Shown here piece by piece: positions 1 through 64,000 of a stretch of 64,000 nt of DNA. Made by a program: the position numbers and the translations under genes. How positions within the stretch are numbered: position 1 is the stretch's first letter; each line of letters begins with the position of its first letter. The stretch is from positions 8,644,581 through 8,708,580 of the forward strand of contig OY747712.1 in NCBI GenBank assembly GCA_963556495.2, given 5' to 3'. Origin of the DNA: Valencia hispanica. Its lineage: Eukaryota > Chordata > Actinopteri > Cyprinodontiformes > Valenciidae. Under the pieces are notes generated by a model. It ran no database searches and was not told the origin of the DNA. It worked only from the letters and a program-made list of their open reading frames with translations.

Positions 1-409
1 ATCATACCGTCAGAATCTCATACCGGCCCATGCCTACATAGGAGGATGGGGGACACAGATGTTGTGGCAACAACAGGGGTGCTGGAAGAAGACATATGTT
101 ATTACTAGGGGTGTCAAATTATCGCGATCAATTAATTACAGGCATATTTAGCGCATTATGTTTTTTTATCGCGTTAATCTAATTTTTAATCTTTAATTTT
201 ACAGTTTATGCATGCGAGTTCCCTTTAAATTAAACCCATTTTATTCACCAGGCTTTTGGTCCTTGAGTTGTCCGGGGTTAACCACACCCTGAAGTGGACA
301 TCGGTTGGCTGTGAACTCATCATGAGAAGACTGGCTTCCATCGTGGTGGGGAGGGCGTGGTGAGGAGGAACGGTAAGTTGCCGACAGTGTTGCCAACTTT
401 GCTATATTT

Positions 410-1273
410 GGCGGGTTTAGGGCTGGACAATATGGCCAAAACTTATATCACGATATATTTTTTAATTTTGGTCAATACGATATACTTCCGATATCAATAT
501 ATACTATATAAAAGCCTCAGAAAAACTGCCAAGAATGCCCACAACAGATATTTAATTATATACTTATTAAATGGCATTTAAAAAATATACCAAGCATAAA
601 TTGCACACATTAAAAATAATATAAAAAGTAGTGCCTTTGGATATAAACGTCCTATTTTGTGTGAAGCATATTGTATTTGTTACAGAAATTTTTTTAGTAA
701 TAAATCCTCATACCATACACAAAATAACGTAAAACTCAGGTGTGTTTTAACTGTATAACTTACCAATAGTGGAGCTTAGTCGGTGCCCAAAGCATTGTAG
801 TCTTGTCCATGCGTTCAACTTGGCTCAACTCGTTAGAAGCACTCATTTTGTTGATGAAACCTGCCTCCTTGAGATTAGCCTAGTTTATCTGTCTACCACG
901 TCCTGAGCACAGCCAACTGCTGCTGTCGGGCTCCTGTCTGTGGTGTACGTCATCACTCACGTAGCCAATGTGTTGCGGCTCTTTCTGTTCGGCTTGAATC
1001 GGCTGCGCTCGTGAATGTCGTGAAACGTCAGTGAGTGAAACGCTGTAATTACATACTGTAATGTATATTCATTCCCTGCTCTCTCTGACCCCTTTCTTGT
1101 CAAGTAACTGTCATATAAAGGCCACTGGAGCCCAAAAGAATCCTTTAAAAAAAAAATACTGTAATGTATATCGAATTACCGGAAATGTGTTTAAAACTCA
1201 TATCACCGTTATTGAAAAAAAGTATACTGCGGTATATATTGATATTGAATTATTGTCCAGCCCTAGACGAGTT
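410..1273. mobile_element. Nested hAT MITE-like element inside the 106-1926 hAT
   Basis: The element runs 418-1265 (848 bp). Both ends show the same 15-bp inverted repeat, TAGGGCTGGACAATA. The flanks ggcgggtt (410-417) and gacgagtt (1266-1273) match at 6 of 8 positions. The interior just inside each end is rich in ATATC/GATAT motifs. There is no transposase-like frame. Because it sits inside the host hAT and splits it, it inserted later. Confidence 0.72.
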
Positions 1274-1297
1274 TTTAGATGCCTCTAGCGATTGTTT

Positions 1298-1320
1298 CTA
1301 AAAAAAAAAAAAAAAAAAAA
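1298..1320. repeat. Poly-A run
   Basis: An uninterrupted run of about 20 A lies in the right half of the outer hAT, just after the nested insertion. It is low-complexity sequence and not evidence of a gene end. Confidence 0.7.
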
Positions 1321-1934
1321 ACCCAACTAGCAGCAAATCTAGCAAATTTTTATGAGGTTATTGGAAACTTTTGGGTGAAGCATGTAACGTTGTTACTCTT
1401 CTCACATAGCAGCAGGGCGCTCTCCTGTCTCAGAGCTCAAACAGCAGGCAGCCAGTCTGCACCGCACACTGCAGCTCACCTCCACCCGGCCTCCGAGGTC
1501 AAGCCATTGGTATCAAAAATAACTCGTATATTAAGTGTTGTTTTAACCCGTAACACAGTTGGACTGAGAGAAGATATTTACCCCACTGCGTCAAGAACGC
1601 TAATGAATCGCGCACGCTCGAAGCAGAAGGTTGCAGGCGCCACTTGGGACTAGTCACAAAAACAGAAGAATGTAAATGGCTGGGACTGCATCTGTTCAAG
1701 TCTGTTAAATACAATAAATTACTTCATAAAGCCATAAAGCCTTTTTATTACATGTATCAAACTTTTGTTCTACCACAATAATGTAATGAATTTAAAAGAA
1801 AACACCTCAAAATGAGGGCTTTTCTCAGCAATAATTAGGTGAGATTAAAAAAGAGATTAATTAGATTGATTAATTACAGATCATAATTAATTAATCTCAA
1901 AGTTTTTTAATTGCTTGACAGCACTAGTTATCAA

Positions 1935-2983
1935 CATTCTAATTTTGGATAATTTTGGTTTATTTCATTTGGAATTTGATAGGTCAGAACTAGGTAGAAC
2001 TAGAGTATATTTAAGTGGATTTAAGTAAGGTACTGGTCAGGCATTTTTCTGTGTAACTGCTTATTTTCTATTGTTAGTATGTTAATGCATTTACCAAAAT
2101 TTTTTTTATTTTTGTATCCATTATTTCTTCAATGATTGATTTTCATTTACAATTCATGGATGCCAACCAGCTCTATAAGTCCGTCTTTACCCATTGCCAT
2201 GTTAATTTTTGGCCATCTACCTTTAAGATCTTCCGTTAGTTTTGGCTGCAACACTTTTACTCCATCGGCCCAAATATATCTCAACCCTTGTCACAACATG
2301 AGAACACTTTCCGATTTTCACCATTTTCTGCTCCTTTCTGTCACTCTGCCTCTGTGTAGAGAGGTTGATCCATCATGCACACACATTAACTGACACAGAT
2401 ATAAACACTCACACAACCAGGCCATCTCCCCCACAAGAATGTCATTCCAGGGATAGGTTTATCCATCACAGATGCAGCTACACATGCAGACACATGGAGA
2501 CAAAGACGTTCACACATGGCGCACATACCAAGTACACATGTGATTGCACATACCCTTCCAACATGTGTGTCATTCCAACAGCTTTATCCATCACTCACGC
2601 TCCTTAGTTTTTGACATAGAAACACAAGCAGGTACCGTGGATATTACCAGGTAATTGGACACTCTGTTGGGAGGGGGTTGTGTGTTCTGAATTATTTTCA
2701 GTTTTGTCAGAGAGCCGAAAGACTCCTCTATGACCTGACTGTTCATCAGCTGACAAAAGAAGCTCCCTATTGGCAACTTTCATCTTATGGAATATAGGGA
2801 AACTCAGACTGTAAAAATACGCTTAAACACATAAAATAAATATGGTTAAAACACATTTTAGATCGAATCCAGTCTGACTTTTCAAGCCCCTAACAGTCAC
2901 TGGAACCACTTACCCAGGACAAACTGACAAAAATGTAATAAGACATCCTTTAAAATAACTTCATGTTTACATGTTGTAACAAA
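1935..2983. other. Unassigned AT-rich interval
   Basis: No gene, RNA or classified repeat was recognised. A CA/ACAC-rich stretch at about 2370-2580 looks like decayed low-complexity DNA. The small open frames here are short, overlap one another and match nothing known to me. Confidence 0.5.
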
Positions 2984-3277
2984 TATACACTCAACAAAAA
3001 TATAAACGCAACACCTTTGTTTCTGCTCCCATTTTTCATGAGATGGACTTAAAGATCTAAAATTCCTTCCAGATACACAATATTACAATTTCTCTCAAAC
3101 ATTGTTCACAGATCAGTGTGATAGTGAGCACTTCTGCTTTGCTGAGATAATCCATCCCACCTCACAGGTGTGCCACATCAAGATGCTGATCTGACATCAT
3201 GATTAGTGCACAGGTGTACCTTATACTGCCCACAATAAAAGGCCACCCTGGAATGTGCAGTTTTGTCTCACAGCAAA

Positions 3278-4291
3278 ATGCCACAGATGCCACAAGCATT
3301 GAGGGAGCGTGCAATTGGCATACTGACAGCAGGAATGTCAACCAGATCTGTTGCTCGTGCATTGAATGTTCATTTCTGCACCATAAGCCGTCTCCAAAGG
3401 CGTTTCAGAGAATATGGCAGTACATCCAACCGGCCTCACAACCGCAGACCACGTGTAACCAAACCAGCCCAGGACCTCCACATCCAGCAGGTTCACCTCC
3501 AAGATTGTCTGAGACCAGCCACTCAGACAGCTGCTGAAACAATTGGTTTGCATAACCAAACAATTTCTGCACAAACTGTCAGAAACCGTCTCAGGGAAGC
3601 TCAACTGCATGCTCGTCGTCCTCATCGGGGTCTTGACCTGACTCCAGCTCGTCGCCGTAACAGACTTGAGTGGGCAAATGCTCACATTCGATGGCGTCTG
3701 GCACGTTGGAGAGGTGTTCTCTTCACGGATGAATCTCGGTTTACATTGTTCAGGGCAGATGGCAGACAGCGTGTGTGGCGTCGTGTGGGTGAGCCCTTTG
3801 GTGATGTCAATGTTGTGGATCGAGTGGCCCATGGTGGTGGTGGGGTTATGGTATGGACAGGCATCTGTTATGGACAAAGAACACAGGTGCATTTTATTGA
3901 TGGCATTTTGAATGCACAGAGATACCGTGATGAGATCCTGAGGCCCATTGTTTTGCCATACATCCATGAACATCACCTCATGTTTCAGCAAGATAATGCA
4001 CGGCCCCATGTTGCAAGGACCGGAACACAATTCTTGGAAGCTGAAAATGTCCCAGTTCTTGCATGGCCAGCATACTCACCGGACATGTCACCCATTGAGC
4101 ATGTTTGGGATGTGCTTGACCGGCGTATACGACAGCGTGTACCAGTTCCCACTAATATCCAACAACTTCGCACAGCCATTGAAGAGGAGTGGATCAACAT
4201 TCCACAGGCCACAATTGACAATCTGATAAACTCTATGCGAAGAATATGTGTTGCACTGCATGAGGCAAATGGTAGTCACACCAGATACTGA
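3278..4291 (+). CDS. Tc1-like transposase, 337 aa, uninterrupted
   Basis: This enzyme cuts and pastes its own element: it binds the terminal repeats through an N-terminal paired-like double helix-turn-helix (about residues 1-110, with a basic NRRPR stretch at 55-59) and cleaves DNA with an RNase-H-fold DDE domain. The catalytic triad is visible: D151 in LFTDESRF, D239 in MFQQDNARPH and E274 in SPIEHVWD. The spacing from the second D to the E is exactly 34 residues (DD34E), as in Tc1. A GGGGVMVW glycine-rich box lies at 186-193. I start at the first ATG (3278); the frame stays open five codons upstream, but only from a TTG. The length is usual for the family, about 340 aa. No stop or frameshift is present. 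Whether it is active depends on point substitutions I cannot judge without a family alignment. Confidence 0.92.
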   Translation: MPQMPQALRERAIGILTAGMSTRSVARALNVHFCTISRLQRRFREYGSTSNRPHNRRPRVTKPAQDLHIQQVHLQDCLRPATQTAAETIGLHNQTISAQTVRNRLREAQLHARRPHRGLDLTPARRRNRLEWANAHIRWRLARWRGVLFTDESRFTLFRADGRQRVWRRVGEPFGDVNVVDRVAHGGGGVMVWTGICYGQRTQVHFIDGILNAQRYRDEILRPIVLPYIHEHHLMFQQDNARPHVARTGTQFLEAENVPVLAWPAYSPDMSPIEHVWDVLDRRIRQRVPVPTNIQQLRTAIEEEWINIPQATIDNLINSMRRICVALHEANGSHTRY

Positions 4292-4314
4292 CCGGTTCTA
4301 AACCCCCGACCCCC

Positions 4315-4320
4315 AATAAA
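4315..4320 (+). promoter_or_regulatory. Polyadenylation signal AATAAA of the Tc1 transposase gene
   Basis: A canonical AATAAA lies 24 bp after the transposase stop codon and just inside the right terminal inverted repeat. Its position fits a functional 3' end, although the assignment is by position only. Confidence 0.45.
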
Positions 4321-4707
4321 GCAAAAAACTGCACATTCCAGGGTGGCCTTTTATTGTGGGCAGCATAAGGTACACCTGTGCACTAATCATGATGTCAGAT
4401 CAGCATCTTGATGTGGCACACTTGTGAGGTGGGATGGATTATCTCAGCAAAGCAGAAGTGCTCACTATCACACATTTAGACTGATTTGTGAACAAAGTTG
4501 GAGAGAAATGGTAATATTGTGTATCTGGAATGAATTTTTAATCTTTAAGTCCATCTCATGAAAAATGGGAGCAGAAACAAAGGTGTTGCGTTTATATTTT
4601 TGTTGAGTGTATATTTAAGCAGTACACTGTCTATCACTACTCGCTGATCCGTTGTCAATCTTCCCTGTGTTTCCTGTTCCTTGTTAAATTCAATTCTAAG
4701 TTCTTAC

Positions 4708-6650
4708 CTTTTCTGTAGTGATGGTGAGATGAAGCCCCATGAGGCATTGAACCACTTGAGCCAATTGGTTCAAGAAAGGGTTTTGCTCACTGGGCTTCAT
4801 GTGAACACAAACCCCCCTACTGGCCAGGTACATTATCACAGGCAGCTGTAGCTCTTAGCCACTTAATGTGTGATGCATTAAAGTTGTAAGTCTGCTATGA
4901 TTCTTGAGAATGACTATGAGTTCCAGAAAAATAATATCTCTACATAAACTATTACAAATGTGAATAATAATATTTTTAATGTATTCTGTCTGTAAATTAT
5001 CCCAAAACGGTAGTATCATATGTTATGGCAGGTTGTATAATGTTTTTGTATCACTTGAGGCAAAAGGCATGGGCTTAAGCAGGCAGAGGAAAGTGAAAAT
5101 GCTTGTGGAACTAGGAATAGGGTACTGAAAAGGATTGTGTATCTTGGGCAATAATGTACAAAACAGGGGAAATTTTTTTTATTCAAAAATAGCAGTTTCT
5201 CAACAGTTTTAGGTTTTAAGCGATTCCTTTTTCTTGACACCAACCCACCAGCCTTCCAAAACACTCCTTTACAAGGCACAGAAGATGCCGGCGTACATAA
5301 GAACACAAGTGCTAAACTATAGACATTGGGGTACAGCAATTTTTGCTTTTCCCAATACTCCGGGGGGGTTTCCAGCCTGCTAATATTTGCCTCCCACACA
5401 GGGAAATCCTCCTCTTCCTAGCTGGCTCCACTCTCTCACTTATCTCTCTCTCCTCACTTTCCTAAATTAGGGTGACCATATTTTGATTTCTAAAAAAAGA
5501 GGACTCTTGAAGCAGTCCTGAAACACTGTCATGACTGTGACCAGACTTTTGATTTTAACATATTTAAAGCATGCATTCTCCATGTGGTTAGAATGAACGG
5601 TTTAATAACAAACTTCAGTTAGGCTTTCACAAGTGCAAAAATGACTTTAAAATCTCTAGAAATTAATTAATAATAGAAATAATTACTCTTCCGAATTAGA
5701 AAATGTACCAGAAACAGTAGGCCTAATAGTTTGCTTTACTGGACAAAAATTAAACAAAAATTTGAAATAACATACTGAGGAAACAGGTATTTTCTTTTCA
5801 ATGTAATAATAAAATTAAAAATCACCAGTCTCAAAAACACAATAATGCCTGCTCCATTTTTTAGATTTTATCTTCATCCTCCTCAGTCAGTTTATAGATG
5901 AATTATTTTTATAGGCTAGATTTCATTTCCATGTGGACCTACTAGATCTTTGCCACTTTTGTCACACACCAAAACACATATGCCAGCTCTGTTTGTCTGT
6001 AAAGCTATACTTGCACTTTAATATCTTGTAAACAGTCGCAAAGCCGTGCGCACACACAGTGAAGGGTAAGGTGGTGCAGCGCATCAAAGCTCGCTGTCTG
6101 TTACGTCTATGAATTGGTTCAGAACCATCCACGAAAGCGAATTTGTCGTATTGCATGCATCGCACCAGTCAATTTAAGTATGCTCATTACTCCCCTTAAA
6201 AAAACAGGACATTTTCATCAATCTATGAAGTCCCCTCGGCTGCCCTGGACAGTACGTGAAAGTGGACATGTCAGGTGAAAACAGGACGGTTGGTCACCCT
6301 ACCTAAATCTTATCTTTCTCTCCTCAGTCTCCTAAATCTTCAAACTATCTGTCTCCGTACTCTAAAAACTATATAAACACTAACCAAACTCTCCTATCCA
6401 AACTCCAAACTCACTGCAACTCTCCTACAAAAAGGGGATTTATATTGCTGTCAAACCACTCAGCAAACTCTGAACCACTTCCTGAAGCGGTCACGTGGTA
6501 CAGCCGGGCAGCGGGACTTCAGACGTCATCGTTTCCAGCTCCTCTCCAAAATGAAGCAGGCCTCGATACGCGCTTTGTGGAAACGCCCCCTCCACTGCTC
6601 GACACACGCTTCGTAGCCTCGGCACACATTGTAACATCACTACTTTTCTG
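4708..6650. mobile_element. hAT-type element with perfect 8-bp target duplication, inside an LTR
   Basis: The element runs 4716-6642 (1927 bp including a nested insertion). It starts TAGTGATGGTGAGATGAAGC and ends CATTGTAACATCACTA, giving an 8-bp inverted end TAGTGATG. The flanks at 4708-4715 and 6643-6650 are both CTTTTCTG, a perfect 8-bp duplication diagnostic of hAT insertion. No transposase frame is visible; the part outside the nested element is non-coding. It interrupts the gypsy LTR remnant and is itself interrupted at 5468-6301. Confidence 0.85.
5461..6308. mobile_element. Nested hAT-like MITE inside the 4716-6642 element
   Basis: The element runs 5468-6301 (834 bp) and has perfect 11-bp inverted ends TAGGGTGACCA. 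It is flanked by CCTAAAT on both sides (5461-5467 and 6302-6308). That is a 7-bp shared duplication, one short of the usual 8 for hAT, so one flanking base has probably changed. The interior is AT-rich with no transposase. It is the third layer of a nest: LTR, then hAT, then this element. Confidence 0.75.
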
Positions 6651-6683
6651 CATTTGGGTCCTCTTTCACACCAAAACATGACA

Positions 6684-7225
6684 CCAAGTCACATAGAATT
6701 AGTCTGAGTCCAAGTCAAATCGTTAGGTCCTACAGGCCAAGACAGAGTCAAAAAACAATCTTCTAGTCCAAATCATGTCATTATCACCTGAGACCAAGTC
6801 AAAAATAAGAGAGATAGATTTTAAGAATACAATAGCAGCAGCAATACATGGTTTAGTTTATTTAAAAAAAAACTGCACTCAATACCCCCACGCTATTACC
6901 AACCTAACAGTAGCATGTGCAAAAACATAAAACATGCTTAAATAAATTTGAAAACAATAAATAATAGACATTTCACTCGTACACTTACAAAGGCTTTGGG
7001 AAGTTATTAAATTGTTCCAGTAATTACTAATATACTAATAAATAAATAACTAATATAGCAAGCTTACATTGCTAATTCAAATATGACCAATTTCACATGT
7101 TGGAGTGTGAGTCCAAGTGCCAGTCATCTGTGTGTTGCTCGAACCAAGTCACTAGTCCCTTAATTGTGACCTGAGTCAAGACTTGAGTCCCAGTTCAGGA
7201 CTCAAGTACTCCCTCCCTGCTTGTA
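6684..7225. repeat. Interspersed repeat rich in GTCCAAGTC / GAGTCAAG motifs
   Basis: Motifs such as GAGTCCAAGTC, ACCAAGTCA, GAGTCAAGACTTGAGTCC and GGACTCAAGTACT recur at both edges of this stretch. They resemble a fish repeat known for strings of GAGTC/CAAGTC. No clear ends or target duplication were found, and the family was not identified. Confidence 0.4.
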
Positions 7226-9230
7226 ATAGGCCAACTGAGTGAGGACAAAACCAGTTTTGTTCTAGTTTTCTAGCTCCTTTTATGATAGACATCAGCATTA
7301 TGTATGACCCTAAAGCAGTGAAGTGATGACTGGTCTAAGCCCAGATGCAGGTCATTACAATAATCTATACACACTGACATGAAAATGGATTAGTCTTTCT
7401 AAGTCCTTAGGCAAAAAAATAAGGTTTTACCTAATCAAGAATTTGCAACAGAAAAAAGACTTAAATTATCTAATTTACCTAAAGGTAGTCCTATGAAGCA
7501 TTAAGCTTTCACACCACAAGTTTTCATGGCTTTCAAAACAAAACTAGAACTTCACATTGATGCTCTACATTGATCACATGAACCCTAATTAAATTCATTA
7601 AAGGTGCTAATTGTACTATATAGAAATGGGAAAGAGTTCAAGGTGCATTAATAGTTTTGCAAAACACTGTTCTTCGCAAAAACAAATCTCACACATTCAC
7701 CCCTTTTGTTGAAAACACCCAGAATATACTACCCGAACTTCAGGGTAATTTTATCGCAACTTGACTGTATGAATGTGTCTCCACTACACCGGGCATTTCG
7801 GGCCATTTGAGAAACCAACCAAGTACCAGCCTTGGAGTATGTCTTCGGAAATGACCCAGTAGACTTGCTGGGTGGGCGGATAAATGACTTTAGTCACTGC
7901 AGAAATGGTCATGATATGCGAACATCTATTCCTTAAAGGACCAATTCTGGATGGAGACACGATGGCTAAGAGGAGTGGGCCAACCTCGTCAGATGAAGAT
8001 CCGGTAAAATTACCTTGAAGTTCCAACAGTGGAAATGTGCCTATAGGGTTAAGGTGGACAAAATGTGTCAAATGGAGCTCAGCAAATGCCAATTTACCCC
8101 TGATTTGGACCGATAGAGGCCTCTAGTTTGTGTAAATACTTCTTCTTACTCGCTTAATAAATGCAGTATAGCAAAGCCCATACGGAGAGACAGGCTTTTT
8201 CTATTTTTCTCAAATTCTGCCTACTTCATTTGAAAGCACTGAGGCATTCAGAGTGAGAATCAGTCAAACAGCAAACAGAAGAAGGAGGTCGCATGGCCTG
8301 CTGCTTCCTAGAGGCTTGATTTTCCTCACCTACATAGTTCCCTTGAGGCTGCTCACCCACTCTTTAAATGTTCCCCATGCACAAAACCCACCAATTTCAC
8401 TTTTCATTTGCAGCACTTTTCTGTGGCTTTGAAACAATATTGATATAAAAGACTGCAAGCTTTTGAGGTCGGGACTGGGATGGAAGTCACCGAGCCATAG
8501 TGCATCAGGGCGGTTCAGTGGTCAGACCTCAGAAAGAGGAAAGAAAAAAATAGTATTACAAGGTCTTTTTATCATGCCAATATAACAGATAAGGGACATA
8601 GTGTTAGGTGTGCGATTTAAGTGTCTGTTCAAGCGTCACAGCTTTGTTCGTGAGGGTAAATTCAGTCTGATCGGGTCTGACTCCATGTAGAGTTGTTTTG
8701 ATTGGCTGTCTACACCGATACCCCCACCATGGTCAATCACAATTTGTTTATATAATTTTCAACAATATGAAATTTTGAAGGTGCATACCCACTGAGAATA
8801 TTGATGTGAAGTCAGTGGTTTATCCAGCACTTTAGCAGTGCCTGTAGCCAGCATGAATAATGGGTTTTATGGTACAGGAAATTATTATTACCAGAGCCCC
8901 TGTTCAGTTTGATAGAGTACGCTTATATTCTTTTGTGCTTCATTAGATGGCTCACAGAGAAAAGAAGAGCAGAGAAAATGAAAAGAATAAAGAAAGATAT
9001 ATAGGAAATTTGTGAAAAAATGAAAAGCTTTCAAGCTTCATTTCATAAAAACAAAACATCTTTAAAACACAGGGCAAAGTTACACATATGCTTATCAGAT
9101 GCATTGTTTAATATATCTTCACTCATCTGAAGTTTAGGCATCATGCTTAGTGTCACAGTAAAAACACTCTTTCCTTTCAAGAAAACAGAAATGTTTCAAA
9201 TGTGGTTTTTTGAGAATCTTATCAGTTCAT
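7226..9230. other. Unassigned interval
   Basis: No recognised gene or repeat. A minus-strand open frame at 7784-8092 (102 aa) matches no family I know and lacks splice or codon evidence; it may belong to an unclassified repeat. The rest is AT-rich with short homopolymer runs. Confidence 0.4.
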
Positions 9231-9790
9231 TTAAAGGGGGGGTAATATGCAAATGGACTTTCTGAAGCTTGATATCCTGAGAACCTGTCTTTCCCTCATT
9301 AAAAACATACATGAAGTGTTTCTCTGACCCATTCACTCATGTTAGAGTAATCTTTGAGTCTCTGCTGGTAGTTCTCGGGGTTGTGGAAACGCTTGCTCCC
9401 ACCTATCCCCGCCTTTTCCACCCATCTCCTCCTCTGACCTTACGTACTCAGCTGAGAGCCACGCCCCGGCAGAGCTCCCCTACCCCTCCCCACCTCACAC
9501 AACTCCGGCTGAGTCCCAGGTGCAGTAATTATAGCACACCAGCTGCAGCTGCACGTCTTTTGTGGGATTTTTTTTTTCAACTCCGTGCATGATGCGATGA
9601 TGCGCGGTATGTGACGAACTTAAGGGGGAGTGTCAGAAAGAGTAGGAGGGTCTTAGAGAGGCACAGGCGAAAAATCTAGTAAATGTATTTAAGGTGGATT
9701 TGGATATATGACGGACTTTTAAAAGACTTATTTTATTGGAGTGTGCTATAGAATGGTAATATGTGCCTGGAAGAAGCACAATACCCCCCT
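9231..9790. mobile_element. TTAA-target non-autonomous DNA element, copy 1
   Basis: It starts with TTAA followed by AGGGGGGGTAATATGC and ends ...GCACAATACCCCCC at about 9789. Almost the whole length aligns, in reverse complement, with 21472-22030. Shared blocks include the GAGTCTCTGCTGGTAGTTCT, CTGAGAACCTGTCTTTCCC and GGAGTGTGCTATA segments. The right-hand TTAA is not preserved here (tccctttgg instead), so the outer edge comes from the second copy. No transposase frame is present. A piggyBac or Kolobok-type origin is inferred from the TTAA target only. Confidence 0.75.
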
Positions 9791-9826
9791 CCCTTTGGGG
9801 ACAACATACTGTGGCTGGCTGGTATT

Positions 9827-12336
9827 AAAGGCAATACATTCTCCTCCTTTGCTGGCGGGGAGGCTGTTGCTGTGTAGCGACAGGTGCTCTCCCCCCGTGG
9901 GGCTTTGTGGTGGCCGTGGGCCCTGGGTCGAATGTGCCATGGCCTCCCTCCCCTGGTGGATCCCGGTGAACAGCGGTGCCTATTGGGGTCAGTGGGGGAG
10001 CTGGCTCCCTGGGAAGACATTTGTCTCCCAGTCCTTCCCTCCCCATCCCTGGACACCTCTGTCCACCCGCTCCATCACTTTACCACTCATATAGGGTCTT
10101 GGGGCATGGGCACATCACTGGGGTGTGAGGAGGGGCTTCCCTCCTCGCTATCCCGTGGCGTCCTGGGTCCCAATTTTAATATACAACTTAGACACTCCCA
10201 CTTATAACATTCTCACGCGACACATATGTAGGGACTTTGGGGTGGGCACACTTTTCGGCATCCAGAGGGGTAGCGGTTCAATCAGCTTCACCTCTGGTGG
10301 CGGTGCCCACTGTTAAACCACATATAGACACTGAGGGCTCGGGGTGGGGGTTGGGGGATGTGTGGCTGCCTTCCCCACATCCCACCCCTCTGTTTTAAAT
10401 GCACATTATAACAACACGCATCAACACCATACTCGAGCGGGAGGATGGAGGCTAGGGGTCTTTTCACACCCCTGTTCGCTACGGGCCATCAGGGGTTGGA
10501 GTCCGGAGGAGGAACAGGCGGTCTGGTCGGGGTCCTGGGCTGTCGGGCTGCTTTGCCACTGTGGGGCCCTTGGCGATCTGCTTGTCTCCGTTCTAGAAGG
10601 TAGGGGGTCCATCTCCCGGGTCCGGGGGCTGGTGGCTCTACTGGGGCATCGGTACCTGGACCTGGGAGCATAAAGTGTGTATGGGGTGTGTGAGTGAGGG
10701 TACAGCGTCATTTTTTTGGGTGTCTTGGTGAGTCAGTGAGAATGTATGGGTTTAAGAGGGAGGGAACGTATGACTGTTTCTGTATGTCTTTGTCTACCTT
10801 TCAGACTGGATCTTGGTCTGCCCCCTCGCCTGGCGCACCTCAGGCCTTACACTTAATGGGGGGCCTATTTCCCCTCCGTCACTCCCCGCCGGTGACGGGG
10901 GCCCCTGCCTGCCGGAGCATCGGTGGTCAATCCGGTTCGGACCTGGTGCGTGCCTGGCCGGGCCTGGGGGGGCCGGTGTGTCGGTCAGCCGATGCGCTGG
11001 GCCGATACCTTCCTTTGGTTGGTTGGGGCACCTCTTCTAGGGGTGCCAGGTTTGGGATTGTTGGGTGGTGCCTGCTCGGTGGCTCGGCGGGATGCGGATC
11101 CGGCGTCTCTGCTCGTTTCATCACCTGTTCTGTGCGCACCGTGCGTGGTCGGGTCATTGGCGGGTTGGACCGGCCCTGGCCTTCATTGGGTACCTGGTCT
11201 CGGCGCTCTGCATTGCGCGGGATCAGGACCCGGGAGCTGGTACAACTTGGTGTCCAGATGCTGGCTGAGCCCGGCCTGGGGATGCTGTCGGTTCCCTACG
11301 GCTATCGGTGGGGCGCCCCGACGTAGGGCAGAGGTGGGGCGCTGGGATGTTGGCGGTGGGGATTGGCCTAGGGTGCCGGGGGCCCCTCGTCGGCCGGTCC
11401 CTTGTCGGGTCCCTGCTGGGGGGTGGGTGCCCCTGGGCCCCGGCTCTCCTGGTCCATTGACTGGCCCGCCCTGGCGCGGCCGGTTGCCGGCGGGGCCCGT
11501 GGGCTCGTCACTGCTGCTCCCCGGGCCCCTGCATAGTAGCCGCTGGACGTTCCCCTGAGGTTCTCCTTTGCTCCACTCTTGGGGGATGCGGTCGGCCCCG
11601 CCGGGTCCGCCTGGGACTCTGGGGGTCCTTTGGACGTCTTTGCTCCGATCTCCTTCATGTCTGCATCGATTCCTGGGAGACGGATTGATGCCTACTCACA
11701 CCAACTATCGAACACTCTTATGGAGAAACCTTATATGCACCAGCATGCTAACACACACACATAGATGTGGGGTCTCTGGTGTTTAAGGATATATTCTTAG
11801 GCTGAGGTTATCATTACTAGAGCTTGATTAATCAGTACCATGAGTTTTTCTGTGACATTGTTGTTGTATTTTTATATCTATTTTTGTGTGATGTGGTTGT
11901 GTAATTCTTAGTTCACAATGTTTGGTTTGTTTTGTCGATGTTCCTTTTTCGTGTTTTGTTTTGTTTTTCCCCTTCTCTCTGCCGTCCTGTGGGTATGGAG
12001 GCAGACTTCAATGTCTTCCTGTGTTTTCTTTGTTCCCCTTCCTCTCTTGTATTTTCAACTCACCCTCTCTCTTGACTTTTTGTTTCCTACCTCTCTTCTT
12101 CATCTTCCTTCTTTCTTCTCCTTAATTTTCCATCTCCGTGTCCATAACATCAGGAAATTAAAACCCCATCAATTCATAAAAGATTTTTCACACATATTTC
12201 AAGTGGAGGACTATAGTAAAAGCTGTACTGCTCTGCTTGTGAAAGTAAATCTGTTGGGCTTCTACTTGGTACTCAGACACCAATTCTGAGCTCCACACTG
12301 CCAAACAGGACACGTAAAAAAAAGGCAATACATTCT
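9827..12336 (+). mobile_element. GC-rich retroposed insertion flanked by a perfect 16-bp direct repeat
   Basis: The 16-mer AAAGGCAATACATTCT occurs at 9827-9842 and again at 12321-12336. The second copy directly follows an A-run, giving ...CACGTAAAAAAAAGG. This is the signature of target-primed reverse transcription with a 3' tail on the plus strand. The left junction reads TATT|AAAGG, compatible with an L1-type endonuclease site. The insert (about 2.48 kb) is strikingly GC-rich from 9843 to about 11660, then pyrimidine-rich (11900-12130), then AT-rich. I see no reverse transcriptase, endonuclease or other known domain; the open frames of about 210 aa near 10694-11558 overlap in different frames and look like a by-product of GC richness. 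The family is unknown to me. It could be a non-autonomous LINE-dependent element or the 3' portion of a larger LINE. Confidence 0.7.
10085..10430 (+). repeat. Degenerate internal repeat units in the GC-rich insertion
   Basis: Three points read CATATAGGGTCTTGGGG (10088), CATATGTAGGGACTTTGGGG (about 10222) and CATATAGACACTGAGGGCTC (about 10320). Each is followed by G-rich sequence and then an AT-rich TTTTAAAT/TTATAACA stretch. They look like diverged tandem units of roughly 100-140 bp. Alignment is by eye and the unit borders are approximate. Confidence 0.35.
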
Positions 12337-13121
12337 ATAAGAAACTACGATGATACTGTTTCAGCGCACTTTGAAAACATTTAAACACCTTGTTTTTGGG
12401 CTGTGAACTATTGTTCCAGAATGATCAGATGCCAGCACCACATAACGTTTCCTGGAGTCTAGAATCTATATGCCAGCTCACACGGACAAAACAGATTAAC
12501 CTTTACAACAGAACAATAAACAAACATAGAGGAAATCATTTGAAATAAACCCAATACAAATATCTATTTTTGATAGTGTTTTAAAGGTTTAGCACCTCTT
12601 TTTTAATATAGTAATAAAACAAATAAACAAAGAAGAAAATTAATCATTCCATGAATGCAATTTGAAGTCGGAATTTGATTTGCTCGCACAGAAACCAGAT
12701 TTATTTATAGTCAAAGAGCCTGTGGCCAGCACTGGTTTAATTGCTATCACTACAAAGATAAAAAAAAGACATTTATATCCTCTTTTATTCAAACTTCAAC
12801 AATGCCTTATGAGAGATGCCTTTGTGATGACCTCCCTTTTGCTTCTGAAATATATGCTTCCATTTCCTTTATGCTTCGAGCCGAAATGAGGAATGTTCTA
12901 TTTCCTTAGTGATGGGGTCGTATTAAAGGTGGAGGGAACCTGCTCAGTGGTTCACACTCAGGCAATGAAGCATAGAAGAAAAGGATGAAAAGGAAATCCT
13001 GAGAGCCAGGTAAAAATCTGGCCGTTGGAATTCAACAGTAAATAGCTTTATTACAATCAATCTGCAATTGGATGCCAATCCTGACATCTTTAAACTATTT
13101 GCCGTTCAGGGTTCCTGGTTC
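12337..13121. other. Unassigned AT-rich interval
   Basis: Nothing recognisable was seen. It directly continues the pre-insertion sequence interrupted by the GC-rich element. Confidence 0.5.
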
Positions 13122-13461
13122 TGTTATGCTGAGATTTAGTAAAGGATCAAAGTGCAGAGACTCTGGCAAGACTAAGTGTCTTTAATAATACAAATAAAAA
13201 GTAAATTTACATGGGAATCATAGGACACGAGGAACAGGCAAAGGAAATGGGAATTCAGTATAGAACAATGAGAACCAGAGGGCCTAAATACTTGGGAGGG
13301 GGTGGAGAAAAAAACATTAGATGCAGGTGAGGATATTAACCTATATGGCAGCAGCATTTGAAGAATACTGAATATAGGGAACTGGATAGAATATGGCAAG
13401 ACCTAAACAAATATAAATCAACAAGGAAATGGTCAAAACCCAAACACTCAAGGATCATACA
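13122..13461 (-). repeat. Possible degenerate gypsy-type LTR, minus orientation
   Basis: The stretch from TGTTATGCTGAG (13122) to GGATCATACA (13461) has features seen in reversed fish gypsy LTRs. CAAAGTGCAGAGACTC is followed by TGTCTTTAATAATA, whose complement carries an ATTAAAGA polyadenylation-like signal. No target duplication was found, so the borders are tentative. Confidence 0.35.
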
Positions 13462-13599
13462 AGTTTCACTTCATTTTATCAGCGCAAGCAACAGGTTGGA
13501 GGAAATAAATTGACATTTTCAGCTAATAGAGCTAGAATTTTTAAACATAGATGTTGTTGATATAAATAACAATGAAAATGTAGAGCAATGTTCAATTCC

Positions 13600-13648
13600 T
13601 CTAATTAGTGGCATATTTAAATCACCAACAAATATGCCACTAATTAGA
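13600..13648. repeat. Perfect 19-bp inverted repeat (hairpin)
   Basis: The arms 13600-13618 (TCTAATTAGTGGCATATTT) and 13630-13648 are exact reverse complements separated by 11 nt. The stem contains TAATTAG in both arms. It lies outside the elements I could delimit, in AT-rich DNA between two LTR-like repeats. Confidence 0.85.
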
Positions 13649-13865
13649 AAGAATAGGTTGTTGCCAGGCGGGATCCAAAGATGAGGACTTACAAGAGTTA
13701 CAAGAGTTTATAAACACCTAATTTTGGACTTGAGTCTTAATAAGAATCTTTATTTTATGTAATGAGAGGTGACACTAAGCTAGTAAGTTGGTCACAGTTC
13801 TTATATGTCTGTGCATATGCTCCACTGTGAAAAGGAGTTCTAAAATTATTAGCTCATCTTAGTTC

Positions 13866-14628
13866 ATTTGTGTCATGTTTCCAATAGTTTTCTTGACCCA
13901 CATACAGAACGCAATTGCTAATAAGTAGCAGATATAAAGTTTATTGAGAAATAATGTAGATGACTGGTATCCAAGGGGAGCTTCACGAGGGGGTGCATGG
14001 ACAGCATACACTGGAGGGAAGTAGGTGGAGAGCTTAGATCCAGTTGAAGGTGTTGAATAATAATCAAACGATGAGCCTCTAACTGAGAAGGATGACACAA
14101 GGAACTTAAGTGGGGAGAGAGGTGTCCGGGTTGTCAGTGGAGATTTAATGGTTGGAACCAGAGAGGCTGCACACCGGAGGTTGAAGATGGAGGGGGGAAA
14201 GGCAGAGGCTCAGATCTGGAGTAAGGCTACAGGCTGACTGATGTGGCATGAGAATCCAGAGAATCCAAAAACGAGGAACAGGTCACGGAGGACTTGAGAA
14301 ATGACCATGTTTGAACCTTGGAAAGAGCACAGGAGAAATTGACCATAAAGGGAAAAAAATCACACAGTAATCAAAGCATAGCTTCAGGGTTTTGGAGGGA
14401 CTCAGAGGGCGTGAGGTACCATGGAAGGCAAAACACTCAGGCACTGAATGTCAGCCTGCCAGTTCCTTAAGAAGGCTGCCTTATCAACCATAATGGGCTG
14501 CAGGTGTGCAGGTGGTAGCAGTGGCAAACTCCAACCTCCAACCCAGGTAGATGGATCCTACTCCAGTGGCGCCATCCGTTGGAAGAAACTCAGCACAACA
14601 AAAACAACCCAGACTTACTGACAATTGG
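13866..14628 (-). repeat. Solo LTR of an LTR retrotransposon, minus orientation
   Basis: The sequence from TGTCATG (13871) to TACTGACA (ending 14623), 753 bp, has the TGTCA...TGACA inverted ends of gypsy-type LTRs. The flanks ATTTG (13866-13870) and ATTGG (14624-14628) match at 4 of 5 positions. Near the left end, ACCCACATACAGAACGCA followed by AAAGTTTATTGAG is typical of a reversed LTR R/U5 region. No internal coding region lies on either side, so this reads as a solo LTR left after recombination between two LTRs. Confidence 0.6.
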
Positions 14629-15221
14629 CAGACTGTGGGGAAATTATGATTAAAAAAATGGATTAGCCATGATAATAAAAATGGCCACACTAAGATCGGT
14701 CAAACTACATTTTGTATTATATCAAATAAATCATAAAAATTTTTTTACATTGTATTATGTTAAGCTGGTATCATTATAATGATATTTCTGGCTCTTTAAA
14801 GTAAAAGTACTTTCTCACTAATTCTCACTAATTAATTTACTTCATTGCATCTAACACTTTAATTGGTCATTTATATTGTACCTTGAGGCATGACTACTGT
14901 TTATTGTACTGTACTGTTTATTGTACATTGAAGCATGACTACTGTTTTAATTACAAAAAGGTATTATTGTAAATTTTGCACCTGGTAATCTCACAAATTG
15001 GACTATATAGCTTATGGGGAAACAATCCTACCCTGGCAATTACCAGGGGCTTTAACTATTGAGGCCATTTTAGGGTGAGCATGACAGAGGCACCATATGC
15101 AGAGGTGACAGTCCTCAACTGACAAACTAAGTATTTGTCCTGGGTTTCATTTTCATACTGTGGTCATTTACTGCATGTCTTACCGTTGCCTCTACCCTTC
15201 TTTCTACCAAGCTACTAAAAA
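14629..15221. other. Unassigned AT-rich interval with a small tandem duplication
   Basis: At 14873-14946 two near-identical units containing GCATGACTACTGTTT follow one another, separated by TTATTGTAC repeats. No gene or classified repeat was seen elsewhere. Confidence 0.5.
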
Positions 15222-16831
15222 TACAGTGGCTTGCAAAAGTATTCGGCCCCCTTGAACTTTTCCACATTTTGTCGCATTACAGCCACAAACATGAATCAAT
15301 TTTATTGGAATTCCACGTGAAAGACCAATACAAAGTGGTGTACACGTGAGAAGTGGAACGAAAATCATACATGATTCCAAACATTTTTTACAAATAAATA
15401 ACTGAAAAGTGGGGTGTGCGTAATTATTCAGCCCCCTGAGTCAATACTTTGTAGAACCACCTTTTGCTGCAATTCCAGCGGCCAGTCTTTTAGAGTATGT
15501 CTCTACCAGCTTTGCACATCTAGAGACTGAAATTCTTGCCCATTCTTCTTTGCAAAACAGCTCCAGCTCAGTCAGATTAGATGGACAACGTTTGTGAACA
15601 GCAGTTTTCAGATCTTGCCACAGATTCTCGATTGGATTTAGATCTGGACTTTGACTGGGCCATTCTAACACATGGATATGTTTTGTTTTAAACCATTCCA
15701 TTGTTGCCCTGGCTTTATGTTTAGGGTCGTTGTCCTGCTGGAAGGTGAACCTCCGCCCCAGTCTCAAGTCTTTTGCAGACTCCAAGAGGTTTTCTTCCAA
15801 GATTGCCCTGTATTTGGCTCCATCCATCTTCCCATCAACTCTGACCAGCTTCCCTGTCCCTGCTGAAGAGAAGCACCCCCAGAGCATGATGCTGCCATCA
15901 CCATATTTGACAGTGGGGATGGTGTGTTCAGAGTGATGTGCAGTGTTAGTTTTCCGCCACACATAGCGTTTTGCATTTTGGCCAAAAAGTTCCATTTTGG
16001 TCTCATCTGACCAGAGCACCTTCTCCCACATGTTTGCTGTGTCCCCCACATGGCTTGTGGCAAACTGCAAACGGGACTTCTTACGGTTTTCTTTTAACAA
16101 TGGCTTTCTTCCTGCCACTCTTCCATAAAGGCGAACTTAGTGCATTGCACGACTAATAGTTGTCCTATGGACAGATTCCCCCACCTAAGGTGTAGATCTC
16201 TCCAGCTCGTCCAGAGTCACCATGAGCCTCTTGGATGCATTTCTGATCAGCGCTCTCCTTGTTCGGCCTGTGAGTTTAGGTGGACGGCCTTGTCTTGGTA
16301 GGTTTACAGTTGTGCCATACTCCTTCCATTTCTGAATGATCGCTTGAACAGTGCTCCGTGGGATGTTCAAGGCTTGGGAAATCTTTTTGTAGCCTAAGCC
16401 TGCTTTAAATTTCTCAATAACTTTATCCCTGACCTGTCTGGTGTGTTCTTTGGACTTCATGGTGTTGTTGCTCCCAACATTCTCTTAGACAACCTCTGAG
16501 GCCGTCACAGGGCAGCTGTATTTGTACTGACATTAGATTACACACAGGTGCACTCTATTTAGTCATTAGCACTCATCAGGCAATGTCTATGGGCAACTGA
16601 CTGCACTCAGACCAAAGGGGGCTGAATAATTACGCACACCCCACTTTTCAGTTATTTATTTGTAAAAAATGTTTGGAATCATGTATGATTTTCGTTCCAC
16701 TTCTCACGTGTACACCACTTTGTATTGGTCTTTCACGTGGAATTCCAATAAAATTAATTCATGTTTGTGGCTGTAATGTGACAAAATGTGGAAAAGTTCA
16801 AGGGGGCCAAATACTTTTGCAAGCCACTGTA
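15222..16831 (-). mobile_element. Tc1-like (Sleeping-Beauty-like) transposon, complete but with a broken gene
   Basis: The element runs 15224-16829 (1606 bp), flanked by TA on both sides. The ends are CAGTGGCTTGCAAAAGTATT and its complement. Terminal inverted repeats are about 213 bp (15224-15436 and 16617-16829). Near their inner ends a second copy of the outer motif appears (TAATTATTCAGCCCCC against AGTATTCGGCCCCC). This is the IR/DR arrangement with two transposase-binding sites per end known from Sleeping Beauty-type elements. The two repeats are almost identical by eye. The transposase gene is on the minus strand. Confidence 0.93.
15441..16460 (-). pseudogene. Tc1-like transposase, 339 codons, two in-frame stops
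   Basis: The frame starts at ATG 16460 and stays in register to the final stop at 15441, with no frameshift. Codon 92 is TAG (16185-16187) and codon 108 is TAA (16137-16139). The N-terminal paired-like domain (residues 1-91, with GRPPKLT at 58-64) is intact. The DDE domain keeps D152 (LWSDETK), D243 (FQQDNDPKH) and E278 (NPIENLW), with 34 residues between the last two. These positions are one less than the triad I recall for the 340-residue Sleeping Beauty transposase. The stops fall in the linker between DNA-binding and catalytic domains, so only an N-terminal DNA-binding fragment could be made from this reading. Such a fragment could in principle compete for terminal repeats; that is inference. 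Confidence 0.92.
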
Positions 16832-17099
16832 AAAAGGCACTAGTGTCACATATGTTTGTAAAAAGACATTAATATATAATACCTTTGTAACCTTCGTGTT
16901 ATTTGAACTTGTCAATAAAGTTACGCACATTGTCAAATGTTTAGGTTTTATTAGGGTTACAAAATGCAGCTGCCAGGATCTGGGGGTGTTTGTGTTTCCT
17001 GTTCATTTGTGCTTAACTTTAGTGATTACTTTCTTTAGATCGGTTTTCTATTTGTTTCACTTCAGATTAGATTCTTCAGTTGTAGTTTATTCCGGAATT
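16832..17099. other. Unassigned short interval
   Basis: AT-rich sequence between the Tc1 element and the LINE fragment; no feature was recognised. Confidence 0.5.
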
Positions 17100-17752
17100 G
17101 CGCCGCTCAAGGTGGCAGCATGTTGAAGTAGCTCTATTACTTTAGTTCTGATTTTCTTTCTTTTTAAAATCTTTTATTCCTCCATTTCTGGTAGAAACAT
17201 TTTTGTGGACAGTTGTTCTCTCTGGTTTTCAATGCTGTGCAGCTGGCAGGACTTTTGCTACTCTTTTTAAAATCTTTGGTTATTTGTTATGATGCATAAC
17301 CACTGCAATAAGGTGGTTTACCAATGGGAACAGCTGATTAACATCACAAAAGCTCAAATAATTCCTCAACTGCAGCCACAAAACCCTGATGAATTGAAAA
17401 GGAGATGCCATGGATCCAGAGCAGGGATGAAGAGGAGAGCGAAAAAGTAGAATTTCAAGCCCTCTCCATCAATCATATTGGGCAATGTGAGATTGTTGGC
17501 AAACAGGTTGAATGCTGTGGACCCTCTGGAGATTAGTGTGCAAAAAATTATTCTTCATAAAATGAACAATATGGACAAACCTGAGCATCCTCTAAATCAG
17601 ACTGTCATACAACTACAGAGTGTCTTCAGTCAGAGGCTTCTTCAGATCTGCAGAACAGAGCTACAGGAGATCATCCCTACCCACGGCCATCAGCATCTAC
17701 GAGAACATTTAATTTCCCCTTGGGATTAATAAAGTAATTTTGAATTGAATTC
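17100..17752 (+). pseudogene. Internally deleted non-LTR retrotransposon (L2/CR1-like LINE)
   Basis: Near 17464-17520 the translation PSIILGNVRLLANRLNAVD resembles the start of the endonuclease domain of fish L2/CR1-like LINEs. It is followed almost at once by sequence of the kind found at the 3' end: QTVIQLQSVFSQRLLQI near 17600, then a TTTCCCCTTGGGATTAATAA tail and TTGAATTGAATT repeats (to about 17752). The endonuclease body and the whole reverse transcriptase are therefore missing. Upstream, 17100-17460 (CTCAAGGTGGCAGCATG onwards) may be its 5' leader. The element cannot move by itself. Confidence 0.55.
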
Positions 17753-17829
17753 CTTTTCACAATTTATTATTAGAACTATGCTTTCCCAATTAGTGTTTAA
17801 TCATCCCTTGCTCCTTTCCTGCCATCTAT

Positions 17830-18130
17830 TTTTCTCTCTCCCTGAGCCTGCCTGCCTGTTCTTTTCTCACACTTGCAACCTGTTCCAATCAAGCCACCTG
17901 TTCCTAGTTCCAGTAATCAACCTCCCATACTCTCCTCTTTTTCCTCGCTGGTTTCTCCTGGTGGTTCTCATCTGTTCCCCGTCTTCACTTCAGCTCTCCT
18001 TGCTCTCCATTATTCTCCAGTCCTGTTTCTTGTGTTGTCTCCCGAAGCAGTTTTTGTCAGTCTTTGCCTTTTTCATTGAAACATCTTTTCATTATATCCT
18101 CCTTCCAAGCCTGTTTGCATTTGGGTCAAA
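17830..18130 (+). repeat. Gypsy-type LTR fragment
   Basis: A run of CTGCCTGTTCTT, CACCTGTTCCTAGTTCC, TCCTGTTTCTTGTG and finally TTTGCATTTGGGTCAAAC follows the order of motifs in the 3' half of fish gypsy LTRs, ending in the shared TGCATTTGGGTC block. Ends and target duplication are not preserved. Evidence is motif order only. The open frame over this stretch is a pyrimidine-rich artefact. Confidence 0.35.
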
Positions 18131-18448
18131 CTACAACCTATACAATGGCAGCAGCAATGCAGTTTAAAAGGCAGAGTAGGTGTCTGTTTCAGCCATTAAA
18201 AACTTCACTTGAGGAAAATGCCTTGAGAATAGTAAACTATAGGTACAGCTGTGGTTTTGGCTAAATGCTGAAGAAATAATTTTATGATTTTTCATGGTTA
18301 AAGTGCCCCGATTTTCAAGTAGTAGTTGTCCATTTGGTTAATTAGTTGTTATTACAATACCACTCCTCAAGTCCGTAATCTGAATGGAACAAGATGATTC
18401 TTAAATAAAAATTATATTATCAATGCATTGGTTTTGATTTTTGATAAC
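18131..18448. other. Unassigned interval
   Basis: Nothing recognisable; AT-rich. Confidence 0.5.
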
Positions 18449-18832
18449 ATACTGTAACATCGGGTTGTGTTCAGTGGTTGAGAGGGCGCGGAGGAAACGT
18501 TCTGCAAGACGGTGAAAAACTCACAACTACACTGGTACTGGGAATTCCACAGTGCTTCTCCTTTAATAGTCACACTCTTTAACAACCTTACAAGGCCCGG
18601 TTGAACGACTGCTATCTAGTCATACATGGAAACAAGCAGAGTTCATACAACCCATAACGTTACTTGAATTAGGGAGAAGAAAAGTATAGTCCATAACAGT
18701 CCATGCGCCCATCTGCAGCACGCTTCTCCCATGTTCTGCAGGGCAGGTAGTGGCGCATAATTGTGACATCACTAACAAATAAATAACTTAGGCTGTCTAA
18801 AAGAGACCACACAATTATGGCTGTTACAATAC
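18449..18832 (-). repeat. Solo LTR with ATAC target duplication
   Basis: The LTR runs 18453-18828 (376 bp) and has TGTAACA...TGTTACA inverted ends. It is flanked by ATAC on both sides (18449-18452 and 18829-18832). Read on the minus strand it begins TGTAACAGCC and ends CCCGATGTTACA. No gag, pol or second LTR is nearby. It could belong to a gypsy-type element or an endogenous retrovirus; I cannot tell which from an LTR alone. Confidence 0.65.
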
Positions 18833-20847
18833 TCAAATCAAATTAACACAAATAAGGCTGATCATTGATATACAGTGACTGAAAAGCCAATGCAAACGGG
18901 GTAAAGATTTGAATTCATACTTCCTCTTGTTAATGAACCATACAGTCTCCCTCATATCCTACCTATCTTGGATTTGCTTTTTCTCGCTTCAGTTCGTAAA
19001 GATTTATGCCTTTTAGTCAATGCCAGAATTAAACCCATATGTAAAAGCCAAACCTTTACAGCCTAGATGAGAAAAGTTTATCTTACCAAACTTTAGCAGA
19101 TTGTATCACTGTGTGGCAACCTTGTAAAGAGCATGTTTTTAATAAAAGTTTTGAAATCTGTTTGGCAAGCCAAGTCACTTGCTCGGACATTTTTTCCCCC
19201 CACTATTTTGCAGGAAATGAAAAGCCGTGAGGGGGTGTGGGTGAAAACTGTGCACACATTCTGCAGACTCTGTCACTTGGGGCCCAGGCTTGTCTCATCA
19301 CAGCTGTTCCACGCCCACATACAAACATGGAGCAAAGAATATAAAGTATTCGAGCCAGCTACAAAAAACTTTGGCAAACTTCTCAGCCATGTGTTGCTAA
19401 AAGCCGGGAGAAGCATCTGTGTCTGGGAAAATTTTTGTAATTTTGTTCATTTATGACTAGAAAAATGTTAAGAATATAGATTTCAAGGCAATATAAAAAT
19501 GGATTATACTGGACTAGGTCTGAATATTTTAAACAGTGCTTGTATGTATACTATGTATACTAGCAGTTATGTGTTCTGGCTAATCTTGGTGAGAATTCTT
19601 ATCAACATAAAACTAATGAAAATCAAAACAAAACTGCAAGTCCCAAACAATATACTAACAATAACTTTAAAACACTCTTATTTTGTGAGGAACCGACTGA
19701 TTTTGAAGCTGGTGCATTCTTGTTGTTCACATATTCCAGGCATCTGGTTTGACAGTCACTGTCAGAGCCACAATATCTAATCTTGAATTGGGTTTTTGTC
19801 AACTTGTGTAGCTGGCAGAGTGGGCGTCTGATTTTCATTTTAACTTCAGAGACACTTTTCATGTGCTCTCCTTAATCCACCCGAAACACTGTGTCAGTGC
19901 TTTCTACCAGTCAGCTGGCATTGTGCCCTTAATGCACTCTCTGGCTCTCTAAGCTGCTGCCTTTGTGGCAGAAAGAGGCAGCAGTTATTTAAAAAATGAG
20001 ACCCTGTGATGTCAGCTGTTGTATTGGCATTTCCCTTCAAATGAAGCCGCATTTTGCTTGAATAACAAACAAAAAAATTGAGTAACTGCCTATTCAAATA
20101 CTTTAGACTGTTGTTTTTGATTTTATACCTTTTATGCACAAATCAGAATTTGGTGGCCACAATTTAATCTTTTTTTTTTTTGTTTAGCTTTGACTTGCTG
20201 AAACCAGTTTTGGTTGAATTAGCCAATATTAGTGATGCTGTGAGCATCACTAATCAGTTATATAGGATCAAATGTGATGCCACTCCATGTGAGAAAGAAC
20301 TACTGCTATTAAAGACGGGTTTACTATCATTTTTAAATGGATAAAATTATTACAGACTTTACATTTCAAACTGCTTTCAACAGTTTATATTAGGGATTAG
20401 GGCTTTATTACGATTATCAAACCAGAGTCTCATGCGAGATCCCTGGAATAAAGTAGATCTTTATCTTAACTTCTTAATTTACAAAAATATGCTAACATTT
20501 CCAATCCCACTAAACAGGTTTAAAGCTTAAGATGATAAAACATGGCAACTTTGCTGTACTCCAAACTCTTTTTTTGTTTGTCTTAGTAGCAAACAAAAAC
20601 TGTGTACATTTTGTCTGTCAACCTTCTCATCTATACCAGGAGACAAATAATAGCAAGGTACCTTTCTTGTCGACTAGATGCAGTAGCCAATATTGTCTGT
20701 GTGGCTTGTGCTCTTCTGCTGCAAATGCATGATGACAAAACTCAGTTTTTTAACCTAAATCACCACCAAAGATACTGTAGAAAAAGTAGACCATTGTGTG
20801 ACTGTGAGTAGCAAGATTTCAATAACAAAGATAGCCTACTTTTTTTA
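18833..20847. other. Unassigned interval, possible conserved non-coding DNA
   Basis: No known repeat or exon was recognised. A 107-codon open frame at 19133-19456 has no motif I know. Parts around 19160-19420 and 19880-20080 are less AT-rich and more complex than their surroundings. A small perfect hairpin lies at 20228-20254. Confidence 0.35.
20228..20254. repeat. 12-bp perfect inverted repeat with 3-nt loop
   Basis: ATTAGTGATGCT (20228-20239) is followed by GTG and then AGCATCACTAAT (20243-20254), an exact reverse complement. Confidence 0.85.
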
Positions 20848-20867
20848 GGGGGGGGGGGGGGGGGGGG
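20848..20867. repeat. Homopolymer of 20 G
   Basis: Twenty consecutive G follow TTTTTTTA. Such a run can form a G-quadruplex on the plus strand and is prone to length error in sequencing. Confidence 0.85.
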
Positions 20868-21471
20868 ACGATGATGTGTAAGGACATTCACTGTTTTGCA
20901 TATTTGTACAATTCAGTCTACAAAAAGGTTCCCCAAGTCCAGTTCTCGAGCAGCTGATTTAAACACTCGACTGGTGTGTTGGAACAACTTTCCAGAGACT
21001 GCGACTAGAGCTGAGAACTGGTGGTCAACAATACTCAGTATTTTTCAGTATTTTTTCTGTAGCTGAAATATACATTTAGGCATTCAATCACATAAAACAA
21101 CGGACAAATAGAGTTAGCTGTTACATATGTCTATGCACCACAGCTGCCAGGTGATGCTGAACACTGTATCGGATTCGTAAACTAAAGAGCTAGTTTTTTT
21201 TCTTATTTATGTACTTTAATTTATTATTTATTTATGTATTTTAAGGAGCTTGTACTGCATTTCATTACTTTTGAAAATATATAATATGTAGAGTAGTCAG
21301 ACTTCAACTAAATAACACAGAGCTAAAAACACAATAGGTTCCTATAAAACACAATATAAAACTTATGAAACTTTTATTTTAATGACATTCTTTATACAAA
21401 AACACAAAAATAGCATTTTCAATGCTTTTTTGAAATGAGACCACCTTAGATTTAGATAATGTTAAAGGGGG
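20868..21471. other. Unassigned AT-rich interval
   Basis: No gene or recognised repeat between the G-run and the TTAA element. Confidence 0.5.
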
Positions 21472-22030
21472 GGTATTATGCTCCTTCCAGGGACATATTA
21501 CCCTTTTATAGCACACTCCAATAAAATTGTCACTTTAAGTCTTTTAAAAGTCCGTCATATATCCAAATCCACCTTAAAGAAATTTACTTCCGTATTGGAC
21601 GCCTTGATTTTTGCCTGTGCCTCTCTAAGACCCTCCTACTCTTTCTGACACTCCCCCTTCAGTTCGTCACATAGAGTCGGGAAAAAATCCCACAAAAGAC
21701 ACGCAGCTGCAGCTGGTGTGTTATAATTACTGCTCCTGGGACTCAGCCGAAGTTGTGTGAGGTGGAGAGGGGTAGGGGAGCTCTGCAGGGGCGAGGCTCT
21801 CGGCTGAGTACGTCAGGTTGGAGGAGATGGGTGGAAAAGGCGGGGATAGGTGGGAGCAGCGTTTCAGCAACCCCGAGAACTACCAGCAGAGACCGGCAGA
21901 GACTCAAAGATTACTCTAACATGAGTGAATGGGTCAGAGCAACACTTCAGGTATGTTTTTAATGAGGGAAAGACAGGTTCTCAGGATATCAAGCTTCAGA
22001 AAGTCCATTTTGCATGATACCCCCCTTTAA
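21472..22030. mobile_element. TTAA-target non-autonomous DNA element, copy 2 (inverted relative to copy 1)
   Basis: The element at 21476-22026 (551 bp) is flanked by TTAA at 21472-21475 and 22027-22030. Its ends are AGGGGGGGTATTATGC and GCATGATACCCCCCT, inverted repeats of about 15 bp. It matches 9231-9790 along nearly its whole length in reverse complement. No transposase is encoded. TTAA duplications are made by piggyBac and Kolobok families; neither can be chosen from these ends alone. Confidence 0.85.
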
Positions 22031-22109
22031 ATTATGTTATTGCATATCAAAGATCAGTGTAATTTGTCAGTTGAAGTTATTAGGAGCTGAATCATATTGT
22101 AAATCTATT

Positions 22110-22260
22110 ATTTAGTCAAGTGTATTTGTACAGCATATTTCAGCATTGGGCGATGCAGAGTGCTTTACATGATGAAAGCATGAAATAACAAACAGCAAAC
22201 ATTACATTGTAATGGCAAAATAAAGGAAACTGATAAGAATTAAAATCTTAATGTATATTT
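22110..22260 (-). repeat. LINE/SINE 3'-tail-like fragment
   Basis: GTCAAGTGTATTTGTACAGC followed by CAGAGTGCTTTACATGATG resembles the reversed 3' tail shared by many fish non-LTR elements (compare TTTATTTATATAGTACC with AAAGTGCTGTACAG at 59145-59195). It is short and diverged. Confidence 0.4.
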
Positions 22261-24002
22261 AGGCATACTTAATAACTCTACCTGTAAATCTAGGTAATAA
22301 ACCAAATATAAGAGTAACAACAATTTTTCGATGATAATATGCAAGAACCTGATGTGTTTGAGGTATCACAGTAGAATACATACATGTCCCTCCTTTCTAA
22401 ACCAAATACACCTCTGTGTGACTCATCCCAGCTGCTTAGTAAAGTGTAGCAATTGATCACATTTTATTTGACAGCAGTTTATGTGGGTAAATATAATGAA
22501 TAACCTGTAGCTTATTCAGCTAACACAAAATAAGTTATTTTTCCCTTCACTAAAGCTTCTTATTTTTATGTGAATCTTTATCTAATTCTCTAGATTCTTT
22601 TTCATTGAGCTGTATGATTTTGCTGCTTTGACAATACGGTTTTGAAGAGACGCTTTGTAAAAAATCTCAAATTACATAGAGTGGCATGAAAGAGTGAACA
22701 AAATGCAAACAAAAGGATGGAGTAGCTGTCTGAAGAAAGATTTTTTTTTTTTTTTTTTTGTGTAATCCACACTGATTTTATATGCCAAATGGATTTCCAT
22801 GGCTCTTGGAACTCCATTATAAATCCTTGAAAAATAGATGAAAGCCACACAACGACCATCTTTTACAGGTGGACACACACTCTTCTGTCTCTGTTTCCCC
22901 AGCGTCAGTCTCAGGGTTCCCTCAATGAGTCTGGCAGACACACAGACCACAGAGGTTAAGTGGAGCTCAGGAGGAGAGTCCAACTGTGATGAAAGACAGA
23001 TCACATAAGCCACCGGTCTCAAGTCGGGCTGGGCACAGCGGGACGCTTTGATTGGAGATGTGGCGAAAAGAGTCTCGGGTCGGCCTTGCTGACGTGAGAA
23101 GATTACTATATTGTCTTGTTTTGAACAAGCTTAGAGCGGTGGACAGATGCAATTGCATGAAATGAGACTTAACTCAGAAATATGAAAATGTCTCCAGTTT
23201 TACATTGCTGAGGTAACTCAATGCAATGCACTCAATCTCATGCAAAAGACAGCTTCACTTTTTTTATCTCCTCTGGACACAGTTCTGCTTTTAAGCCAAC
23301 AGGCAGTTTGTAGTTGCTCAGTGATTCAGTCAAGAATTATGTTGTTTTGACATCTGATCTCAAAATCTTTCGTTAATTAAAGTCATTTAGAGATAAATTT
23401 GTGCTTCAGTGCTTTAGAAATGTTTAAAACCTTTGGAACAGTACAGTGGACCCCTGAGAGTCTTTGTGATCCAGTATTCGCAGATTCACTAATGTGCGGA
23501 TTTGTGCGTGGAGCGCATCACCACGTTATTCATGTAAAATTTGTCTATTCAATTATTTTTTTTACATAGATCACATCTAAAGCCCTCGAAAGAAAATGCA
23601 GCTTGGGAAACTGAAATACCTACTCGTAATGCTATTGAGTGGCAGCCATTCAGGAGCGCCATTCATTGTCTTTGGCGCTGGTTGACTGTACTTCCAAGAG
23701 CGAACATAAAGAAGACCATAAATGTTAACTTCTGCTGTAGTGCTAAAGCCTACTTTCCACAGGACACGTAAGCTGTAAGTTGTTCTAAAAACGAATGAAA
23801 TGTGGTATAATTGGTTTCATTTCAAGGCTGACGCTTTAAAAACTGTCTATATTAATTTTGTTTAGGTTTTTTTTCTTATTGGGGAAATCTGAAAACCCCC
23901 CACAAGCTTTTATATCAAATTCAAACATCCCTCTGGGATCATTAAACTATGTTTCTGTTGAAAGATGATCGCCCACGCATAAAATCATATTCTTGATTTC
24001 AG
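22261..24002. other. Unassigned interval with a poly-T run
   Basis: A run of about 19 T lies at 22741-22759. No gene or classified repeat was seen. The minus-strand frame 22672-23022 includes translation of the poly-T as lysines and is not supported. Confidence 0.45.
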
Positions 24003-24740
24003 CGCACTCCGTATATTGTACTATTCTTTAATTCTTCCAAACCTAACATATTGTGTTGAAGTATGGGGTAATAACTTCAAAACTCCATTACAATCATTAT
24101 TTTTATCACAGTAAAGGGCTGTACGAATTATATACAAGGCTAGTTATTTTGAACACACAAATCAAAATTATTAAAAATGCATGATCTTGTTAAATTATAT
24201 ACTCTACAGTTCATGTTCAAAGCATATAATTACTTATTACCAGTTAATATTCAAAAAATAGTTAGTATTAGAGATCAGTCACATGATCTGAGAGGATCTG
24301 GGAACTTTAAAGTTCCAATTGTAAGAACTATGAGGAGAGGTTTTTCAATGTCTGTGTGGAGTCAAGTTGTGGAATAGTTTGAAGCTTGAACTAAAACATT
24401 GTCAAAACATTCATCATTTTAAATTTGTATATAACATTACATTTGGTTACAATACAGAGATGATGTGGGATAAATGTATTATGTTTGGTGTTGTGTTGTT
24501 GAACATGTAAAAGAGTATTTTCCCTTGTGGTACTATACTTAATAATTATTGTTGCCTCTGGTAATGTTGTGTATAAATAAGAATTTGTATATGGGTTTTT
24601 TACATCTGTGTGTCAGTGGTTAATGATGAGGTATTTTGAGATGATAGAAACAGGAAATATATATTTTGTTTATTTATTTTCTATGTATTATCTCTTGAAT
24701 AAATTGGGATGAGGATTAATAAGTCTTTCTTCTTCTAACT
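24003..24740 (+). pseudogene. Degenerate LINE reverse-transcriptase C-terminal end
   Basis: Translation across several broken frames gives ALRILYYSLILPNLTYC, then VEVWGNNF, RAVRIIYKA, and a longer intact piece at 24177-24377 (MHDLVKLYTLQFMFKAYNYL, NIQKIVSIRD, LRGSGNFKVPIVRT). This is the conserved order at the C-terminus of a fish LINE polymerase, downstream of the catalytic palm. Stops and frameshifts are numerous. It ends in an AT-rich tail containing CTTGAATAAATTGGGATGAG near 24700. The catalytic FADD box is not included, so this is a 5'-truncated dead copy. Confidence 0.75.
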
Positions 24741-26338
24741 CCATTTCCAAATCTCAGATTTCTTTCATGCCAATAGCAATTTCCAATATCAACCTTTTTT
24801 TTCTCTTTTTAGTCTTAAACAGAAATTACATATGACAGAACATATTTTTTAAAACTTGCTTTTGCTTCAATCATCCCTTCTCGGAGTTGACCTGAATTCC
24901 AAGTCCAAATAAATACACGCTGTAAAGACATGCTTGTAAAGCAAGAGGTAGACCTTGGACGGGCTGACATCACTTTGAAGTATAAAAACCCAAGAGGTGC
25001 ATTGGGGAAATTGTTTTTGCGATTGTTTTGATTTTCCAAAAATGTAATCTTCATAGAACAGAAAATTTAATAAATCCATATAACCCTACAATGCAGACAC
25101 TTTTCCTGCAATGATTTACTCAATTCAGCATGCTGAATGCTTTCAGTTGCTCAGCTGTTTCTATTTTCTGAATAATTCATTCAATAATTTTTTGACCACT
25201 CAGGCCTCTCAGAGAGTGTATTGAACACTGACCCTTCATTCCCTGATGGTCATGTCATGATTAAGTATGAAAAAAATAAATAAAGGAAATGTTCTGTTGT
25301 TTAATTGCATCACATTTAGTGCTTTTAACACATAATGACTCAATAAAAGATCAATTTTTCATATTGGACCTATTTCATATTGGACCTATCCCTAATTATG
25401 TTATAATATATATGCTTATATTTCAAAGTTTTACAACTTCTCATCCAACTTGGCTGCGAAAATCGTTCCTTATAATGAAACTTGTCCCAGTGTACATTCT
25501 AACAAATCAAACATTCGAACAACTTCAACTGTGAAAACTGAAACAGTCTGTGACTCAGTGGCTCTCAGAGATAGTTATGGCTGACCACAGAACGAGACCA
25601 ATATGGGTTTTATTTGTCCTTTCTCATATGTTTCCAACAAAGCCAGCCTTTTTCTGCACAGTGATGGATTATCCAGTTAATTTCTGTTACGTTGGATGAG
25701 AATTCATTTTTCTGCAGACTGATATGGGAAAGAATGAGCTTCAAAAATTCAGCTGAGGGGCATGACTGTCTGAGATTTGTGTTTGAATGGTAAACTGCAC
25801 AGCAGGGGACTCAGTTTCCAGCCTGCAGGCAAGGAGTCTAATCTCCCAATTAGCTACTTAATATGCTCATTAAAAAACAGCAAAGGCAAATCTCCTGGAA
25901 TAATACACAAAAACAAATACAAAAGATGTCTTCTAATGCATTCTCTGAGGTAAGCAGCATGAGTCAGGCAGCGTTCCTACCCTATGAGCAATCAGTGACT
26001 CTTTGAAGTAGCTGTTTGGAGTCAGCACAAGCACTGCGTAGTGGTTGTCTATATTTTTCACACCACTCTTGGATCCTGTGGTGCACCATATAATTACTAA
26101 GTGGGTAGTTTGTTAGATTCCTAGAATTTGAGGATTCTTTCTTATTTAGCAGGCTGAAACAAACAATCATAGAAAGGCACAAGATAGGCTGCATTTATAA
26201 TTGCTACATTTGAGTTTGCTTAACATGCAGAAATGGTTTATTTTAGGAGAACCTCCATCTGAAATGTTCAGGTGTACTGTAGTAAAGACATTTTTAGTTA
26301 TGTTAAGATCTTGGGATTTGTTAAGCTTTGATGTGTTT
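24741..26338. other. Unassigned interval with conserved-element texture near 25780-25910
   Basis: No repeat or exon was recognised. The stretch 25830-25900 contains CCCAATTAGCTACTTAATAT followed by GCTCATTAAAAAACAGC. This is a cluster of TAAT/ATTA homeodomain-type cores in non-repetitive DNA, reminiscent of vertebrate conserved non-coding elements. This is an impression without alignment. Confidence 0.3.
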
Positions 26339-26343
26339 CCTTC

Positions 26344-26651
26344 TATCATGCTGCCCTATTCACTCCCTCTCCAAATCATCATCCTCACCTGTGTCTCCCA
26401 TCAACCACACCTGATCCTCCTCCTGCCTTTACAACCCGTCACTTCCCCTCACTCAGCGCCGGATCATTATTGTGTTGATGTCTCCTTGGTGTGTTGTCCT
26501 GCTGTATCCTGTCCTGCTCGTCCGATGTCCCGTCTTCGTTCCTGCCATCGTCATCATCACCAGCACCACTTCACCAACACCACTAATAAATATCATCACA
26601 CTAACCTACGTCTGCATTTGGGTCCATGCTCCACACACCGCACACCTGACA
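26344..26651 (+). repeat. 5' LTR of the short gypsy-like element
   Basis: 308 bp ending TGACA. It contains CACTAATAAATATC (AATAAA polyadenylation signal) and the TGCATTTGGGTCC block shared with other LTRs here. The TATA-like site of the other LTR (CCTTTATAACC) reads CCTTTACAACC here. The 155-codon frame across it is not a gene. Confidence 0.85.
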
Positions 26652-27209
26652 GAGGGATCCGGCCTTGAAGGTGGACCCAGCACTCGCTAGGGAGATCGCC
26701 GCCGGATCAGATCATTGGTCCACCCTCTCCGCCCCCACTATCTAACCGCTGGCGGAGGCCCCACCGCACCAGGACTGTCTTTGGGACCAACTGCCTGTGT
26801 GGCCGCTGCTTCCTCATCTAATCCTCCGTCGACCGACGCAGCACCCCTGTCTGCCTGTTCAGTCCCTACCTATCTGGCGGCGTCTGTCAAACCAATATCC
26901 GAGACGGAGGACGACTCAGAGCAGCGGTCCGCCTTTCTTGGGACAAGGCTGGCGTTCTGTTCCCCAGGCACTGGTCCTCGACAACATGAGCTTCCTCTAC
27001 CGCCTCACCGCAGGCAGCAACGCCGTTGAGGTAGGGCCACTTCCGGGGAGGAAGTCCGAGCCGCCTGCTCATTCCCAGTTCCAGTCCCAGCGCCAGTTCC
27101 AGTCCCAGAGCCAATTCCAGCTCTAGTCCCAGAGCCTGCCGCCATCATGGCTTCTGTCTTCCTGGCAGACACAGCGGCAGCTCTTCAGCAACCGATATTC
27201 CCCAATGGG

Positions 27210-27390
27210 TCGCTAGAGCTCCCAGGGAGGGTCAAAGAGGACCCGTCCCTGTCGCTAGAGCTCCCAGGGAGGGTCAAGGAGGACCCGTCCCTGTCACCAG
27301 AGCTCTCAGGGAGGTTCATGCAGGACCCGTCCCCGTCGCTAGAGCTCCCAGGGAGGGTCAAGGAGGACCTGTCCCCATCGCTGGAGCCTC
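27210..27390 (+). repeat. 42-bp tandem repeat, about 4.3 units, inside the LTR element
   Basis: Units start at 27210, 27252, 27294 and 27336, with a partial fifth at 27378. Each reads TCGCTAGAGCTCCCAGGGAG and continues GGTCAA...GGACCCGTCCC. The period is a multiple of three, so an open frame (from 27147) reads a 14-residue peptide repeat of the form SLELPGRVKEDPSL. Units 1, 2 and 4 are nearly identical; unit 3 is more diverged. This may be a leftover of a low-complexity gag segment. Confidence 0.9.
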
Positions 27391-27578
27391 TTCGAAGCTG
27401 ACCGCTGTTGGTCGAGCCGCCAGACTCTTCTCAGCTGTCCTCAGCGCTGCCAGACTTCCAAGGACGTAACCACAGAGACTTGAGCCCTCCTTACGTGGGC
27501 CCCCTCCACCCACCCTGGCAAGGGAGCTTCCTTTTTTTTCCTACTCCACGGCGTCTGGAATCCGCCTTAAAAGGGGGG

Positions 27579-27891
27579 GGTCATGTTACCCTATTCACTC
27601 CCTCTCCAAATCATCGTCCTCACCTGTGTCTCCCATCAACCACACTTGATCCTCCTAATTTTCTGCCTTTATAACCTGTCATTTCCCCTCACTCAGCGCC
27701 GGATCATTATTGTGTTGATATCTCCTTGGTGTGTTGTCCTGCTGTATCCCGTCCTGCTCGTCCGATGTCCTGTCTCTGTTCCTGCCTTCGTCATCATCAC
27801 CAGCACCACTTCACCAACAGCACTAATAAATATCATCACCCTAACCGGCGTCTGCGTTAGGGTCCATGCTCCACACACCGCACACCTGACA
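27579..27891 (+). repeat. 3' LTR of the short gypsy-like element
   Basis: 313 bp, preceded by the polypurine tract and ending TGACA, followed by the CCTTC target duplication. It holds CCTTTATAACC (TATA-like) and AATAAA about 155-160 bp further on, the normal order of LTR promoter and polyadenylation signals. Confidence 0.88.
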
Positions 27892-27979
27892 CCTTCTTTG
27901 ATTTTCTCTTATTCTTTGGTTTCTCCTTCTGAACAGTTGGCAAATGCCAAATTGTCTTCCTGGCTCACTCAGAATGTTT

Positions 27980-28500
27980 AAATCGAGCTATGGTAGTAAT
28001 CAAGCTAATACCTTAAACGAATGGGAGCCTAAGTTCGAGTTTACATGTCAATAAGTAAATCAAATTATTGAATCAAGTGAGTTTAACTTTACAACGGTAG
28101 CTGGCGAAATGTGTCCATTCCTGTTGGATTTATTCCGGTTGGCCTATACTGTCACACAAATGGTAAACAAGTGCTGACTGCAGTGAAGTAGACAGAGTAA
28201 AACCGGGATGCGAACGCTGTCACTTCGTCAGTCCAAAAATACACAGATCGACCACTCACATTTGTTTTTGCTGCCATCTTCCTCTACTGTGTTGTTGTTG
28301 TACCCGTGTTAATATTTCCGCTTCCATGGTCTTGTCACTTCCAGAAGGGGCAGTGCCCAGGCTGGTCATAGCTCGACTAACCTGGGATGTCGTTTACATG
28401 CAGGGAAATTCGGTTTTTAACCACATTATCTGTGTCTTAGCTAACTTCAGAAGGACTAAGGTGTATACATGCATTTCGAAAGTCCGATATGTTTTGTTTA
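27980..28500. repeat. Possible unclassified interspersed repeat
   Basis: Paired motifs near the edges (AGTTTACATGTCAATAAG at about 28037 and CGTTTACATGCAGGG or TATACATGCATTTCGAAAG at 28391-28480) resemble a family of fish DNA elements with TTTACATG-type ends. No target duplication was found. Low confidence. Confidence 0.25.
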
Positions 28501-29995
28501 CCTTACAAAGATGTAGGATACCCAGTCTTACTTTGTACCACAGCTTAAGATCAATGGCATTTGAGAGTTAAATAAAACGCATAACATTTTAGGAGAAATA
28601 AAGCATTGTTTCAGTGAGCTGTAAAAGTACAATCAAGTCTTTATGTGTATGGGATTACTTTGTGTGATTCCTGTGAACTATTGAGGTAAAAGGTATTTGT
28701 TTGTGTAATAGAGAAGCTACTTCTAATTCCCCTACGAAAATTCCATAAATTAACCATTAATTTTCCACATAAGAGGATAAATTGGAACAGCACTGATGAC
28801 AAGATTTTATTACTAGTCCTGCAAACAGATATGTGTATTATCACTCTTCGTCAATGTCTGTATTTAATGTATTGCAGTAAGCGCTTTCCTGAAATGTTCT
28901 CTCTATTTCGTCATATAAATTATATCTAAATTATATCTGACAAATCAGGGAATTATTACATGGACATTCAGTCTCAGACTGAGCCTTAGATTAAAAGACT
29001 TAAAATGTAGGTTATTTATACCACGATGTGACAATAAACATTGGAGTAATCTGAAACATGGAGGTTAGGAGGTTGTAATATGGAAAGGCTAACTACTCTC
29101 TCATTTAAGGATATTCTTCAGTCTTTGGTGACCCCGCCTCAGGCAGCTTGGGGTCAGTCTGCAGTCAGGGTCATAAAAAGCAAAAGCTGTCACTGGCCGG
29201 TGGGTTTTTGGATGACCCTGACAACCCTGCAGGCAAAGCCAAGTTGGTCAAAGCGGGAAAAAGGAGGAAACGTTTAGAGAATGACAAGGTGATTCAATCC
29301 CTCCATTGCTGCGGTCATCTCAAGTAGCTCACAAAGCCAGGCTGACAGCAGTTTATCTTTGTGACATGTCTGTCATTCCACTGTGAATTCCAAACCCGAT
29401 GTAGCAACAGCGCCGCAAGAGATGAGCTCCCCCAGCATTATCAATGACAGTACATCGAGAACCGTATTTCTGCTTCCGCCCCATAATAACACACAGACAC
29501 TCTGAGCTGGAGCTGAGCTCGTGTTGCTAATTCTACAGTACTCGGTGTGTTAAAACAGCTGTCAACACCACATTTAGAAAGAATTACATGGATGTGAGGT
29601 AATTGACAAGTGCAGCAGATTGTGATTTGTGCCTGTGTGTTCAGGTGTGAGCATTTCCAGGCTTCCAAAACAAGCGGTATGTCGTTGTGTGTTGTGGAGG
29701 GCTCACTACAAAACAGGGTTTCACACATTGTTTTTATTGTAAGTCTGACAAATTGTGAGTGAACTTGTCAAGATCAGATTGAATTATATGTTGAAAACTT
29801 CCAAACCATGTAACCTAATGGATAAATCTAAAATGACTGTCTAGCTGAATCAGCAATGCAGGTCAACTTCACTTTGCAGGTTTTTGCGTTGTATTTGTTC
29901 TTTAAAGCTCATTATAGTTATACTTTTTTTAATTCTTGCTTCAGTGTATTAAAAGCACAAAAAATTGTGGGAAAATTAAATATTTTTAAATGGGA
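28501..29995. other. Unassigned interval with conserved-element texture near 29090-29450
   Basis: No repeat or exon was recognised. The stretch 29090-29450 is more complex and less AT-rich than its surroundings, with no repeat signature. It is a candidate for a conserved non-coding element. Confidence 0.3.
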
Positions 29996-30470
29996 CATGT
30001 TATGCCTCTTTTTAAACAGATTGTAATAGGTCTATGGTCTGTACCTAACATGTTAATGAAGTTCTTTGCACAAAATCACTCTCAGATAAAGCGATCTCAC
30101 CAGCTCAATTCTTGACAATATCAGTCCATTCCAGAATTAGCTGTTTAGAGGGCTCTGTCACTTTTATGCAAATTGGAGTTTGGAGACCACGCCCACCCAT
30201 CTTGTTACTAGGCTGCGGGTTTGCCAGACATGAGAATGGCAAGGAATTAGAATTGGTGAGCGAGGTTTCACAGGTGAGAGGCGGTTAAATGCAAATTTCG
30301 CACATTGTGACATCACAATAAGGCAGTTTTTCAAACTTTCTGAAAGCAAAAAAAAAATAAAAAATGGATAGATGTATGGATGGTTTAAATTCATGTTGGG
30401 AGTGTTTGTAGAGGAAAATGGCAATACAAAAGGGTGGAAAAGTGAAATTTGCATGATATGTCCCCTTTAA
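29996..30470. mobile_element. TTAA-target non-autonomous DNA element, different family
   Basis: The element at 30000-30466 (467 bp) is flanked by TTAA at 29996-29999 and 30467-30470. Its ends are ATGGGACATGTTATGC and GCATGATATGTCCCCT, imperfect inverted repeats. The terminal design (AGGGG then ATATTATGC) resembles the 9231 and 21472 copies, but the interior differs. No coding capacity was seen. Confidence 0.7.
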
Positions 30471-30779
30471 GTGAAAATGTTATGAACGTCATAACATAAA
30501 TTGCAGAATAATTGGTAGGAAGCAAAAACAGGAAACACGACAAAGATACATCAACAAAAGATTATTTTAACAGAATAATTTATCATCTATAAAGTCAAGT
30601 TTGTCATTTGAAATTCAAATGAATCACTGTAAATCGAATGTGGTGTTCGTGCTAACATAATTTCAACATCAAAACTAGAAACTAAGAGAGCGCAGACCTC
30701 CTCCTCTGACCATGAAAACATACATTTAGCAGCTGGATTAACACTGATATCATTATTAGTTGAGAAGTTATTCACGAAA

Positions 30780-30960
30780 ATCAGTTTTTGGTAATGCCAA
30801 TTTTCCGATCAACCCCAAATCAATTGTACCTGCTCCCATTGTAGCAATTTGATGACAATTTAATCAAAATCCATCTATAACTTTTTGAATTATGTTGCTA
30901 ACAAACAAACAAAAAATCAAACAAACAAACAGACTAACCTTGGCGAAAACAAAACGTCCT
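30780..30960 (-). repeat. Dispersed repeat with AACAAACAAACA tract, copy 1
   Basis: Read on the minus strand it gives GTCTGTTTGTTTGTTTG, TTAGCAACATAATTCAAAAA and GTTATAGATGGATTTTGATT. This parallels 60800-60880 (GTCTGTCTGTCTTTTAGC, ATAACTCAAAAAGCTATGGA). The two are copies of one fish repeat in opposite orientations. Confidence 0.55.
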
Positions 30961-31990
30961 TTGTAAAGGTAATAAAGTGATTAAAAGACTCCAGAGATCT
31001 CCTATAATTGGAGTGAGGCAGATGTGATGCCTACTTTAGATTATAGAATAAATGGACTCCTGACAAAATGTCCTTTAACTCTTGGAGGTAAAATCTCCTT
31101 AATCTCTGAGTAATTTTCCAACCTATTTTGCACAGATTCTAAATAGAGTAACAGCAGTGTTTTCTCCTAATTTTCTACCTAAATGAATACCTTTGGAAAG
31201 CAAAAATGACCATGTTTGCCCTCTAACATTTTGTTGGACATGAGTCTGGGTGCATGGCAGTTGTTTTGTGTATTGTGGGGGCAGACAGACATTTAAACAT
31301 GCATTAGAAGTTTGCAGGAACATCAGTTGAAAATGTGCAGGTGTCAGATGTGAGCACTGACCCGTGTCTGACAGCTGGTGCGGCTAGTTGGGAAATGCTG
31401 TCCCCCATCAGGTAAAACCTCGGTCTGAATCTTATCGGCACAGCTGTGATCCTTAAAAGAAGGACGACTGTGGCGAGATGTGGTTGAGAACACAGTAAGC
31501 ATTTTTAATGACGTTGGTTTTTACCTCTGTGTTGTTTTTCTTTTCTTGGCACTACAGATGCATTCATTTCTGTTTTCTCTATGTGAAATTCATAAAGCCA
31601 GAAATTATCAGTAGGAGGATGTGTGTCTGTTTAACATGTTTTCAACATTAAAAACATATGATTAGTGTAACAAAACCTTGATCTAATTAGAGCCGAAATT
31701 TCACATGTGGGTACTCACGTTTAGATTTGTTTGTTTGTTTGTTTTTTCATTGCAGAGGCATTTAAACCAGAAAATACTACAGTTAAATTAAGGTTTCCTG
31801 CACCATGTTATACACAGTAAGTGTTCCTCCTGGTAACTGCGTAGAATCATGTAACTTTTCCAAAGTAGCTCCCAGATTTTCAATATTTCATTTGTTTTTC
31901 CTCAGTTTTGTACATCTTTCACCTGAAGCAACATATTGGGGGTCACTTTGCCTAAGTAGCAACTTTTAAACACTATCCATATGCTGCTGC
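30961..31990. other. Unassigned interval
   Basis: AT-rich; a short (GTTT)n run lies at 31727-31745. No gene or classified repeat was recognised. Confidence 0.45.
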
Positions 31991-31999
31991 TTGTTTAGG

Positions 32000-32200
32000 G
32001 CAGGTACCAAATATTTTCTGTATTTGACAGGTTTTTTTCATGGTATCAGAAAAATCTAAAGGCTGTCGGCCATTTTGACAGATTACACATGGTCCAGATG
32101 CACAGACATTTTCAACTAATCAATAAAAAAAAGAGAGTCCCATAAGAGCATCATCTCAGATCTGAACACCGTACCCAATGCATCTCACGGACCTGACAGC
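32000..32200 (+). repeat. Unclassified dispersed repeat, copy 1
   Basis: It shares ordered blocks with 46310-46550: ATATTTTCTGTATTTGAC, AAATCTAAAGGCTGTC/CGGCCATTTTGACAG, and AAGAGCATCATCTCAGATCT. The spacing is similar but copy 1 is shorter between the last two blocks. The family was not identified. Confidence 0.6.
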
Positions 32201-34525
32201 ACGTTGAAGAGTTACAGAGGATTGAAGCACATCTGTGACTGCGCCATACACAGACTGATACTGAACAAGCACATGCTGCATGTGTTTTCTCCCGCTGAAG
32301 CGATCAGAAAAGTGCTCGTTCAGAGAGTCCTGCCTAATTCTAATTACTTCAATTGGAGAAATATTTCCTGATTTCCAAACTTTGGTTGAAGTGCCACTCA
32401 AAATGCCAGTCTCCAAAATTCATTAAAAACAATATGCTGTTTATGCATGGTACATGTGCAGGGTTTAAGTATCACAAGTCAAAATGAGTACTCGTTAAAA
32501 TGAGGGCTCTTGAACTCCAAAAGCTTCTTTTATTTTTTGGATTTTGTGAGTAAAATATTCCTTACCTTTCTCTGTTGTTATGGAGTGGTGGACATTTGAG
32601 AATGAGCGGCCCCTTAATTTTTTCCATGGAGGAAACAGTAGATTTACCTTCAGATCTAGCCCTGGAACAGAAGGTATACATTTTAATGTTAAGACCACGG
32701 GAGTTTTGTTTGGTGATTTAGTTGCTGCAGTTCAGCTAATGTCTGACATCCAAGGATAGTAGGTCTTGTGACTAACAGTTAGGTCACTGGGTCAAGTGCT
32801 GGCAAATTCAGTACATCTGGAGGGAAGAAATCCCCAGACTTATCTTTTGCCTCAAGTCTGTTATGCAAGATCAGAATTACAGTTAGAACCAGATTTTTTT
32901 TGCCCCTTTCTGTCAGTCATGGTTGGAGCTGTTGGTTGGTCGAATGTGCCAGAGCAGGAGAACAGCTGGTTCATGTTGTGCTCTGGCGTCAGGCCTGCTC
33001 TCCCAGGATTGTGTGCGTGGGTGTACATCTTGAAGGAGATGCACTTTCCAAGTCTTGTATGACCCAGTCATGTTGGTGGGCCGGGCCTGCAGCTTTCATT
33101 CCTGCAGCAGAGAACAGAAACAGATGGAATAAAGAGCCAGAATTCAGTCTGATGGGATTCATTGGGCTTTAACTTCTCTCTTGTTAAATAGGTTTTGTTT
33201 TCCAAGTCTGGCTGTCTCCTCAGTAAGACTCGATTGGATTTACTTTCATTTTTATCTACTCTCTCTTCAGAACTCCCCTCTTTCTTTCCTTCTTTTTCTT
33301 CCCTTTAAATCCCAGTTTGAGTTTCTTACCTCTTCTGTTTTCCTGCTTCCTTCTCTTTTTCCTCAAGTTTCCTTCTCCACCCCTCCCTCTTAACTTCTCC
33401 CTCCGTTCTCATTTTTTGCGATCTCATCCTGTCATTCGCTAAAATGTCCTCCCTCTCTCCTCTTCTGATCTTCTTGAAGCCATTCCTCACCAACTTCATC
33501 TTCGTGTAACAGCCAATGGAATGACAGGATAACATATGAAACCAATCATCTCTGGGAGTGGCTCTGAAATATTTTCAGTTTTTCATGCCCCAGGATTGCT
33601 TTTTTTCCACTTCTGTTTGTCTGTATGATTTCTCTTTTGATATCAACATCATTTGATGCATAATTGCTCCATTTATAATAATTCCTGTAATATAGTAAAC
33701 ACAGGTAATAAAGACAGAGAAATGAAACCCTCCAGTGAGCAAAAATTAGATTCAAATAAGTAATTTGTCCTTCAAAGTCACCGCAAACTGAGTCTTAAAA
33801 TTGAGTTTTAAACAGTGATTTAATTATAGCTGATGAATTTCATAATTGAACAGAATAATGTTGAATTTGTTTTGAAATTGTAGAGTTTAAATATATTTAA
33901 TGAACATCGGCTTTACTGCACGCTAAGTTTAAAGTGGTGTGCATGCAGATCATATCCTTCAGGCTACTATTTCAACAACATGCACATTCTCATGGGTATT
34001 CCAAAACACCAGTGAGCGAAATGATTGTTCCTATTTATTTATTAATTTATTTGTCAACTAAAATCATCTGCATATTAAACCATTAACAGCTGTCACTTCT
34101 GTGGAAAACGTTAGTGTATCTGTTTATCTGGAGATAGAGACATTAACATCTCTTTGTGACTATAAAAAGAAATTTGTCTGGGTAGTATTGTGAACCAGGC
34201 TTTAAAATTATTATTTTTTTTTTTTTTTTGCTTTATTAATGTTCTGTTTTTTGGGGAAAGTTATTTAGTTTATTAGGAGCTTACTGTGTTTCAGCTCCTC
34301 AATTATGGCTTCTTGCAAATGGAGCACGAGATTCCACTGGAAATTTTGACTTGGTGATTTACATCCATACATAGTTAACATAAGTTTCATGCTTTTAATA
34401 CTTTATTTCTACTGTTCATTGTCTTGAGTAGAAATATTACACGGCAAACGATTGCCATTAGTTTAAATAAACAAGAATTAGGTGCACAAGTATGAATTCA
34501 TTGTTGATTTTCCCTAATACACACA
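32201..34525. other. Unassigned interval, partly pyrimidine-rich
   Basis: A long C+T-rich stretch at 33210-33480 (TTTCCTTCTTTTTCTTCCC and similar) explains the open frames there. No exon or named repeat was recognised. A T-run of about 18 lies near 34213. Confidence 0.45.
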
Positions 34526-34687
34526 GGGCCTGATTTATCAAAGCTTTGTTAAAGGCTTGTTAAAACATGCGCAAACCTCACAGCAGGCACAAAAACATGC
34601 AACAGGTGATATAAGCAAGCGCAGGGAGGCCTGCGCCTGTTTATATCACCCACAGCAAGATGCGTGCAAACCATTTAGTGCTCTTGT

Positions 34688-34847
34688 CCTTAATGAATCT
34701 GCGATGGACTGGTGACCTGTCCAGGGTGTACCCCTCCTCTCGTCCAGTGACTGCTGGAGATAGGCACCATCCCCCCCGCAACCCTGCATAGGATGGACGG
34801 GTACAGGAAAATGGATGGATGGATGGATGGATGGGCCCTTGATGAAT
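34688..34847 (+). mobile_element. 5'-truncated RTE-type LINE tail with (ATGG)n end
   Basis: The 138-bp insert (34699-34836) reads CTGCGATGGACTGGTGACCT, then CAGGGTGTACCCCTCCTC, then AAAATGGATGGATGG repeats. This is the common 3' end of a fish RTE/Rex3-type element. The flanks CCTTAATGAAT (34688-34698) and CCTTGATGAAT (34837-34847) match at 10 of 11 positions and are its target duplication. It landed in the TIR element after that element was in place. Confidence 0.8.
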
Positions 34848-34937
34848 ATGCAATATAGGTGTTTCTGGTGCAAAATATTGCGGGGAGAACACGCACATAA
34901 GTAGGCTTTTTTTTAGCACTATTAAAAGATGCCTCTA

Positions 34938-34938
<1 letters not shown>

Positions 34939-35019
<81 letters not shown>

Positions 35020-35041
35020 TTATTTATTTATTTATTTATTT
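34939..35041. repeat. Compound AT microsatellite
   Basis: A (TA)n run is followed by TACATACATA blocks and then a (TTTA)n run. Confidence 0.95.
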
Positions 35042-35159
35042 TTGCATAATTGGCATTCAGGTATTTTGAAGGTTACATGTATGTGCTTCATCAGAGCCAG
35101 AGCAAACCCAACCCTGTTCCCTCTGTCCTTCCTCAAGTGTAACAGCCAAAACCATTAGG

Positions 35160-35214
35160 AGACTAGGAGAATCTGCCGTTCTCCTAGTCTGTTCCTTTTT
35201 TTTTTTTTTTTTTT
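35160..35214. repeat. 12-bp perfect hairpin followed by a T-run
   Basis: AGACTAGGAGAA (35160-35171), a 7-nt loop and TTCTCCTAGTCT (35179-35190) are exact reverse complements. A run of about 20 T follows from 35195. The layout mimics a bacterial terminator but has no such meaning here. Confidence 0.85.
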
Positions 35215-35999
35215 TGGCCATCCTGTTTCTTTTCCTGTTCATTTTACTATTGTACCTGAATGTGGTCTTAAAGTAAATGATGTGCCGTTTGGGCTGTTTT
35301 TGAGTGTAACGTAAGATCAGCATTACACGAATGGTCAAGCTTGATCCCGTCCTGGAGTCTCAGTGGACGTTTCATCTCAGCCTGTTGAGACAGGGGGCCC
35401 GTCATCTCCTTCTATCTGTACATTTGTGCTGTAAAAACACTACACCATTGTGAGCTCGCCCTCCCATGTGGAGCAACTTCCATAAGAGAGGTACTTTAGC
35501 CTACTCTTAGAGGTAATCGTTGGCTGCCTGAAAAACCACTGAGACGACTTTGGATGACTGTTAAACTTGTAACCGCTTCAGACTTAAACACTAAAATGTT
35601 TCCTCACTAACTGAGTTCTTGCTAACTTCATTTGCATTGATTATTACTAAGTCAATGTCATTTTTACTACAGTGTGAATGCTTTAGGCTGCTGGGCTCCA
35701 ACACTTTGGGATTGTTTTTTGCCTTGTGTTTTAGTCATCAAAGTGTATTCACAACTTGTCATAGTACGGTACCTAGAAATATATTAAAACAATGCTGTGT
35801 ACACTAAACATTGAAAATGATGTTAATTGGAATAAAAAAGTGGAAAAAAAAACAGAAGGTGCAAAATATTGGGAGAACATGCAAATAAGTAGGTGTGATT
35901 TATGTTTTTGCGGTTACTTTTTTCGCCTCTGAAAGGTATGTCCTAAATTTGTCCCACCACGATTCAACATAACTTCATTACTGCCAAACCACACATATA

Positions 36000-36430
36000 G
36001 TTCACACACATTCTAACCTAATAGTAATTACCACTGTAATGGCCATAAACCTGACAGTGATGTTGATTTTTCCACTTTTTTTCCAAAGACGCATCATAAC
36101 TCACTGCGCGTCTGCACCTGCTGTCTCTGGAATACGTTGCTTGCATGGAGCAGAAAGCGGCGCATGTACACTGCACGCACCAATTTATGATAGACAAACG
36201 AAAAACTGATTTCACACACGTTCTACGCTAATAGTAATTAACTCTCTAACAGCCAAAGATTTGACCGGTATTTTGTTTTCCCCCCTTTTTTGTGCTAAAG
36301 ACGCAACATGAATCCAGTGTGCCCATTCCTCCTCTCTCTGGCTATGGCACAGTGCATGGGGCAGAAAAACTGGCACAGACAGCAGCGGACGCAAAGTCCT
36401 CATTTGAATACTGCTCATGCGCCTGTTATG
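36000..36430. repeat. Two diverged tandem units of about 210 bp
   Basis: Unit 1 (from about 36000) and unit 2 (from about 36208) both run TTCACACAC, TAATAGTAATTA, GGCCATAAACC or AGCCAAAGATT, AAAGACGCA, and GGAGCAGAAAG or GGGGCAGAAAA. The order is conserved with moderate divergence, indicating an old duplication inside the 34526-36734 element. Confidence 0.65.
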
Positions 36431-36864
36431 ATTTGCGCACATAATCTTAGTATATCACCCACAGGAACACTCCCTTCCACCATTTTTTTTTACAGGATTA
36501 CAACCCTTAATTAAACCCACATCATATGAGTTTTTTGCCCACAAGCAAAACACATCAGAAACCCTAATTCACAAAGTGATTTAAAGGTACTTGTCATACA
36601 CCAGCAGTCCAATCACTCATATAACTCGAGGTCGTCAAGCGTTTCCACGCCACATCCATCGTCTCCATCCCCTCCATCTCGCCTTTTTGCTCCAATTTTG
36701 CACTCTTTATTTGGAATACTGATAAATCAGGCCCACAGTGTCAAAAAATGCATATAGGCTCAAATATATGCATACATGCCCACTAATATTTTGTTAAATG
36801 TCAAGCTACAGTGAAACTACATGCATTTTATAGTCATCAGCAGTTTCTTGCTATCATTTTGGGT

Positions 36865-37189
36865 GGTTATGTCGTGGTTTTAAGAGTGTTGAATGACCCA
36901 AGCGCAGAGAGGAGTAGAAAATGACCTTGCTTTAATGCTGAGATCCTGACTACAAGTAGTCAGGGGATTTGAAGTAACAAGACGTGATTCCAAATACATG
37001 ACAATGATGACATTACATGATGACAACGACTAGTTGCAAACATGATGTCGATCCAACAAAAGACAGGGGAACACAAAAGGGTACAAATACACAGAGAAGA
37101 CAAACAATGAATCAAGACGCAGCTGGAGACAATTAAGGACACAGAGAATGACAGATGCAGGGGAAAAAACATGACATCTTAACAGGTTA
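36865..37189 (-). repeat. Solo gypsy-type LTR with perfect 5-bp target duplication
   Basis: The LTR runs 36870-37184 (315 bp) and is flanked by GGTTA at 36865-36869 and 37185-37189. On the minus strand it starts TGTTAAGATGTCATG and ends TGGGTCATTCAACACTC...CCACGACA. It contains CAGCATTAAAGCAAGG (ATTAAA polyadenylation signal). No coding region adjoins it. Confidence 0.8.
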
Positions 37190-37279
37190 TATGACCCATT
37201 TTCTTTTGTCAAAATGTGTACATCTCATTTTAAGTGGTTGGTTTCTTAGAACTTACATTAAGAGTGTAAGTGTGCAAGG

Positions 37280-37900
37280 GTACCGAGAGAGGAGCTGTGT
37301 TATTGCATGAAGATGTCTGGAATGAAAGAGAAGTATGTTAGAGTTGTGCAGGACATGTATGAGAGCTGTGACAGTAGTGAGGTGTGCTGTAGGAGTGACA
37401 GAGGAGTTCAAGATGGAGGTGGGACTACATCAAGGATGGGCTCTAAGCCCAGCTCAAGTCTTCTTGTTTGCTTTAGAGATTTACAGGCTGACAGATGAGG
37501 TTAGTTAGGATTCTCCATGGACTATGATGTTTGCAGAGGGCATTGTGATCTGCAGTGAGAGTAGGGTGCAGGTAGAGGAAAAGCTTGAGAGGTGGAGGTA
37601 TGCACTGGAAGAGACAGGAATGAGGTTAAGTCACAGCAAACCAGAATACATGTGTGTAAATGAGAGAGACACAAATGAAACAATGACACTACAGGGAGTA
37701 GAAGGAAAGAAGGTAGAGGACTTTAAGTACTTTGGGTCAACAGTCCGAAGTAAAGGTGAGAGTGGAAAAGAGGTGAAGAAGCGTGTGAAACCAGAGTGGA
37801 ATGGGTGGAGAAAAGTGCCTGGTGTGATGTGTGATAAAAGGATTTCAGCAAGAGTGAAAGTAAAGGTGAACAAGACAGTATTGAGAACAGCAATGTTGTA
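37280..37900 (+). pseudogene. RTE-type LINE reverse transcriptase, frameshifted, catalytic box altered
   Basis: Translation over three frames recovers VPREELCYCMKMSGMKEKYV, RVVQDMYESCD, then (frame change) VVRCAVGVTEEFKMEVGLHQ and ALSPAQVFLFA, then (frame change at about 37500) SPWTMMFAEGIVICSES and KVEDFKYFGSTV. This is the palm and thumb region of a fish RTE-like LINE. The normal FADD metal-binding box reads FAEG, so both catalytic aspartates of that motif are lost. It ends at TAG after LRTAML where relatives continue. It is truncated at both ends and clearly dead. Confidence 0.82.
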
Positions 37901-37938
37901 GGGCACATTTATTGAAATCAAGGCCCGGGTCATTAGCC

Positions 37939-37977
37939 ATTTATGTGGCCCTCTAAACTCTAGAGGACCACATAAAT
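37939..37977. repeat. 17-bp inverted repeat with one mismatch, 5-nt loop
   Basis: The arms 37939-37955 (ATTTATGTGGCCCTCTA) and 37961-37977 are complementary except at one position, separated by AACTC. It lies a few bases before the TTAA element that starts at 37985. Confidence 0.85.
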
Positions 37978-37984
37978 AGAACCT

Positions 37985-38914
37985 TTAAAGGAGCCGTATG
38001 TAAGATTGTGGCCAAAACTGGTACTGCAGTCACTTTTAAATTACTGTAGAGCGGTGTATCCCCTCACAATCCCCCTGACTCGAGGTTGCCAGATACAGTA
38101 GGCTGCAGGATCAAGCAGAACGTAGGCTGCTACAAGGAGCTTCCAATGGCAAGTGACACAGTCCTACACAGTAATTTTTTTCCTGCTAATTATGTTTAAT
38201 TATAATGACAGAGAAACGGGCTCTGATAATGCATTGCTAATGTTAGCAATTGACGACTCGCCATTTTTATTTCCCAAACAATTCCTTACCTTTTCAATTC
38301 GATGACCCTCCTCCTCCATATTCGCTAACGTAATGTTACTTTGCACGAACATGCATAACTTTGTTAGACTGTGATGAATATTTGAAATGTCCATTTACAT
38401 GAAGTACAAGGTAGCCAAACATAGATGATTTGTCCCTGTCCAGGAGAAAATTAGCAACGTTGGCATCTGTCTTCAAATTCTTCTCTGTTTTCAGCCGTCT
38501 CCATCTTCTAAAGGCATCTCCCATACAAATAGTTGTTATATTTTAGACTTTGTCACGATGTATTTCTGAATGATAAAGAGGTCTTTTAGGTGTAGTAATG
38601 TTAGACATTTTTTATCTGAAATACTTTTGTAGCTGCAGCTGTAGTAATTAGAGCAGAGCTGGCAACCCCGGTGCCGAAACACTACTGGCTTCGTGATTGG
38701 TAGATAAGTAGAGGATGGCGCTCCAGGCCAAAACACAAGATGACAACATCAATTGAGGGCTGCAACTTCACTTTTTAAATGACAATATCCTGGCCGTACT
38801 ACTGTTGTCAGTGATATAAGTATTTGAAATGAACATGATTTCTTAATGTCTAGTGACATATCAGGGCCATTTTATGATTAATAGAAATACATTTCTTACA
38901 TACAGCTCCTTTAA
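37985..38914. mobile_element. TTAA-target non-autonomous DNA element, third family
   Basis: The element at 37989-38910 (922 bp) is flanked by TTAA at 37985-37988 and 38911-38914. The ends AGGAGCCGTATGTAAGA and TCTTACATACAGCTCCT (reverse complement) match over about 17 bp with one or two differences. The minus-strand frames inside (38200-38736) are short, overlapping and unrelated to any transposase I know. Confidence 0.75.
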
Positions 38915-39059
38915 TTTCTATTTATGTGCACCTAAATACTATTTTATCAATTAAATCAAATCAGTGTTTATTTGAATTGTCCTAAATCCCATCATTGTGA
39001 AAAGATGTTCAGTTTTATTTAATTTTAAGAAATACTTGTCAAATGTGGTGACAGATATT

Positions 39060-39143
39060 TATTTAGTTCTGCCACAACCAGCCCTTTAAGGACATTAATG
39101 ATGTTGATATGGCCCAAAATGGAAATGAGTTTGACACCCCTGG
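39060..39143. repeat. hAT element right-end fragment
   Basis: ATGGCCCAAAATGGAAATGA followed by GTTTGACACCCCTGG is the typical end of a widespread fish hAT repeat (its complement begins with CAGGGGTGTCAAAC). No matching left end was found nearby. Confidence 0.5.
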
Positions 39144-39157
39144 TATGTATGGATGTT

Positions 39158-39205
39158 TGGATGGATGGATGGATGGATGGATGGATGGATGGATGGATGG
39201 ATGGA
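39158..39205. repeat. (GGAT)n microsatellite
   Basis: About 12 copies of a 4-bp unit, TGGA/GGAT, uninterrupted. Confidence 0.97.
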
Positions 39206-40880
39206 ATCACAAATATATTTTGTTACGAATTCATGCGATAATTTTTCCATTGATACATATATTTGTAGCTGCATTTACTCCAACTCTCCTAAATAAAATC
39301 TACACATTTTTGGCTGTGCAAAGCACTATATAAATAAATGTATGTATATATCCAACTGTCATACGATGTGAATAAAAACCTGAAATAAAAATACTAAAAC
39401 GAATGCAATATACTGTAAAGCAGTCTATTTTAAAACAGGTGATGTTACAAGAAAGGTTTCATACCTTGTGCAAATTCCTGAAAGTTTAGCAGCTTTAATT
39501 TAAACAGCCCATCACAGAGGTGTAAGAAAACATTAAGCATCGATCTGGCTTTAGTCTGCATTCTTTATTAAATTAAGTTACCTAAATTTCTCATCTAATA
39601 AGAGCGCCGCAACATTCTTTGAGATAGTAGTCTTTTATAAAGCTTTCTAAAGACAAAGAGACACAATAAGTAAGAAAACAATGTGATTGGTAGTTGATAA
39701 AACATGTTTTAACCTCTTTTAATTTAGCTGATCACTAAATGAATTACTCTTTTCCAAAGGGATCTTTTAATAAAAAAAGAGCAGCTTTACACTTAAAATT
39801 AAACTTGACAGTCTCCTTCACTTTAAGTGGGCTTATCATTAACACCAAGAGTTCAGGTCATTAAGAACATGCAAAACAAACAACTGTAATGTGTTAATTA
39901 ATTAGGGATTAGACTAATTGGTGGCTCTCTTGGTTGCAGATAAAGGAAGACATTTATTCTGCATATTCTGCTCGTTGTGTGATTACCATCTTGGCCAGGG
40001 GTGTGTAAGTGTGCTTGCTGCTGTGCCTATTTAATGAGAGACCCTTTTTGCTGCACATTCAGCTTCCAAGATGCACCCCCAACTACCAGCAGCCCTGCTC
40101 GCCCTCCCCTCCTGTCTGTCTATCCTGTCAGGTCTCTGGAAAGCACGTCTCAACACGAGTCCCTGTTGCCCGGTGATGCAGGCGCTTCATATTGGCAGTG
40201 TAGTGTCTTTTCAAATTCATATCTCCCTTGAGTCCCGTGGGTGGCAGCTTTGGATGCAGCCTAATCAGAATTCTCCTCCTTGTGAGCTCACGTTGTGGAA
40301 AAGTCGGTATGCGTGTGTGTGTGCTTGTAAAGGATAAGTATAAGAGGATAGAGCTATCTTAAAGGTCTCACATGTGGGAGCCAAGACTCGTTTCAGAGAT
40401 AATTCTTGCTGTGTCGTGCAAGATTTGGTCCTGACAGAATTGGTTGGGATCACATATTTAAGAGTGGGTGATAAGCAGGCATGTGGCGGAGCCTCGGTTT
40501 GGAGGCTAGTTGAACCTGAACCATATGGAACTCATATTTTATGTCTGTATATTGTACTAAAAACAACTCCCTGTTTCGAAATCCCATAAATCACTTTAGT
40601 TCCTCTGAGAATGTAAACATGGGTCTTTTTTCACAAGAAAAAGGTGTGGTTCATAACAAGTGAAAACATTACTCAACCTCATCAGAAAAGATGACCCCGA
40701 AAGGAAATCTGTTGCGGGAATTACATTTAAAATGTGGACATGTCGGCCTGCAGTCCCAACTACTCAGAAAGCCAAACTTAACTGAGTACAACTTAAACGC
40801 TACTTGATTAATTAGTAAATTGTGCAAATACTTCTACAGTACATACAAGAGGTAACGGTGAAATTACTGTTAATATATAT
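39206..40880. other. Unassigned interval
   Basis: AT-rich with a more complex part near 39880-40250 that includes TAATTAATTAGGGATTAGAC. No recognised exon; the open frames at 40001-40337 overlap in two frames and match nothing known. Confidence 0.35.
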
Positions 40881-41829
40881 TTGGGGTGAAACGGTATTTG
40901 TATTCATATTCTGATTTTTTTGCTACAGCCCTGACTGTTCGGTAGCCACGTGTTTTCTACCTAAACACGTGCAGAATGTGTATGTGTGGAACTCAGAGTG
41001 CAGTGTAACGTTCACTTTTAAAAAGTGACACCAAAACAAAACAGAAAGGATTCCCACCTATCACAAAACTCTGCTATTTGGGAACAATAATGGATTCTCA
41101 TGCAGCTACAGTAGAAAAGGAAAGATGGACCGAACCCGAAACTTGTCAGCGAACACATCTTTCAACAGAAATAAGCTCCATAACACGCTCTGCACTGAAC
41201 TGAATTACTCACCTAAAATAATGTCAAGCTGAATATAAACATCACTGATACTAGAGAAAAACCAGCTGACATCCACATGGTTACCAGTAGCATCCAAAAA
41301 GCCCAAACACCTTATTTTGTATAAAACACAAGTCAGCTGAATCTGATGAGAAGGGATTTTCCCAACAGCTTCTCATGCTGCATTCTAGCACAGCTGGGAG
41401 ACTAGGATGTCGAAATATGAAAACTCCAAACTGATTTAAGCATGTTTTATTCTCAAATTTGGACAAAGTATTATTAAAAAATTTCAAAGCTTTAACCCTG
41501 ACTGTTTTTAAGTGATTATATTGTCAGCTTGTAGTATCTGCTTTTCTTTTCTTTTTTAAAATCCAATCAAATCTCCAGTCAGTTCTATACTTTCTATTTT
41601 TTTAGGTTATAGAGCATGATAAAATCAAAATAATCTCAGGAATTCAGAAGAAAGGAAATAAAGGAATTCAGGAAGGAAGTTTCTTTGTTTTATGCTCATC
41701 AGTAAAAGTAAAAAAAGAAAGAAAGTCAGTTGTATATTTTTCTTGATTAAAGTGTTCCAAAAAATGTACCAAACTTTAAAACCCCAAATACATACCGAAC
41801 CGGGATTTTTGTGTACCATTACACCCCTA
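40881..41829. mobile_element. hAT-like element, old
   Basis: It starts TTGGGGTGAAACGGTATTTG and ends TGTACCATTACACCCCTA, giving inverted ends of the form T(A)GGGGTG(T)AA.GGTA. Just inside the right end is CATACCGAACCGGG. These ends fit a common fish hAT repeat. No convincing 8-bp duplication remains and no transposase is seen. Confidence 0.5.
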
Positions 41830-41839
41830 TGGTATATAT

Positions 41840-42200
41840 AGTGCATCCATAATATTTGCACCCTGGGTGAAGATGTGCAACAAATCTAACCTTTAATTTA
41901 ATCAAATAAATGGCTGGTTACCAGGTCTAATATAATGACTGAGCGCTGATGTGCGAATTCTGCTGTTTGATTCAGGTGTGGAGAAGGGAGGCTTCTAAAA
42001 GGTGCAAGGTAGTAGTTTTCAAAATCTGGAGATGAGCACCCCAATCTAGGGGGATGGTTCAAAATCCCACCCTCTGCACACTTCAACCTTGTGAATGTTA
42101 TAGGAAAAGACTAATTGCTTTTTAATTGGCAAAAAAGGAGGTTGTACAAATTATTAACAGCAGGGGAAACAATAATTGCAGCACAGGGGACTAAATGTGC
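41840..42200. mobile_element. Degenerate Tc1-like remnant
   Basis: AGTGCATCCATAATATTTGC, then ACCCTGGGTGAAGATGTGCA, resembles the outer end of fish Tc1 elements whose ends read like CCATAATTATTGGCACCCC. Near 42165, AACAATAATTGCAGCAC may be the decayed opposite end. No transposase remains between. Confidence 0.4.
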
Positions 42201-45200
42201 TCAAATGAAAGGTTGTAAAAATAAACATGCATAAAAAATACACTAAAACGTTCTTGATATAATCACCCATAATATACATGGAGATTTAGTTTTATTTTAT
42301 GTCATTGGAACTTCACCAGTTTGGGAAGATGAGAAAAATAACAACAAATTAAGACAGCCTTGAATGCTACATGCGTTTTCTTGAATGTACAGCAGAAGGA
42401 AAACCTTAAAATTGGAGGAACCATCTAATCGTCTCCTGCTTCCTGTCCTGAGCTCCTCTGGGGCTAATCGATGGGTGAGCAGCTTTAAAAGGAGATGTAT
42501 AAATGAGTCTAAAATGACTGGGCATTCTCAGGCCTCATTTCCTCAGTGATTAGATCAGCATCTCCTCCCATACAATGATGTTTTCATTATGCCACTGCCC
42601 TCTCATCCACTTCCTCACTTCACTCCTCTCCTTTTGTTGAGCTGGTGAAGCACACACAAACCGACAGCTATGTACAGCAATAATCTAGAGAGTGTCACTG
42701 CTTTCACCTGAAAGATTTAATCATCTGATTTGTTGAGAAAAAGGTCACCTGAGTTCTTGTGATCAGCACTGAAAGGCCGTCCTGACAGAGCAATCAGTCA
42801 GCGGAAAACTAAACGTCCAATTTGTATTGGTTAACACAGTTTTTGGTGTTGAAGTGGGTAGTAAGGAAGAATACTTAGCTAGTTTTTAGTAATCAGTGAG
42901 GTGTTTAAAGATTAAGATCACAAATTTATAACAAACTTCTGCACAGGAAACATTCAACATAAAAGCAAACAAATCTGTTCTAGGGAAAGACATACAAACA
43001 ACAACGCAGTAGCAGAAAAGTGCAGACATTCAAATTTAAAGCTTTCTTAGCTTTCCTTTCCTTTTTACGTTTCAGTGTTCTTTTCCAGACGTCTGTAAGC
43101 ATTCCCCATGTGGACATGGCTACATTTGCTCACTATCCTTTGCATAAGTTCTGCATTTCACTGCATCTCTAGTCCATCCCCCTCCTCATTTTACAGATTT
43201 TATTTTCCAAAGCTTCTTTGAAGTATGTTTTATGTCAATTTGGGGGTATAGTAAAAGGGCTTTTTCTTTTCACTCTTCTCTTATAAAATGTACAAGGTCT
43301 TGTGCTGTTGGCCGTGACCTGCTTGTGGTCAGATTGTTCCTTCTGTCTCAGAGCTTATTCCTCCAACTGGGCACAATGGAACATTAAAAGGTTTAGAAAT
43401 GTATCTTTAAAAATTACAATAGAGATATTTTAGTGTGTCTTTGTAAAGGTCTGTTTGCTTTTATCAGGTGTACCCCTCTATGCAATACTTTGGTAATCAG
43501 AAACCATTTCATAAGCCATCAGTTATTAATAAACCAGCTGATATTGTTTTGCAAATAGCTTCAGGAATGATTTCTGAGGACGGACTGATTTCAGATGACT
43601 TCTTGGCTTTTAATGGCCTTTTGAACAAACTTTTCCTAATGTGTATAAATCTTATTCCCTTTTCCCCTTCTATCATTTTTTTAAACTTAAATTTTCATTT
43701 TTGGACAAACTTGCTTTTATTTCTTTGTATGTGTAGATGACTTGGGTTGTTGCTATTGATGTGATTAACATTTGTTTTACCCACTGTAGGGTGCTGATCT
43801 ATTTGTTTCATTCTGAGATATTTTAGAAAGAGAACCTTTTGATTTTGTAACCACTTTGCAAAAGGATGTATATGACCAAAAGCTAAACCTTTATCAGATT
43901 CACCATTATTGGTGGAAAGTGTGACTCGAGGTTGAACAAAGTATTAGTTTATGGTTGTGCACACTTATGCAACTAACCTATAGCAGGTTTGTTATTTTTC
44001 AGATTTTAATTTATTACAGTCAAAAACTAAATTTGGTTGAAAGATTTTTAGATGTTTTAGAAGGCAAAGAGGGGACTTTGGCCAAGCCAAGATGCTTAAA
44101 GCTGAGAGACTTGCACAAAGGAAGTCTTAAGTGCATAAAAATCCTTGCAACCAGGTTGATTTAAAATTTTCCTTAAAAAAATGTTATGATAAAACCGATT
44201 ATAAAGTCTATTTTATGAAAAAAGTTCTAAAATCCCATTTAACTGCAGAGCTTTGTAACACTGACTGCTTATCCTCTCATACATATTGTGTAATTGTCCA
44301 AGGGTTTCTGTATAGTTATAATACATGAGTTAATAATATAACAATCTAACACAGAACAGCAAATTAGAGCTTCTTTTTTTTCCGAAACAGTGAGTTGGAC
44401 ACACTGGCTATTTTTTTTTTGTGAATCCTATGAGAAAATTGAATGTCTAGTGTTATGGTGCACATTACATTTGCAGGTGTAAGTGAAAAAAGAAAGAAAA
44501 AGGTTAGTGAGCTATTATCCGCTTCATACAGAAGTAGAAGAGATATTCTGTCAATTTTTGGGGGGTTGTTTTTGGACTGATACCTCTTCCTTGTAACTTT
44601 GAGGATTTTACTGTTCTTATAACTGTCCAGTAATCCATAGAGACACAGTTCAGTAGTTTTCCAGAATACTTTTGCTTCATTTAACTATGAATCCTTTATT
44701 GACAGAAAGCTCAGTTTTAAAAATATATAGAAGGTTTAAAAAGGTGATTGTTTCCATGGGTCTAGGTTATTGTTGTTTATACTGTAGTTCTTGAAAAGAA
44801 TCTGAAATGTGTAAAAACTGGTCTAAGCAGTTGAGAGCTTTACAAAATAGGTGACAGAAAGAAATCTTAAAGGAAAAATTGTTATATGAAATATTTTTTG
44901 GAATAAATACACTTACAATCTACTGGGAACACCTTTGCGGTTTGGGCATTATGACACTAAATGTTTTTGTTACCACTGGGATACATTTGCTTTCATTCTG
45001 CTCCAGTTTTTCTCTGAGGCGTATCTTGATCTTTGCTCCTTCTCGGTGTAAATATCTTCAGGGATTGTCAGCTCCTTGACTACAACTCACATTTTTTCAA
45101 CTTGTCTTTTACTTTGTATCAGTTTTCTCCTCAATTATCTTCTCTTTTAGCCACTTTAACAGTGTTCATTGGTATGAGGAATACTGTACAAGAATTTCTG

Positions 45201-45689
45201 CCAAGCTGCCTGTCCCCTGATACGGATTAGTTTCTGTTACAGACTATATTTACCTGACTGCACAACAGGAATACTTGACATCCTCAGATATCCATCTTCA
45301 GTGGCCGTGCCGCTTGTTATAATGGAGATTGTTCCCGACTGCATTGATCTGAAACTATATTTAGAAGCAAGGGATGTTCAAATCATTTATCAGTGGCTTC
45401 AAACCCTATGGCTCTGGAGACTAAAATACTAAGCTTGTCTGATGTCTTTTTTTGTGCCTGTTTTATGAAGTTATCTCCTGGTAATATATCTCACTGGAGG
45501 AAAACGTGAACAATTGCGAAGATATTTTGTGATTCACTCAAAGAAAAGTAAATATATTGGAGGCCTCAAATGTGATCGCTTCCAGGTTTTAACTGTCTAG
45601 CTGTTGAGATGAGGCAAAGTTGGAACACTTGAAGGTGTTTCCCCTTCTTTGTTATTCTATCCACTTTGTGCTACCATCGTTCCCACTGG
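42201..45689. other. Long unassigned AT-rich interval
   Basis: No named repeat, exon or RNA gene was recognised in this 3.5-kb block, the longest repeat-poor stretch of the window. Short open frames (43468-43740, 44131-44328, 44879-45230) have biased low-complexity composition and no known motif. Confidence 0.4.
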
Positions 45690-45850
45690 CAGGATAATAC
45701 CCACACAGCATCATGCTATTACCACTGTTCTTGGCAGTTGGGATAGTTTTTTACAGTTTGAAAACCTCTCTTTGACTCTTTCAAAACAGTTTTCTCGTAA
45801 GGTTGGCCAAAAAACACAGTCTTCTTCTGGTCTGACCTTCACCTTAAGAA
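45690..45850 (-). pseudogene. Degenerate Tc1-like transposase fragment
   Basis: The plus strand reads CACACAGCATCATGCTATTA, GGCAGTTGGGATAG, GGCCAAAAAACACAG and TCTTCTGGTCTGACC. In the Tc1 element at 15224-16829 the same order appears: CAGAGCATGATGCTGCCATC, GTGGGGATGGTGTG, GGCCAAAAAGTTCC, GGTCTCATCTGACC. So this is a decayed piece of a transposase catalytic domain on the minus strand. No terminal repeats were identified. Confidence 0.5.
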
Positions 45851-46304
45851 GCCATTCAGCTTCTCCAGCTGAGCAGCTGGAAAATTCAGTAACTGTGTTG
45901 TTTTTGGAGCTGAGGATTATTTGTGTATCACTGTCTGCTAAGTCCATTATTAAACAAAACTTCTTCATGGTGAACACTGATACTGATTTTCCAAGACATC
46001 CAAATCAACTATGTTGCTTCTGAGACAGTTTAGCTCAGATAGTGAACGTTTAGACAAAACATGGATAAACAAGGATAGCACAAACTTTCTGGGATGACAT
46101 TTCCAAGGTCCCAACCTCAAATCTTTTTGAAATTCAGAGACTATACATACGATCTGGGGTAGAAATTCAACCAAACAAATCAGTTCTACAATTTTAGCCA
46201 ATTTCCAGTCCAGACTTGGACCAGAAGCTTGTTGCAGGCAAAAGCACAAGGTAAATTGTCTTACTAGGAGACAATTAAGCACATATTGGTGGCGATGAAT
46301 CAGG
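45851..46304. other. Unassigned interval
   Basis: Nothing recognised; it may include more of the decayed Tc1 copy to its left. Confidence 0.4.
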
Positions 46305-46550
46305 GGTCGCGTTAACCGAATATTTTCTATATTTGACTTTTTTTTTTTTTTATCTTGACGTAGAAATCTGAAGACCGTCCGTCATTTTAACAGACTGCAA
46401 TTCACACCTCTGCCCACTCGGTGGAGATGTGTGGACATTTTGAACTTTACGCATTGAGTTCAAGTAACTGAATCAATCCAAAAAAGATTCCCACAAGAGC
46501 ATCATCTCAGATCTGGACCCTGTACTTAATACTTCTTTGTGTGACTGCAT
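46305..46550 (+). repeat. Unclassified dispersed repeat, copy 2
   Basis: It begins GGGGTCGCGTTAACCGAATA and shares the ATTTTCTATATTTGAC, TCTGAAGACCGTCCG and AAGAGCATCATCTCAGATCT blocks with 32000-32200. It includes CCACTCGGTGGAGATGTGTG, absent or decayed in copy 1. Same orientation as copy 1. Confidence 0.6.
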
Positions 46551-48589
46551 TAAGGCCAAAGCAGGTAAACTATTCCTATTCTAAGTGAAATCATTTAATT
46601 TTATTGTTTAAATGTAGTTCTCGGTTTAGCCTGTTCTTAATAAATATTAATTCAACTGAATGAAAAAAAAAAATACTATTGAATATGCTATCATTTGAAA
46701 AATTGACGGGTAAAAATAGATTATGGCCAGAATTATTTGACCCCTTCAGTTAAAATCACAGACAACAGAGAGAAATCCACACAAAATTTAGAATGTCTTC
46801 AAAGGCCAAAATTCAATATGACAAATATGCACATGATGGGTGCGTGTAAACATCTCAACATAATTAAATACCAAAACTTAACAGCAAATCACAAATGATG
46901 CTGTATTTAATGTATCAAGTGTTTTTATTTTTTCTATTTCTTAGTTTAGATGCCCTAAAATTAAGAAAAATGTATCTTACATGTGATAAATGATGACATT
47001 TATATCATATTTATGAAGAGTTGTGTTGAAGGGTTTAATATTTAATGAGCTTAACCCCCCTTTAAAGTGTTAAACAAACGCTAAGCCTTTCTGATGAAAA
47101 AAAAGCAACAAATATGGATCAGAAATACTAATCTAACCCCCTCGGCTATGAATATGCATTCAAAATGTGCCACTAATTTCACATTCACAATCATCGAAGG
47201 GCAGATTCCCACCAGATTCTCACACTCTTGGACAGATTTTCATCTTAAATACAGGATTAGGGTTGTGCCTCTTGTCTGTGCATGCTAAATTACCATAAAT
47301 AACCTAATCTCGTTCGAAGCACAAGGGAGTCATTTCAATAAAGACAACAGCTTACAGCCGAGACCACGCATCGGCTTCTGTTAGAGCGAAACTAATACTC
47401 TTAATTATTGATTTCATCTTGTGATGAGCGCTGTCTTTTAAAAGAAATATAAAAAGACATGTTTCCAGAGCAGTAAATTAAAATTACAAACACCAAATAG
47501 CAAAAAACTTTTGATCAATTTTAACTTTGCTGTTTTGCAATAACATTGTGAAGAGATGGAAGATTGAAGGCTTGTCATAACTAGCTTGTCAACACAAGAA
47601 TTCAGGGTCACAAATTGTCGTTTTCTGCCTTTCCAGACAAAATCTTAAGTTGCAAAAGAAATATCCAAAAATCTTTGTCTGTGAGAGCAGACACGGAGCT
47701 AGAGGAAGTTAGTTAGGGGGGGGGGGCAGTAAACAGTCATTTTATTTAACCCCGTCACATTTTTACGTCCCGTTTGGGTTATATTACATATTTCCGGGTC
47801 AAATCTGCCTATGTTTGTGACACCCTTTCTATATTCATATACATATTAGACATAATTTGAAAGCTGAGATTCTTGTGATTCCAATGATGTATGTCAAATA
47901 AGGATATAATCATAACTGTAGACACAGTAAACATTTTTGTCAAACCACTCAGAAAGAAAAATAGCGTGCAACTCACTGTTCGAAGCCACATATCATTGAC
48001 AGAACAGATCCATCTCTAACAAAAACTGACTTCTAAGTCCACAAGGATCCAATTAATGTCCTCCAGTACAATCCATGTCAACAAGTCTTAAATCCACAAC
48101 CTAACATATTCTGCCACTCAAAAAAGTTCCCTTCCTTATGTATTTCTCGCAAAGTTTTCATTATAACTACCATTAGTATGCTCATATTAGCCTAAAAAAA
48201 ACAAAGCATCCTTCTTTTTTGTGATGTCTATTGACGACTGGCAATACACAAATTTGTGCATTACCGCCACCTACTGGTATAGAGTGTTGACCAGAATCTC
48301 ACTCAAGGTTGCACTTGCCTCTAATAGACTGATGATGTATTAGCATCGTCGCTGCTTGTGCTAGCTTTGCTTTTGTTTTTATTCAGCCAAACTCTGTCCA
48401 TTTTGCATACAACTGTATCAAAGTCTCTTCTTTCCTACCTCCAAAAGTCCCGATTAATAGCCTACAGCACCCTGTGCTGGTTCTCCTCTGTTTTTTCGAG
48501 ATACGATGGCAGGGATAACAGGTTCAGTAGGAGAACCCACACATCAGTCTCCCTGATATATTGTGATCCTGAATTTTTGTGTTGACACT
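46551..48589. other. Unassigned interval with conserved-element texture near 47140-47440
   Basis: No coding or classified repeat was recognised. 47140-47440 is complex, non-repetitive and contains GAATATGCAT (octamer-like) and TAATTATTGATTTCATC. A 10-G run lies near 47717. CACCTACTGGTATAGAGTG near 48270 resembles a fragment common in fish repeats. Confidence 0.3.
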
Positions 48590-49270
48590 CAATCTCATTC
48601 TAATAATCTCAAAGTATCGCAGGAAATACAGTCCCTCCAACAAGTTCAGGTTCTTCCCCGTGTCTCCTTCCAGTGGGATGTGGCCAGAAAACCTCCAAAC
48701 GGAGGCGTCCAGGAGGCATCCTGAACAGATGCCTGGACCAAGTCAACGGAACAACTTTCAATGTGGGGAAGCAGTGGCTGCAGTTCGAGCTCCTCTCCAT
48801 ACGGCAGACCACCACAAACAGTATCATCACAAAGGGCAGTCCTCCGTGCACTAGGAACAAGCTCAACTTTGAGCCAAAAATGCAGACATAGCTCTTAGTT
48901 TAGGGATACAAGAACTGGATAGCCTTAAAAGTCACACAAATACACCATACTCCCATAGCACCCCTCACAAAATATCTCTTGGGACACAGTCCCAAGCCTT
49001 CTCTAGATCCACAAAACACAAGAAGACATGGAGAAACATACTTCCATGACCCCCTCAGCAACTCTGCGAGGGTGAAGATCTTGTCCACTGTTCCACAGCC
49101 AGGATGAAGGCAACATTGCTCAACCTGAATCAGCAATTTTGACAGTCAGCTGGAGCCTCCTCTCCAACAACACAGAGAAAGCTTTTCTGTGAAGGCTGGG
49201 AAGTTTGATCCTGTGATAACAGGATTAACAGTCTCTAGTCCCCTTTCTTTCTGCAATAAATGCCCTATCA
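48590..49270 (-). pseudogene. RTE-like LINE with internal deletion and frameshifts
   Basis: Reading down the minus strand, the order is: CRKKGD and LERRLQ-like pieces (49260-49150), HPGCGTVDKIFTLAELLRGS (49110-49050), LVFCGSREGLGLCPKRYF with a frame change (the VDLEKAYD-like region, 49020-48960), then GEELELQPLLPHIES and HLFRMPPGRLRLEVFWPHPT (48800-48660). The first part is the fingers/palm start of an RTE-like reverse transcriptase and the last is its C-terminus. The catalytic FADD region between them has been deleted. Confidence 0.75.
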
Positions 49271-50224
49271 TTGTGCAGTTGTTTCCAGCCATGAATGCCC
49301 CCACAGCTGTTACAACACCCTGATACTTCTTCCCCTCTTTCTAAAGTCCAAATCTAATATTTAGAGGATTTCACTCTCAGGTTGATATCTCTGTCGAATG
49401 TTTATGCTGGATTTCTTTAGTGGATTCTCGCTTATTATCTCTTATTTGAGTTTGCAGTGAATACTGCACAGTGTCATCTTTGATAAGCAATCCAAATTTA
49501 GAAATTTGTCCTCAAACATTTTAACAGTCAGATATTTTATTTTGCTCTACTATGAAGAAACATCATTTATGCAGGTGACGCGAGTGGAAATTTTCTGAAT
49601 TTCACCTCTTGTGAAATGAAGGCAGTCTGATGTCCTCAGGGAACGGAGAGGATCTGAGTTACAAACAGTTTAAGTGTGTCTCTGGTGCACAGTGTGTTCC
49701 ATAATGTTACTGCTGCCAATACTAAAGAGCACAGAGGCCTGGTATGCTGAGCCAGCACTTCTACTTATACTTCTACTCTATTTTTCTCTCCATTAAGAAG
49801 GATAGTACGAACCCGTAACACTCAGACACCAGGAAACATCACCTAAGGATAAACTGGGAAGATCACTTGAAGATCACTAGTCGGTGGACCTTTTGTAAGT
49901 ACAAGTGAACAAATGCTGCACCAGACATTTTTGCTAGCACAACTACAAGTGCAGCCTTACCTCTGTACAGGTAAAGACATTTTTTTTAAATTGGTGCCAA
50001 AAAAAGTTCTCAATGTCTCATTAGCCACAGTGAGAAAACTTGCCATGGATAATTGCATATAGCTCCTGGGTACATTGACAAATCAATGTGATTTTCTGTA
50101 AAGGGTGTCCCTAGATGTCTTTAAAAAATCATGCCTGGAATGTCTTTTAAGAGATTTAGGTACCAGATTCTGATGCATTTTTAAAATGTGCAATGGCAAT
50201 TATGTAGAATGGTCCCTATAATTC
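49271..50224. other. Unassigned interval
   Basis: No gene or recognised repeat between the LINE fossil and the Tc1 element. Confidence 0.45.
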
Positions 50225-51829
50225 TACAGGTCCTTCTAAAAAAATTAGCATATTGTGATAAAGTTCATTCTTTTCCATAATGTAATGATAAAAATTTAAC
50301 TTTCATATATTTTAGATTCATTGCACACCAACTGAAATATTTCAGGTCTTTTATTGTTTTAAAACTGATGATTTTGGCATACAGCTCATGAAAACCCAAA
50401 ATTCCTATCTCAAAAAATTAGCATATCATGAAAAGGTTCTCTAAACGAGCTATTAACCTAATAATCTGAATCAACTAATTAACTCTAAACACCCGCAAAA
50501 GATTCCTGAGGCTTTTAAAAACTCCCAGCCTGGTTCATTACTCAAAACCGCAATCATGGGTAAGACTGCCGACCTGACTGCTGCCCAGAAGGCCATCATT
50601 GACACCCTTAAGCAAGAGGGTAAGACACATAAAGAAATTTTTCAACGAATAGGCTGTTCCCAGAGTGCTGTATCAAGGCACCTCAGTGGGAAGTATGTGG
50701 GAATGAAAAAGTGTGGCAGAAAACGCTGCACAACGAGAAGAGGTGACCGGACCCTGAGGAAGATTGTGGAGAAGGACCGATTCCAGACCTTGGGGGACCT
50801 GCGGAAGCAGTGGACTGAGTCTGGAGTAGAAACATCCAGAGCCACCGTGCACAGGCGTGTGCAGGATATGGGCTACAGGTGCCGCATTCCCCAGGTCAAG
50901 GCACCTTTGAACCAGAAACAGCGGCAGAAGCGCCTGACCTGGGCTACAGAGAAGCAGCACTGGACTGTTGCTCAGTGGTCCAAAGTACTTTTTTCGGATG
51001 AAAGCAAATTTTTCGGAAATCAAGGTGCCAGAGTCTGGAGGAAGACTGGGGAGAAGGAAATGCCAAAATGCCTGAAGTCCAGTGTTAAGTAACCACAGTC
51101 AGTGATGGTCTGGGGTGCCATGTCAGCTGCTGGTGTTGGTCCACTGTGTTTTATCAAGGGCAGGGTCAATGCAGCTAGCTATCAGGAGATTTTGGAGCAC
51201 TTCATGCTTCCATCTGCTGAAAAGCTTTATGGAGATGAAGATTTCATTTTTCAGCACGACCTGGCACCTGCTCACAGTGCCAAAACCACTGGTAAATGGT
51301 TTACTGACCATGGTATTACTGTGCTCAATTGGCCTGCCAACTCTCCTGACCTGAACCCCATAGAGAATCTGTGGGATATTGTGAAGAGGAAGTTGAGAGA
51401 TGCAAGACCCAACACTCTGGATGAGCTTAAGGCCGCTATCGAAGCATCCTGGGCCTCCATAACACCTCAGCAGTGCCACAGGCTGATTGGCTCCATGCCA
51501 CGCCGCATTGAAGCAGTCCTTTCTGCAAAAGGATTCCCGACCAAGTATTGAGTGCATAACTGAACATAATTATTTGAAGGTTGACTTTTTTTGTATTAAA
51601 AACACTTTTCTTTTATTGGTCGGATGAAATATGCTAATTTTTTTAGATAGGAATTTTGGGTTTTCATGAGCTTTATGCCAAAATCATCAGTTTAAAACAA
51701 TAAAAGACCTGAAATATTTCAGTTGGTGTGCAATGAATCTAAAATATATGAAAGTTTAATTTTTATCATTACATTATGGAAAAGAATGAACTTTATCACA
51801 ATATGCTAATTTTTTGAGAAGGACCTGTA
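50225..51829 (+). mobile_element. Tc1-like transposon, complete, one stop in its gene
   Basis: The element runs 50227-51827 (1601 bp), flanked by TA. The ends are CAGGTCCTTCTAAAAAAATT and its complement. Inverted repeats are about 200 bp (50227-50426 and 51629-51827). Within each repeat the AAAAAATTAGCATAT motif occurs at the outer and again at the inner edge, the IR/DR double-binding-site arrangement. The two repeats are nearly identical by eye, suggesting a fairly recent insertion. This family is different from the two other Tc1-like elements in the window. Confidence 0.94.
50556..51551 (+). pseudogene. Tc1-like transposase, 331 codons, single in-frame stop
   Basis: From ATG 50556 the frame is continuous to TGA 51549-51551, except for TAA at codon 179 (51090-51092). 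The N-terminal paired-like region (about 1-110, with helix-turn-helix CSQSAVSRHL near 34-43 and GRKR at 54-57) is intact. The catalytic residues D148 (LFSDESKF), D235 (FQHDLAPAH) and E270 (NPIENLW) are all present, with 34 residues between the last two. The stop lies between the first and second catalytic aspartates, in the segment KSSVK-stop-PQSVMVWGAM. The stretch just after D148 seems a few residues short of what I expect for the family, so the stop may not be the only defect. Confidence 0.93.
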
Positions 51830-51999
51830 TTGTCAGAACAGAACAGCTCTGATTGTGCAGAAGCAGGTGATCTCACACTAAAAGAAATAGCAAAAATTGA
51901 GATCTATTGTCTTTACAAAATTAGGACAGGTGGAAGAGTTCATCATTTCCGTGTGATACTTGTGCAAATTCCTTAAATAGGAAACTTTTTAACTGATTG

Positions 52000-52107
52000 G
52001 AATGTTTGTATAAATGTATTGAAATGACTTCTTGTTAAGTGCCTTGAGATGACATCTGTTGTGAATTGGCGCTATATAAATAAACTGAATTGAAATTGAA
52101 TTGAACT
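52000..52107 (+). repeat. LINE 3' tail fragment
   Basis: GTGCCTTGAGATGACATCTG, then GAATTGGCGCTATATAAATA, then TTGAATTGAA-type repeats, is a very common fish non-LTR 3' end. Nothing upstream is recognisable as reverse transcriptase. Confidence 0.65.
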
Positions 52108-52509
52108 TCTTTTTTTAACTTACCCATAAATTGTTAAAACTGTGCATGAAATCCCATTGTTTCAGTTTTGTAAAATAAACCTTAAGATTATAGAACATCT
52201 AATACAAAATTATTACTATGCAGAGCTCAACTTAAATAATTTCTGGAACATTATTAGACAATGGTATAGAATATGCTAAGACTACATGTGATAAGCTGAT
52301 GGCCTTGGTACGTCGGATTCAAAAAAATCTCTCTCCCTCAAACACTCCGGACTGCAGCTTTAAGGCACAAGTAATAACATAGTCAAAAATAAGTTCTTCA
52401 AACAGTCGAAGGACAGCTTTCCTGAATGAGCTGAAATGGCACTCAGAGATGAAGAAGCCATATCTCCAGAACAAAACCCTTAATTTTAGAGAAACATTTT
52501 GTGTCATCC

Positions 52510-52720
52510 GATTAAACTAAATTTGAAGTGTTTGCCCATAATGACCTGAATGATACATGAGGGAAAGTACCTTTAGTTGACATACCGAAGCAACGGTGGA
52601 ACACATCAGCAGGGTTGTGGCCTCTTATGGATTTTCCAAATGGACAATGACCCAAAACATATCACCAAATGTGCTACAAACCAGCTTTGGAATAACGAAG
52701 TAGAGTGGCCTTGGTCCTAA
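52510..52720 (+). pseudogene. Degenerate Tc1-like transposase fragment
   Basis: Near 52645 the translation gives QMDNDPKH, the second catalytic-aspartate motif, then TKCATNQLW and EVEWP, in the order found in Tc1 transposases. Upstream, TTGAAGTGTTTGCCCATAATG resembles the segment after the first aspartate. No ends or full frame remain; the match is short. Confidence 0.5.
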
Positions 52721-55700
52721 CTGTAAATGTATAAGGATTAAATGTGACAAAAGTGTTAATAATGTAACAAATCAATAAGTACAGTTTTAAACCTCTTAGT
52801 TTTTCAATCTCTAACAAACCAAGACTCTTGTAATGACTGTCAGTCCTTGAGCCTCGTGAATACAGACATATCGGACGCTGTGCAGTAAAATATCTAAGAG
52901 AGATGATGTTGCCATAGAAACCAAGAAATATTTCTGCACCACACACAGACCTGCACTTAATGAACCTGAGTAGATAGAGCACTACTCCTGATTGTTTAAC
53001 ACTGTGGTCGGAATCAGAGGAGACTTTAATAATGTCCAAGTAAATCAGGACAACGATATGACTCGAAGCTGCGCATCTTTTTAATGTTGAGGGCTTTTGA
53101 TATGATACAGTGTGGTGTGACATGCTCCACAGTCTCTGTGGGGAAAAGCTATCGTAGTTTCAAAGCACCGCTGAAGATTGTAATTTCCACAGAAATGTAA
53201 AATCACAGGATAACTAAATTAACAGTTAACATCAGAGGAAGAGATACATTCCAATGCAGCTGAAATTGTTCTATTTCCGATTTTTCAGATTACAAAAAAA
53301 ATAGACAATATATTTTTATAAAAGTATACTCAGCAACCCCATGCAGGAAAAAACACATTATTTCTGGTTGTTAAATGAAGTGGAAATAAAGATATGAATG
53401 AATAATTTAGACACTTCTGTACACAGTAGAAAACCTTGTTAGTGCCACAACATAATGGATTAAATTGTGTTATATATGTGTATATTACTATATGTTTGCA
53501 GAAAATAAAATGCAGAAAATAAAGAATAATTGTCTAATCTAACTATCTTTTTTAACAACCAACAAATACTGAGCCACAATCTTTATAGCAGTAATATGAT
53601 TCCAAAAGAGAATGACAAAAAATGGAATGTTTTAGTTCGAGGGTTTCATGTATCAGGACATAAAAATAAAAAAAATCCACTTTTTTTATCAGCTTTACAA
53701 ATTCTTTGTAATCAAACCTGAGTTTATAAAAATATAAACCTTGGCTAGCTCATCGCAACATGTTTTCTTTTTTTACTTTCCAATCGTTACTTCTGACATT
53801 TTCTGGTTGTGTTTTCGATCTTTTTCCTGATCCTTTGGAACTGACCCCGAGCTCTAGCTGTTCGACAGACGGCCTCATATTTGAATTTAGAAGAGGAGTT
53901 TATGGTCGACTCATGCAAACGTCCTGCCTCTGCAAAACAAGCCCAAATCACCAACCCTCCACAGCAATCCTTGACGATTGATATGAGGTGTCTGTTCCGA
54001 CATGCTGTGTTTGGGTTTCATCAAACAAAGCCAGATGTGCCTTGGTTCAGGCAGAAATGTATAAACCAAGAGTAAGTCACACGATATCAAACTCACTGTA
54101 AAACAACATTTTGCTTTTTTAAGACAAAGACAAGATTATTTCAAACAGGAGGCAGAGCATTTGTTTCGCAGAAAACGACTCACAGGGCATTCTTTCCAAC
54201 TAGACCACAGCAAATTGGAAACACAAGTGAATGAGACCTTTAAAATCATAAACAGCAGTATGTGTACCTATTCCCTACATAATAACTCTTACCTTCACTC
54301 TAAATGTATATACAGTTTTCCAATTAATAGCTTCTTTCATCTCTGTGCTTCCCCTGACTTCATCTTTAAAAACCTCATTGACATTGAAAGTAGGCTACTG
54401 TAACTCTGTAGCACATAGCTATGGAGCATTAAGTGATCGGAATAGGATCCGATTTTTGAGTTTCTGACTGGTCAGTCAAAGTTCAGGGCTGATCAAGCTA
54501 AATATCCACCGATTCCAATTATGAGTCAAACCCTTGAAAATATAATCCCTATTAAACTTTACTTTAAATGGAATCAGAAACATGATCTGTCTGTATGAAC
54601 ATTTAGAACATAGGGTCAGGGTTATGGAGTAGGGGAAAGGGGTGATAATATCCTTGTGTTTTCATTAATGACACTTTCATTTTTGTTTTATGCAAAAACC
54701 AAAGAATTGCCAAATTCAACACTAAAACACTTAACTTTCAAATTAAATTCAATGTTTGAATTTCCTCTTCATAAATGTTTCTCTTTTCTTTCTTTTTTAA
54801 AGAGAAATGAAATATTCTCCCTGCCCTCTGCACAATATAAAAGCGACATCCGATGCGGGGGAAGTTAGAGCAGCTCTGACAGATTCATGAGTAAACTTAA
54901 GCTTGGAAAAAACAGCTTAATAAATCTTTCTGCTATGAGGCACAAACACTATACACACTAAATCTTTTAGCTTTGACACTATATATGTCAACCATCTCAC
55001 TGAATACCATTTAATGTCAATGTATATAAATTACCTACCAGATAAAGGCAAAAATAAACTGCTTTTGCCAAGAATATTTATATAAACAAAACAATATACT
55101 CTTTAGAGAGACTAATGATCTTCCTTGGCATTTGAAGCATTTATTTAAATAACTGACATAAACTCAATATGTCTGGATGCCAAGTTTAATCACTTGCACA
55201 TTACTTCCCTGTTGGACTAGACTGCACAATATTTCAGGAACGTTAAATAAAAAGGATGCAAACACAGACAACCTTTGTTTTGCTGATGAATACAAAGAGC
55301 TTAACGCCTTCCTCACAGCAAGCCACGGTGATTTAAAATGCAACAGATCTGAACCCAGTGTTTCAAAAATCCTAACAGGCTTCTTAAGGACTGTGGAACG
55401 GTGCCCCCCAGCGTGCAATCATGCACACAGAAGCAGGCTGTCATGCTGGTCATGCACGGCAGATGTTATGCAACAACCACGGAGAAAATTTTTTTTGAAC
55501 AAAACTTAGTATGTTGAAGTGAAACTGGATTTAGTGAATGGGGAACCTGGTGAGCTGCACAGTTTGTGATCAGATTGAATCATGTTGATTTACACTAAAT
55601 CCCTTTTTATGAGGGTGTTTTATCTTGACAATCTCTTTATGCCTCCCTTTAAGACCAGCCCCCCTGTGACCTCTACATCACTCCTGATCTCAGTTCCTTT

Positions 55701-56888
55701 AATCCCTTCTTACTGCTGTTCGTTACTTTTGTTTTGTCTCACCATATATCTATGACTATCTGTCCGAATAATCTTAAAGAAATAGAATACTGGCTGTCAA
55801 ATTACTTTATGTCTCATTCCATTTATGTTATTGGAAACATCGTCTTCTTAGTATTGAAATACTCAAACACTCGTACACACACACTGTGTTTTTTCCCTTT
55901 CCTTTTCTTGCCAATTCCTGCCGGCGCTGGCATGTGCAGCACTTCATTCATTCACGCTTAGTCAGCTGAAATTGCAGATGCACCGTCTGAACCAAAAAAG
56001 CCTCTGCATTCCTGTGGCAGCATCTAAAGGAACATTTCAGTTACAAAAAAAAAAAAAAAAAATCACCAGTGCCATACTAATGAGATCAAGATGGATTAGG
56101 AGTTGCACTCTGCTGTGAGCTGCCAGCTTCTGACACAGCCCACCATGTGCTGGGCTGCTGTTTCCCTAAGATGTAAAAGGGCAACTTTTAATCTCATTTC
56201 CTCCTTCATGGAAAGGCATAATGAGTAATCGTGTTACCCATCAGCCCAGATTCTCTGTTCGAGTTATGTGCATTACTGACAGTGAGAAATGGTCTGCCTG
56301 AAATTTAACCCAGCACTTACTCCAAAGAGAGATACACTGCGCACTGTGTGTGTTCAGATGTGGCTGCGTTCGCCATGCATGCGCGTGTGTGAGTGAGGAG
56401 GAGAGTGGCAAGTTATCCTTACAGAAAAAGTGAAGTTAAAGGACATTGATGTGCAATCTCAAGCCATATATGCATGAAAACCTGCAGTGACTGAACATTG
56501 ACTGACATCCACCAGTCGAAAGCTCAATACCAGAAGGTGGAGGGGGTGTTTTAATTGATTGGTTATGCAATAACTAATAGTTTCACCCACCCCAGCAAAT
56601 GTTTGCCCCTGTGGCTTTGGACTAATGCCTTTCTGATGATCTGCAGATGATCAAAGAGACAAAGCATCAAAATAAATTTGCCCCAGTTGTATAGATGGTG
56701 CTGAAAAGTTTGGAAAAAATGACGAGCCAATTGAGGTTGATCCAGAGGTTGCAGACTTTTGTTCTTTCTGTCAGGACAGAAACGATGTGGAGGATGGTGA
56801 GATTTATCAATCAGAGAAAACACAAACAAGCCAAACATCAGTCACATTATAAGGCTGATAATAGCAACACCTCCTGACTGTCTTGGCT
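52721..56888. other. Long unassigned interval
   Basis: No classified repeat or known exon. A minus-strand frame (52674-53123, 149 codons) and a plus-strand frame (55177-55509, 110 codons) are long for AT-rich DNA but match nothing I recognise. A poly-A run of about 17 lies at 56046-56062. 56090-56310 is complex and repeat-free, a candidate conserved non-coding element. Confidence 0.35.
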
Positions 56889-57088
56889 TCTTAAGGCAGT
56901 GTTTTTTAGCCCTGCTCTGCATGTTTGAGATGTTTCCCTGCCTCAGCACACCTGTTTTCAATTGATGGCTGATTAACTGTTTTTTTCCTGAACTGCAATT
57001 ATCTGGATAAGTGCTGAAGCACTGACACATCTAAAACATGCAGGGCAGTGGGCCTTGTGGAGCAGGATTGGGAAACACTGGATTAAGG
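56889..57088. mobile_element. Foldback hAT MITE, 184 bp
   Basis: The element at 56897-57080 starts CAGTGTTTTTTAGCC and ends GGGAAACACTG. Long imperfect inverted arms pair GCATGTTTGAGATGTTTCCC with its near-complement around ACATCTAAAACATGC. The flanks TCTTAAGG (56889-56896) and GATTAAGG (57081-57088) match at 6 of 8 positions. It is wholly non-coding and would move with a hAT transposase in trans. Confidence 0.72.
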
Positions 57089-57100
57089 TGATAAAAGTTT

Positions 57101-57394
57101 AATGGTAAATGGTCTGGTGTTGTATAGTGCATTGTCTAGTCCTGAAGACCCCAAAAGCTTCACGCTACATTAAGTCATTCAGCCACTGGTGATGGTAAGC
57201 TATATTGTAGCCACAGCTGCCCTGGGGTAAACTGACAGCAGCGAGGCTGCTGCACACACAGGCGCCACCAGCCCTCTGACCACGACCAGTAGCCGAATAG
57301 GGTAAAGTGTCTTGCCCAAGGACACAATGACCGAGACAGCAGGAGTTAACACCGGTAAAAGACGAGCTTCTACCTTATGAGCCACGGTCGTCCC
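57101..57394 (-). repeat. Fish interspersed repeat with AATGGTAAATGG tail, copy 1
   Basis: AATGGTAAATGGTCTGG, GGTGATGGTAAGCTATATTG, CTGCCCTGGGGTAAACTGAC, GTCTTGCCCAAGGACACAAT and GAGCCACGGTCGTCCC follow in the order of a very common fish repeat. The other copy (62311-62428) ends in the complementary CCATTTACCATTTACC tail in opposite orientation. Confidence 0.7.
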
Positions 57395-57604
57395 AGTTGA
57401 GTTTGAGGTAATGCAGGAAACTACAAAGTCAAAATGTGTTTGTTTGTTGTTTCTTAGGGTTGCACGATGGAGTGGTTCCCAAACGAAAAGGTTTATTTGA
57501 ATTCTGGCCAGGTCTGTGAGGAGTTTTTTTGTGGAAAAGTACAAAGAAAGACAACATGAACATAGGCATAAACTTTTAATGTCCTTAAACAAGCATTTTT
57601 AACA

Positions 57605-57900
57605 AGTACAGCACCCTCCACAGTTATTGATACCTTGTAAAAGTATGAATATTTTACTTGTTTGCTTTTTAGTTCAAAATGTCAAGAAACTATGACTGAA
57701 AACTGTTTTCTCGTTCCAAATGAATGACTCGTGACCCGGCCTTTGCAGATCTGAATGACAAAGAAGGCTGAATGGGGAAGCATGTTTTAATAGCTACCAC
57801 ACATAACGAGGAGGATAAGATGTAAAAAATCAAAAAAATCTCCAAAGTTCATTGTTAGAAATCTGCAGCATTATTTTTTCCTATTTGAGATTATGCTCCT
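57605..57900. mobile_element. Tc1-like terminal repeat fragment
   Basis: CAGCACCCTCCACAGTTATT followed by GATACCTTGTAAAAGTATG resembles the outer end of a fish Tc1 family. No transposase is attached. The right border is unclear. Confidence 0.45.
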
Positions 57901-59123
57901 AAAAAAAATGTTAGGCTTTTTACAAATCCTTAGCAGGTAGCCCCGGTAATTGCAGACTGCGCTGTAATGGAAAATAGATCACACTTTCAACAGTTGCTAC
58001 ACTTTTAGAATGAGCTCTGCTTTTGAAAATTATGACAAATGTTTATAGTCTATATTGCTTAACCAGTAACCTTACATTATATAAATTAATTAAACAGAGG
58101 GGTTAAATGACTTGGCATACTTGTAATTGAAATATACCAGAAGTCTGTTCACTTCAATCTAATTTTATTTAACTCCATTGTGCAGATGGAAAACATTCCT
58201 TCAAATACAATTTGACTAGCAAAATGTTTTTTTTAATTTGTAATTTATGTTTTAATCTCTGATACAATATGTTGAATTTACCATTGACCTGTATATATAT
58301 AAATATTCTAAAGTTTGAAGACATCTGTGTTATTCACAGCACCAAATTTTATATTACGATGAGAATTGGAAAATGGTTCGTTCACCCAGACTATCTTTAT
58401 TCACAGACACGAGATGTGAGACTGAGTAATGACTTCAGGAAAATCTTTCCTTTCAAAGGAAAAATGCTCAGTTTGAAATAAATTTACATATTTGGATCTT
58501 ATTGCCTCATTTAGTGCTCTGATGGAGTGAAAATCAAGCCAATGTCAGGTCTGTGAAAACCATCAGATGAGTCAGAGACTGATCCTGGCTTGCAATGGTT
58601 TTCCATTAGTCCTCCTGTCCCTCCCTTCCCCTCCCCACCGCAGTCCGGTCATCCATTCCACATCCAGGTCTCGACACAACTTCCCCGGCACACTCATAAT
58701 GCACAATTAACTTCTTTGCCTTCTTATAAATATTCATTAGCTCTAGCATATTATAATTTTGTTCAAAACGATTTCAATCAAATTAGCATAATTAAACATT
58801 ATCTGTGGTAATGCTGCTGGCCGAGCAACCACAGCGAGACAACCCGGCCATGTTTCGATGTGTGTCAGAGCTAAACAGAGGCATGATGGATAATACAATT
58901 ATGTTTGGGAGACAATGTGAGCCCTGCAGTATTGTTATTAATGTGCTCTGTTAATGGCGATGAATAGGCATGTCTTTAAGAGCGTTTCTTTTTGTGGAGA
59001 GAGAAAAGTGAGATAAGATAAAGGCAGAGAGAAAGTAAAAGCTGGGAATACCTTTGTGTTTGTGCAGCAATGGATTCATCTATTGCAGAAATAAGTTAGA
59101 CACAGCCCCTGAAGTTCAAGTTA
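57901..59123. other. Unassigned interval with conserved-element texture at 58560-58985
   Basis: 58560-58985 is free of recognised repeats and carries TATTCATTAGC, AATTAGCATAATTAAACATT and TTAATGGCGATGAATAGGC, packed with TAAT/ATTA cores beside complex GC-balanced sequence. This is the strongest-looking candidate regulatory element in the window by texture. No alignment was possible. Confidence 0.35.
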
Positions 59124-59620
59124 TGTAAGTAAGTAAGTAAGTAAACTTTATTTATATAGTACCTTTCACAAATAAACTCAGAAAGTGCTGTACAGACTGC
59201 AGATATAATTAAAAAGGACACCGAGAATCAAAGCAGTAAATAGATCAAATCGCAGAGCGCTAAACAGAGTACTGATAAAATCATAAAAGACAAATAGAAT
59301 CTAAACAGCAAATAAAACAAACAGAGCAATTAACTAAAAGCTTGTCTAAATAAAAGTCTCTTCAGCTGCTTTTTAAAAGTATGAGCAGAGTCAGCAACAC
59401 GGAAAGACAAGGCCAGAGTCTTCCACAGTCTGTTGGCTACTGCATGAAAAACCAGGTCTCCCCGAGTTTTAAAACGGGTCTAGAGGACCTTCAGAGGTTC
59501 TAGCCTGAAGACTTAAGTGTGTGGCCAGAACAATAAGGGGTCAACAGATCGACAATGCATTGAGGGGCCTCTAAATTAAAAGCTCAAAACTAAGATTTTA
59601 AACAGTAGATTTTAATCAAG
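59124..59620 (-). repeat. Non-LTR retrotransposon 3' region, minus orientation
   Basis: On the plus strand it starts with (GTAA)n (59125-59144), then CTTTATTTATATAGTACC and GAAAGTGCTGTACAGAC, the reversed 3' tail of a fish LINE. It continues with GTCTTCCACAGTCTGTTGGC, AACCAGGTCTCCCCGAG and GTGGCCAGAACAATAAGG, in the order of a common fish repeat 3' region. No reverse transcriptase domain was found at its far side. Confidence 0.6.
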
Positions 59621-60783
59621 AAAATCAGTAGAGAGTTTTTGACAAGACATTCTCTAGAGTGCCTCTTTCGGAAACCAGACTGAAACTTATCCAGAAGAAT
59701 ATTAATATTCAGAAGAATATTCATCTGCCCTTCTACTACCTTCTTCAAAACTTTATGTTTAACCAAGCACAGTCACGGACCTGTTCACGTATATCTAGTA
59801 CCTATAGGAGCTGCTAAAAAAAGCTTTTGTTTGTTTTGACTTTACTGGTAGTCACTCAGCTGGATGAAGGTGGAGAAGTGTATTTGAAGCTCTTCCATTA
59901 ATTAGCCAAAACATCTTGTTTGGACAATGATCCCGTTTATTTTACTGCTCTTCATACAAGTTGCACTGATGGATTTGGCACAAATGCTGTGCTGGTATTA
60001 GAGATGTTAAAAAAAGACTATCAAAGATTTTAAAAAACTTCATGCCATGGTGTGGCAAGCGGTAAAAACATTGCACTCACCCCACCACCAATGTGTAACT
60101 GGACACGCCAAATCGCCTGTGGACACACCTATATAATTTGTGATGTACCCTGCCACCATCACCATAGGTGAAATTCCAGCCATGAGGAAAATAATAAAAT
60201 AATAAAGAAATCTCTCCTATCACGTTTTTGTGAACAACCAAGTACAATATTGTGAAAATGTTCTAGTTTCAAAAGATTGAAACTTCTCCCAATTCATCAT
60301 CAATACTAACACGAAAAAATCCTCTGCAACGAAAGAAGAAAAACAAAAACAGACTGTAGACATATGTAAAAACGTTAACTTTCTCTAAAAGTATACTATT
60401 TAAAAATATTATTTCCATTACTACTAGGAAGATTTGGAAAACTGGGACTAAACACTTCCTTATGGAGACTGAACAGGTGCTACATACCAAGAACTTTGAA
60501 CAAACATGAGCTACTTTTTGAAGAGGAAGAAGGCAAACATATACTCACCAAAGTAGCCATAACATAATACTTTTATCAGATGATAAACAATGTTTTCATA
60601 AACCAAGACATGATTTTAACAATATTTGGGGGAAAACTGAATCTTTTGTACTTGTGCGCAGAAATGTTCCTAAATATAAGAACAGCTCTGACCATGTGTA
60701 CGCACAGCATCTAGTGGTAGAACGGGGAATTGCAACACTGAAACAGTTTTACTTTGACTGAATATTTATTTCATCAGTTTATC
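59621..60783. other. Unassigned interval
   Basis: Nothing recognisable; the minus-strand frame at 60269-60490 has no known motif. Confidence 0.45.
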
Positions 60784-60960
60784 ACCTCTCCCAAGGAGCT
60801 AATGTTGGCGTCTGTCTGTCTGTCTTTTAGCAAAATAACTCAAAAAGCTATGGATGGATTTGGATTAAACTTTCAGGAGATAATAGAAATTTTCCAAGGA
60901 ATAAATGATTACATTTTGGGGGTGGTCTTGCATGAAGATCCTGTGAATCGCTCAGCAGAG
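60784..60960 (+). repeat. Dispersed repeat with GTCTGTCTGTCT tract, copy 2
   Basis: GGCGTCTGTCTGTCTGTC, AGCAAAATAACTCAAAAAGC and ATGGATGGATTTGGATTAAA parallel the minus strand of 30780-30960. TTTGGGGGTGGTCTTGC near 60918 is part of the same family pattern. The 131-codon frame starting at 60754 runs through this repeat and is not a gene. Confidence 0.55.
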
Positions 60961-61023
60961 GATATACTTCCTGAGGCAGCTGAAGAAAGTCCACCTCCCA
61001 GCATGGACGATGATGCAGTTCTA

Positions 61024-61089
61024 CACTTGGATGATGGTAGGGGTGAGGATGGACTCGAGTCCATCCTCACCCCCTCCATCATCCATGTG
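61024..61089. repeat. 66-bp near-perfect palindrome with 34-bp perfect core
   Basis: 61040-61073 is a perfect 34-bp palindrome centred on CTCGAG (GGACTCGAGTCC). Beyond it the arms stay complementary out to 61024 and 61089, with three mismatched pairs. There is no spacer at the centre. Because of it the same peptide segment (GEDGLESILTP) appears on both strands. Confidence 0.92.
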
Positions 61090-61370
61090 GTATGGTGGAG
61101 CTACCATCAGGGACAAAAAGAGACTGCAGCATGTTGTGCGCTCTGCTGAGAAGGTGATTGGCAGCAGACTCCCATCTCTACAGGACCTGTACACCTCCAG
61201 GACACTTGGGCGTGCAGGTAGGATCACAGCTGACCCTTCTAACCCTGGACACAGACTTTTTGACATGCTCCCCTCAGGCAGGAGGTTCCGGTCTATTCGG
61301 ACCTGGACCTTTTGACATAAGAACAGTTTATTCCCTTCTGCTGTTGGACTCATGAACAATAACCCTAAGA
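61085..61370 (+). pseudogene. LINE reverse-transcriptase C-terminal fragment
   Basis: Translation gives MWYGGATIRDKKRLQHVVRS, AEKVIGSRLPSLQDLYTSR, DPSNPGHRLFDMLPSGRRFR and SIRTWTF, followed after a stop by HKNSLFPSAVGLMN. This is the conserved C-terminal tail of a fish L2/CR1-like LINE polymerase, normally past the catalytic palm. Everything upstream is missing, and the fragment begins right at the end of the palindrome. The second half is interrupted by TGA at about 61314. Confidence 0.82.
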
Positions 61371-61639
61371 CCGTGTTGTGTTTTTGTACCTTTCTGATTC
61401 TAAACTGATTTTATTTGTTAAAAGAAGTTAAGTATTTCCACAGAAGTGAATAGCAGCATACGAAACGATTCTTTGCCACATTTTTTTTATGTCTGCAGCA
61501 GGAATATAACTGTTGAGTGCTGGAGGGGGGAGGCATGAAGCAGAGGTACCCCTGATAACATTGCTCACTTGGCCATTATTTTCAGGAGGAACGCAAGGAT
61601 TTAATGAATTGCTTGAGGGTGTGGTGTTACCAAATATAG
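61371..61639. other. Unassigned short interval
   Basis: Nothing recognised. Confidence 0.5.
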
Positions 61640-61862
61640 TTAATTGAGAGCGTTTCTGTACGCAAATGACTGCTAACGGGTACGAGCGCCTAGGTACGCA
61701 CCTGTAGGATTTATCAACAGATGATTGCGGAAGAACTTGCGTGCGACTGCCCTCCGCATACTTGATAAAAGTGGATTTTGACTGTGTGTATGAACATTCT
61801 AAATTTCATTCATAGGATAGACTATAGGACAGTTTCTACGTTAGTTTGATAAATGATGGCCC
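61640..61862. repeat. End fragment of a GGGCC...ATTTATCAAA-type DNA element
   Basis: The plus strand ends TTTGATAAATGATGGCCC (61845-61862). Its complement, GGGCCATCATTTATCAAA, resembles the end of the 34526 element (GGGCCTGATTTATCAAA). Upstream AGGATTTATCAACAGATG and TACGCACC fit the same family of ends. No left end was found. Confidence 0.35.
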
Positions 61863-62310
61863 AGAATCTTTAGAAACATTGAAATAGCCAACTGCAAGCT
61901 CAGATGCCAACATTTGCGTAGTTACCCAGTCGCAGTGCACAGCAACATTTCTTCTTTAAGAATTGCTTGTATCTTGTTTTATTCACCCTTTCAGATTTTA
62001 TATTTTCTAAGGGGTACAAAAAACTCCTTCAAACAAATGAACATAACATAAACATACTAAATATTGAAGGTTTTTGGCTTTGCCTGCAAGTTAGACCTTC
62101 CTTATACATTACAGCCACAGACTGCATCAAGATCTTGGCATGCAGGAACAGTGGAAAAGAATAGAGCTTTGAGATATTTTTCCAACCATAAAAGCTTTTT
62201 TGACTTATCAAAAGAGGTGGTATCTAAAACTGGATCGATTGTGATTGAATATGTTTGAGAGACAGAGAATAGAATTTCATGTGAAGTTGGAAATTTTGAG
62301 ATATTAAGGT
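61863..62310. other. Unassigned interval
   Basis: AT-rich, no feature recognised. Confidence 0.5.
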
Positions 62311-62428
62311 TTTAGGTGTGTGAATGTGTGCGTGAATGGGTGAATGACTGAATGTAGTGTGAAGCGCTTTGGGGTCCTCGAGGACTAAATAAAGCACTAT
62401 ACAAGTACAGGCCATTTACCATTTACCA
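62311..62428 (+). repeat. Fish interspersed repeat with CCATTTACC tail, copy 2
   Basis: GAATGTGTGCGTGAATGGGT, GAAGCGCTTTGGGGTCCTC, TAAATAAAGCACTATACAAG and GCCATTTACCATTTACCA form the 3' end of the same repeat as 57101-57394, in opposite orientation. Confidence 0.7.
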
Positions 62429-63594
62429 CACCTGAAGTAGCAGAGATGAGGTTGCAAACACAAATTGTAAAAATTATTGCATTACTTCATTCACCAACTT
62501 CTATTAACAGATTTTACTCCATAAGAAATGCAAAATAAACATGAACTACTTCAGTTTCCTTACTAGCAACTTCAGAAATTGAAATAAAGTATAAAAAAAT
62601 ATATGGATTTACTTTAGGGCATTTTACTATGTAAACAACTACTATAACTATAAAGTTGGACCTGATAATTCTATATTTCTGAAAAAAGCATTAAAAAACA
62701 TTTTCTGTCTAAACAAAATAAATAAAGTGTCAGTACCGGCAGAACACCATGGCCTAATAAAATCAGTTATGACCTTAAAACAACCCGTTCTCCTTCTTGT
62801 CCTTAACTCTACCTGTTGTTCATACTTGTCGTTTTGGATCTAAAATTATAACTGTTTCAACTGGATGAGTCCTGGTATGAACCAGTCCACAAATCCCTAT
62901 GCTTTTGGGGTGTGTCTGTCTGACTGTCAGAACATTCCCTGTACAACTCAAAGCCAAGCAACTAAACAGAGACACTATGTGAGTCACGAGGGTGTGGCTG
63001 TGTTTCAGCGTGTTCTCATTTGTTCACCACAATAACACAGACCCATGGCCTCATGCCCAACCCCATCCGATCTGATTACAGGCCTTGTTTACACAGAGAT
63101 GGTTACTTACTGACAGGCAAACTCACGTTTAAGTTTCAAGTTCATGCTTAGCAAAGGAAATAGATACCATTCACCGTAAAATAGATGAAAACCAGGCAAA
63201 TTTTATTTTTTATCTGTTATGAAGGATTCTTTCAAACATGTTGCATGTGGACATCTACAAACTAAACTAATAAAATATTTTCGACCTTCAATACACAAAT
63301 AATGATCATGTTGTCAACTAAAAGGGCAATGTTTAAAGAACATTGATGCCATATACCATTTCATTTAGATAGGGTTTAGGTGCACATGTGTGTGCTTTAA
63401 AACTACATAAAGATTGATCTTACTGTACTGTAGTATGAACAACAACCAGATACAGAGACCTGATAACTAAGGAGCAAAATTATAATCTCCAATAGGAAGA
63501 AGATATCTAGAAGTGTACATTTTGACTGCAAAGCAACCAACACCAAGACCAACAGACAAGTTGTGGTGTACTATTTGGATTCTCCAGTTGTAGA
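62429..63594. other. Unassigned interval
   Basis: No repeat or exon was recognised. 62930-63130 is more complex than its AT-rich surroundings. Confidence 0.4.
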
Positions 63595-63690
63595 TTAAAA
63601 CAGTTTAACTGAAGAAGCGTTTTGGTGAGAGGTGAAGAGAGGTGAAATGCCTTCAAGATAAGAGAAGTCCAGTTGCCTTAATTTTCTAAC
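63595..63690. repeat. Degenerate dispersed repeat with GAAGAAGCG...GAAATGCCTTCAAG motif
   Basis: CTGAAGAAGCGTTTTGGTGA, GGTGAAATGCCTTCAAGAT and AAGTCCAGTTGCC follow the order of a known fish repeat motif (a GAAGAAGC then GAAACGTCTTCAA pattern, which I associate with Penelope-like elements). The family assignment is weak. Confidence 0.4.
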
Positions 63691-64000
63691 TTTCAAGATT
63701 CAAACATAATCCATGAGTTTTATGATCCGGCCCCTTGCAAATCGGAAATGTTGTGGACCATGCTCAGCTGAGGAAAATCTTGTGCACCTCCAATTTATCA
63801 TGGTTTGATACAGGACTTACCAAGGCATTTGCAGGATTAAAATATTGCATAGGATGCCACGCTTATCTTTCTGCAGCACCCTATACACAAACTTTTCTAC
63901 TCCATCCTGTCAAAGTTTTGACTGTATTTGGCTTCTAAAGGAAGGTTGAAACTGATGGTGGAGGCACAGAAACCGCCCATATACAGTTTAATATCTACAT
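63691..64000. other. Unassigned window end
   Basis: Nothing recognised; the 67-codon open frame at 63735 has no known motif. Confidence 0.45.

Follow-up and report, generated by a model that had tools for sequence, protein, structure and literature searches.

A GC-rich island in the Valencia hispanica genome is very probably a 5'-truncated LINE-1 insertion consisting of 3' UTR sequence

Human LINE-1 carries a 3' untranslated region (UTR) of approximately 0.5 kb. Teleost L1 elements are divided into the Swimmer, Tx1-a, Tx1-b and Tx1-c branches, according to PMC4746887. L1 is AT-rich in ORF2 according to PMC7140322, in the main text of which the term "UTR" occurs zero times. No description of a long GC-rich LINE-1 3' UTR in fish was found in the literature searched, which was covered thinly and by titles, the beginnings of abstracts or passages. 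Such a UTR is perhaps unusual, and it may well be already known in the fish LINE-1 literature or Repbase. The segment described here is very probably a 5'-truncated teleost LINE-1 insertion of fairly young age, from an element whose GC-rich 3' UTR is long and reaches ~3.4 kb in the longest copy. The insertion itself is ordinary.

The segment lies in a 64,000-nucleotide stretch of V. hispanica DNA, referred to as the window, on contig C15. The 16-bp sequence AAAGGCAATACATTCT is found exactly at 9827-9842 and again at 12321-12336 on the forward strand, and these left and right copies of a target-site duplication enclose a 2,478-bp GC-rich insert. Within it, 9843-12315 (forward strand) was assigned to a 5'-truncated LINE-1 insertion containing 3' UTR sequence only, based on copy homology, the ORF2 found upstream in longer copies, and composition. 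An A-tail follows at 12316-12320 (forward strand), and three further A's are common to tail and duplication; the run abutting the right copy is therefore eight A's long, three of which can be read as repeat. The direct repeat and the A-run had both been noted in a sequence-only reading of the window and are present as described. TATT stands immediately 5' of the left copy and the putative nick reads TATT/AAAG, resembling the L1 TT/AAA site. The 16-bp match precisely at both edges is non-random, since none of 240 swapped-flank control pairs, made from related copies and scored by exact stretches of at least 9 bp, reached that length.

GC content divides the insert into a GC-rich zone at ~9843-11650 (0.59 over 9843-10400 and 0.65 over 10400-11650), an AT-rich zone at ~11650-11930 (0.38), a pyrimidine-rich zone at ~11930-12140 (0.42, with 79% pyrimidine) and a terminal part to 12315 (0.39 over 12140-12320), while the left and right flanks have values of 0.48 and 0.34, respectively. 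The compositional zones of the earlier reading are thus real by measurement. Its degenerate internal units fared less well: two-copy matches exist, mostly 71-94% identical in the window and 71-89% in the genomic copy C10, but they are weak and no tandem array was found inside the insert. The reverse transcriptase whose absence the reading had remarked on is indeed lacking from the insert, because the insert is 5'-truncated; of nine insert open frames tested, none reached a Pfam cut-off, with a single sub-threshold match (Pam16, E 0.32). Two insert open frames gave no match at E ≤ 0.001 against a large protein set, which, for a non-coding region, says little about the presence of the UTR in other species. 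Deletion runs among copies aligned over the window-equivalent region were mostly not multiples of three (53 of 69), which fits non-coding sequence. Rfam yielded no family at gathering score in the window or in L030 (the locus of copy C10), a tRNA search of the window found none, the insert was unmatched in phage and plasmid collections, and a 31-mer from it occurred zero times in viral contigs. A 19-mer from the insert retrieved eight records among genome contigs, all with bacterial titles, and these were taken as chance. No clear excess of G-quadruplex motifs was detected: the C10 UTR has five on the sense strand, where shuffled sequences average 2.5 (17/200 attain five), and one on the antisense strand (11/200), and the window copy has one on each (132/200 and 30/200 for sense and antisense).

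Other elements are found in the window. A Tc1/mariner-type transposon at 2981-4616 has ~290-bp inverted repeats (94%) around a 350-residue transposase frame (DDE_3, HTH; 3239-4288). Two more, at 15222-16831 and 50225-51829, have inverted repeats of ~200-216 bp (98.6% and 97.5%, respectively) with DDE_3 frames inside, the transposase of the latter being read in two pieces. A direct repeat of ~311 bp (92%) with a 1.24-kb spacing lies at 26346-27891, and the interval contains a 42-bp tandem array (27209-27387); the direct repeats could be the LTRs of a small element. Finally, a dispersed repeat of ~560 bp (84%) occurs on opposite strands at 9229-9789 and 21468-22032, and the left of the two stops 38 bp short of the target-site duplication.

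In order to identify related copies, positions 9827-12336 were searched against the 1.29-Gb host genome, yielding 7,272 first-look candidates, and the last 181 bp were searched separately, yielding 718; these copy-number figures are rough guides, because scoring covered only the best candidates. Among the best 40 scored in the first search, main matches were 91-96% identical (window excluded), and among the best 40 in the second, the window itself scored 100% and the remaining 39 loci 96-97%. Leaving the window aside, 20 of 39 main loci in the first set (the long copies) and 20 of 39 loci in the second set were fetched; the latter had been selected by their 3' end, and their independent information lies in the tail and flanks only. 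Divergence from the majority sequence across 21 copies of the window-equivalent region was 1.5-2.9%, with the window copy at 2.6%, in a set picked for likeness to the window, beside which older copies may exist.

The family has a single 3' end, ...CAGGACACGT, followed by an A-rich tail. A common 3' end near 12320, on which the earlier reading had been staked beforehand, is present: 15/20 long copies have ...CAGGACACG(T) plus an A-rich tail, as do, with small changes, all 20 second-set loci chosen by that end. The exact end is absent from L010, L015, L016, L019 and L028, although L016 does carry an A-rich tail, shifted a few bases upstream. The final 76 nt ahead of the tail (12240-12315, forward strand), near-identical in 16 aligned copies, form a candidate bulged hairpin with a predicted fold of -20.3 kcal/mol (z -1.97; matched by 9/200 shuffles), a weak signal resembling the LINE 3' UTR stem-loops discussed in PMC5135761.

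At the other end, 5' truncation is variable: a break is visible in eight of the 20 second-set copies and falls at eight different positions. Combining these eight with seven first-set copies and the window (the C10 break being placed by eye), 16 copies have a visible 5' break, of which seven carry a target-site duplication of at least 9 bp (17, 16, 16, 14, 13, 13 and 9 bp), against 0/240 controls. The A-tails and 10-20-bp duplications anticipated for the family are accordingly found in part, with the tail in 15/20 long copies and duplications of 9-17 bp in 7/16, but the other nine have no exact duplication of at least 9 bp. The C2 copy and L052 have a few extra bases between duplication and element. 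When the L014 flanks are rejoined with one duplication, an open 129-residue frame results which by eye is like the reverse transcriptase of another LINE, indicating that the site was intact before insertion. All seven duplication-bearing copies have T or C before the nick and A or G as the first duplicated base. The proposed L1-like endonuclease site fits TATT/AAAG in the window and the pyrimidine/purine step in 7/7 copies, but there is no tight consensus.

The match covers the first base of the insert in 12 of the 20 long copies, and family sequence goes on upstream in all 12, so position 9843 is a truncation point and no family 5' end. In the remaining eight, the match starts at insert base 53-143; six of these show family sequence farther upstream, across gaps or length differences. 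L016 starts at C10 position 5156 and L017 at 4953. For six copies (L029, L030, L031, L032, L061 and L062), the retrieved sequence extended 5-6 kb upstream, and the LINE-1 is known here from the reverse transcriptase portion of ORF2 to the 3' end. The reverse transcriptase sought upstream in longer copies is there: five of the six, namely L030 (C10), L031 (C12), L032 (C2), L061 (C18) and L062 (C28), have ORF2 ahead of the GC-rich sequence, and the sixth, L029 (C6), breaks off within the 3' UTR. A deletion joins reverse transcriptase to UTR in the C2 copy. The YADD motif was read in four of the five ORF2-bearing copies, L061 beginning downstream of the motif position, and the frame is interrupted in several copies. 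In the C18 copy (L061), 285 residues were read toward the end of ORF2, with the stop visible in the continuation. Two further observations concern the surroundings of these copies. Upstream of the C18 LINE-1, L061:1007-2503 contains long open frames that by eye resemble a Gypsy-type LTR retrotransposon polyprotein. Directly behind the C10 tail, near position 3235 of L020 (C10 7535 onward), stands an inverted LINE-1 ORF2 piece of ~345 bp (92%), which is probably a second LINE-1 fragment.

The reverse transcriptase is that of a LINE-1. Against the PDB, the L030 fragment matched human LINE-1 ORF2p at 1.4e-57, with R2-type proteins no stronger than 8e-08; in Pfam, RVT_1 was above and zf-RVT below cut-off. 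In a large protein set, 194 proteins passed E 0.001, and among the 120 matches listed, the named ones near the top are teleost (57-81%). Among these listed matches, those named LINE-1 ORF2 are from Acanthochromis polyacanthus (59%) and Xyrichtys novacula (57%), and partial matches are from Nothobranchius furzeri (78-81%), Oreochromis niloticus (78%) and Pygocentrus nattereri (67-69%). A search of viral contigs with the reverse transcriptase pattern matched four stretches, none of which was confirmed. The sequence-only reading had offered the far 3' portion of an unfamiliar LINE; the far 3' portion is correct, as copies run into ORF2, but this is not an unfamiliar clade, because the reverse transcriptase places the LINE in the well-known teleost LINE-1 group.

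Four copies extend from the ORF2 stop to the 3' end, with UTRs of 3,451 bp (C10), 3,301 bp (C12), 3,004 bp (L011) and 2,705 bp (L014) and a GC content of 57-59%; the L011 and L014 UTRs carry internal gaps relative to C10. In 250-bp windows along C10, GC is 0.28-0.42 in ORF2 and 0.62 in the window containing the stop. The insert begins at C10 position 4875, 811 bp beyond the ORF2 stop, and lacks C10 4928-5060, an internal deletion of ~133 bp with its junction at 9895/9896 (forward strand; placement uncertain by a few bases). Internal gaps of differing length, spanning C10 4243-4954, were also observed in L010, L011, L014, L025 and L027 (five of the 20 fetched), with right edges clustering at C10 4939-4954, and the L017 start coincides with these edges. 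The clustering could mark a hotspot for deletion or a point of template switching, or it could be characteristic of a subfamily.

The common 3' end, the duplications, the ORF2 in longer copies and the identity of the reverse transcriptase together indicate that the insert is a LINE-1 insertion of 3' UTR alone. Given the insert's lack of coding capacity and the many copies that likewise contain only 3' UTR, one could instead suppose a separate non-autonomous family, with a GC-rich body, a LINE-1-derived tail and its own 5' end, spread by LINE-1 machinery; the gaps ending near C10 4939-4954 and the L017 start at 4953 could hint at such a subfamily. However, a constant 5' end, expected of an independent family, appears in neither the long copies nor the second set: breaks differ in 8/8 second-set copies where visible, 12/20 long copies extend past the start of the insert, and the same sequence sits directly behind ORF2 in 5/6 copies. 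We regard this explanation as very unlikely, and the non-autonomous element of unusual size proposed earlier is unnecessary, because copies with the same 3' end extend upstream into LINE-1 ORF2.

Another possibility is that LINE-1 acted in trans on a host messenger or non-coding RNA and left a processed retrocopy, as the non-coding, GC-rich insert with its A-tail and duplication might suggest. The position of the sequence immediately behind LINE-1 ORF2 in longer copies, together with the many copies, speaks against it; as a direct origin it is already contradicted by the ORF2-joined copies, and we consider it exceedingly improbable.

For the LINE-1 insertion, retroposition by target-primed reverse transcription, as suggested from the sequence alone, is supported by the duplications (7/16 versus 0/240), the A-tail and the common 3' end; the nicking, priming and order of events given here follow established LINE-1 biology. 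LINE-1 RNA would have been carried to the site by the element's own proteins, and the endonuclease would have cut the bottom strand opposite TATT/AAAG. Annealing of the A-tail at this nick would then have allowed it to be reverse-transcribed, with synthesis presumably halting ~2.6 kb from the 3' end, within the 3' UTR, and resolution leaving the 16-bp duplication. The ~133 bp near the 5' end may have been lost at or after insertion, or may already have been absent from the source copy.

In this genome, a non-coding GC island bordered by a target-site duplication can be a LINE-1 tail, and such islands should therefore not be named a new element class. More tentatively, a fish LINE-1 lineage may have gained a 3.4-kb GC-rich 3' UTR, perhaps captured host sequence, directly behind the stop of an AT-rich ORF2, with the UTR serving the element through RNA stability or export or through local effects on CpG or chromatin. 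Many of its new insertions would then place non-coding GC islands in AT-rich surroundings; we hold this scenario to be possible, though rather doubtful. If the long GC-rich 3' UTR is peculiar to this lineage, it provides a natural case for what LINE-1 3' UTRs do and for how elements of mixed composition shift local GC content.

Compared with known systems, the element is like other teleost LINE-1s in its ORF2 reverse transcriptase relatives, A-tail, 5' truncation and target-site duplications, while the 3' UTR of up to 3.45 kb at 57-59% GC may set it apart. It resembles human LINE-1 in ORF2 reverse transcriptase homology (1.4e-57), A-tail, 5' truncation, duplications and pyrimidine/purine nick. 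A further likeness may lie at the terminus of the 3' UTR, where a hairpin of the kind discussed for human L1 in PMC5135761 is possible. The two elements differ in the length of that UTR. It reaches up to 3.45 kb here, in contrast to ~0.5 kb in human LINE-1.
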